From PVC group bacterium (GTDB taxonomy: Bacteria; Auribacterota; Erginobacteria; Erginobacterales; Erginobacteraceae): 44,645 nucleotides of DNA. The stretch is from assembly GCA_003561965.1 (NCBI GenBank), contig PWXJ01000162.1, positions 1 through 44,645 of the forward strand. The letters are read 5' to 3'. Every line of letters begins with the position of its first letter. Positions within the stretch are counted from its first letter, which is position 1. This document shows positions 1 to 44,645 of this stretch, one piece after another. The notes beneath the pieces were generated by a model. The model ran no database searches, was not told the DNA's origin, and worked only from the letters and a program-made list of their open reading frames with translations. The position numbers and the translations under genes were made by a program.

Positions 1-637
1 AGAGGACCAGCATCGTCAGGGAGTTGATCGCCACCATCACCAGGGTCAGGGCGTCGTTGCCCTTGGCCAGGTAGCCCCAGACCAGGACCATCGCCGTGCA
101 GGGGGCGATCCCGAGCAGGATGCAGCCGGCCAGGTAGCTCCGCCAGAGGGGGATCTCCAGCATCTTCACCCCTTCGTGCAGAATCACGGTCCCCGCCCCG
201 TGGGCCGCCCCCACCGGGAGGTCGAGGCCGAAGGGCATCCTCACCAGGTCGGTGGCCTCGGCCCCGATCAAGCCGCGGAAGAGAAAACCGAGAAAGAAGA
301 TCGAGATGGCGTACATCGTGAAGGGCTTGACGCACCAGTTGGCGAAGAGGGTCAGCAGGACCGGCTTCCCGCTCTTTCCGGCCTTGACCACCCCGCCGAA
401 GTCGATCTTGACCATAATCGGATACATCATAAAGAAGAGACAGACGGCGATCGGGATCGAGACCACCGGGGCCCCCTGGACGTAGATGGCCAGGCCGTCG
501 AGGTACTCGGCCACCCCGGGGGCGAACCTGCCCAGCAGGATCCCGGCCCCGATACAGAGCGCCACCCAGACGGTCAGGTACCGCTCGAAGATGTTGGTCA
601 TTCTCCTGTCGTTAGCATCGCTGACCGACTGATTCAC
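1..637 (-). CDS. ACR3-family arsenite efflux permease (C-terminus cut by window edge)
   Basis: Reverse-strand translation from GTG at 637 (SD AAAGGAGG): [36 protein letters not shown]...[39 protein letters not shown]...[25 protein letters not shown]3-like. Not in the ORF track because it runs off the window. Confidence 0.88.
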
Positions 638-658
638 TTTTACACCTCCTTTGCCATC

Positions 659-686
659 AAAGGACTTAAAGGACCTGAAGGACACC
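659..686 (-). repeat. 9-bp-period repeat copy 1 (GTCCTTTAA/G family)
   Basis: + strand AAAGGACTTAAAGGACCTGAAGGACACC, immediately 5' of the ACR3 gene. Confidence 0.88.
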
Positions 687-1487
687 GGGGCCGGGCCTGA
701 TCGCCTCGATCCGGGCCGCGCGGACGAACCGCTCCGCCCCACTGTCCGGGAACCAGTCCTTGATGAAGAACGCGCTTTCCTCGTGCACCCGGACGCGGAT
801 GTCGGCAAATCCGGCCGCCTTGAGCATCGCTTCGGTTTCCGGGACGGCGGCGGCTCCGGCGACGCACCCGCTATAGGCCGAGAAGTCCCGTTTTACCCGG
901 TCGGGGATGGGTGCCACCGCCACCACGTCGGAGATGGCCAGACGCCCTCCCGGGCGGAGGACCCGGAAGGCTTCCGAGTAAACCCGCCCCTTATCCGGCG
1001 AGAGGTTGATCACGCAGTTGGAGATAATCGCGTCCGCCGTTTCATCGGACACGGGAAGATGCTCGATCTCGCCGAGGCGAAATTCGACGTTTTCATAGCC
1101 GCCGGCGGCGGCGTTGGTGCGAGCCTTTTCGATCATCTCCTCCGTCATATCAACCCCGATTATCCGGCCGGTCGGACCGACCCGGCGGGCGGCGAGAAAG
1201 CAGTCGAAACCGCCGCCGCAACCAAGGTCGATCACGGTCGCGCCCGCCTTCAGTTCCGCGATTGCCTGAGGGTTGCCGCAGCCCAGCCCCAGGTCCGCCC
1301 CTGCCGGTGCCGAGGAGATTTCCTCGGGCGAGTAGCCGATCCGGGCCGAGGCGCCGGGGGCGGGACCGGGGACGGCGGACGGCTGGCAGCAACCGGTGGC
1401 GCAGCCGCAACTTCCGGCGGATTTGGCGATCGCCGCGTAGCGGCGGCGGATTTCTCGCTTGATCTTCTCGGGCGGGCGGCTTTGCAT
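666..1487 (-). CDS. arsM: Arsenite S-adenosylmethionine methyltransferase (ArsM)
   Basis: SAM motif [31 protein letters not shown], upstream [41 protein letters not shown]-terminal Cys cluster [11 protein letters not shown] opens at 1535, but the first residues (MSFRSFWSFMS) are encoded by an intergenic repeat; ATG at 1487 preferred. Confidence 0.9.
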
Positions 1488-1499
1488 AACTTTTCCGAC

Positions 1500-1542
1500 C
1501 AAGGACATAAATGACCAAAAGGACCTAAAGGACACCTGGCGA
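1500..1542 (-). repeat. 9-bp-period repeat copy 2
   Basis: CAAGGACATAAATGACCAAAAGGACCTAAAGGACACCTGGCGA, immediately 5' of arsM. Confidence 0.88.
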
Positions 1543-1971
1543 CTAACCGGGCTTTTCCGGGCTGTTTCGGGGGCAGTCGATGACCTGGGGGCGCTTTCGC
1601 CAGGCGGTACAGGTCTCCATCTCCGGGCATTTCGGGCAGCCGGTTTCGGTCATCCGCCGGTAGTGGTAGCGCATCGCGAAACGGAAGAAGGGGTGGCCGG
1701 CCGGGCCGGGGGTCGGCCGGAGCCGGTCGGCCAGGTCCTCGTTGTAATCCGGGTCGCCGAAGCGATGATAACGGCGGCGGCGGGCGGGATCGGAGAGGAC
1801 CTCGTAGGCCTCCTGTATCCGGATAAACTCCTCCGAACGGCAGCCGCCCCGGCGGTCGGGGTGGTGCTCGCGGGCCAGCTTGCGGTAGGCCCGCTTGATC
1901 TCGGCATCCGTTGACTGTCGCGAGACCCCGAGGACCCGGTAATAATCAATCCGCCGGCGAATTCTTTTCAT
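1543..1971 (-). CDS. J-domain (DnaJ-like) protein with short Cys-containing C-terminus
   Basis: DYYRVLGVSRQSTDAEIKRAYRKLAREHHPDRRGG...RIQEAYEVLSDPARRRRYHRFGD; HPD motif present; C-terminal CPKCPEMETC. Confidence 0.85.
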   Translation of the reverse strand: MKRIRRRIDYYRVLGVSRQSTDAEIKRAYRKLAREHHPDRRGGCRSEEFIRIQEAYEVLSDPARRRRYHRFGDPDYNEDLADRLRPTPGPAGHPFFRFAMRYHYRRMTETGCPKCPEMETCTAWRKRPQVIDCPRNSPEKPG

Positions 1972-1987
1972 CGTCCGCCAACCGTAA

Positions 1988-2218
1988 TTATCCAAGCAGA
2001 GCCTTGATTTCCGCGACGGTGGGTGCCTTGCCGGCGATCTTCACCTCGCCGTCGATCGCCACCGCCGGGGTCAGCATCACCCCGTAGTCGGCGATCTCTT
2101 TCAGGTTTTTCACCTCGGCCACATCGGCTTCCTTCCCCAACTCGGCCAGGGCGGCCTTGATGTTTTCCCTGGTCTCGCGGCATTTCGGGCAGCCGGTACC
2201 CAGGACTTCAATCTTCAT
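1988..2218 (-). CDS. Small thioredoxin-fold redox protein (CPKC)
   Basis: MKIEVLGTGCPKCRETRENIKAALAELGKEADVAEVKNLKEIADYGVMLTPAVAIDGEVKIAGKAPTVAEIKALLG; start ATG at 2218 inside a longer open frame. Confidence 0.87.
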   Translation of the reverse strand: MKIEVLGTGCPKCRETRENIKAALAELGKEADVAEVKNLKEIADYGVMLTPAVAIDGEVKIAGKAPTVAEIKALLG

Positions 2219-2232
2219 TTTCCCCTCCTTGT

Positions 2233-3747
2233 TCACAAAAAACCCAACAGGAGCCCGGCTATCATACCCGAGCCGAGCAGAAACATCACCAGCCCGGTGA
2301 TGAAGTGCATCTTCCCCGCCCCCTTCTGCCGCCAGCGCTCGGCCCGGGCGGTGGTGGTGTAGCCGAAGTGGACCGCAAAGGCGAGGACGACCAGGGGGAG
2401 GACGAAGAAGAGGTTGTAGAGCAAGAGCAGGAGCACCCCCTCCCGCCGCTCGGTGGTCTGGGAGAGGAGGGTGAGGATAGCCAGGTAGGGCCCGGAGGTA
2501 CAGGGGGCGAGGAAGAGCGACTCCAGGGCCCCGATCGCGAAGGCCCCGGGGACGCTGGTCACCGAGGCGGCCAGCTTCTTCGCCCGGGGCTGCCAGCTGG
2601 CCGGAATCTCGATCGTGAACCACTTCCCGTACCAGAAGAGGTCCTTCATCTGCCAGAGCCCGATCAGGATCGCCAGGATGGAGACGACCCAGAGGAAGGT
2701 GACCCGGAACCCCCGGGTCCCCACCGTCGCCCCCAGCAGCGTGTAGACCGCGAAACCCATCAGGAAGTACATCACGTAGACCCCGGCGATAAAGGCCAGC
2801 CCGGCCTTGAGGACCTTCATCCTCTGGCCGAGGACCATCAGGGTGCCCATCAACAGGAGCATCAGGGCGAAGTCGCAGGGGTTGAGCGAGTCGAGCAGCG
2901 CCGCCCCGATCACCGCCCAGAGGGTGAGCCGCTCCCTCAGCCGGAGCCGGTCCAGGGGCGAGGAGACCCCCTCCTCGGCCGCCCGGGCGGCGTAGGCTTC
3001 AATCCGGCGGACGATCTCCGCCGGGTCGGTGAACTTTTCCGGACTCCGGCGGCCGATATACAGGGTGTCGCCGATCAGGGCGAGGTCGCCGAGGAAGAGG
3101 GCCGGGGGCTCTCCGGGGAGGCCGAGCATCCGCTGAAGCCGCCGGAACCGGCTTTCCCGGTCGGGATCGTCGAGGTCGAAGATCTCCAGGGACAGGCGGG
3201 GGTCGTCCCTGACCAGCTCCCGGGCCCGGCGCTCCAGGGCCATCCCCTCCGGGTCCCCGGGGTGGAGGAAGACCAGGATCTCCGCCGCCGCCTCCTCCAG
3301 CCGCCGGAGGGGAGAGCGGGCCTCCTCCGCGATCGCCCGGACCACCGCTTCTTCCAGGGCGGTCTCCTTCTCCCGGCCCCGGAGGACGGCCGGCTCTTCA
3401 AGCAGGCCGTAAAATACCTCCCCGACCATCGCCACCTCCCCGATAAAGATCATCGGCACCGGGCCGATCTCCGCTTCGTAGGCGGCCAGCAGCCGGGGAA
3501 AGAGTTCCCTCCCTTCCGGGGTGTGGATATCGTAGCGGATAATCTCCAGGCCGGGATAGAGGCCGCGGAGGTAGTCGAGGGTCTCGGCCGCCTCGACACA
3601 ATCCGGACAGCCCGGTTCGTAGAGGTAAACCGCCTCCGTCTCCCCGGCCGGGGAGAGGGTGGGGAGGAACAAGAGCAGGGCCAGCCCCAGGAATACCGCC
3701 CGGACGGCGCCAGTTCGAATACGGAAAATTTCCCGGCGGGTGCTCAT
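2233..3747 (-). CDS. Secreted tandem thioredoxin-like domains fused to a CcdA/DsbD-like membrane domain
   Basis: Signal peptide; first Trx-like domain with CPDC; second Trx-like repeat without Cys (HPGDPEG); then a multi-TM domain with LNPCDFALMLLLMG and LAPCTSGPYLAIL. ATG at 3747 overlaps the upstream gene's stop. Confidence 0.85.
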   Translation of the reverse strand: MSTRREIFRIRTGAVRAVFLGLALLLFLPTLSPAGETEAVYLYEPGCPDCVEAAETLDYLRGLYPGLEIIRYDIHTPEGRELFPRLLAAYEAEIGPVPMIFIGEVAMVGEVFYGLLEEPAVLRGREKETALEEAVVRAIAEEARSPLRRLEEAAAEILVFLHPGDPEGMALERRARELVRDDPRLSLEIFDLDDPDRESRFRRLQRMLGLPGEPPALFLGDLALIGDTLYIGRRSPEKFTDPAEIVRRIEAYAARAAEEGVSSPLDRLRLRERLTLWAVIGAALLDSLNPCDFALMLLLMGTLMVLGQRMKVLKAGLAFIAGVYVMYFLMGFAVYTLLGATVGTRGFRVTFLWVVSILAILIGLWQMKDLFWYGKWFTIEIPASWQPRAKKLAASVTSVPGAFAIGALESLFLAPCTSGPYLAILTLLSQTTERREGVLLLLLYNLFFVLPLVVLAFAVHFGYTTTARAERWRQKGAGKMHFITGLVMFLLGSGMIAGLLLGFL

Positions 3748-3748
3748 C

Positions 3749-4762
3749 TCATCTGCTGATGTTGGAACGGAGGGGGACGAGGATAACATTCTGCCCGGGA
3801 AGATCGGTCTCGATCGTAACCTGGCCCGAGTAATGACCGGGCGCGGCATCCGGCCGGAGCCGGACCGATATTTCGAATTCCTTCCCCGGCTCGACGGTAT
3901 TCACCTCCACCTGGAAAGCTTCGACGTCGCTCCGGACCTCCCGGATCTCTACCGGTTGCTCGGCGCGGTTGACCAGGCTGATGTACTTCTCGATCCGCCG
4001 GGACTGTTCGTTCTCATTGAAAAAGAGCATCCGGGGCTGGTGCTGAATCAACCCCTCGACCGTGGCCAGCAGCCGCCCGGTCAGGCTGGTCATCCGGGGG
4101 TGGTCGATCCGGGCGGTCAGGCCGCCCCGGTGCCGGCCGACCGGCGCCTCCGGGGAGAGCGTCACCTCGATCCGGACCGGGCCCGCGGATTCGGGCTCTT
4201 CCGGCTCGATAATCCGGGCCGAGAAGAACTCGGGTTGGGCGGAGATCTCCAGGACCCTTACCGGGTCCCCGTCGAAGACCACGCTGACCTCCCTCACCGC
4301 CGGCTGGCCCTGAACCACCCGGCCGAACTGGACGTTCCGGGGGTCGAAGGCGGCCACGGTCTTGATCGTGGTCACGATCTCCACCCGGGCGGTGGGGTTC
4401 TGCCGGTCGTTGGAATGGATAAAGACGGGCTGGGTAGTCCTTCCCCGGTAGCCGCGGGTGTTGAAGGTCGCCCGGATCTCCCCGCTCTCCCCGGGGGCGA
4501 TCGTGTCGCTGGAGAGGTTGCTGGCGGTACAGCCGCAGGTGGTCCGGACCCGGCTGATCTTCAGTTCGGCGTCCCCGATGTTGGTGAAGGTGAAGATATG
4601 GGAAATCGATTCTCCTTCCCAGGTCTCCCCGGCGTCATAGACGGCCTCCCGGAAGGAGATCACCGGACCGGCCCGGTCGACCGTTGCTTCCTCCTCCGCC
4701 CGGAGGGGGAAGGCCAAGCTGCCGAGAATAATGGTAATCAACAATAGCTTCAATCTTTTCAT
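3749..4762 (-). CDS. DUF1573-type secreted/periplasmic protein
   Basis: MKRLKLLLITIILGSLAFPLRA...YDAGETWEGESISHIFTFTNIGDAELKISRVRTTCGCTASNLSSDTIAPGESGEIRATFNTRGYRG; SD AGGAGG upstream. Confidence 0.85.
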   Translation of the reverse strand: MKRLKLLLITIILGSLAFPLRAEEEATVDRAGPVISFREAVYDAGETWEGESISHIFTFTNIGDAELKISRVRTTCGCTASNLSSDTIAPGESGEIRATFNTRGYRGRTTQPVFIHSNDRQNPTARVEIVTTIKTVAAFDPRNVQFGRVVQGQPAVREVSVVFDGDPVRVLEISAQPEFFSARIIEPEEPESAGPVRIEVTLSPEAPVGRHRGGLTARIDHPRMTSLTGRLLATVEGLIQHQPRMLFFNENEQSRRIEKYISLVNRAEQPVEIREVRSDVEAFQVEVNTVEPGKEFEISVRLRPDAAPGHYSGQVTIETDLPGQNVILVPLRSNISR

Positions 4763-4784
4763 CAATATTTCCTCCTTTCTACCC

Positions 4785-4826
4785 AGGGACCTAAAGGACT
4801 TAAAGGACCTAACAGACGCCTGGTGG
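4785..4826 (-). repeat. 9-bp-period repeat copy 3
   Basis: AGGGACCTAAAGGACTTAAAGGACCTAACAGACGCCTGGTGG, immediately 5' of the DUF1573 gene. Confidence 0.88.
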
Positions 4827-4830
4827 TTTT

Positions 4831-6009
4831 TCAGGACCAGACTGTGCCAAAAATATAACCGCTGGCGGTGGCCATCACCACCACCAGGGAGATGAAGACC
4901 AGGGTTTTCTTGGTTCCCATCACCGAGCGGATCACCAGCATATTCGGGAGGCTCAACGCCGGGCCGGCCAGGAGCAGGGCCAGGGCCGGCCCCTTGCCCA
5001 TCCCGGCGCCGAGCAGCCCCTGGAGGATCGGGACCTCGGTCAGGGTGGCGAAGTACATCAGGGCCCCGGCCAGCGAGGCGAAGAAGTTGGCGGAGAGCGA
5101 GTTTCCCCCGACGGCCCCGGCCACCCAGCCCGAGGGGATAATCCCCTCCCGGCCGGGACGGCCGAGCAGGGCCCCGGCCACCAGGACCCCGATGAAGAGC
5201 AGCGGCAGGATCTGCCGGGCGAAGGTCCAGGTGGAGGAGGTCCATTCCTTCAGTTCGTCCTTCCGGAACCAGGCAATCAGCATCCCGATCAGCCCGGCCA
5301 GGAAGATCCCGGTCAGGACCCACTTGATCCGGAAGATGAAATTCCAGACCCCGCCCTCGCCCCGGGCCGCCCCGGACCAGTTGGCGAAGACCAGGATCCC
5401 GACCATCGCGGCGAAAAAGAGGGCGTTCTTCCAGAGCGGCCGGTCTTCCTCTTCCTCCCCGGCGGCGAAGTCGACGGCGTTCTTCGCCTTCTCCCGCTCC
5501 TCTTTGAGGAAGATGAAGTGCATCGCCAGCCCGATGATTACGCTGAAGACCACCGCCCCGACGGCCCGGGCGACTCCCAGCTCCAGCCCCAGGACCCGGG
5601 CGGTGAGGATTATCGCCAGGACGTTGATCGCCGGGCCGGAGTAGAGAAAGGCGGTGGCCGGGCCGATCCCCGCCCCCCGCCGGTGGATCCCGGAGAAGAG
5701 GGGGAGGACGGTGCAGGAGCAGACCGCCAGGATCGTCCCCGAGACCGAGGCCACGCCGTAGGCGAGGAACTTGTTGGCCGAAGCCCCGAAGTACTTGATC
5801 ACCGCCGCCTGGTTGACGAAGACCGCGATCCCCCCGGCGATGAAGAAGGCCGGGACCAGGCAGAGCAGGACGTGCTCCCGGGCGTACTCCTGGAGCATCA
5901 GCAGGGCCTCCCCCGCCGGGCCGGGGATCTCCCAATTATCGAAGGGCAGGATGTAGGCGAGGAGAAAGACCGCCAGGAACAGCAGAATTATGGTCCAGGT
6001 CTTTTTCAT
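4831..6009 (-). CDS. arsP: ArsP/DUF318-type permease
   Basis: MKKTWTIILLFLAVFLLAY...VPAFFIAGGIAVFVNQAAVIKYFGASANKFLAYGVASVSGTILAVCSCTVLPLFSGIHRRGAGIGPATAFLYSGPAINVLAIILTARVLG. Confidence 0.85.
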   Translation of the reverse strand: MKKTWTIILLFLAVFLLAYILPFDNWEIPGPAGEALLMLQEYAREHVLLCLVPAFFIAGGIAVFVNQAAVIKYFGASANKFLAYGVASVSGTILAVCSCTVLPLFSGIHRRGAGIGPATAFLYSGPAINVLAIILTARVLGLELGVARAVGAVVFSVIIGLAMHFIFLKEEREKAKNAVDFAAGEEEEDRPLWKNALFFAAMVGILVFANWSGAARGEGGVWNFIFRIKWVLTGIFLAGLIGMLIAWFRKDELKEWTSSTWTFARQILPLLFIGVLVAGALLGRPGREGIIPSGWVAGAVGGNSLSANFFASLAGALMYFATLTEVPILQGLLGAGMGKGPALALLLAGPALSLPNMLVIRSVMGTKKTLVFISLVVVMATASGYIFGTVWS

Positions 6010-6024
6010 AACCGGTGATGCTTT

Positions 6025-6378
6025 TCAGGCGGCCGGGGCGGGCCGGCAGATCTCATCCCGGTTGACCCGCCCGGCCGCGGTCCGGTCGGCGGCGATCCGC
6101 GGGTCGTCGTTCCCCCAGCGCCGCAGGCCGGCCAGAAGGTCGGAGGAAAGGTCAGCGCCGTCCGCGGAGAGGGAGTAGTTCACCCAGAGGCCGTCCTTCT
6201 CGTCGATCACCAGGCCGGCGTCCCGGAGAATCCCCAGGTGCCGGGAGACGGACGACTGACCGAGGCCGAGGATCCGGGTGATCTCGCAGACGCAGAGCGG
6301 CCGGACCTCGAGCATCTTGAGGATCCGGAGCCGGTTGCGGTCGCCCAGGGCCTTGAAGATTTTTTCCATCCTTCGCAT
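6025..6378 (-). CDS. arsR: ArsR/SmtB-family transcriptional repressor
   Basis: KIFKALGDRNRLRILKMLEVRPLCVCEITRILGLGQSSVSRHLGILRDAGLVIDEKDGLWVNYSL; winged HTH with the CVC motif of arsenite-sensing ArsR proteins. Confidence 0.92.
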   Translation of the reverse strand: MRRMEKIFKALGDRNRLRILKMLEVRPLCVCEITRILGLGQSSVSRHLGILRDAGLVIDEKDGLWVNYSLSADGADLSSDLLAGLRRWGNDDPRIAADRTAAGRVNRDEICRPAPAA

Positions 6379-6404
6379 CAGCAGAAACTCACTACTATAT
6401 CCAT

Positions 6405-6427
6405 ATATTTAGATATATACTAAATAT
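6405..6427. promoter_or_regulatory. Candidate ArsR operator (8-bp inverted repeat ATATTTAG-N7-CTAAATAT)
   Basis: Perfect 8-bp arms, 27 bp upstream of the arsR start, in an AT-rich island of a high-GC region. Confidence 0.55.
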
Positions 6428-6685
6428 TACCACCGTTCGGGGGCCTGTCAAGAGTCCGGGGAATTTTTTTCGGGAAACCCGGCCGAGGATCTGGTAGCCT
6501 GCCGGTGATGATACCGCGAAGAACCGGATCCAGGCCGGCAATAACCGAGCAGGCCGCCCGGGAGCGGAAAGCCCCGTTTCTTTAAGCACAGTGACTTTTC
6601 CGGTTTATCTATCCACCGATATCGAGTAATCTCCAAGCTGTCCGGTACAAATCCGGGGTAATCAGGTAATTTCAGGAGCGGGATA

Positions 6686-8374
6686 ATGGGAAATGATGCT
6701 CTCTGGTACAAGGACGCGGTTTTCTACGAACTCAACGTCAAGGGGTTTTACGACAGCGACAACGACGGGGTAGGCGACTTCCGGGGGGTGATCGAGAAGC
6801 TCGATTACCTCCAGGACCTGGGAATCGACTGTCTCTGGCTCCTCCCCTTCTACCTCTCACCCCAGAAGGACGACGGCTACGACATCTCGGACTTCTACAA
6901 GATCCAGCCTGAATACGGAACTTTAAAGGACTTCAAGGCCCTCCTCCGGGCGGCCCACAAGCGGGACATCCGGGTGGTCACCGACCTGGTGATGAACCAC
7001 ACCTCGGACCAGCACCCCTGGTTCGTCGAGTCCCGTTCCTCGAAGAAATCGCCCAAGCGGGACTACTACGTCTGGAGCGACACCGACAAGAAATACCGGG
7101 ACGCCCGGATCATCTTCGTCGACACCGAGGAGTCGAACTGGGCTTACGACAAGACCACCGGGCAATTCTACTGGCACCGCTTCTTCAGCCACCAGCCCGA
7201 CCTCAACTACGACAACCCCCGGGTCCGGACCGCGATGCTCCGGGTGATCAACCACTGGCTGAAGATGGGGCTGGACGGTTTCCGCTGCGACGCCGTCCCC
7301 TACCTCTTCGAGCGGGAGGGGACCAGCTGCGAGAACCTCCCCGAGACCCACGAGTACTTCAAGCACATCCGGGCCAAGATCGACGAGAAGTTCGACGGCA
7401 AGATCCTGATCGCCGAGGCCAACCAGTGGCCGAGCGACGTCCTCCCCTACTTCGGCGAGGGCGACGAGTTCCATATGGCCTTCAACTTCCCCCTGATGCC
7501 GAGGATCTTTATGGCCCTGCGGAAGGAGTCGGGGGAGCCGATCGAGAACATTATGCGCCAGATGCCCTCGATCCCGGAGAGCTGCCAGTGGGGGCTCTTC
7601 CTGAGAAACCACGACGAGCTGACCCTGGAGATGGTGACCGACGAGGAGCGGGACTATATGTACCGAGAGTACGCCAAGAACGGGAAGATGAGGTGCAACC
7701 TGGGGATCCGGCGGCGGCTGGCCCCGCTGCTCGACAACGGCCGCCGCCAGATCGAGCTCCTCAACAACCTCCTCTTCACCCTCCCCGGCTCCCCGGTGAT
7801 CTACTACGGCGACGAGATCGGGATGGGGGACAACATCTACCTCGGCGACCGCAACGGGGTGCGGACCCCGATGCAGTGGGACGGCTACCGAAACGCCGGT
7901 TTCTCGAAAGCCGACCCGGCCCAGCTCTACAGCCCGGTGAATATGGACCCGGTCTACGGCTGCCAGTCGATCAACGTCGAGGCCCAGCTGAGGACCTCGA
8001 CCTCGCTGCTGAGCTGGATGAAGCGGCTGATCAAAATCCGCAAGGACCATTGCCAGGTCTTCGGCCGGGGCGATTTGAAATTCGTCCCCTCCTGGAACCC
8101 GAAGACCCTCTCCTACACCCGGCGCTACCGGGACCGGATCGTCCTGATCGTCAACAACCTCTCCCGCTTCACCCAGCCGATCGAACTCGACCTCCGGAAG
8201 TACGAGGGTTTCCGCCCGGTGGAGATGCTCGGCGGGACCCCCTTCCCCCCGATCGGCACCCTCCCCTACTTCTTCACCGTCGGCCCCCACAACTTCTTCC
8301 ATTTCGACCTGGTCCCGGCCTCGGAACAGGCCGAGCAGAAACTCCGGAAGCTGCGGGCGGGAGAGACGGGATAA
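6686..8374 (+). CDS. treS: Trehalose synthase / maltose alpha-D-glucosyltransferase (GH13)
   Basis: LWYKDAVFYELNVKGFYDSDNDGVGDFRGVIEKLDYLQDLGIDCLWLLPFY...VTDLVMNHTSDQHPWF...DGFRCDAVPYLFEREGTSCENLPETHEYFK. Confidence 0.92.
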   Translation: MGNDALWYKDAVFYELNVKGFYDSDNDGVGDFRGVIEKLDYLQDLGIDCLWLLPFYLSPQKDDGYDISDFYKIQPEYGTLKDFKALLRAAHKRDIRVVTDLVMNHTSDQHPWFVESRSSKKSPKRDYYVWSDTDKKYRDARIIFVDTEESNWAYDKTTGQFYWHRFFSHQPDLNYDNPRVRTAMLRVINHWLKMGLDGFRCDAVPYLFEREGTSCENLPETHEYFKHIRAKIDEKFDGKILIAEANQWPSDVLPYFGEGDEFHMAFNFPLMPRIFMALRKESGEPIENIMRQMPSIPESCQWGLFLRNHDELTLEMVTDEERDYMYREYAKNGKMRCNLGIRRRLAPLLDNGRRQIELLNNLLFTLPGSPVIYYGDEIGMGDNIYLGDRNGVRTPMQWDGYRNAGFSKADPAQLYSPVNMDPVYGCQSINVEAQLRTSTSLLSWMKRLIKIRKDHCQVFGRGDLKFVPSWNPKTLSYTRRYRDRIVLIVNNLSRFTQPIELDLRKYEGFRPVEMLGGTPFPPIGTLPYFFTVGPHNFFHFDLVPASEQAEQKLRKLRAGETG

Positions 8375-8466
8375 CGGAATCTAATTAATCCGAAAAGATA
8401 CCGCGGAGGAACGCCAGGTCGGATTTCGAGCTTCCGGGCCGGCCGAGACGAGGGACGGGGACCGCC

Positions 8467-8985
8467 TCAGCCTGGAGCGCCGGGCGGGACTTTCGCCCGT
8501 TCCCGTACCTTCAGGTACTTCTGGAACATCAGGGAGTTGGGGATATGGATGTAGTTACCCTCCTCGTCCCTGAGGAGGGTGAAGAAGGTGTTGATGGCGA
8601 TCACCTTCCCCCGGACGCCGTCGGGGTGGATCTCCACGGTATCGTCGAGCTTGAAGGGGGAGGTGAAGTAGAGGAGGACGCCGGCCAGGATGTTGCCGAT
8701 CAGGCTCCAGACGGCGAAGAAGGCGATGGCCACCATTGTGATCAGGCCGGTGACGTAGACCCAGATGTTCCTGATCTCGAACCCCCAGACGTGAACGATG
8801 ATCAGCAGGGCGATCAGGGCGGTGATGGCGGAGATGACCTTCTTGACGATGATATACCGGCTCAGGGCCAGGCCTTTTTTCAACATTGTTCTCCGGGCCG
8901 AAAGCTTCAGGAAATGATAAACCAGGTAGAAGGCCGCCGCCGCGGCCGCCGATATGATCAGTCGGGTGAGGAATTCTCGTTCCAT
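8467..8985 (-). CDS. MscS-like mechanosensitive channel domain protein
   Basis: TM segments then AFFAVWSLIGNILAGVLLYFTSPFKLDDTVEIHPDGVRGKVIAINTFFTLLRDEEGNYIHIPNSLMFQKYLKV. Confidence 0.85.
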   Translation of the reverse strand: MEREFLTRLIISAAAAAAFYLVYHFLKLSARRTMLKKGLALSRYIIVKKVISAITALIALLIIVHVWGFEIRNIWVYVTGLITMVAIAFFAVWSLIGNILAGVLLYFTSPFKLDDTVEIHPDGVRGKVIAINTFFTLLRDEEGNYIHIPNSLMFQKYLKVRERAKVPPGAPG

Positions 8986-8997
8986 CTGCTGCCTCCC

Positions 8998-11388
8998 TCA
9001 GTTTTCCGGACCCGCCGGGCGGGCGGTTGCCTCCGAGTCCAGGGCGGGAAGGATGACCTGAAAGGTCGTTCCCACCTCCGGCTCGCTCTCGACGGTGATC
9101 GCGCCCCCGTGACCCTGAACGATCCCCAGCACCGCCGCCAGTCCCAGCCCCCGGCCGGTGAACTTGGTGGTGAAGAAGGGTTCAAAGACCCGGAGCCGGG
9201 TCTCCTCGTCCATTCCGCAGCCGTTGTCCGAAACCCGGAGACGGACATACTCCCCCGGCTCCAGCCCGCCCTCCGGATCCAGGAGGCGGAGTTCTTCCGA
9301 GGAATAGCCGACCCTCCCGGTGGTCACGGTGACCACGCCGCGCCGCTCCCCGATCGCCTCCGAGGCATTGATGACCAGGTTCATCACCACCTGGCGGAGC
9401 TGGGTGGGATCCCCCTCGATAACCGCCGGCTGGAGGCCGTACTCCAGGACCACCCCCGAGGAGGTCGAACTCTTGAGCAGGGGGGCCAGCTCCCGGATCA
9501 GGGAGGCCAGGTCGAGCGGCTCCCGCTCCAGGGAGGCCCGGCCGGCGTAGGCCAGCATCTGCTTGCAGAGCTCGGCCGCCTGGCGGGAGGCGACCGAGAT
9601 CTCGGTCAACGACTCCCGCGCCGGGGAGAGCGACCCCGTCTCGCGCAGGGCCAGCTCGGCGTTGCCCAGGATCACCATCAGGATGTTGTTGAAGTCGTGG
9701 GCGATCCCCCCGGCCAGGACCCCGAGGCTCTCCAGCCGCTGGGTCTGCTGGAGCTCCCGCTCTCTCTCGAGTTTCTCCGCCTCAGCGCGCTTGCGCTCGG
9801 TGATATCCGTGGAGATTCCCGCCAGGGCGATCGGATTATCTTGCTCGTCCGACACCACCTGGGTGCGGCAATCCAGGATGACTTCCCGGCCATCGGCTGT
9901 CCGGTTGACGATTTCTCCCCGCCACGACCCCTGCCGCAGAGTTTCTTCAAGCACTTCCCGCTGGACGCCTCCCCGTTCCGGAACCTCGCCATATTTTTCC
10001 GTGGATTCGCCGATCAGGTCCTCGCGGGAGTAACCCAGTGCCCGGGCTTCGGCCTTGTTGACATAGGTGATGATGCCGTCGAGGTCGGTTACGGTCACGA
10101 AATCTCCGATCTGGTCGAGCACGAGCGCCTGCAGACGCAGCTGTTCCTCCACCCGCTTGCGCTCGGAGAGGTCGACGTCGATACAGAAGAGCATCGGCTC
10201 CGACTCCTCGGCGCAGACCGCGGTGTGGATGGAGTGGACCAGGACCCGGGAGCCGTCCTTCCGGCGGAGGCTGACCTCGCCGGCGGGCATAAACTCGCCG
10301 GATTCTTTCAGCCCGGCGCACATTTCCAGTCCCTTCCGGAAAAGATGCCGCAGTTCTTCGGGGATGATCAGGTCACCGAGGTTCTTCCCCAGGGCCTCTT
10401 CCGCGGAATAGCCGTAGACCCGCTCGGCTTCCCGGTTCCAGTAAACCACCGTCCCATCGGACCGGTAGCCCTGGATGGCCAGGGGGGCGTAAAAGAGGAT
10501 GTTCTTGAACCGCTCCTCGCTCCGGAGCAGTTCTTCCTCCGCCCGCTTCCGTTCCGTGATGTCTTCGTGGATCAGCACCAGGTTTTTGATGTTCCCCTCG
10601 GCGTCGAGCAGAGGGAAACCCGAGGCTCGGATCCACATAGGGTTGTCAGGCAGCCGGGGGGATACCAGCCGGGTGTTGTAATAAAACTCGGGAAAATGAA
10701 CCCGCTCGCCCGCGGCCAGGCGTTTCATCTGATTCCGGTAAATCTCGGAGCGATCAAAATTCGGGTCGCTGAGTATCGTGTAATCCGGCGGCGGGGCGAC
10801 GCCGAACAATTCCACAAACGCCGGATTGACCCGCTCGGTGTACCCTTCGGGGTCGAGCAGCTGTATGGAGTAAGGCGCCGAGTCGATGATGCCGCTGATC
10901 GTTTCTTTCGATACCCGCAGTTCCTCTTCGACCATCTTTCGCTCGGTGACATCGACCTGAACGCCGAAGTGTCCGGTTATCCGGCCTTGACCGTCATAGA
11001 GGCAGGTATAATCCCCGTCGATGACGATCGGGGTCCCGTCCAGCCGCCGCTCCCGGGTTTCGACCCGCCGGCGGCCCCGGTCGAAGAGCCCGCGCCAGAT
11101 CCGGCGGGCCTGGCCGAGGTCGTGTCGGAAGAGCTCCCCAATGGTGATGCCGACGAAGTCCTCCTCCCGGGCCCCGTACTGGTCGAGCATCGCCTGGTTG
11201 ACCAGGGTCATCCGCTGGTGTTCCAGCACGTAGTCGAGGGCCTTCTCCTTGTCCACCCCGTCGTGCCACTCGAGCGGCTCGTCGAGCATACAGATAAAGA
11301 AGCCGTGGAGCGACTGGGAGAAGAATAACTCAAGAATCTCCTTCGGCAGTGCCGGGTGTCCGGGATCGGGGAAGTTCTGATTATTCAT
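8998..11388 (-). CDS. Multi-PAS sensor histidine kinase
   Basis: Repeated PAS/PAC motifs (DITERKRAEEELLRSEERFKNI), GGIAHDFNNILMVILGNAELA, NLVINASEA, DNGCGM, GRGLGLAAVLGIVQGHGG. Confidence 0.9.
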   Translation of the reverse strand: MNNQNFPDPGHPALPKEILELFFSQSLHGFFICMLDEPLEWHDGVDKEKALDYVLEHQRMTLVNQAMLDQYGAREEDFVGITIGELFRHDLGQARRIWRGLFDRGRRRVETRERRLDGTPIVIDGDYTCLYDGQGRITGHFGVQVDVTERKMVEEELRVSKETISGIIDSAPYSIQLLDPEGYTERVNPAFVELFGVAPPPDYTILSDPNFDRSEIYRNQMKRLAAGERVHFPEFYYNTRLVSPRLPDNPMWIRASGFPLLDAEGNIKNLVLIHEDITERKRAEEELLRSEERFKNILFYAPLAIQGYRSDGTVVYWNREAERVYGYSAEEALGKNLGDLIIPEELRHLFRKGLEMCAGLKESGEFMPAGEVSLRRKDGSRVLVHSIHTAVCAEESEPMLFCIDVDLSERKRVEEQLRLQALVLDQIGDFVTVTDLDGIITYVNKAEARALGYSREDLIGESTEKYGEVPERGGVQREVLEETLRQGSWRGEIVNRTADGREVILDCRTQVVSDEQDNPIALAGISTDITERKRAEAEKLERERELQQTQRLESLGVLAGGIAHDFNNILMVILGNAELALRETGSLSPARESLTEISVASRQAAELCKQMLAYAGRASLEREPLDLASLIRELAPLLKSSTSSGVVLEYGLQPAVIEGDPTQLRQVVMNLVINASEAIGERRGVVTVTTGRVGYSSEELRLLDPEGGLEPGEYVRLRVSDNGCGMDEETRLRVFEPFFTTKFTGRGLGLAAVLGIVQGHGGAITVESEPEVGTTFQVILPALDSEATARPAGPEN

Positions 11389-11400
11389 TTGTCGGGCTTC

Positions 11401-14400
11401 CTATCCGCCGCCGGGCAGCCATTTCTTCAGGACCTTCTCCAGGGCGGGGAGGGTGATCGGCTTGGGGAGGTAGTCGTTCATCCCGGCCTGGAGGCAGCGG
11501 TCGCGGTCACCCTTCAGGGCGTGAGCGGTCAGGGCGACGATTGGGATCCGGTGGTCGAGGACTCCGGAGGCGGGGTCGCGGATCTTTTCCGTGGCCTGGA
11601 GGCCGTCGAGCACCGGCATCTGGACATCCATCAGGACCAGGTCGAAGGGCTCTTCGGACAGAGCGGCCAGAGCCTCCCGCCCGTCGACGACGACCCGGGG
11701 ATCGTAACCGAGCTTCTTCAGCATACCGCGGACCACCTTCCGGTTGACCGGGTTGTCCTCCGCCACCAGGATCCGCCCGGACCGCCGGGGCGAGGGGACC
11801 TCCCCTTCCGGGGCGGGGACCGATGACGGCGCGGGAGGAGGAGGGTCCGCCCCCTCGAGGGCGGAGACCAGGACCCGGAGGAGGTCGGCGCGGCGGACCG
11901 GCTTGGAGAGGACGGCGGCGAAGCCGGGACCCTCCCCCCGGGACGGGCCGGGCCGGCCGAGGGAGGTCATCAGGACCAGGGGCAGCGGGGGGATGGCCGG
12001 GTCGGCCCCGATCCGTTCGGCCAGCTCCCCGCCGTCCATCCCCGGCATCATCATATCCAGGATCGCCGCCCGGTAGGGGTCGGACGACGCGGCCGCCCCC
12101 CGCAGTTCCTCCAGGGCCCCGGCGCCGGAGTCGGCCTCTCCGGGCCGCAGGCCCCAGCGGAAGAGCAGCGAAGACACCAGTTTCCGGTTGGTCGGGTTGT
12201 CGTCCACCACCAGCACCCGGGCCGAGCGATGGCCGGAGAGAGCCTCGCACCCCGGAACCCGGGTCGAGGAGACGGCGTCCAGGGCCTCGAAGCGGGCGGT
12301 GAACCGGAAGGTCGAGCCCCGCCCGGGTTGGGATTCGACCGAGATCTCCCCGCCCAGCAGCCCCGCCAGCTGGCGGGCGATCGTCAGCCCCAGTCCGGTC
12401 CCCCCGTGGCGGCGGGTGGTCGTTTCGTCGGCCTGGGTGAAGGGCTCGAAGATCCCCGCGAGGTGCTCCGGGGGGATCCCGATCCCGGTGTCGGCGACCG
12501 AGAAGCCGAGGACCGCCAGGTCCCCCTCTCTTCGCTTCAGGGATACCTCGACCGTCACCGAACCTTGATCCGTGAACTTGACGGCGTTGCCGACCAGGTT
12601 GTTGAGGACCTGCCGCAACCGGGCCGGGTCGCCCTTCAGCCGGGTCGGGGTTCCGGGGATCACCCGGCAGACGAACTCCAGGCCCTTGGCCCCGACCGGG
12701 GCGGCCAGGGCGGAAGAAAACTTCTCCAGTTCCTCCTCCAGGTCGAACTCGACCGTATCCAGGTCAAGCCGACCGGCTTCGATCTTGGATAAATCGAGGA
12801 TCTCGTTGATCAGGGTCAGCAGCGCCTCCCCGCTAGCCTCGATGATCTCGGCGTAATGGCGCTGCTCCGGGTTGAGCGGACTGTCCAGGAGCAGCCCGGT
12901 CATCCCCAGGACCCCGTTCATCGGGGTCCGGATCTCGTGGCTCATATTGGCCAGGAAACGGCTCTTGGCCAGGCTGGCCTCCTCGGCCTTCTTCGTCATC
13001 CGGTTGGCCCAGTCCAGGGCGGCCTGGAGCCGCCGGGTCAGCTGCTCCAGCTCCGCGGTCTTGGCCCGGAGGACCTCTTCGGCGCGCTTGCGTTCGGTGA
13101 TGTCCCGGATGATCGCCACCACCCGCTCCTCCCCGTCGATCTCGACCAGGGAGTTGCTGACCTCGATCGGGATCCGGCGGCCGTTTTTCGCCAGCTCCTC
13201 CGTCTCGATGTAAGTCCCGGGGGCGACCGTCTCCGGTCGGATGGTCGGCGGGAGCCCGGAGCGGGCCTCGGGGGGGAGGAGGTCGGAGACCCGCATCTTC
13301 AGCAGCTCCTTCCGGCGGTAACCGAGCAGGTCGCAGCCCGCCCGGTTGACGTCGACGATCCGCCCCTCCGGGGTCTCGATGAAGATCGCGTCCTGGGCCT
13401 GATTGAATACCGTCTGGAAGCGCACCTCGTTCTCCCGGACCTGCCGGAAGGCCCGGCGGATCTGCTTTTCGGCCCGGCCGGTGACCACCCAGAGGAGGGA
13501 GAGGACCGCCCCGCTCAGGGCCGCCGCCAGGGCCAGGTTAAGGAAGAGGACGGTCTCGTCCTCGGCGGCTTCCAGGGTGACATCCCGGAGGACGAAGATC
13601 GCCCCCACCGGCCGGCCGGCGGCGTCGGGGATCCTGATCATACCCCCGGAGAAGACCCTGCCCTCGTGTCGGAGTCCGACCGGTTCCCCCTCTCCCGGTC
13701 CGCCGGCCAGCCCGGCGGACCAGATCTCCTCGATCCCCTCCGGGGTACGATCGAGGGTCATATTGACCACCGCCACCCGGGAGAATTCGTCCCAGCTCCC
13801 GGCCAATCCCAGCGCTTCCCTCCCGTCCTGGAAATTCTCCCGGGTGGTGTGCTCCTTGTCGACAAGGGTGATGACCTCGGCCCCCAGGGCTCGGGCGAAG
13901 AGCCCGGCCAGGTGCTCGACCTCCAGCCCGAGCTTGAGAAAATCGGAGACCCGGCCGTCCGCCCACCGGGGACGGGCGTAGCGGAGCGTGAAGGTGCCCA
14001 GGGTGCCCATCTCCAGGCCCCAGGCGTCCTGCCCGGTCCGGGCGGCCGTCTCCAGGATCGTCCGCTCGGGTCGGTCGCCCCGGCAGGACGGATCGCAGAC
14101 CCGGAGGTGCCAGCTCAGGTCGGAGTCCGCCAGGTAGAAATGGCTGACCCGGTGGTTCCGCCGGAGCTCCTCGAGCAGGGGGGCCGCCCGGGAGGCCAGC
14201 TCCTCGCGGTCCGGCCAGGGTGCGGCCAGGGCGGGGTGCTCCTGGACCCGGTCGAGGACCGCCCCGAGGACCCGGGCCTCGCTCTCCAGCAGCCGGCTCC
14301 ACTGGCGGCGGGCCTGACCGGTCACCCTCCGGGCCGTCCTCCGGGACTCCTCGGCCCGGTGGAGTAACTGGTAGACCGCGAAGAGGGCCAGGAGCAAGAC

Positions 14401-15117
14401 GGCGGCCGCGCAGGTGGGGGCGAAGATCCAGGCCCGGAGCCGGAACCTACCGGACTCCAGGTCCCGGCGGTGCCGGAGGGCGAACGCCGCCGCCCCGGAG
14501 AGGACCAGGAGCAGGACGAGGGAGGCGGCCAGGGGGACGCGCCGGGCGGCAGCCAGTCGTCCCCGCCACTCGCCGGCCAGGATGTCGATCCCCACCGCCA
14601 GGATGACCTCGCCGGTGGCCGGGTCGAAGACCGGGGTCAGGGCGGAGACGAAGCTCCCGTATTCGTCCCGGTAGGGGCCGAAGACTTGGGAACGGCCGGT
14701 TTGGAAGACCTCCGCCAGTTCCGGGGGCGGCTGCCGGTAGACCGTCCCCGGAGGGCTGGCCATCGGGTCGTCGGGGGGATAGTCTTCGGGGCCGAAAACG
14801 AAGCGGCCGTCGAGGAGGGTCAGGCTGTAGATGCCCCGCTGTTCCCCGTTGATTCCGGCGGCGATCATCCTCTCCCGGAGATATTCAAAGGCGGGGGTGC
14901 CCCGGTCGGCTTCGGTAAAGGAAAGCTGCCTGACCAGTTCCGGGTTGAGCGAATCGGCCAGGGTCAGGACCCGGCTGAGCAGACGCTCCTCCAGCTCGGC
15001 CGCGGCCAGGGCGGCCCGGCGCTCCCCGGCCCGCCAGCCGGCCGCCAGGATCAGCCCGGCCGCCGCCAGCGCCGCCAGGCCGCCGGTCAGCCTTTTTCTG
15101 GTGATCACAACCTTCAT
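11401..15117 (-). CDS. Hybrid sensor histidine kinase with sensor region, PAS, HisKA/HATPase and two receiver domains
   Basis: N-terminal TM plus extracellular region, PAS, FLANMSHEIRTPMNGVLGMTGLLLDSPL, TGLGLTIARQLAGLLGG, receivers VLVVDDNPTNRKLV and ILVAEDNPVNRKVV...LVLMDVQMPVLDGLQA. ATG 15117 overlaps the upstream stop. Confidence 0.9.
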   Translation of the reverse strand: MKVVITRKRLTGGLAALAAAGLILAAGWRAGERRAALAAAELEERLLSRVLTLADSLNPELVRQLSFTEADRGTPAFEYLRERMIAAGINGEQRGIYSLTLLDGRFVFGPEDYPPDDPMASPPGTVYRQPPPELAEVFQTGRSQVFGPYRDEYGSFVSALTPVFDPATGEVILAVGIDILAGEWRGRLAAARRVPLAASLVLLLVLSGAAAFALRHRRDLESGRFRLRAWIFAPTCAAAVLLLALFAVYQLLHRAEESRRTARRVTGQARRQWSRLLESEARVLGAVLDRVQEHPALAAPWPDREELASRAAPLLEELRRNHRVSHFYLADSDLSWHLRVCDPSCRGDRPERTILETAARTGQDAWGLEMGTLGTFTLRYARPRWADGRVSDFLKLGLEVEHLAGLFARALGAEVITLVDKEHTTRENFQDGREALGLAGSWDEFSRVAVVNMTLDRTPEGIEEIWSAGLAGGPGEGEPVGLRHEGRVFSGGMIRIPDAAGRPVGAIFVLRDVTLEAAEDETVLFLNLALAAALSGAVLSLLWVVTGRAEKQIRRAFRQVRENEVRFQTVFNQAQDAIFIETPEGRIVDVNRAGCDLLGYRRKELLKMRVSDLLPPEARSGLPPTIRPETVAPGTYIETEELAKNGRRIPIEVSNSLVEIDGEERVVAIIRDITERKRAEEVLRAKTAELEQLTRRLQAALDWANRMTKKAEEASLAKSRFLANMSHEIRTPMNGVLGMTGLLLDSPLNPEQRHYAEIIEASGEALLTLINEILDLSKIEAGRLDLDTVEFDLEEELEKFSSALAAPVGAKGLEFVCRVIPGTPTRLKGDPARLRQVLNNLVGNAVKFTDQGSVTVEVSLKRREGDLAVLGFSVADTGIGIPPEHLAGIFEPFTQADETTTRRHGGTGLGLTIARQLAGLLGGEISVESQPGRGSTFRFTARFEALDAVSSTRVPGCEALSGHRSARVLVVDDNPTNRKLVSSLLFRWGLRPGEADSGAGALEELRGAAASSDPYRAAILDMMMPGMDGGELAERIGADPAIPPLPLVLMTSLGRPGPSRGEGPGFAAVLSKPVRRADLLRVLVSALEGADPPPPAPSSVPAPEGEVPSPRRSGRILVAEDNPVNRKVVRGMLKKLGYDPRVVVDGREALAALSEEPFDLVLMDVQMPVLDGLQATEKIRDPASGVLDHRIPIVALTAHALKGDRDRCLQAGMNDYLPKPITLPALEKVLKKWLPGGG

Positions 15118-17180
15118 ATCTCCGGCGAGGGGCACTGATCCGGCTGGTCCGTATCGGGTTGTCCCGCCTCTTCCCCGGCCGGGAGGAGACGGGAGAGCAG
15201 GCCCCGGAGGCGGCCGAGGGAATAGGGCTTCTGGAGGATCCCGTCCAGGTCGCGGCCGGCGAAGCGTTCGGCCAGGTCGGCCTCGCTGTAGCCGCTGGCG
15301 ATCACCACCCGGGCCGACGGGTCGATCTTCCGGATCTCCTCCAGGGCTTCCCCGCCGTCGAGACCGGGCATCGTCAGGTCGAGCAGGACCAGGTCGATCT
15401 TCTTCCGGTCTTTCCGGAAGGTTTCAACCGCCTCCTTCCCGTCGGCGGCGGTGATGACTTCCAGCCCCAGCCGGTGGAGGACCTGGGAGCCCAGGGCCCG
15501 GAGGGTCTCCTCGTCCTCGGCCAGGAGCACCGTCCCCTTCCCCCGCCAATCCAGACCCCCGGCGACGGAGCCGCCATCGGAGGGGGCCGGCGCCGCCTTC
15601 CCGGGGTCGAGGGCAGGGAAAAGAACCCGGAAGGTCGTACCCTTTCCCGGCCTGCTTTCAATCCGGAGTCCCCCCCCGTGGCTCCGGACGATCCCCAGCA
15701 CCGCCGCCAGCCCCAGTCCCCGTCCGGTGAACTTGGTGGAGAAGAAGGGCTCGAAGAGCCGCCGGCGGACCTCTTCGTCCATCCCCGTCCCGGTATCGGC
15801 CACCTCGAAGAAGACGTAGAGCCCCGGTTCCAGGTCGTTGCCGAACTCGGTCCGTTTCAGTTCTTCTCCGTCGCAGAGCACGGCGCCGGTGGAGACGGTG
15901 ATGAAACCGCTGCGGTCCTCGAGGGCCTCGGAAGCGTTGATCAGGAGGTTCATCACCACCTGCCGGACCTGAGAGGGGTCGGCCTCGATCGGCGGGAGCC
16001 CCTCCTCGAGCTGGAGCTTGAGGACCGCCTTCTTGGAGATCGCGGCCTTCAGCAGATGGGTGATCTCCCCGACCAGGCGCTTTAAGTTAACCGGCTGGCG
16101 GACGAACGAAGACTTGCCGGTATAGGCGAACATCTGCCGGCAGAGGTCGGCGGCCTGGCGGGCGGAACCGGTGATCTGATCGAGATTGACCCGGGCCGGG
16201 GAGTAGGACTTGACCGACTCCAGGGCCAGTTCGGCGTTGCCCAGAATCACCATCAGGATGTTGTTGAAGTCGTGGGCGATCCCCCCGGCCAGGACCCCGA
16301 GGCTCTCCAGTTTCTGGGCCTGCTGGACCTGCCGTTCCAGCTCCCGCCGCTCGGCCTCCGCCTGTTTCCGGCCGGTGATGTCGATGGCCAGCTCGAAGCG
16401 GACGTCGCGGCCGTCGGGCCACCGGATCACCCGGTCGATGATCTGGTAGTCGCGGTCAAGTTTCGGATTGTGGTATTCCCAGTAATAGGGCTTTCCGTCG
16501 AGCTTCCGGATGATCTCGTTGGTGCAGAAGTCGCAGGGCTCCTCCCGCCCCTGGAGTACCCGGTAACAGGTCTTCCCGGTCAGCGATTCCCCGAAGTCGG
16601 CCTCGGTCGCCCGGTTGGCGAAGAGGATCTCGTGGGTGTCCATATCGGCCACGTAGATCGCCTGGCCGATGCTGTTGAAGATCGAGAGCAGCCGGCCGTG
16701 TTCCTCCCGGAGTGCCTCCTCCGCCCGGACCCGGGCGGTGATGTCACGGACGAACTCGACCACCCCGGTGACCTCCCCGGTGGCCGGGTCCTTCATCGGG
16801 TAGGCGAAGAGCTCCAGCCGCTCGGCCGGGGAGCCGGGGAGACCGGGGACGATATCCACCTCGGTCCGGCCGGACTGGAAACACCGCCGGACCGGGCAGA
16901 GGGAGCAGGGTCGTTTCCGGCTGTGGTAGGCTTCGTAGCACTTCTTTCCTTCCAGGGGGAGGTTGGCCCGGTACCACTCCTTCATCACCGGGTTGACGTG
17001 GCGGACGGTCAGGTCGGGGTCGAGGATCGAGATCCCGTCCTGGATGGTGTTGAGGACGTCGTCGATCAGCCGGCGCTCGCCGCCGCCGGCTTGAGCCAGT
17101 TCCCGCTTCAGGCGGGAGATCTCGCCCTGGAGTTCTTCCCGGGAGGGCGGGGAGGACTTTTTCTTTTTCGGGGCGGTCAT
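15114..17180 (-). CDS. PAS-containing histidine kinase with C-terminal receiver
   Basis: PAS domains, GGIAHDFNNILMVILGNAELALES, GRGLGLAAVLGIVRSHGG, receiver GTVLLAEDEETLRALG...LVLLDLTMPGLDGGEALEEI. Confidence 0.9.
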   Translation of the reverse strand: MTAPKKKKSSPPSREELQGEISRLKRELAQAGGGERRLIDDVLNTIQDGISILDPDLTVRHVNPVMKEWYRANLPLEGKKCYEAYHSRKRPCSLCPVRRCFQSGRTEVDIVPGLPGSPAERLELFAYPMKDPATGEVTGVVEFVRDITARVRAEEALREEHGRLLSIFNSIGQAIYVADMDTHEILFANRATEADFGESLTGKTCYRVLQGREEPCDFCTNEIIRKLDGKPYYWEYHNPKLDRDYQIIDRVIRWPDGRDVRFELAIDITGRKQAEAERRELERQVQQAQKLESLGVLAGGIAHDFNNILMVILGNAELALESVKSYSPARVNLDQITGSARQAADLCRQMFAYTGKSSFVRQPVNLKRLVGEITHLLKAAISKKAVLKLQLEEGLPPIEADPSQVRQVVMNLLINASEALEDRSGFITVSTGAVLCDGEELKRTEFGNDLEPGLYVFFEVADTGTGMDEEVRRRLFEPFFSTKFTGRGLGLAAVLGIVRSHGGGLRIESRPGKGTTFRVLFPALDPGKAAPAPSDGGSVAGGLDWRGKGTVLLAEDEETLRALGSQVLHRLGLEVITAADGKEAVETFRKDRKKIDLVLLDLTMPGLDGGEALEEIRKIDPSARVVIASGYSEADLAERFAGRDLDGILQKPYSLGRLRGLLSRLLPAGEEAGQPDTDQPDQCPSPEI

Positions 17181-17205
17181 CTCTCGCCTGAAGCCTGGTG
17201 GGGAG

Positions 17206-17242
17206 AAAGGACTTAAAAGACGAAAAGGACCTCAAGGACACA
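17206..17242 (-). repeat. 9-bp-period repeat copy 4
   Basis: AAAGGACTTAAAAGACGAAAAGGACCTCAAGGACACA, 5' of the PAS histidine kinase gene. Confidence 0.88.
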
Positions 17243-17306
17243 TTAACTTAACACTTCAGACCGGCTTCTGTCAAACTATTTTGACGTGAGGAAGCGGTTG
17301 CCCAAT

Positions 17307-17849
17307 TTAGAGGATAAAGACCGCGGCGGCGACGGTGGTGGTCCAGAGGCCGTTGCGGTCGCCCTCGGCCGACTGGCAGATATTGGTGGTGGTGATGATC
17401 TTGCCCGAGGCCCGGTAGATCTGTTTCCGCTCGTCCCAGGCGGTCTCGGGGTCGAACTCGATCCCCAATGTGGTGGCGAGCATCGTCGCCGCCAGGTCCT
17501 CGGCGTATTCGCCGGATTTCTTCGCCGTCTCCCCGTGGGCGTGGTGCTCGGAGAGATACCCGTAGCCTTTCTTCCGGGCCGGCCTGGCCACCCCGATGGC
17601 CGAGGAGACCAGGCGGTTGGGCTCGTTCGTATCGTTGCGGGCCAGCACCACGAAGACGATCTGGCCGGGCTGGAGGAGTTCTCTCCCCTCCCGGCCGGTC
17701 AGTTTCCGGCAGCCGGGGGGGAGGATGCTGGAGACCTGGACCAGGTTGCACTTCTCGATCCCCGCCTTGCGCAGGGCCATCTCGAACGAGGCCAGCCGGT
17801 CCTTGTGGACCCCGACCCCCTTGGTCAGGAAATACTGTTTCGGGATCAT
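17307..17849 (-). CDS. Pyruvoyl-dependent arginine decarboxylase
   Basis: [50 protein letters not shown]...[24 protein letters not shown]...[11 protein letters not shown]; PvlArgDC family with a VSSILPPG cleavage-site-like segment. Confidence 0.93.
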
Positions 17850-18877
17850 CGGCTTTCCTCCTCGAGGATGTCGGCGTAAGCCCTCGGTTCTCTCCGCCGC
17901 CAGTCCGCCCGGTGATAGACGTAGCCGGCCAGCAGCGGCAGGGCGATGGTCGCCTCGGAATAGACCATCTGCTCGTAAACGTCGTCCACCTTGCCCCAGG
18001 AGTGGGCTTCCTTCAGGGTGGACCCGGAGAGAGCCCCGTCGCGCTCGTCGGCCACGGTGATCTGGATCGCGTAGCGGTGCATCGAGGGGTTTTCCTCGAG
18101 GATATCGGCCGCGACCACGATGTCCTGGGCGAAGTTCTTCGGCACCCCGCCGCCGATCATCACCAACCCGGTCTCCCCGGCCTTGATCTTGAGCCGGGTC
18201 AGCTCGAGAAAGTCGCGGGCGCTGTCGATGGTCACGGCGGCCTTTTTCCCCCGCCGGTGCTGGTGGGCGACCAGGCCGAAACCGGCCGAACAGTCGGAGA
18301 AGGCGGGGACGAAGACCGGGACCGCCCGCCGGTGGCACTCCAGGGTCAGGGAATCTTCCCCCTTCCCCTCCCGCTCCAGGTACCGGCCCAGCTCCCGGAT
18401 GAACTCCCGGGAGGAGTAGGGGCGGGGGGGGAGGGAATCGGCAATCTTCTCCACGGTATGATCGCAGACCCGCAGCTCTTCCTCGTCGATGAAGGTGTCG
18501 TAGATCCGGTCGATCATATTCTCCCGGAGCAACTCGTCGTCGATAAACGGCGTCCCCCGGTAATGCCGGAAACCGAGCGCTTCGAAGAAATCCTGGTCGA
18601 CGATGATCGCCCCGGTGGAGACGACGGCGTCGACCATCTTGTAGCGGACCAGATCCCGGACGACGGTCTTCAGCCCGGCGGAGAAGAGGGAGCCGGCCAG
18701 GCAGAGGATAATCGCGCAGTCCTTATCGGCGATCATCCGCTCGTAGATCCGGCAGGCGGCGGCGAGGTTGCGGGCCTGGAAGGCCATCTTCCCGTAGGCC
18801 TCGATGAGCGGGGCCGGGTCGAAGGCGGTGATGTCGATATGTTCGACCGGGGTGTTGAGAAGATCCTGGCGGTTCAT
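17846..18877 (-). CDS. Deoxyhypusine synthase-like protein (SpeY-type, possible homospermidine synthase)
   Basis: [49 protein letters not shown]...[18 protein letters not shown]...[32 protein letters not shown] 18877. Confidence 0.88.
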
Positions 18878-19013
18878 TTCTATTCTCTCCAATCGTGATC
18901 CGGCGGCCCGGGCGGGCCGGACCGGCCTCTGGTTAACCAAGCGTGTATGTTATGAATAATTACCGGGACGCGCAACCAATTCCTCCCCGGCCGGAATCCG
19001 GGAAAAAATAGTA

Positions 19014-19041
19014 TTGCCTTTTCCGGCGAAACAATTATAAG
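19014..19041 (+). promoter_or_regulatory. Candidate sigma70-like promoter upstream of the small ORF/agmatinase
   Basis: TTGCCT (19014-19019), 16-bp spacer, TATAAG (19036-19041), 35 bp upstream of the ATG at 19077. Confidence 0.4.
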
Positions 19042-19076
19042 GGTTGGGCAGAGTTCAAACCGGTCCAGGTGTCACT

Positions 19077-19247
19077 ATGAATTTGGATTATCTCGAACTG
19101 GAAGAAGGCGAATTCGAAGACTCACCCGGCCGGCGGGGGAAAGCCCGCCACCGCTCCCGGAACGACGAAGAGTTCCGGGGCCGGAAGGACCGCCGGAGCC
19201 AGCGGGAACGGATCAGAAGAATCAGAAAGGCCCAGGAGAGGTTTTAA
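19077..19247 (+). CDS. 56-aa highly charged hypothetical protein
   Basis: MNLDYLELEEGEFEDSPGRRGKARHRSRNDEEFRGRKDRRSQRERIRRIRKAQERF; follows a promoter-like sequence; stop codon 2 nt before the proposed agmatinase start. Confidence 0.45.
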   Translation: MNLDYLELEEGEFEDSPGRRGKARHRSRNDEEFRGRKDRRSQRERIRRIRKAQERF

Positions 19248-19249
19248 CC

Positions 19250-20140
19250 ATCCCTCCCCTCCCCGATCAATTTCTGGACGACGGGACCGAGCCGTCTCCC
19301 TACGTTCCGGCCGCGCGGGCGGCGGTCGTCATCATCCCCGTACCGCTGGAGAAGACCGTCTCCTACCTCCCCGGGACCGCCGCCGGACCGCGGAAAATCC
19401 TGGAAGCTTCCCGGCAGGTCGAGCTCTACGACCCCGAACTGGGGTTTTGCCCCTACCGGCTCGGGATCCACACCGCCGCTCCGGTCGACTGCCGGGGGGA
19501 TTCCGCCGCCGCCCTGGCGGCGGTCGAAGAGGCGGTCGAAGCGGCGTCTGGCCGGTCGGTCCCGGTCTGCCTGGGGGGAGAGCATACCCTGACCCTGGGG
19601 GCGATCCGGGCCCTCCGGGCCGCCGGCGAAAAATTCAGCGTCCTCCACCTCGACGCCCACGCCGACCTCCGGGAGAGTTACGGCGGCGACCGCCTCTCCC
19701 ACGCCTCGGTGATGCGCCGGGTTTACGAACTCGGACCGGACCTGGTCTCGGTCGGGATCCGGTCACTGGAGCGGGAGGAGGCCGACTTCATCGAGGCGGA
19801 GAAGATCAAGGTCTTCCCGGGCTGGAACTTCTCCGGAGAGGACTACCCCTGGACGGAGGTGGCCGCCGCGGTGGGCGAACGGGTCTATCTCACGATCGAC
19901 CTCGACGTCTTCGACCCCTCCGAGGTCCCCGGGGTCGGGACCCCGGAGCCGGGAGGCCTGAGGTGGCGCCAGGCGCTCGATCTCTTCCGAGCCCTCCGGG
20001 ACGCCGGGACGACCCTGGCCGGGGCGGATCTGGTCGAACTCTGCCCGCGGGAAGGCTCGATCATCTCCGAGTTCTACGCCGCGCGCCTCCTCTACAAGCT
20101 GATCGGGTACTTCTTCGGGCCGGAGAAGGAAATCTCCTGA
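19250..20140 (+). CDS. speB: Agmatinase / ureohydrolase-family protein (non-canonical start)
   Basis: Continuous frame IPPLPDQFLDDGTEPSPYVPAARAAVVIIPVPLEKTVSYLPGTAAGPRKILEASRQVELYD...VCLGGEHTLTLGAIRA...VLHLDAHADLRESYGGDRLSHASVMRRV...YLTIDLDVFDPSEVPGVGTPEPGG. No ATG/GTG/TTG until GTG 19709; start set at ATC 19250 behind GGAGAGG. Confidence 0.85.
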   Translation: MPPLPDQFLDDGTEPSPYVPAARAAVVIIPVPLEKTVSYLPGTAAGPRKILEASRQVELYDPELGFCPYRLGIHTAAPVDCRGDSAAALAAVEEAVEAASGRSVPVCLGGEHTLTLGAIRALRAAGEKFSVLHLDAHADLRESYGGDRLSHASVMRRVYELGPDLVSVGIRSLEREEADFIEAEKIKVFPGWNFSGEDYPWTEVAAAVGERVYLTIDLDVFDPSEVPGVGTPEPGGLRWRQALDLFRALRDAGTTLAGADLVELCPREGSIISEFYAARLLYKLIGYFFGPEKEIS

Positions 20141-20171
20141 CCGACAATAATTACCAACCAAGGACCGATTT

Positions 20172-20960
20172 ATGAATATCCTGCTTTTCCTGGCGACCCT
20201 GGTCGTCTCGGTGATCGCCGTCCGGATCGGGGCGGTGGCCTTCAACCTGACCGGACTGGAATGGTCCGCCGCCAAGTTCCAGTCCCTCTCCTGCTTCACC
20301 GGGACCGGATTCACCACCCGGGAGTCGGAGCTGATCCTGGCCAGCCCCCGGCGGCGGCGGATCGCCACCTACCTGATCGTGATCGGCCACGCCGGCCTGG
20401 TGGCGTTGATCGCCACCTTCGCCAACACGATCCGGCCCAGCTTCGACCTGACCCGGCTCGACCTCCCGTTCCTCCGGTCGTTCATCCCGGCCCAGCTGCT
20501 GCCTCTGATCAACCTCCTGATCATCGCCGGGGCGGTCTACCTGCTGATCAAGCGGGTCCCCAACACCCGCCTGGCCCGGCAGGTCACGGTCCTGGCCAAG
20601 GAGAAGCTGGTCGGGAAGAAGATCATCCCCCCGGAGAAATTCGAGGAGATCTTCGTCGCCCCCGGCGGCTACGGGATCTCCCGGGTGGACATCGAGGAGA
20701 GCAGCCCGGTCCTCGACAAGACCCTGATCGAGGCCGATTTGCGGAGTCACGGGATCACCGTCCTGGTCATCGAACGGGGGATGACCACGATCCCCAACCC
20801 CCCGCCCGACACCCGGATCCGGGCCGGGGATGTCCTGCTCTGCTTCGGAAAGCTATCGGCGATGAAGGAAGAAATCTACACCCTGGCCGGAGACACCGAT
20901 AATTCCGGAGCCGATGAAAATCCCGGAGAAACAGAGCGTCCGGAGATTCCCGGGAATTAA
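20172..20960 (+). CDS. Small membrane protein with pore-loop-like segment and C-terminal TrkA-C (RCK_C) domain
   Basis: TM1, then LEWSAAKFQSLSCFTGTGFTTRESELIL, further TMs, then RVDIEESSPVLDKTLIEADLRSHGITVLVIERGMTTIPNPPPDTRIRAGDVLLCFGKLSAM (RCK_C). Confidence 0.75.
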   Translation: MNILLFLATLVVSVIAVRIGAVAFNLTGLEWSAAKFQSLSCFTGTGFTTRESELILASPRRRRIATYLIVIGHAGLVALIATFANTIRPSFDLTRLDLPFLRSFIPAQLLPLINLLIIAGAVYLLIKRVPNTRLARQVTVLAKEKLVGKKIIPPEKFEEIFVAPGGYGISRVDIEESSPVLDKTLIEADLRSHGITVLVIERGMTTIPNPPPDTRIRAGDVLLCFGKLSAMKEEIYTLAGDTDNSGADENPGETERPEIPGN

Positions 20961-21005
20961 CTGTTGCCTAATGGTGGTAGGCGGATAATAATGCCGGGAG
21001 TAAGA

Positions 21006-21043
21006 AGTCAGAATCCAGAATTCAGAATCCAGAATTCAGAAGA
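21006..21043 (+). repeat. Heptamer tandem repeat (AGAATCC/AGAATTC)
   Basis: agtcAGAATCCAGAATTCAGAATCCAGAATTCAGAAgac just upstream of hisG. Confidence 0.85.
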
Positions 21044-21051
21044 CAAACACG

Positions 21052-21951
21052 ATGAAAACCAATAGCAGTCCGGACAACCCGACCCTGATCAGGCTGGGGC
21101 TACCCAAGGGGAGCCTGCAGGAATCAACCTTCGAACTCTTCCGGCGGGCCGGTTTCGCGATCGCGGTCGGGAGCAGGTCCTATTACCCCCGGATCGACGA
21201 CCCGGAGATCGAGGCGGTCCTGATCCGGGCCCAGGAGATCCCCCGCTACGTGGAACAAGGCGCGATCGACGCCGGTATCACCGGTTTCGACTGGCTGAAG
21301 GAGAGCGGGGCCGGGGTGGAGGAGATCGCCGACCTGGTCTACGCCAAGGCCGGTTTCCGCCCGGTCCGCTGGGTCCTGGCCGCCCCCGAGGATTCGCCCT
21401 TCCGCAAGCCCGAGGACTTCCGGGGGAAGAGGATCGCCACCGAGCTGGTCTGCGCCACCCGGGATTTCTTCTCCTCCCGGGGGATCGACTGCGAGGTGGA
21501 ATTCTCCTGGGGGGCGACCGAGGTCAAGCCCCCCCAGCTGGCCGACGGGATCGTCGAGCTGACCGAGACCGGCTCCTCGCTGCGGGCCAACAACCTCCGG
21601 ATCGTCGAGACGGTCCTGGAGAGCACCACCCGCTTCATCGCCAACACCGCGGTCTGGAAGGATCCGGCCCGTCGGCGGAAGCTGGAGAATATCGCCCTCC
21701 TCCTCCAGGGGGCGATCGAGGCCCAGGGCAAGGTCGGCCTGAAGATGAACGTCCCCCGCCGGGTCCTGGAGCAGTTGCTGGAGATCCTCCCCGCCCTCCA
21801 TTCCCCCACCCTCTCCGACCAGATCGACCGCGACTGGGTGGCGGTCGAGGTGGTGATCGAGGAGAAGCGGGTCCGGGAACTGATCCCGGTCCTGAAGGGC
21901 GCCGGGGCGGAGGGGATCATCGAATACCCGTTGAACAAGATCGTCAAGTAA
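21052..21951 (+). CDS. hisG: ATP phosphoribosyltransferase
   Basis: [23 protein letters not shown]...[18 protein letters not shown]...[14 protein letters not shown]...[22 protein letters not shown]-terminal regulatory-like domain. Confidence 0.93.
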
Positions 21952-21970
21952 CCCGTCTTATATACTGTCC

Positions 21971-21997
21971 GATCCTCCGGGCCACGGGCGGAGGATC
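21971..21997 (+). terminator. Hairpin downstream of hisG (GATCCTCCG-N9-CGGAGGATC)
   Basis: Perfect 9-bp stem; no clear U-tract, so may be a processing or regulatory hairpin rather than a terminator. Confidence 0.4.
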
Positions 21998-22024
21998 CGG
22001 AAACCCACCTCAAGGAGTTGACCT

Positions 22025-22114
22025 ATGCCCTCGGGAAGAAAAAAGCGAAAGGCCAAGATCGCCAAGCATAAACGGAAGAAGAGACTGCGGCGGGACCGCC
22101 ACAAGAAGAAATGA
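22025..22114 (+). CDS. 29-aa highly basic peptide of AURKAIP1/COX24 (mS38/bS22-like) type
   Basis: ATG CCC TCG GGA ... AAA TGA = MPSGRKKRKAKIAKHKRKKRLRRDRHKKK; SD AAGGAG; ATGA overlap with the downstream ORF. Too short for the ORF track. Confidence 0.8.
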   Translation: MPSGRKKRKAKIAKHKRKKRLRRDRHKKK

Positions 22115-23505
22115 TTCCGGGACGCGCCCTTATTGTCTGCGGGTTAGCCCTCGCCCTGCAGGCCGGGTGCGTACCCCGTTCCCTTCCCCCCAACCGTCCG
22201 GGCGGGGGCAAATCCGGCCCCGAAGCCGACCGGCGGCAAGCCTACTTCCATTACGCCCGGGCCGCCTACCACGAATACCACCGGGAATTCGATTCCGCCC
22301 TCGAAGAGTACCAAAGAGCCCTCCGGTACGACCCCGGCTCCTTCGAGGCCGCCCTGAAGATCGGCTCGATCCTGATCAGCCGGGACGAAACCGAGGAGAG
22401 CATCGAGTGGCTGGAAAAGGCCCGGGAGATCAAACCCGGTTCCTTCCGGGCGGTCTTTCTCCTGGCCACCGCGCATTACAAGGCCGGCCGGGAAGATCAA
22501 GCCCTGGCCGGATACCGGGAGGCGAGCCGGATAGCCCCGGAAGAACGGAGTCCCCACCTGCTCTCGGCCGCCATCTACACCCGCCGGGAGGATTACCGGG
22601 CGGCCCTGGAATCCTACCGGAAGGTGATCGAGGCCGACCCCAAACAGCCGGACCCCTGGTTCCGGATGGGGTTGATTTACACCAAGCTCGAGGACCTGCC
22701 CTCGGCGGTCGCGGCCTTCGAGAAAGCCCTGGAACTGGTCCCCGCCTCCCTGGAGGCAAGGCTGGCCCTGGCCCTGGCCTACGACCTCCTCGACGAGAAC
22801 GAGAAGGCGATCGCGGAATACGAGCGGGCCCGGGTCTTCTCGCCCGCCAACGCCACCATCCAACGGCGGTTGGGGGTGCTCTACTACGCCGTCGGTCGGC
22901 ACCGGGACGCGGTCACGGCCTTTCAGCGGCTGGTGGAACTGGAACCGGACGACCCGGAGGCGATGTTCCTGCTCGGAACCGCCCAGCTCCGGGCGAAGAA
23001 CTACCCGGAAGCCATCGCCGCCTACCGGGAAGCCAAGGAAAGGGGCGAAGTCTCCGACCTCCTCCTCTTCCAGCTGGGGGCGGCCCACGAGCGGAACAGC
23101 GACTTTGAAGAAGCGGTCCGCCACTTCGAACGGGCGATCGAACTCAACCCCCGCAACGCCGCCGCCTACAACTACCTGGGATATATGTACGCCGAGCGGG
23201 GGGTCCGCCTCGACGAGGCCCGGGAGCTGATCAAGCGGGCGCTGGAGTTCGAGCCGGACAACGGGGCCTTCATCGACAGCCTGGGCTGGGTCTATTACCA
23301 GCAGGGATACTACGATCGGGCGGTCGAACAGCTGGAGAGGGCGGCCTCGATCATCCCCGACGACCCGATCATCCGCGACCACCTCGGCGACGCCTACGCC
23401 CGGCTGGGCCGGGAGGACGACGCCCGCCGGCAGTGGGAGAAAGCCCTGGGACTCGACCCCGAGAACCCGGAGGAGATCCGGGAAAAGCTGGATGACGGGG
23501 AATGA
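22111..23505 (+). CDS. TPR-repeat lipoprotein
   Basis: Signal peptide with lipobox LQAGC; many TPR motifs (AYNYLGYMYAERGVRLDEARELIKRALEFEPDNGAFIDSLGWVYYQQGYYDRAVEQLERAA). Confidence 0.88.
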   Translation: MIPGRALIVCGLALALQAGCVPRSLPPNRPGGGKSGPEADRRQAYFHYARAAYHEYHREFDSALEEYQRALRYDPGSFEAALKIGSILISRDETEESIEWLEKAREIKPGSFRAVFLLATAHYKAGREDQALAGYREASRIAPEERSPHLLSAAIYTRREDYRAALESYRKVIEADPKQPDPWFRMGLIYTKLEDLPSAVAAFEKALELVPASLEARLALALAYDLLDENEKAIAEYERARVFSPANATIQRRLGVLYYAVGRHRDAVTAFQRLVELEPDDPEAMFLLGTAQLRAKNYPEAIAAYREAKERGEVSDLLLFQLGAAHERNSDFEEAVRHFERAIELNPRNAAAYNYLGYMYAERGVRLDEARELIKRALEFEPDNGAFIDSLGWVYYQQGYYDRAVEQLERAASIIPDDPIIRDHLGDAYARLGREDDARRQWEKALGLDPENPEEIREKLDDGE

Positions 23506-24388
23506 AACAACCGTTCTCTCTCCCTGCAAGCTCAACCTCTTTCTCGACGTGACCGGCCGGAGGCCGGACGGCTACCACGAGGTGGTGACGGTTATCGAAC
23601 CGCTCGACCTCGCCGACCGGCTCCACTTCCGGCCCCGGCGGAAGGGAATCTCGGTCACCACCGACCACCCGGATATCCCCGGGGGGAAAGAGAACATCGT
23701 CTTCCGGGCCGCCCGGCTGCTGGCGGAGACGGCCGGGACGGAGCGAGGGGTCTCGATCCGGATCGAGAAGAACGTCCCCGCGGCGGCCGGACTGGGGGGA
23801 GGATCGGCCGACGCGGCCGCGGCCCTGACGGCCCTCAACGGCCTCTGGGAACTGGGATTGCCGTTGCCGGATCTGTTCGCCCTGGCCGGGCGGCTGGGGT
23901 CGGACGTCCCCTTCTTCCTCAACCCCCGGACCTCGCTCTGGCGGGGACGCGGGGAGCGGGGGGAGCCGCTTCCCCCGGCCCCGCCTTTCTTCGCCGTGCT
24001 GATCAACCCCGCCTTTCCCCTCTCCACCCGCCGGGCCTACGGGGAACTCGGCATCTCCGGCCCGACCCGGCCGCCTCACCGGAAGCTGGAAGAGCTGGTC
24101 GCCGCCCTGGAGCGAGCCGACCTGGGAGCCCTGGAAGGCTCTCTCTACAACCGCTTCCAGGAGATTTTGGCCCCCCGCTACCCCCGGATCCGCCAACTGC
24201 TGGAATTCTTCCGGGGCCGGGGCGCCGCCGCCCTCCTCTCCGGTTCCGGGCCGACCGTGGCCGGCCTGGCGGCCACCGGGGAACGGGCCGGGGAGCTGGC
24301 CGCCGCCGCCCGCGCCGACTTCCCGAAGAACTATCGGGTCGTCGTCGCCTCCAACCGGGGAGAGATTCTGCCCAGGCCCTCGCGGTAA
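23492..24388 (+). CDS. ispE: 4-diphosphocytidyl-2-C-methyl-D-erythritol kinase
   Basis: CKLNLFLDVTGRRPDGYHEV...VPAAAGLGGGSADAAAALTALNGLW...SDVPFFL...ALLSGSGPTVAGL. Confidence 0.93.
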   Translation: MTGNETTVLSPCKLNLFLDVTGRRPDGYHEVVTVIEPLDLADRLHFRPRRKGISVTTDHPDIPGGKENIVFRAARLLAETAGTERGVSIRIEKNVPAAAGLGGGSADAAAALTALNGLWELGLPLPDLFALAGRLGSDVPFFLNPRTSLWRGRGERGEPLPPAPPFFAVLINPAFPLSTRRAYGELGISGPTRPPHRKLEELVAALERADLGALEGSLYNRFQEILAPRYPRIRQLLEFFRGRGAAALLSGSGPTVAGLAATGERAGELAAAARADFPKNYRVVVASNRGEILPRPSR

Positions 24389-24412
24389 TCCGATATCGCC
24401 AAAATTATCTTA

Positions 24413-24441
24413 TTGACTCCCTCCGGAGGCTGGGGTAGTGT
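24413..24441 (+). promoter_or_regulatory. Candidate sigma70-like promoter upstream of tRNA-Gln
   Basis: TTGACT (24413-24418), 17-bp spacer, TAGTGT (24436-24441). Confidence 0.5.
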
Positions 24442-24626
24442 GCTTCCGGCTGGGCCCAGGGTGTCCAAATTTCCGACGAGTCGGACGAGCCGGTCCAGCC
24501 AGGGGTTCCCCGAAAATATGGGGCGAGGCGGGGGAAAAAATCGAAGAGATCCGATAAGCACAGTTTCTGCCCAGGAGGCTTCCGAGCATCGCGTCGCGAG
24601 CCGAACCTCAACCCGCTCCCGTCTTA

Positions 24627-24697
24627 TGCCCGGTGGTGTAATGGTAACACATCGGCCTTTGGAGCCGAGTTTCGAGGTTCGAGTCCTCGCCGGGCAG
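24627..24697 (+). tRNA. tRNA-Gln (anticodon UUG)
   Basis: Cloverleaf: acceptor TGCCCGG/CCGGGCA (7/7 bp), D stem GTGT/ACAC, anticodon stem TCGGC/GCCGA with loop CTTTGGA, T stem CGAGG-TTCGAGT-CCTCG, discriminator G. CCA not encoded. Confidence 0.95.
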
Positions 24698-24851
24698 TCG
24701 CCGGTATCCGGGAGGCGGCCGAGTATATCCCGCCGCCGCTCCCGGCCGCCGTACCGGCGGCCTCCCGCCTGACGTTCCTCGTTTCCCTCCGGACGGCACC
24801 CGGTCCGGCCGCGGCCATCGCCGGCCGGCAGCCCGGATCGAATAGTAAATT

Positions 24852-26390
24852 GAGCCTGTTCAATATTATAATGTGTTGATGGCTAAGCACTTACGTAGAC
24901 GATACCGCCAAAGTAACTCAAAATACCCCCCAAAATAGGGCTTTTCCCCCCTTAAAGTCCGAAAAATGGCAAAAAGTAACTCAACTTTTAGGTCCCAAAA
25001 TATAGGAAGCAACTCAACTATTTTACGATTAGCTCCAAACTATGATATTTTGTAAATATAAGCAATATTTGAGGTTAGGGCTTGTACTGCCCTTCCTGTA
25101 TGCTCCTGCAATATTGAACACCAATATTGAACAGGGGGTACAGGCTATGCCTATTATTCGCACTCCACAAGAGAAGGAATTCCTCGAATATTTCCGCAAA
25201 ATCAAGAAGTCTGCTATCCAGAATATTCTATCTCAATACCGTTCTTCAGGCCCGGTCGGATATTCCACTTCACTGATATTGGCACGCATTCTCAAGGTCA
25301 AAGAACGTATATCCTCGGACCGAGAACTCAGCGAAAAACTGGGTAGGATTTCAATCTACCGGCAGGCTATCGGATTACGCCATAATGAAATCCCCGCACA
25401 CAATACTTTCAACACACTCCGTCAACGATTGGGGCCGGAAGGTTTTATTCGCATTCATCAATCCTTTATTCAGCAGGCATACAAGATTGGCCTGCTTACT
25501 CCCCCGATCCAGGGCCTCCCGAAAATGGCAGAAAATAAAATTGTCCTCCTTGGTGATTCAACTTTTCTCAAGGCCGTTGCCAATAGCAAAGGCGAAAAAA
25601 CCGAAGACGGAAAATGGTTGTTTACTGATGACAGTATCGCCTTTGGAAAACCACACCATAAGCATAAATATCCTGTTGGCCATCGAGCTCATACCCTTGT
25701 GTCCATCAGTGGCATCCCTATGGTCAGCTTACTTGCTCCTGCCAACGAAAGTGACCAAGCCTATGTTATGCCGCTCTTAAACACAACTCTACGTCGATAT
25801 CCAGAACTCCCCTTCGTCGCCGTAATCCTCGACGCCGGGTATGACGCGGAAGATTTTCACCGGGATATTTATACCCAACTAAATCTCTTGCCGATCATCA
25901 TTCGCCACCCATCTATGAAGTGGGGGAAAAATTTCAGTGATGTTGGTACCCCACTTTGTCCCTTTGGGTATGCTACCCGACGGCGGGGAATTGAATACAA
26001 TCACAAACGGACTAAATTTGCGTGTTATCATGCTTGTCACGATGACTCTCAAAAACTTCTTTTCTCCTGCAAACACCAACAATCAAAGAGCCGATTCGGC
26101 TGGATGACTTACACCTACTTCAAGGATAGTTATCGGCGCTATGGTCCGGCAGTCCCGGGCTCAAGAATCTATAATCACCTGAAAAAGTTTCGCACTGGCA
26201 TTGAGCGTTATTATGGTTTGACTAAAGAAAATCGATATCATATGGAGTTTAACAATACTTATAAAGGCCACGATAATGTAATGATCCATGTGATTGAACA
26301 CGACATTGTGGCCACCTTGGATATCATTTTTGAGCACTCGAAAACCGGCAAGTGGAGTGACGTTCTCAACGTCTAATATTGAACAGGCTC
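24852..26390 (+). mobile_element. Complete insertion sequence (~1.54 kb) with 17-bp perfect TIRs and candidate 5-bp TSD AAATT
   Basis: TIRs GAGCCTGTTCAATATTA (24852-24868) and TAATATTGAACAGGCTC (26374-26390); AAATT flanks both ends (24847-24851, 26391-26395); markedly lower GC than neighbours; contains a DDE transposase. Confidence 0.92.
25147..26376 (+). CDS. DDE transposase (IS4/IS5/IS1182-like)
   Basis: MPIIRTPQEKEFLEYFRKIKKSAIQ...RISIYRQAIGLRHNEIPAHNTFNTLRQRLG; candidate DDE at LLGDSTF, VILDAGYDAEDF, RTGIERYYGLTKENRYHME. Frame opens at 25042; ATG 25147 preferred. Stop TAA lies in the right TIR. Confidence 0.88.
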   Translation: MPIIRTPQEKEFLEYFRKIKKSAIQNILSQYRSSGPVGYSTSLILARILKVKERISSDRELSEKLGRISIYRQAIGLRHNEIPAHNTFNTLRQRLGPEGFIRIHQSFIQQAYKIGLLTPPIQGLPKMAENKIVLLGDSTFLKAVANSKGEKTEDGKWLFTDDSIAFGKPHHKHKYPVGHRAHTLVSISGIPMVSLLAPANESDQAYVMPLLNTTLRRYPELPFVAVILDAGYDAEDFHRDIYTQLNLLPIIIRHPSMKWGKNFSDVGTPLCPFGYATRRRGIEYNHKRTKFACYHACHDDSQKLLFSCKHQQSKSRFGWMTYTYFKDSYRRYGPAVPGSRIYNHLKKFRTGIERYYGLTKENRYHMEFNNTYKGHDNVMIHVIEHDIVATLDIIFEHSKTGKWSDVLNV

Positions 26391-26455
26391 AAATTCCCGG
26401 CACCGGGATCAAGATCTTCCGATGTCCTGAATAATCGCTGGAGCCAAGAGGAGAT

Positions 26456-27475
26456 ATGATAAATCACAAGCTGATGCTGTTCGCGGGCAACTCCAACCCG
26501 GTCCTGGCCGGGAAGATCGCCCGGTACCTGAACGCGTCCCTGAGCGACGCCCTGGTCGGCCGCTTCCCGGAAGGGGAGGTGGCGGTGGAGATCCACGAAC
26601 ACGTCCGGGGGGCGGATGTCTTTTTGATCCAGGGGACCTCGCCGCCGCCCAACGACAACCTGATGGAGCTGCTGATTATGACCGACGCCCTGAGCCGGGC
26701 TTCGGCTTCCCGGATCACCGCGGTGGTTCCCTTCTTCGGCTACGGCCGCCAGGACCGGAAGAACCGCCCCGGGGTCCCGATCACCGCCAAGCTGGTCGCC
26801 AACCTCCTGACCGCCGCCGGGGCCGACCGGATGCTGACCATCGACCTCCACGCCGCCCAGATCCAGGGCTTCTTCGATATCCCGGTCGACCACCTCTACG
26901 CCGCCCCGGTCCTGGTCAAGCACCTGAAAAAGGTCTTCCCCCCCGCCCGGCGCAAACGGCTGACCATCGTCTCCCCGGACGTCGGCGGGATCAAGGTGGC
27001 CGACCACTTCGCCCGCGACTTCCAGTGCCCCCTGGCGATCGTCGACAAGCGGAGGATGGGAAACTCCCGGGCCGAGGTCCAGAACGTGATCGGGGACGTG
27101 ACCGGCCGGGATATCCTGATCGTCGACGATATGATCTCGACCGGCGGCTCGCTGGCCGCCGCCGGGCAGATCCTGAAGTCGCGGGGGGCCCGGGAGATCT
27201 ACGCCGTGGTCACCCACCCGGTCCTGCCGGAAGGCGCGGTCGGAAACGTCGAACGGTCGCCGCTGAAGACCCTCTGGGTCAGCGACACCATCCCCCTCTC
27301 CCCCGAGGCCGCCGGCTCAAGGAAGATCAAGGTGATCTCGGTGGCCGATCTGCTGGGGGAGGCGATCAAGCGGATCCACGCCGATACCCCGGTCAGCATT
27401 CTGTTCGAATATTCGGAAGACCGCCGGCCGCCAGGAAAAGCCGGGGGGAAAACCGCTCGAAAAAAGAAGAACTGA
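26456..27475 (+). CDS. prs: Ribose-phosphate pyrophosphokinase
   Basis: LMLFAGNSNPVLAGKIARYLNASL...RFPEGEVAVEIHEHVRGADVFLIQ...PFFGYGRQDRK...DILIVDDMISTGGSL. Confidence 0.95.
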   Translation: MINHKLMLFAGNSNPVLAGKIARYLNASLSDALVGRFPEGEVAVEIHEHVRGADVFLIQGTSPPPNDNLMELLIMTDALSRASASRITAVVPFFGYGRQDRKNRPGVPITAKLVANLLTAAGADRMLTIDLHAAQIQGFFDIPVDHLYAAPVLVKHLKKVFPPARRKRLTIVSPDVGGIKVADHFARDFQCPLAIVDKRRMGNSRAEVQNVIGDVTGRDILIVDDMISTGGSLAAAGQILKSRGAREIYAVVTHPVLPEGAVGNVERSPLKTLWVSDTIPLSPEAAGSRKIKVISVADLLGEAIKRIHADTPVSILFEYSEDRRPPGKAGGKTARKKKN

Positions 27476-27527
27476 TTTTCGGCACCCGGCCTCCGGGCCG
27501 GAAAAATATATCCAAGGAGACTCAGCT

Positions 27528-28232
27528 ATGGCCCAGCTCACCATACCCGCCCAACAACGCTCCGGGATCGGGGGTAACCACCCCCGGCGGCTCCGGAAAG
27601 GGGGAATGATCCCGGCCGTCCTTTACGGCGGCGGCGAAGCGGCGATCTCCCTGGCCCTGGACCAGGCCCGGATTAAGAAGGAATCCGGGATACTCCACGA
27701 AAACCAGGTCGTCTCCCTGGAGATCGAGGGCGGCGGGGACAACCGGCCCCGCTCGGCGATCGTCAAGGATATCCAGGTCGATCATATCTCCGGGGCTTTC
27801 CTCCATATCGATTTCCAGCAGATCTCCCTGACCGAAAAACTGGATACCACCGTCGAAGTCGAGGCGGTCGGGGACCCGGTCGGGGTCACCCGGGACGGGG
27901 GCATCCTGGAACACACCCTCCGGGAAATCGAGATCCGCTGTCTGCCGGCCGACATCCCCGAGGTGATCGAGGTCGATGTCTCGGCGCTGGAGATCGGAGA
28001 CTCCGTCCACGTCGGGGACATCCGGCTCGAGGAAGGGATCGAGGTCCTGACCGAACCCGAACTCAGCGTCTTCACCATCGCCGCCCCGATCAGCGAGGAA
28101 GAGGCCGAGGCACTGGAAGCCGCCGCCGCCGAGGTTCCCGGGGAGCCGGAGGTCACCGAAGAGGCTGAAGAAGCGGCCGGGGAAGAAACAGAAACAGAAA
28201 AAGAAAAAGAAGAAGAGGAAAGGGTTGAGTAA
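27528..28232 (+). CDS. rplY: Large ribosomal subunit protein bL25 (Ctc form) with acidic C-terminal extension
   Basis: RLRKGGMIPAVLYGGGEAAISLALDQ...HIDFQQISLTEKLDTTVEVEAVGDPVGV...LEHTLREIEIRCLPADIPEVIEVDVSALEIGDSVHVGDI; E-rich tail. Confidence 0.93.
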   Translation: MAQLTIPAQQRSGIGGNHPRRLRKGGMIPAVLYGGGEAAISLALDQARIKKESGILHENQVVSLEIEGGGDNRPRSAIVKDIQVDHISGAFLHIDFQQISLTEKLDTTVEVEAVGDPVGVTRDGGILEHTLREIEIRCLPADIPEVIEVDVSALEIGDSVHVGDIRLEEGIEVLTEPELSVFTIAAPISEEEAEALEAAAAEVPGEPEVTEEAEEAAGEETETEKEKEEEERVE

Positions 28233-28301
28233 ACCCGGCGCGGGCCCGGCCCGGATCAGGACCCCGGGCCCCCTGGCCGGCGGCCGGAAGGAGAAAGAGA
28301 T

Positions 28302-28883
28302 TTGCGGGTCGTAGTCGGACTGGGCAACCCGGGCCTCCGGTACCGGGGAACCCGCCACAACCTGGGGTTTCGGGTCCTCGACCGACTGGCAGAGGAGGCG
28401 GGGACCGGCTGGAAGAAAAAACGGCTATTTCCAGCCTGGATCGGCCGCCGGGGAAACCTGATCCTGGTCAAGCCCGCCACCTACGTGAACCTGAGCGGGG
28501 GGGCGGTCCGGGCGGTGCTCGATTATTTCCGCCTCTCCGCGGGGGAACTTCTGGTGGTGGTGGATGACGTCAATCTGCCGGCGGGGACGATCCGGATCCG
28601 GGCCGGGGGCGGGGCCGGGGGACACCACGGGCTGGAGTCGATCATCCGGGCGCTGTCCACCAGGGATTTCGCCCGGCTCCGGATCGGGGTCGGCGGGGGA
28701 AAGCTGTCCGACCTGACGGGCCACGTACTTTCCCGGCCGGGAAAAAAGGACAACGCCCTCTTCCGGCGGGCCGTGACCGAGGCCGGTGCCGCGGTCGAGG
28801 TCATTGCAACCGAAGGGGTGGAGGCGGCGATGAATAGATTCAACAAAAAACAATCCGACACCAACGAGGAGGTCGCAGATTGA
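28302..28883 (+). CDS. pth: Peptidyl-tRNA hydrolase
   Basis: TTG start; MRVVVGLGNPGLRYRGTRHNLGFRVLDRLAEE...VKPATYVNLSGGAVRAVL...VVVDDVNLPAGTIRIRAGGGAGGHHGLESII. Confidence 0.95.
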   Translation: MRVVVGLGNPGLRYRGTRHNLGFRVLDRLAEEAGTGWKKKRLFPAWIGRRGNLILVKPATYVNLSGGAVRAVLDYFRLSAGELLVVVDDVNLPAGTIRIRAGGGAGGHHGLESIIRALSTRDFARLRIGVGGGKLSDLTGHVLSRPGKKDNALFRRAVTEAGAAVEVIATEGVEAAMNRFNKKQSDTNEEVAD

Positions 28884-29305
28884 ACCGGTACGAGATGGTC
28901 AATATCATTGACGTTAACTGGGGGGAGGGCGAGACCGCCCCGGCCCAGAAAATGATCTCGGAGGAGATCGCCAGAGCCGGGGGGACCGTGGAAGATATCG
29001 GTTCGATGGGCCGGAGGCGCCTCGCCTACCCGATCGACCGCAAGAAGGACGGGATCTACATAGTCTCTCATTTCCTCCACTCCCCGGAGGGAGTGGTTCC
29101 GCTCCGGGACAGCCTGAAACTGAACCCGGCCGTGATCCGGACCCTCCTGGTCCGCTACCGGGGACAGCCGGGGGCCATACCCCGGGAGGAAGTTCCGAAA
29201 AAAGAGGAGCCGGCGGCGGAGGAGGAGACCGGTCCGGAGAAAGCCGGACCGGCCGAGGATAACACGGAGAAAGAATCCCAGGCCGCCCGGACCCCGGAGA
29301 AATAA
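28880..29305 (+). CDS. rpsF: Small ribosomal subunit protein bS6 with charged C-terminal extension
   Basis: MNRYEMVNIIDVNWGEGETAPAQKMISEEIARAGGTVEDIGSMGRRRLAYPIDRKKDGIYIVSHF; TTG start overlapping the pth stop. Confidence 0.9.
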   Translation: MNRYEMVNIIDVNWGEGETAPAQKMISEEIARAGGTVEDIGSMGRRRLAYPIDRKKDGIYIVSHFLHSPEGVVPLRDSLKLNPAVIRTLLVRYRGQPGAIPREEVPKKEEPAAEEETGPEKAGPAEDNTEKESQAARTPEK

Positions 29306-29387
29306 CCCCGGCGGACCGGAAGGCAACCATAACCCGCGCGGCTGACCCGCCCGGAGACGGCGGGGGCAGACGGCAAGGAGGTGTGAT

Positions 29388-29849
29388 ATGGTCAGTGTGA
29401 ACAGCGTTATTTTAGGGGGAAACCTCACCCGGGACCCCGAGGTCCGCTACACCCCGCAGGGAACCGCGGTAGCCAAGCTCGGCCTGGCGGTCAACCAGGT
29501 TTACCGGACCCGGGACGGCGAGAAGAAAGAGGACGTCTGCTTTGTCGATGTCGAGGTCTGGGCCCGGCAGGCGGAGACCTGCGGCGAATACCTGAAGAAG
29601 GGACGGGCGGTCCTGGTCGAGGGAACCCTGAAGCTCGACACCTGGTCGGACAAGGAGACCGGGCAGAAGCGGTCCCGGCACAAGGTCCGGGCCCGGAGGG
29701 TCCATTTCCTCGGCGGACCGGGCGGGGAGAGCCGCCGGGATTCGAGTGACGCCGCTCCCTCCCCGGCCCCTTACGAAGTCAACTTTCCCCCGGAACCCTC
29801 TTCCTTCAGCCCGGATTCGGACGGGGAAGACGAACTGCCACCATTTTAA
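29388..29849 (+). CDS. ssb: Single-stranded DNA-binding protein
   Basis: MVSVNSVILGGNLTRDPEVRYTPQGTAVAKLGLAVNQVY...FVDVEVWARQAETCGEYLKKGRAVLVEGTLKLDTW; ends in acidic DELPPF tip. Confidence 0.95.
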   Translation: MVSVNSVILGGNLTRDPEVRYTPQGTAVAKLGLAVNQVYRTRDGEKKEDVCFVDVEVWARQAETCGEYLKKGRAVLVEGTLKLDTWSDKETGQKRSRHKVRARRVHFLGGPGGESRRDSSDAAPSPAPYEVNFPPEPSSFSPDSDGEDELPPF

Positions 29850-29864
29850 ACCAAGGAGACACCG

Positions 29865-30125
29865 ATGCCGACCGCCAGAAGAAAATCCGGGTCCCGGAGG
29901 TCCCGGAAAAAGTCTTTTCACCCCAGGAAGCCCTGCCGCTTCTGTCAGAAAGATACCCCGCGGATTGACTACAAGGACGTGGATACCCTCCGCCAGTTTG
30001 TCACCGACCGGGGCAAGATGCTCTCCCGGCGGATAACCGGGGTCTGCGCCCGCCACCAGCGCGGGTTGAGCCGGGAGATCAAGAAAGCCCGTTACATCGC
30101 CCTCCTCCCCTTCCTGGAGGATTGA
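29865..30125 (+). CDS. rpsR: Small ribosomal subunit protein bS18
   Basis: [65 protein letters not shown]. Confidence 0.96.
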
Positions 30126-30192
30126 ACAAACCCGTAAACCGGAACCCAGCCCCGCCCGGGAATCAACGAAACCGAAGGGAGTCGATTAATTT

Positions 30193-30636
30193 ATGAAGGT
30201 GATACTGACCAAAGACCACCCCACCCTGGGAGAAGAAGGTACGATCCTCGAAGTCGCCCCCGGCTACGGGCGGAACTTCCTCCTCCCCCGGGGGTTGGCC
30301 TACCCGGCCACCGGGCACCACATCGCCCTGATCGAGCAGGCCCGGGAGAAGAAGAAACGCCGGGAAGAAGAGCGGCTGGTCAAGGCCCGGGAGATGGCGA
30401 CCCGGATGAACGAAGCCTCCTGCACGATTACCGTCGCCGCCGGGGAAGGCGACACCCTGTACGGGTCGGTGACCGCGGCGATGATCGCCGAGGCCCTGGC
30501 CGGGGAGGGGTTCGCGGTGGATAAAGACCAGGTCGAGCTGGAAGCCCCGATCAAGAAACTGGGGATCTACACCGTCCCGGTCTCCCCGGGACCGGAGATC
30601 ACCGCCCAGGTCAAGGTCTGGGTGGTTAAGGAATAG
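30193..30636 (+). CDS. rplI: Large ribosomal subunit protein bL9
   Basis: MKVILTKDHPTLGEEGTILEVAPGYGRNFLLPRGLAYPAT...LYGSVTAAMIAEAL. Confidence 0.95.
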   Translation: MKVILTKDHPTLGEEGTILEVAPGYGRNFLLPRGLAYPATGHHIALIEQAREKKKRREEERLVKAREMATRMNEASCTITVAAGEGDTLYGSVTAAMIAEALAGEGFAVDKDQVELEAPIKKLGIYTVPVSPGPEITAQVKVWVVKE

Positions 30637-30638
30637 GA

Positions 30639-30675
30639 AGTAGGCAGTAGGCAGTGGGGAGTGGGCAGTGGGGAG
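30639..30675 (+). repeat. Heptamer tandem repeat (AGTAGGC/AGTGGGG)
   Basis: AGTAGGC AGTAGGC AGTGGGG AGTGGGC AGTGGGG AG between rplI and dnaB. Confidence 0.88.
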
Positions 30676-30735
30676 CGATGATTACGAGGGCGGGGGACTG
30701 ATCAGGATAATCCGTGTAATCAGGTGACCTTAATA

Positions 30736-32091
30736 ATGGAAACCCAGCCAAATACCGTCCGGGCCCAGCCCCGCAACCTGGACGCCGAGATGTCGGTCCT
30801 GGGGGCGATGCTCCTCGACCAGGCGGCGATCCCCCGGGTGATGGAGGTAATCTCCGCCGAGGCCTTTTACCGGAACTCCCACCGGAAAATTTACGACGCC
30901 GTCCTCTCCCTCTACGACGCCGGGACCCCGGCCGACGCCATCACCCTGGTCGATGAGCTGAAGAAAAGGGGGGAACTGGAGGCGGCGGGGGGGAGCGAGT
31001 ACGTCGCCTCCCTGATGGAGTATATCCCCACCGCCGCCCACCTCGACGCCCACCTGAAGATCGTCGCCGAGAAAGCCCTGCTCCGGGAACTGATCGCCAC
31101 TTCGACCGATGTCGTCAACCGCTGTTACGGCGAGGAGTGCGAGACCGCGGTGGTCCTCGACGAGGTGGAGAAGAAGTTCTTCCAGCTGACCCAGCGGGGG
31201 ATGCGGCAGCAGATCGTCCCGATGCGGATGCTGGTCAAGGAGATTATGGAGGATATCGACTCCCGGGAGGGGAGCCAGTCGCTGGTCACCGGACTGGCCA
31301 CCGGGCTGCGGGATCTCGACAACCTGACCTGCGGGCTCCAGCCCTCGGAGCTGGCCGTCCTGGCCGGAAGACCCTCGATGGGAAAGACGGCCTGCGCGCT
31401 CTCGATCGCCGAGCACGCCGCCCTGGTCGAGAAGCAGGCGGTGGGAATCTTCAGCCTGGAGATGAGCTCCGACGCCCTGGTCCGGCGGCTGCTCTGCTCC
31501 CACGCCCGGGTCGACGCCCAGGCGATGCGGCGGGGGTTCCTCTCCGGGAAGGATATGCTGAAGCTGGCCCACGCCGCCGGCCGGCTCTCCGACGCCGAGA
31601 TCTACATCGACGACCTCCCGGGGGCGACCAACCTCGAGCTGAGGGCCCGGGCGAGAAATATGAAGGCCAGGTTCGATATCAAGCTGCTGATCATCGACTA
31701 CCTCCAGCTCCTCCAGGCCACCACCGGCCGGACCGAGAGCCGCCAGCAGGAGGTCTCGGATATCTCTCGTTCAATGAAGTCCCTGGCCCGGGAGCTGGAG
31801 ATCCCGGTCCTGGTCCTCTCCCAGCTCAACCGGGGCCCGGAAGACCGGCCCGACCGGCGGCCCCGGCTGGCCGACCTGAGGGAATCGGGGGCAATCGAAC
31901 AGGACGCCGACCTGGTCATCCTGATTATGCGGCCGGGAGCTTACCCGGACCTGACCGAAGACGACCCCAACCTGGAAAACCTGGTCTACGTCAACGTGGC
32001 CAAGCAGAGGAACGGGCCCACCGGGGAGATCAAGCTGACCTTTATCAAGAAGTACACCCGGTTCGAGGATTATGCCGAAGCTGAAGAGTAA
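30736..32091 (+). CDS. dnaB: Replicative DNA helicase
   Basis: QPRNLDAEMSVLGAMLLDQAAIPRVMEVISAEAFYRNSHRKIYDAV...LAGRPSMGKTACALSIAEHAA...IIDYLQLLQATTGRTESRQQEVSDISRSMKSLARELEIPVLVLSQLNR; ORF opens at 30724, ATG 30736 likely. Confidence 0.95.
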   Translation: METQPNTVRAQPRNLDAEMSVLGAMLLDQAAIPRVMEVISAEAFYRNSHRKIYDAVLSLYDAGTPADAITLVDELKKRGELEAAGGSEYVASLMEYIPTAAHLDAHLKIVAEKALLRELIATSTDVVNRCYGEECETAVVLDEVEKKFFQLTQRGMRQQIVPMRMLVKEIMEDIDSREGSQSLVTGLATGLRDLDNLTCGLQPSELAVLAGRPSMGKTACALSIAEHAALVEKQAVGIFSLEMSSDALVRRLLCSHARVDAQAMRRGFLSGKDMLKLAHAAGRLSDAEIYIDDLPGATNLELRARARNMKARFDIKLLIIDYLQLLQATTGRTESRQQEVSDISRSMKSLARELEIPVLVLSQLNRGPEDRPDRRPRLADLRESGAIEQDADLVILIMRPGAYPDLTEDDPNLENLVYVNVAKQRNGPTGEIKLTFIKKYTRFEDYAEAEE

Positions 32092-34441
32092 ATCGCCCGG
32101 GCGGAAGATCTTCCCGCGGTTTTTCCTTCCCCTGCTCCTGCTGGGCGCCGCCCTGGCCGGGCCCCAGGAAGTATCGGCCCGGGAAAAAACCGTCTCCTCG
32201 GTCCGGGTCGAGGGGCTCCGCCGGCTAAGTCAATCCGCCGTCATCTCCCGGATCCGGATCCGGGAGGGTGAGCCCTACCGCCGGGAGGAGATCAACGCCG
32301 ACCTCCAGCGCCTCCACGAGTGGGGACCCTTCTCCTCGATCCGGATCGACGCCGAAGAGGACGAAGCGGGACTGGTGGAAGTGGTGATCACCGTGGAGGA
32401 GAAACCCCGGGTGAGGCGGATCTTCTTCGAGGGCAACCGGCATTTCCGGGACAAGAAGCTCTCGGAGGAGATCGCCACCGCGACGGGCGACCTCCTCTCC
32501 AAAACCCGGCTCCACCAGGATATTCGGGCGCTGGAAGAACTCTACGAAAAAGCCCGCTACTACCAGACCGAGATCGATTACCGGATCAGGACCGACCCCG
32601 AAGCCGGCGAAGCGGACGTCTTCATCAATATCCGGGAAGGCCACCAGGTCCGGGTCCGGCAAGTCGATATCCGGGGCCTGGACGAACTGACGGCGAAAGA
32701 ACTGCGAAAGGTGATGCGGACCCGTCCCCGCTCCCCCTTCGCGATCATCCGCCGGGGGCGGTTTGAGGAGGACGAGTTCGGTCTCGACCTCGAGCGGATC
32801 GCCCTCTACGCCCGCTCCCGGGGCTACCTGGACTTCCAGGTCCTGGAGAGCGATCTGGAAGTTACCGAGGACGGCGCCGGGCTGCTGATCGAGATTCGGG
32901 TCGCCGAGGGGGAGAGGTATTACGTCGGGGTGGCCCGGGTAGCCGGCAACGATAACTTCCCCGCCGCCGAACTCGAGAGGCTGCTCCGGTTGCGGGCCTC
33001 AGACGCCTTCTCGCCGGAGGCGATGAGAACGGACGCCGCCACCCTGCGGGATTTCTATTTCCAGCGGGGCTACATCGACGCCTTGATCGACCCCCGGCAG
33101 GTCCTGAACCCGGAGACCGGGAAGATCGAGATCACCTACCGGATCCGGGAGAACCGGATTTCCTATATCAACCGGGTTGAGATCTCCGGCAACCTGATTA
33201 CCCGGGACCGGGTGATCCGGCGGGAACTCCGGGTCAAGCCGGGGGAGATCTTCGACGGGATCAAGGTCCGCCGGGCCCGGAGCCGCCTGCAAAACCTCGG
33301 GTTCTTCCAGCAGGTCAGCATCGACCCGGTCCCCACCGCCGTCCCGGAAAAGAAGGACCTGGCGGTCCGGGTCGAGGAGAAGAAGACCGGAGAGTTTATG
33401 TTCGGGATCGGCTACAGCTCCGAGGACGATTTCATCGGTTTCGTCGAGATCGCCCAGGGCAACTTCGACCTCTTCAACCCTCCCTTCTTTATGGGCGCCG
33501 GGCAGAAGATGAGGGTCCGGGCCGAACTGGGAACCAGGAGGTCCAACTACGAACTGAGTTTCACCGAGCCCTGGCTCTTCGGCATCCCCCTCTCCTTCGG
33601 GGTCGACCTCTACCGGAGAAACCGCTTCTGGTCCGACTACAGCGAGAAGCGGACCGGCGGGGCCCTCCGGCTGCGGAAGATGATCACCGACTTCACCCAG
33701 CTCGGACTGACCTACCGGTTGGAAGATATCGACATCTACGACATCAGCAGTTTCGCCGACCAGTCGATCCAGGACGAGAAGGGGAGCAACTGGGTGAGCA
33801 GCATCACCCCCTCGATCACCCGGGACACCCGGGACAGCTTTCTGATCCCCACCCGGGGGGCTCGGGCCACCCTGTCCTGCCAGGTGGCGGGCGGGATCCT
33901 GGGGGGCGACCGGGATTTCATCAAGGCCACTTTCGACGGCAGCTACTTCATCTCGATCTTTCCCCAACACGTCCTCGGCTTCCGGTTCCGGGCCGGGACC
34001 GTCCACGCCTACGGCGACACCGATGTCGTCCCGGTCTACGAGCGTTTCTTCCTCGGCGGCGGCAGCACCATCCGGGGCTTCCGCTTCCGGGAGGTTGGAC
34101 CCGAAGGGATCGACCCCGAGACCGGTGAACCCAACCGGGAACCGGTGGGGGGAGATTCGATGATGATGGCCACGGCCGAGTACACCTTCCCGATAATCAA
34201 TATGCTCCGGGGGGCGTTATTTTACGACGTCGGCAACGTCTGGGCGGACGGGGACTGGGAGAACGACGAGCCGATCTTCACCGACGGCTGGTTCAAGAGC
34301 CTGAATTCCGGGGCCGGGATCGGGATCCGGTTCTACTCGCCGATCGGCCCGATCCAGCTCGACTACGCCTGGCCCCTGGTTTACGAGGACTGGAACAAGA
34401 CCTCGGGGCGGTTCCACTTCAACCTCGGCTACGCGTTCTGA
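32072..34441 (+). CDS. bamA: Outer membrane protein assembly factor BamA (Omp85, POTRA repeats)
   Basis: POTRA-like repeats and C-terminal barrel: FFLGGGSTIRGFRFREVGPEG...GAGIGIRFYSPIGPIQLDYAWPL...FHFNLGYAF. Confidence 0.93.
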   Translation: MPKLKSKSPGRKIFPRFFLPLLLLGAALAGPQEVSAREKTVSSVRVEGLRRLSQSAVISRIRIREGEPYRREEINADLQRLHEWGPFSSIRIDAEEDEAGLVEVVITVEEKPRVRRIFFEGNRHFRDKKLSEEIATATGDLLSKTRLHQDIRALEELYEKARYYQTEIDYRIRTDPEAGEADVFINIREGHQVRVRQVDIRGLDELTAKELRKVMRTRPRSPFAIIRRGRFEEDEFGLDLERIALYARSRGYLDFQVLESDLEVTEDGAGLLIEIRVAEGERYYVGVARVAGNDNFPAAELERLLRLRASDAFSPEAMRTDAATLRDFYFQRGYIDALIDPRQVLNPETGKIEITYRIRENRISYINRVEISGNLITRDRVIRRELRVKPGEIFDGIKVRRARSRLQNLGFFQQVSIDPVPTAVPEKKDLAVRVEEKKTGEFMFGIGYSSEDDFIGFVEIAQGNFDLFNPPFFMGAGQKMRVRAELGTRRSNYELSFTEPWLFGIPLSFGVDLYRRNRFWSDYSEKRTGGALRLRKMITDFTQLGLTYRLEDIDIYDISSFADQSIQDEKGSNWVSSITPSITRDTRDSFLIPTRGARATLSCQVAGGILGGDRDFIKATFDGSYFISIFPQHVLGFRFRAGTVHAYGDTDVVPVYERFFLGGGSTIRGFRFREVGPEGIDPETGEPNREPVGGDSMMMATAEYTFPIINMLRGALFYDVGNVWADGDWENDEPIFTDGWFKSLNSGAGIGIRFYSPIGPIQLDYAWPLVYEDWNKTSGRFHFNLGYAF

Positions 34442-34462
34442 CCCCCGGCGACCCCAAACAAT

Positions 34463-34554
34463 ATTCACCGCAAAGCCGCAAAGAACGCAAAGATCCGCGA
34501 AGTTTAAATTAACTCAACTCCCTCCTGGCGTTCTTCGCGCCCTGGCGGTGAAAT
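34463..34554. repeat. Imperfect inverted intergenic repeat (TTCACCGCAAAG.CGCAAAGAACGCAAAG type)
   Basis: Left: ATTCACCGCAAAGCCGCAAAGAACGCAAAGATCCGCGA; right arm reads on the minus strand ATTTCACCGCCAGGGCGCGAAGAACGCCAGGAGGG. Confidence 0.75.
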
Positions 34555-34627
34555 TTTCCCAGGGGGGTGGACAGGCCAGGGGACCAGGAGAGGATAGGAA
34601 ACCGGGAAGTACCGGAGGAAAACCAGG

Positions 34628-35152
34628 ATGAAAAAGTTCACTATACTTACAGTTACGCTGTTCCTTCTCGGGGCGCCGGGGATTCCGGCGGCGGCCGAGG
34701 AGGAAGCGGCCGCCGCGGGAGGGATCGCCTGGATCGATCTCCCCCGGGTGATGCGGGAGTACCACCGGGCCAAAGACCTGGTGGAGGAATTCGAGAAGGA
34801 GAAGGCGGCCCGGGAGGCCCAGATCCAGGAACTGATCGACGAGATCGAACGGCTGGAAGGCGAGATGCTCCTGCTCAGCGACCGGGCCCGGGGGGCCCGG
34901 GCGGAAGAGGTTATGAAGAAAAAGATCGCCGTCAACCGGATGATCGAGGCGGCGGAACGGGAACTTTCGATGCAGTCGATGCTCCGCCAGGAGGACCTGC
35001 TGGAGGAGATATCCGCGGCGGCGGAAACAGTCGCCCGCCGGGAAGGTTACGCCTACGTCCTCCGGCGGGAGGTGCTGCTTTACCAGGATCCGGAGCGGGA
35101 GATCACGGACGCGGTCATCGAAGAACTGAACCGGAAAGCGGAAAACCGATAA
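34628..35152 (+). CDS. OmpH/Skp-family periplasmic chaperone
   Basis: Signal peptide, then IAWIDLPRVMREYHRAKDLVEEFEKEKAAREAQIQELIDEIERLEGEMLLLSDRARGAR; located after bamA. Confidence 0.85.
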   Translation: MKKFTILTVTLFLLGAPGIPAAAEEEAAAAGGIAWIDLPRVMREYHRAKDLVEEFEKEKAAREAQIQELIDEIERLEGEMLLLSDRARGARAEEVMKKKIAVNRMIEAAERELSMQSMLRQEDLLEEISAAAETVARREGYAYVLRREVLLYQDPEREITDAVIEELNRKAENR

Positions 35153-35200
35153 CCGGAAATAATTCCGGGTCCGGATCTCCGGGAGGAACCCGAGTCGGAT

Positions 35201-36058
35201 ATGAGCCCGGCCAGCCAGAATACCATCGCCCGGCCCGTCCGGTTCCGGGGGCCGGGGGTCCATACCGGGATCGCCGCCGGGCTGAAGATCGCCCCGGCGG
35301 AGGCCGAACGGGGGATTGTCTTCGTCCGGGCCGACCTCCCGGACCGGCCGGAGATCCCGGCCGTGGTCGACCGGGTCTCCGGGACCTCCCGGGGGACCTC
35401 CCTCGGGCCCGAGGGAGCGGGGGTGAAGACGGTCGAACACCTGCTGGCGGCGCTTTCCGGGCTGGAGATCGACAACGCGGTGATCGGGATGGACGGCCCC
35501 GAACTGCCGATGGGGGACGGAAGCGCCCGGCCGTTTGTCGAACTGATCCGGGAGGCCGGGATCCGCCGGCTGGCGTCCCCCCGGCGGTTTCGGAGACTGG
35601 GACGGCCGGTCGCTCTCGAGACCCCGGATGGGCTCATCGCCGCCCTCCCGGCCGGGAGGCTCCGGATCGCCTGCGCCGTCGCCTTCGGCGATCCGCTGCT
35701 CGACGCCCAGTACCGGGACCTGACCCTGGACCCGGAAGTCTTCGCCCGGGAACTGGCCCCGGCCCGGACCTTCGGGTTCTACCGGGAGGCCCTGCCCCTC
35801 TTCCGGCAGGGGCTGATCAAGGGGACCAGCCTCGACAACACGGTGGTTATCGGCCCCGGGGCGGTCTACAGCCGGGGGGGGCTGCGCTTCCCCGATGAAT
35901 GCGTCCGGCACAAGATGCTCGATCTTCTCGGGGACCTGGCCCTGCTCGGGAGTCCCCTGCGGGCGACGGTCGTGGCTATCAAACCGGGGCACCGATTGAA
36001 TATCGATTTTGTCAGGAAACTCAAGGAGGCGCTCGATGGCTCAGAACAATCGAACTGA
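35201..36058 (+). CDS. lpxC: UDP-3-O-acyl-N-acetylglucosamine deacetylase
   Basis: FRGPGVHTGIAAGLKIAPAEA...GVKTVEHLLAALSGLEIDNAVIGMDGPELPMGDGSARPFVELI...RTFGFYREALPLFRQGLIKGTSLDNTVVIG...RFPDECVRHKMLDLLGDLALLG. Confidence 0.94.
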   Translation: MSPASQNTIARPVRFRGPGVHTGIAAGLKIAPAEAERGIVFVRADLPDRPEIPAVVDRVSGTSRGTSLGPEGAGVKTVEHLLAALSGLEIDNAVIGMDGPELPMGDGSARPFVELIREAGIRRLASPRRFRRLGRPVALETPDGLIAALPAGRLRIACAVAFGDPLLDAQYRDLTLDPEVFARELAPARTFGFYREALPLFRQGLIKGTSLDNTVVIGPGAVYSRGGLRFPDECVRHKMLDLLGDLALLGSPLRATVVAIKPGHRLNIDFVRKLKEALDGSEQSN

Positions 36059-36512
36059 AGCGGAGAAACCGGTCTACGATATCCAGAAACTGCTGGAGAC
36101 GCTGCCCCACCGTTATCCCTTCCTCCTGGTCGACCGGGTCACCGAACTGGTCCCCGGGGAGAGGATCGCCGGTTACAAGAACCTGAGCTTTAACGAACCT
36201 TTCTTCCAGGGGCACTTCCCGGGGTCCCCGATTATGCCCGGGGTCCTCCAGCTCGAGGCCCTGGCCCAGCTCTCGGGGATCCTGCTGCTGCAGAAACCGG
36301 AAGACCGGGGCAGCCTGGCCTTCTTTATGGCCATCGACGGGGCCCGGTTCCGCAAGCCGGTCTTCCCCGGCGACCGGCTCGACCTGGTGGGCAGCGTCCT
36401 GAAGATGAAGACCCGACTGCTCAAGGTCCGGGGCGAGGCCTTCGTCGACGGGGCCCTGGTCACGGAGGCCGAGCTGATGTTCCAGGTCCTCCCCCGCTCG
36501 GAGATGATCTGA
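36036..36512 (+). CDS. fabZ: 3-hydroxyacyl-ACP dehydratase
   Basis: DIQKLLETLPHRYPFLLVDRVTELVPGERIAGYKNLSFNEPFFQGHFPGSPIMPGVLQLEALAQLSGIL. Confidence 0.95.
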   Translation: MAQNNRTEAEKPVYDIQKLLETLPHRYPFLLVDRVTELVPGERIAGYKNLSFNEPFFQGHFPGSPIMPGVLQLEALAQLSGILLLQKPEDRGSLAFFMAIDGARFRKPVFPGDRLDLVGSVLKMKTRLLKVRGEAFVDGALVTEAELMFQVLPRSEMI

Positions 36513-36520
36513 ATTCCTTA

Positions 36521-36606
36521 ATCGGTATCGGGATCGCTATCGGTATCGGGATCGAGTCACGACAGCCTTTCGATAGCGATCCCGATCCCGATAGCGATAG
36601 CGATTA
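36521..36606. repeat. Hexamer-based inverted repeat (ATCGGT/ATCGGG/ATCGCT)
   Basis: Left ATCGGTATCGGGATCGCTATCGGTATCGGGATCGAG and right TCGATAGCGATCCCGATCCCGATAGCGATAGCGATTA; 16-bp perfect complementary segments 36527-36542 and 36571-36586. Confidence 0.92.
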
Positions 36607-36638
36607 TCCCTGATCGGGAGCAACTATAAGGGGTAATA

Positions 36639-37664
36639 ATGGACACGATAAAAGTCGCGGTGGTCGGGGTCGGACACCTGGGGTCCCGCCACGCCCGAAT
36701 TTATTCCGAACTCGACCGGGTCGAACTGGTCGGGGTGGTGGACAGCGATCCGGACCGGGCCGGGGAGGTCGGCCGGGAATACGGCTGCCGGGCCTTCCGG
36801 CGGGTGGAGGATCTCCCCGGGGAGGTCGAGGCGGTCAGCGTGGTGGTCCCGACCGACCGCCACCACCAGGTCGCTGCCGCCCTGATGGAACGGGGCTGCC
36901 ACCTGCTGGTCGAGAAGCCGATCACCGACTCCATCCCCACCGCCCGGGAGCTGCTCCGCCAGGCGGAGAAGAACGGACTCCTCCTCCAGGTCGGCCACGT
37001 CGAACGGTTCAACCCCGGGATCCTCGCCCTGGAGAAGATTATCAAGGAACCGCGTTTCATCGAATGCCACCGCAACGCGCCCTTCCAACCCCGGGGGACC
37101 GAGGTCGGGGTGGTTCTGGACCTGATGATCCACGACCTGGACATCATCCTCCACCTGGTCGCCTCGCCGGTGGAGAGCCTGGAAGCGGTCGGGGCCACCG
37201 TCCTCTCCGGGCACGAGGATATCGCCAACGCCCGGATCAAATTCAAGAGCGGGTGCATCGCCAACATCACCACCAGCCGGATCAGCCCGGGAAAGTTGAG
37301 AAAGATCCGGGTCTTTCAGGACGACGCCTACATCTCCCTCGACTATATGGGCCGGGCGGGAAAGGTCTTCCGGAAGACCGGCGGCCGGATCGAAGCCGGC
37401 GAACTGGCGATCCGGGACGGCGAACCGCTCAAGCTCGAGCTGGAGTCCTTTCTCGAGGCGGTCCGCCTGGGAGGCAAACCCCAGGTGGCGGCCGAGGACA
37501 GCCTGGCCGCCCTGAGGGTGGCGGTCGAGGTGACCCGTGAGGTGGAGAAGTGCGAGAAAAAACTGCAAAAACTCCGGGAAAAATCCGCCGGGGAGCTGGA
37601 AGGCGGCCAGCTGGAGATTCCGGGTATCGGGAACGGGGAATGGGGAATGGGGAATGGGGAATAG
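36639..37664 (+). CDS. Gfo/Idh/MocA-family oxidoreductase
   Basis: KVAVVGVGHLGSRHARIYSELDRVELVGVVDSDPDRA...GCHLLVEKPITDSIPTARELLRQAEKNGLLLQVGHVERFNPGI; C-terminus GIGNGEWGMGNGE encoded by a heptamer repeat. Confidence 0.92.
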   Translation: MDTIKVAVVGVGHLGSRHARIYSELDRVELVGVVDSDPDRAGEVGREYGCRAFRRVEDLPGEVEAVSVVVPTDRHHQVAAALMERGCHLLVEKPITDSIPTARELLRQAEKNGLLLQVGHVERFNPGILALEKIIKEPRFIECHRNAPFQPRGTEVGVVLDLMIHDLDIILHLVASPVESLEAVGATVLSGHEDIANARIKFKSGCIANITTSRISPGKLRKIRVFQDDAYISLDYMGRAGKVFRKTGGRIEAGELAIRDGEPLKLELESFLEAVRLGGKPQVAAEDSLAALRVAVEVTREVEKCEKKLQKLREKSAGELEGGQLEIPGIGNGEWGMGNGE

Positions 37665-37665
37665 G
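37632..37665 (+). repeat. Heptamer tandem repeat (GGGGAAT) spanning the Gfo/Idh 3' end
   Basis: GGAACGGGGAATGGGGAATGGGGAATGGGGAATAGGG. Confidence 0.9.
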
Positions 37666-37671
37666 GAAATA

Positions 37672-38802
37672 ATGATCGTCGCCGGGGAGACGTCCGGGGA
37701 TATTCACGGAGGGCGGCTCTGCCGGGAGTTGAAGAAACTCGACCCGGAGATCCGTCTCTTCGGGATGGGCGGGGAGCGGATGGCCGCGGCCGGGGTGGAA
37801 CTGGTCCAGGAGATCGGGAAGACCGGGGTGGTCGGTTTCTGGGAGGTTTACAAGGATATCGGCCGTTACCGGAAGATCTTCCATAACCTGGTCCGGGTGA
37901 TGGAGGAACGCCGGCCCCGGGCGGTGATTTTAATCGACTACCCCGGTTTCAACCTCCGGTTCGCCCGCCGGGCTCGCGAACGGGGGGTCAGGGTCATCTA
38001 TTATATCAGCCCCCAGCTCTGGGCCTGGGGGAAACGGCGGGTGGAAAAGGTCCGGCGGTTTGTCGACCGGATGATAGTGATCTTCCAATTCGAGCAGGAG
38101 TTCTACGCCCGGGAGGGGATCGAGGCGGTCTGGGTCGGCCATCCGCTGGTGGCCGAGCTCGACCGCTCCCCGGACCGGGATTCCGCCCGGAAGACCCTGG
38201 AGACAACCGGATCCCCGGTAATCGGGCTCCTCCCCGGCTCCCGGAAGTCCGAGATCGAAAAGATCCTTCCGGTGCTGCTTCAGACCGCCGGCCGGATCTC
38301 CCGGGATTTCCCGGAAGCCGAATTCCTCCTCCCGGCGGCGACGGCCGGGCTGCGGCCGCCCATCGACGACTGCCTCCGGGATTCCCCGGTCCGGGTCCGG
38401 GCGGAAGAAGGGTTGAGCCGGGAGGTCATCGCCGGGGCCGACCTCCTCCTGGCCGCCTCGGGTACCGTGACCCTGGAGGCGGCGCTCCTGGCCCCCCCGC
38501 TGATCATCATCTACCGGCTGAGTTTTTTCACCTGGCTTTTCATCCGGATGATGATTAGAATACCCCACATCGGGCTGGTCAACATCGTGGCGGGAAAGGA
38601 AATCGTCCCGGAATTCATCCAGTACCGGGCCCGGCCGGACCGGATCGCCCGGGAAGCGAAAAAAATCCTCTCCCGGCCGGAGATCCGCCGGCGGATGGCC
38701 GAGGAACTGGCCGAGGTCGGAAAAGCCCTCGGCGAGCCGGGCTCCAGCCGGCGGGCCGCCCGGGCCTGCCTGGAAGCAATCGCCGACCGCGCCGACAACT
38801 AG
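37672..38802 (+). CDS. lpxB: Lipid-A-disaccharide synthase
   Basis: MIVAGETSGDIHGGRLCRELKKLDPEIRLFGMGGERMAAAG...YISPQLWAWGKRRVEKVRRFVDRMIVIFQFEQEFY...WVGHPLV...IGLLPGSRKSEIEKILPVLL. Confidence 0.94.
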   Translation: MIVAGETSGDIHGGRLCRELKKLDPEIRLFGMGGERMAAAGVELVQEIGKTGVVGFWEVYKDIGRYRKIFHNLVRVMEERRPRAVILIDYPGFNLRFARRARERGVRVIYYISPQLWAWGKRRVEKVRRFVDRMIVIFQFEQEFYAREGIEAVWVGHPLVAELDRSPDRDSARKTLETTGSPVIGLLPGSRKSEIEKILPVLLQTAGRISRDFPEAEFLLPAATAGLRPPIDDCLRDSPVRVRAEEGLSREVIAGADLLLAASGTVTLEAALLAPPLIIIYRLSFFTWLFIRMMIRIPHIGLVNIVAGKEIVPEFIQYRARPDRIAREAKKILSRPEIRRRMAEELAEVGKALGEPGSSRRAARACLEAIADRADN

Positions 38803-38803
38803 T

Positions 38804-40615
38804 ATGAGAAGCTACCTGGTAATGCTGAAACTGGTCCGCCGGTACTGGTTGTTCGTGCTTCTGGCGGTGGTCCTCTCCACCCTGATCAGCACCACGATGG
38901 GGGGCAGTTTCGCCGCCATCGTCCCCTTCTGGTCGAGGATCGTTGAGGGGGATCCCTTTATCCCCCAGGTCTCGATTCCCCTGCCCCAGGGGATCGAAGC
39001 CGCCCTGAACTCTTTCGCCGACTGGGTCAACAGCCTGCCCAACCAGCAGCTGCTCTTTTACCTGCTTTACTTCGTGATCGGCTCCACCCTGCTCCGGGGG
39101 CTCTTCCAGTTCACCACCGACGTCACCCTCCAGTTCATCGGCAACACCGTGGTCCGCGACGTCCGCTCCCGGCTCTACCGCCACCTCCAGGGCCTTTCGA
39201 TGGATTACTTCAGCGAACAGAAGACCGGGGAACTGATGGCCCGGGTAACTTACGACTCCGAACTCCTCCACCGCGGGGTCGCCGACGGCCTGACCCGGCT
39301 CTTCACCCAGACCTTCGACCTGGTTCTCTACCTCTCGATCACCTTTATCCTCAACTGGAAACTCTCCCTGGTGGTCTTCGCGGTCTTCGGGCTGATCCTC
39401 CCCCCGGTAATAATCATCGGCAACGTGATCAAGAAACTCTCCTCCCACTCCCAGGAAAAGATCGGGACCATCTCCACGATGCTCCAGGAGACGATCTCGG
39501 GGATTCGGGTGGTCAAGGCCTTCTCGATGGAGAACTACGAGACCCGGAGATTCGACCGGCACAACCGCCGCTTCTACCGGATTATGATGCGGATGGCCCG
39601 GCGGGACGCCCTGCTCTCCCCGATCACCGAGTTCGTGGTTCTGCTGGCGGCGGCGATCGTCTTCGTCTTTATGGGCCGGGCGATGCTGGCCGGGGAGATG
39701 GGCGCCGGGGGGACCTTCATCCTTTACCTGGTCTGCCTGGGTTCGATCCCCCGCCCGGTCAAGCAGCTGGGCAAGACCAATAATATGATCCAGCGGGCGT
39801 CGGCCGCCGCCGACCGGATCCAGTCCGTCCTCGACCTGAAGAGTTCCGTGGTCGAGAAACCCGACGCCGGCATCCTCCCCGAGTTCCGGGATTCGATCCG
39901 GCTGGAGAACGTCGCTTTCTCCTATAACGGAGGAATCCCGGTCCTGAGGGAGATCAACCTCGAGGTCAAGAGGGGCGAGGTCCTGGCGATCGTCGGCTCG
40001 AGCGGCTCCGGAAAGAGCACCCTGGTCAACCTCCTCCCCCGGTTCTACGACCCGACCTCGGGCCGGGTCCTGATCGACGGGCACGACCTGAAGGACGTGA
40101 CCCTGAAATCCCTCCGGGCCCAGACCGGCATCGTCACCCAGGAAACCATCCTCTTCAACGACTCGGTGGCCCGGAATATCTCCTACGGGATGAAGGGCAC
40201 CTCCCGGGAAAAGATCGAGAACGCCGCCCGGATGGCCAACGCCCACGATTTCATCGTCCGGATGCCCCACGGCTACGATACCACCATCGGGGAGCGGGGC
40301 TTTATGCTCTCCGGGGGGGAGCGACAGCGGATCGCCCTGGCCCGGGCGATATTAAAAGACCCGCCGATCCTGATCCTTGACGAGGCGACCTCGGCCCTTG
40401 ACGCCGAGTCGGAGCGGCTGGTCCAGGAGGCGATCGCCCGCCTGATGTTCCACCGGACGGTCTTCGTGATCGCCCACCGCCTCTCCACGATCAAGAACGC
40501 CTCTCGGATCATCGTCCTCGACGGCGGCCGGATCGTCCAGGAAGGAACCCACGACGACCTGATCGAGGTCGAAGGGCTCTACAAGAAGCTCTACGAGATG
40601 CAGTTCAGCGACTGA
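38804..40615 (+). CDS. msbA: ABC transporter, fused permease and ATPase, MsbA-like
   Basis: TM domain plus IVGSSGSGKSTLVNLLPRFYDPTSGRVLIDGHDLKDV...MLSGGERQRIALARAILKDPPILILDEATSALDAESE; located after lpxB. Confidence 0.9.
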   Translation: MRSYLVMLKLVRRYWLFVLLAVVLSTLISTTMGGSFAAIVPFWSRIVEGDPFIPQVSIPLPQGIEAALNSFADWVNSLPNQQLLFYLLYFVIGSTLLRGLFQFTTDVTLQFIGNTVVRDVRSRLYRHLQGLSMDYFSEQKTGELMARVTYDSELLHRGVADGLTRLFTQTFDLVLYLSITFILNWKLSLVVFAVFGLILPPVIIIGNVIKKLSSHSQEKIGTISTMLQETISGIRVVKAFSMENYETRRFDRHNRRFYRIMMRMARRDALLSPITEFVVLLAAAIVFVFMGRAMLAGEMGAGGTFILYLVCLGSIPRPVKQLGKTNNMIQRASAAADRIQSVLDLKSSVVEKPDAGILPEFRDSIRLENVAFSYNGGIPVLREINLEVKRGEVLAIVGSSGSGKSTLVNLLPRFYDPTSGRVLIDGHDLKDVTLKSLRAQTGIVTQETILFNDSVARNISYGMKGTSREKIENAARMANAHDFIVRMPHGYDTTIGERGFMLSGGERQRIALARAILKDPPILILDEATSALDAESERLVQEAIARLMFHRTVFVIAHRLSTIKNASRIIVLDGGRIVQEGTHDDLIEVEGLYKKLYEMQFSD

Positions 40616-40632
40616 TCCGGCCGCTCTTTCCT

Positions 40633-41304
40633 ATGGCATCCGATCTTCTCAACTCCCTCGCCCCGTCCCTGGCGGCGGGCTATATCCGGCTGGTCGGGAC
40701 GGCTTCCCACTGGGAGTACGAAGATTTCGAACCGGTCAGGGAATTCTTCGAGGGCGGCCGGAGGGCCATCTTCGCCTTCTGGCACAACCGCTTCATCCTG
40801 ATGCCCTATTTTTACCGCCACCGCCAGGGGAGGTCGCGGATCGCGGTGATCGTCAGCCCCAGCCGCGACGGCCGGCTGGTGGAGGATTTTATCGGCCGGT
40901 TCGGCTTCCGGACGGTCCGGGGGTCGAGCAGCCGGGACGGGGAAAAGGCAATGATCTCCCTGGTCCGCCTCCTCCGGCAAGACTGGAACGCGGCGGTCAC
41001 CCCGGACGGACCCCGGGGTCCCCGTTACCGGGTCCAGGACGGGATCCTGACCCTGGCGGCGATCTCCGGCCTCCCGATCGTCCCCGTCTCCTGCTCGGCC
41101 TCGCTCCGCCTGGTCTTCCGGGGAAGCTGGGACCACTTCCGGCTCCCCCTGCCCGGATCGCGGATCCGGATGGTCTTCGGACAGCCCCTGGCGGTGGGGA
41201 AAAACCTTGAAGAGAGAACCCGGGACAACCTGCGGGAAGAACTGCGCCGGCGCCTGCGGCGGGCCGACCGCCGGGCCGAAACCCTGGCCGGACACCGGCG
41301 CTGA
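40633..41304 (+). CDS. DUF374/lysophospholipid acyltransferase-like protein
   Basis: IFAFWHNRFILMPYFYRHRQGRSRIAVIVSPSRDGRLVEDFIGRFGFRTVRGSSSRDGEKAMISLVRLLRQDWNAAVTPDGPRGPRYRVQDGILTLAAISGLPIVPVS. Confidence 0.9.
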   Translation: MASDLLNSLAPSLAAGYIRLVGTASHWEYEDFEPVREFFEGGRRAIFAFWHNRFILMPYFYRHRQGRSRIAVIVSPSRDGRLVEDFIGRFGFRTVRGSSSRDGEKAMISLVRLLRQDWNAAVTPDGPRGPRYRVQDGILTLAAISGLPIVPVSCSASLRLVFRGSWDHFRLPLPGSRIRMVFGQPLAVGKNLEERTRDNLREELRRRLRRADRRAETLAGHRR

Positions 41305-41318
41305 CCGGGAAAATCCCC

Positions 41319-41346
41319 TTGCCCGGCTCCGGTACTCTGCTATACT
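41319..41346 (+). promoter_or_regulatory. Candidate sigma70-like promoter for rpsB-tsf
   Basis: TTGCCC (41319-41324), 16-bp spacer, TATACT (41341-41346), ~155 nt upstream of rpsB. Confidence 0.55.
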
Positions 41347-41502
41347 ACGCCCCACTCGAAATACCGGCCGGGAGCGGGGAAAGTTTCCCCGGCGCCAACT
41401 CCCCGGTCGTCATCGTAACCCCGGTAGTATCAACGTCCCCGCCGCCGAGCGGGGAGACAACATATCAGCCGGCGACCGATCCGGTTGAGCAAAGGAGGAA
41501 AG

Positions 41503-42417
41503 GTGAGTTCAGTGACCATCAAGGAACTGCTCGATGCCGGAGTTCATTTCGGCCATCAGACCAGACGCTGGAACCCGAAGATGGAGGATTTTATCTTCGA
41601 GGCCCGCAGCAAGATTCATATCATAGATGTCCGCCGGACCAGAAGGCAGCTCCTGGCCGCCCTCGACTATATCCGGGAGAAGGTGGCCGAGGGAGAGGAT
41701 GTCCTCTTCGTCGGAACCAAGAAACAGGCCCGGGAGATCCTGAAAGAGAGCGCCGAGCGGCTCCGGATGCACTACGTGACCGACCGCTGGCTGGGGGGAG
41801 CGCTGACCAACTTCCGGACCATCCGGCTCTCGATCAACCGCCTGATCGAACTGGAAGCCCTCCGGGAGGGCGACGCCCTGACCGGCCGGTCGAAGAAAGA
41901 AGTGGCCTCGCTGAGGCGGGAAGAACACAAGCTTCACCGGAACCTCGACGGCATCCGGGCGATGGAGGAGCTGCCGGGGGTGATGGTGGTCTTCGATATC
42001 GGCCGGGAACTGAACGCGGTCCGGGAGGCCCGGAAGCTGAAAATCCCGATCGTGGCCGTGGTTGACACCAACTGCGACCCGACCCTGGTCGACTTTCCCA
42101 TCCCCGGCAACGACGACGGAATCCGGGCCACCAGGCTGATGGTGGCCAAGATCGAGGAAGCGATTATGGAGGGGATCGAACTCCGCAAGCGGAGGATCGG
42201 GGAGAAGAAGGATAAAGAAAAGAAAGATAAAGAGAAGAAGGATACAGAGAGAAAGGATAAAGAAAAGAAAGATACAGAGAAAAAGGCTAAAGAGAAGGAA
42301 GACAAAGAGGTGGAGGGGGAAGCGGAGAAAAAACCCGCCGCCCGGAAGCGAAAAATCTCCGAAGCCGCCGCGGAAAAAACTGAAATCAGTGCCGGAAGCG
42401 AGGAGTCGAAAGCGTAA
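41503..42417 (+). CDS. rpsB: Small ribosomal subunit protein bS2 with repetitive charged C-terminal extension
   Basis: VTIKELLDAGVHFGHQTRRWNPKMEDFIFEARSKIHIIDVRRT...VLFVGTKKQAREI...HYVTDRWLGGALTNFRTI; GTG 41503 after AAAGGAGG. Confidence 0.94.
   Translation: MSSVTIKELLDAGVHFGHQTRRWNPKMEDFIFEARSKIHIIDVRRTRRQLLAALDYIREKVAEGEDVLFVGTKKQAREILKESAERLRMHYVTDRWLGGALTNFRTIRLSINRLIELEALREGDALTGRSKKEVASLRREEHKLHRNLDGIRAMEELPGVMVVFDIGRELNAVREARKLKIPIVAVVDTNCDPTLVDFPIPGNDDGIRATRLMVAKIEEAIMEGIELRKRRIGEKKDKEKKDKEKKDTERKDKEKKDTEKKAKEKEDKEVEGEAEKKPAARKRKISEAAAEKTEISAGSEESKA
42202..42306 (+). repeat. 15-bp tandem repeat x7 inside rpsB (E-K-K-D-K like)
   Basis: Units GAGAAGAAGGATAAA, GAAAAGAAAGATAAA, GAGAAGAAGGATACA, GAGAGAAAGGATAAA, GAAAAGAAAGATACA, GAGAAAAAGGCTAAA, GAGAAGGAAGACAAA. 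Confidence 0.93.
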
Positions 42418-43227
42418 ATGAATATCAGTTCACGACAGGTAAAGGAATTGAGAGATCGGACCGGGGCCGGGATCCTGGCCTGCAAGAAAGCCCTCCAGCA
42501 GACCGGGGGCGACCTGGAAAAGGCGATTGACATCCTCCGGGCCGAGGGGGCGGCCAGGGCCGCCAAACGGGAAAGCCGGGAAGCCCGGGAAGGGCTGATC
42601 CGGCTCCGGCAGGGCGAGGGCGGCCGCCGGGCCGCCCTGCTCGAGCTGAACTGCGAGACCGACTTCGTCGCCCGGACCGATGACTTCGCCCGCCTGGCCG
42701 ACGACCTGACCGACCTCCTCCTGGCCGGGGGCGAAGAAGCCCTCCAGGGGAAAGAACCCCAATCCCGGATCTCCGAAATGGCGGCGACGATCGGTGAGAA
42801 GATCACCCTGGGCCGGGCCGTGCGCTGGGAGAAGGACGGCCGGATCGGCGCTTACCTTCACCACAACGGGAGGGCGGCCGCCCTGGTCGAACTCTCCGAG
42901 GACCTCCCCGAGGCGGCGGCGGAACTGGCGATGCAGGTGGCGGCCACCAATCCCCCGTTCCTCTCCGAGGACGATGTCCCCCCGGAAGAGAAGGAGCGGG
43001 AGTGGGAGATCTTCCGCCAGCAGATCCAGGACAAGCCGGAAGCCATCCAGGAGAAGATCATCACCGGCAAGTGGCGCAAGCGGCTGACCGAACTGACCCT
43101 GGTCAATTCCCCCTTTCTCCGCGACGACAAGATCAGCGTCGCCCGCTACCTCGAACAGCAGCAGTCCCCTTCCGGAAAGCCGGTCGAGATCAGGGATTTC
43201 GTTCTCTTCCGCCTGGGGGAAGCGTAA
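42418..43227 (+). CDS. tsf: Elongation factor Ts
   Basis: VKELRDRTGAGILACKKALQQTGGDLEKAIDILRAEGAARAAKRESREAREGLI...LLELNCETDFVARTDDF. Confidence 0.95.
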   Translation: MNISSRQVKELRDRTGAGILACKKALQQTGGDLEKAIDILRAEGAARAAKRESREAREGLIRLRQGEGGRRAALLELNCETDFVARTDDFARLADDLTDLLLAGGEEALQGKEPQSRISEMAATIGEKITLGRAVRWEKDGRIGAYLHHNGRAAALVELSEDLPEAAAELAMQVAATNPPFLSEDDVPPEEKEREWEIFRQQIQDKPEAIQEKIITGKWRKRLTELTLVNSPFLRDDKISVARYLEQQQSPSGKPVEIRDFVLFRLGEA

Positions 43228-43261
43228 TTCATTCACTCGTACACGTTCTTGTACTCGTTAG
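43228..43261 (+). repeat. Hexamer-type repeat (ACTCGT family)
   Basis: ATTCATTCACTCGTACACGTTCTTGTACTCGTTAG between tsf and pyrH; same motif recurs at 44625-44645. Confidence 0.65.
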
Positions 43262-43299
43262 AATATCAGCGGTGAAATAAGCATCACCGGGAGAAGACG

Positions 43300-44019
43300 A
43301 TGACCGACCGCCGGACGGGCTGCGACCGGGTGATCCTGAAGATCAGCGGGGAGAGCCTGGCCGGGGAGGAGGGCCAGCCGTTCGACCCCCGGGCCCTCGA
43401 CCAACTGATCGACCGGATCCGGGAAGGGCGACAGAGCGGCGCCGGACTGGGGATCGTCTGCGGCGGGGGTAACATCATCCGGGGACGGCTGGCCGGCTCC
43501 GGGCTGCTCGAGCGGACCACCGCTGACGGGATGGGGATGCTGGCCACGGTGATCAACAGCCTGGCCATCCGGGACGGCCTCGAACGGTCCGGGATCCCGG
43601 CCCGGCTCTTCTCCTCGGTTCCGGCCGGAGTCCTGGCCGAACCTTATTCCCCCCGCTCCGCCCGGGCCGCCCTGGACCGGGGCGAGGTGGCGGTCCTCTC
43701 CGGGGGGACCGGAAACCCTTATGTCTCGACCGACACCGCGGCGGTGCTCCGGGCCTGCGATCTCGGGGCCGGGGCGGTCCTGAAGGCGACCACCGTCGAC
43801 GGGATCTACAGCGCCGACCCGAAGACCGACCCCTCCGCCCGGCGGCTCGACCGGGTCTCATATGCCCGGGCCCTGGCCGAGGATTTAAGGATTATGGACG
43901 GCCCGGCGATCGCCCTGGCCCGGGAGAACCGGATCGCGGTGATCGTCTTCGATTTCCGGGAGAAAGACGCCGTCCGGCGGGCGGTCGGGGGAGAGCCGGT
44001 CGGGACCATCCTCAACTGA
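43300..44019 (+). CDS. pyrH: Uridylate kinase
   Basis: RVILKISGESLAGEEGQPFDPRALDQLIDRIREG...IVCGGGNIIRGRLAGSGLLERTTADGMGMLATVINSLAIRDGLE...VLSGGTGNPYVSTDTAAVLRA. Confidence 0.95.
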   Translation: MTDRRTGCDRVILKISGESLAGEEGQPFDPRALDQLIDRIREGRQSGAGLGIVCGGGNIIRGRLAGSGLLERTTADGMGMLATVINSLAIRDGLERSGIPARLFSSVPAGVLAEPYSPRSARAALDRGEVAVLSGGTGNPYVSTDTAAVLRACDLGAGAVLKATTVDGIYSADPKTDPSARRLDRVSYARALAEDLRIMDGPAIALARENRIAVIVFDFREKDAVRRAVGGEPVGTILN

Positions 44020-44040
44020 ACCCCAGAGGAGGGAAGCACT

Positions 44041-44601
44041 ATGAAACTGGAGAGCATCCTCGAAGAGGCGGAACTGAAGATGATGAAATCGGTCGAGGTG
44101 GTCAAGAGCGAGTTCTCCTCGATCCGGACCGGGAAGGCCTCCCCGGCCCTGGTCGAGAACCTCCTGGTCGATTACTACGGCTCCAGGACCCGGCTGCGGG
44201 ACCTGGCCGGGATCTCCACCCCGGAGGCCCGGCTCCTGGTCGTCCAGCCCTGGGACCCCGGGGCGCTGGAGGCGGTGGCCAAGGCAATCCAGTCGGCCAA
44301 CATCGGGCTCAACCCGATGAACGACGGCAAGATCATCCGGATCCCGATCCCGGAGATGAGCGAGGAACGGCGGCAGGATATGGTCCGGGTGATCAAGACC
44401 ATCAGCGAGGAAGGCCGGGTCTCGATCCGGAACATCCGCCGGGAGGCCAACAACGAACTGGAGACCATCTTCAAGGCCGGCTCGCTCCCCGAGGACGACA
44501 AGTTCCGGGGGTTGAAGGAAGTCCAGGAGAAGACCGATGGGTACATCGAGGAGATCGACAATCTCCTCAAGGAGAAGGAAGAGGAACTGCTGCGGATATA
44601 A
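44041..44601 (+). CDS. frr: Ribosome recycling factor
   Basis: KMMKSVEVVKSEFSSIRTGKASPALVENLLVDYYGSRTRLRDLAGISTPEARLLVVQPWD...GLNPMNDGKIIRIPIPEMSEERR. Confidence 0.96.
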   Translation: MKLESILEEAELKMMKSVEVVKSEFSSIRTGKASPALVENLLVDYYGSRTRLRDLAGISTPEARLLVVQPWDPGALEAVAKAIQSANIGLNPMNDGKIIRIPIPEMSEERRQDMVRVIKTISEEGRVSIRNIRREANNELETIFKAGSLPEDDKFRGLKEVQEKTDGYIEEIDNLLKEKEEELLRI

Positions 44602-44624
44602 ATCCACTTCCAACCCCTGATCCA

Positions 44625-44645
44625 TATTCGTACTCGTACTCGTAC
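44625..44645 (+). repeat. Hexamer repeat (ACTCGT), truncated by window end
   Basis: ATTCGTACTCGTACTCGTAC after frr. Confidence 0.65.

Follow-up and report, generated by a model that had tools for sequence, protein, structure and literature searches.

In Escherichia coli, infC is known to start at AUU and to be subject to autocontrol, as cited in PMC9845219. In Thermus thermophilus, caldomycin synthase (CdmS) joins two agmatines, and the ureohydrolase TtSpeBap turns the product into homospermidine (PMC10981699). Polyamines themselves act on weak start codons in E. coli, where they increase initiation at the inefficient codons UUG and GUG in genes of the polyamine modulon, for example gshA and cya (PMC4405209). 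The window, meaning the whole 44,645-nucleotide stretch of DNA that was analysed (contig PWXJ01000162.1 of a PVC group bacterium, family Erginobacteraceae), carries an agmatinase-family gene with an apparent ATC start that can be compared with each of these systems.

Like infC, this gene encodes a full-length conserved protein behind a strong Shine-Dalgarno (SD) sequence, and it appears to use a near-cognate AUN codon, kept among relatives, where AUG would be usual. Unlike infC, it has AUC instead of AUU, its product is a metabolic enzyme and not a factor that discriminates between start codons, and its start sits two bases past the stop of an upstream open reading frame (ORF). The neighbourhood resembles the T. 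thermophilus pathway in that a ureohydrolase gene lies next to a DHS homologue scoring above the cut-off of NF002699, but the window has in addition a small ORF and a gene for a pyruvoyl arginine decarboxylase. As in the polyamine modulon, a weak start codon would belong to a gene tied to polyamines; however, the modulon responds through UUG and GUG, whereas the gene in the window has AUC and would itself make polyamines.

An agmatinase gene without a canonical start

The agmatinase frame occupies 19250-20140 on the plus strand (296 codons, TGA stop), and its translation reads IPPLPDQFLDDG...VVIIPVPLEKTVSYLPGTAAGP...GGEHTLTLG...HLDAHADLR...DLDVFDPS. It matches Pfam PF00491 (Arginase) with 214 bits against a cut-off of 22 (3.5e-63) and the equivalog model TIGR01230 (agmatinase) with 221 bits against a cut-off of 174.3. 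The metal-binding motifs GGxH, DAHxD and DxD are all present in the translation, as GGEHTLTLG, DAHADLR and DLDVFDPS. Measured against the TIGR01230 agmatinases, the product passes the cut-off and has the three metal-motif regions, and only the start codon is unusual. Its predicted product indicates an intact ureohydrolase gene of the agmatinase family, and the substrate of the enzyme could equally be agmatine or caldomycin.

A sequence-only reading of this DNA had described the frame as free of ATG, GTG and TTG for about 150 codons. This description is accurate: the earliest such codon is GTG 19709, which is codon 154 counting from ATC 19250, so that 153 codons pass without any. The same reading placed GTG 19709 beyond the metal-binding motifs, which holds for GGEH and DAHAD but not for DLDVFDPS, found downstream of the GTG. 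With codon frequencies taken from five neighbouring genes, 153 codons without ATG, GTG and TTG have a p of ~0.007, and the preference of the agmatinase gene for GTC and CTC accounts for part of the missing canonical codons. As with infC, no canonical start is compatible with the conserved protein.

The probable initiation codon is the ATC at 19250-19252 (plus strand). The positions proposed for its surroundings are confirmed, with GAGAGG at 19236-19241, 8 nt 5' of the ATC, and the two bases CC between the ATC and the stop of a 56-aa ORF. The SD sequence AGGAGAGG (19234-19241, plus strand) lies within the last codons of that ORF, and its duplex of -8.0 kcal/mol surpasses about two thirds of the SD sites in the genome. 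An Rfam search of 18700-19500 returned no match, and RNA folding around the SD sequence and the ATC in both the window and its sister species yielded neither a structure that outperformed shuffled sequences nor a fold shared by the two.

Conservation in the sister species and other relatives

The sister species, Candidatus Erginobacter occultus of the same genus (G001, contig JAVCCZ010000086.1), has an agmatinase with 77% amino-acid identity to that of the window. Its layout is the same, comprising a 56-aa ORF from ATG 2725, an unchanged AGGAGAGG, a stop codon, two bases and ATC 2898; the stop before the ATC is TAG in the sister and TAA in the window. The sister thus shares the anatomy of a coupled gene pair, which in the window reads TAA-CC-ATC with the SD sequence inside the upstream ORF, and this one available relative also keeps a near-cognate codon at a suitable distance from the SD sequence. 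An ATG at the position of 19250, or an indel that restores an upstream start, would have spoken against the ATC; the sister shows ATC instead, and the reading stands.

Of the five genomes examined from the order, three have the agmatinase gene, and the ATC start is carried by two genomes only, those of the window and the sister. In a same-order relative, the GTG that starts the agmatinase lies one codon before the position of the ATC; the segment LPxQFLDDGT aligns, and CTC stands at the place of CTG 19274 of the window. Because this relative has a GTG start and no adjoining small ORF, the arrangement of ATC and small ORF is not general. No relative was found in the viral contigs searched. A separate feature of the sister agmatinase is an in-frame TAA at codon 177 (L031:3426-3428) in a frame that is otherwise conserved; a genuine nonsense mutation and a mistake in the assembly are both possible.

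Substitutions between the window and the sister locate the point at which protein-level constraint begins. In the 20 agmatinase-frame codons upstream of the ATC, substitutions are unconstrained (p 0.31), and the same stretch is constrained when read in the 56-aa frame (p 0.016). The first 20 codons from the ATC keep 19 of 20 residues despite eight substitutions (p ~0.001), and the eight codons from ATC to TTT that precede CTG 19274 keep all their residues despite four (p 0.006). Substitutions in the 56-aa frame are conservative across its full length (p 0.004), while those in the other two frames are not. According to these per-frame tests, the ATC therefore marks where constraint on the small ORF gives way to constraint on the agmatinase.

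Over the whole agmatinase gene, dN/dS is 0.37 with a dS of 0.44. The neighbouring DHS homologue and decarboxylase have lower values of 0.21 and 0.25, so constraint on the agmatinase is weaker than on its neighbours. Since the ATC is common to both species, it would most simply be ancestral to both, and the dN/dS of 0.37 argues that the gene has not been silent since the codon was inherited.

Unusual starts in the genome

A scan of 1.06 Mb, or 46% of the genome, covered 759 5'-complete gene calls, of which seven lack a canonical start throughout the upstream region and as far as +35 codons. On inspection, infC and the agmatinase gene are the only ones of the 759 calls to combine a near-cognate codon with a convincing SD sequence and an intact conserved N-terminus. 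The gene infC provided a positive control for this approach: four of the order's five genomes, namely that of the window (L123, G000:C158, about 1300-1324, minus strand) and those of three relatives (L051, L052 and L054), have its ATT start behind a strong SD sequence and lack any canonical start nearby. Elsewhere, at L080:2412-2744, a coding stretch without a canonical start directly follows an upstream stop, and an ATG lies in another frame at the junction, which would fit a one-base indel better than an unusual start.

Alternative explanations

The absence of a canonical start could also mean that the start was lost by a change from ATG to ATC and that the gene is decaying or yields only a truncated product. 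The in-frame TAA of the sister copy and a dN/dS above that of neighbouring genes would agree with such decay, which is nevertheless improbable: the shared and most simply ancestral ATC is accompanied by continuing constraint at a dS of 0.44, the metal motifs are kept, the strong SD sequence is retained at the right distance, and a product from GTG 19709 would be without two metal motifs. An error of sequencing or assembly that turned ATG into ATC, as the sequence-only reading allowed, is very unlikely, with a chance close to negligible. Although the assembly is fragmented (319 contigs, 76% complete), the identical ATC occupies the homologous position in another species, named independently, where synonymous differences surround it.

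Other accounts keep the gene functional but change how its translation would begin. A start at CTG 19274, offered earlier as an alternative, would leave the preceding eight codons untranslated; the codon is present in both species, and such a start would lose nothing essential, as the domains recognised by TIGR01230 and Pfam start only further downstream. It has little chance of being correct, given that CTG 19274 lacks an SD sequence (+0.3 against -8.0 kcal/mol for the ATC), that the eight codons before it are constrained, and that the same-order relative with CTC in its place extends upstream to GTG with LPxQFLDDGT conserved. A programmed -1 frameshift that joins the 56-aa ORF to the agmatinase in a single protein is scarcely plausible. 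The two ORFs are adjacent, and in the window the agmatinase frame stays open upstream across the overlap; yet this upstream part is unconstrained and contains TGA codons in the sister, the 56-aa frame has no X_XXY_YYZ site in either species, the codons at the stop (AGG TTT TAA in the window, AGG TAT TAG in the sister) are not slippery, and the small ORF precedes another gene in the same-order relative.

The small ORF and the putative polyamine gene cluster

Upstream of the agmatinase lies a probable sigma-70-type promoter, TTGCCT-N16-TATAAG (19014-19041, plus strand), whose hexamers and spacing are kept in the sister within an otherwise poorly conserved intergenic stretch. The 56-aa ORF follows at 19077-19247 on the plus strand (ATG 19077, TAA 19245-19247), preceded by the SD sequence AGGTG at 19067-19071 (plus strand; duplex -4.7 kcal/mol), and the junction CCAGGTGTCAC(C/T)ATG is kept in the sister. 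The predicted protein has an acidic N-terminal half and a basic C-terminal half, and its sister counterpart is of equal length, without indels and 71% identical. Searches of the 56-aa protein against Pfam, NCBIfam and PHROGs gave no family match.

Similar proteins occur in two further genomes of the order. In one relative, the small ORF precedes an arginine decarboxylase-agmatinase pair, and in another it adjoins a PLP decarboxylase of the lysA type. Together they form a family of small charged proteins of 50-59 aa, confined to this order among the genomes searched and encoded mostly beside polyamine genes (window 19077-19247; L031:2725-2895; L032:5092-5244; L045:1480-1659, minus strand). The family profile was built from these four sequences, so their high scores arise by construction; support independent of the profile consists of the sister protein, which is 71% identical, and of a match in G003 that is full-length but weak (E 0.14). 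The link between this family and polyamine genes is suggestive.

On the minus strand, the neighbouring genes encode a caldomycin-synthase-like DHS homologue (17846-18880; NF002699, 580.7 bits against a cut-off of 500) and a predicted pyruvoyl-dependent arginine decarboxylase (17307-17816; PF01862, 5.2e-55; NF009064, 170 bits, below the cut-off of 207). The predicted content of the cluster at 17307-20140, with decarboxylase, caldomycin-synthase-like enzyme and agmatinase, is consistent with a route from agmatine through caldomycin to homospermidine. Judging from these neighbours, the ureohydrolase likely hydrolyses agmatine or caldomycin in homospermidine synthesis. Farther away, ARAGORN calls a tRNA-Glu at 13879-13972 (minus strand) within a GC-rich stretch with long ORFs on both strands; this is probably a false prediction.

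Proposed mechanism and implications

Initiation at the ATC by termination-reinitiation, as first proposed from the sequence, is the best-supported reading, given that the ATC, the SD sequence, the two-nucleotide gap and the 56-aa ORF are all conserved in the sister. We consider it probable that translation of the agmatinase starts at AUC 19250 and is coupled to the end of translation of the 56-aa ORF. A short transcript from the conserved promoter would then carry the agmatinase as its second cistron. Ribosomes would translate the 56-aa ORF and terminate at UAA 19245, and AGGAGAGG in the last codons of this ORF would hold the small subunit. The initiator fMet-tRNA would then begin the agmatinase at AUC, two bases on. 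Decoding of AUC by the initiator tRNA and delivery of the ribosome by termination-reinitiation are thus the presumed steps, and the weak codon may limit expression and expose it to the IF3-type discrimination that acts on the AUU of infC. The start is rare, but of a known kind.

A possible, though unlikely, extension is that the AUC and the 56-aa ORF form a polyamine-responsive control that sets the level of the ureohydrolase, in which polyamines or the level of IF3 could tune initiation at the weak AUC and translation of the conserved small charged protein would also contribute.

Bacterial genes without ATG, GTG or TTG starts are rare, and annotation software misses or truncates them; comparing where protein-level constraint begins offers a way to find such genes. 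Alongside the AUU of infC, a polyamine gene with a conserved AUC start would be another natural example, and a simple reporter test could then ask whether weak start codons and polyamine supply are connected. If the polyamine-responsive control is real, the start codon itself would be a regulator of the homospermidine pathway.
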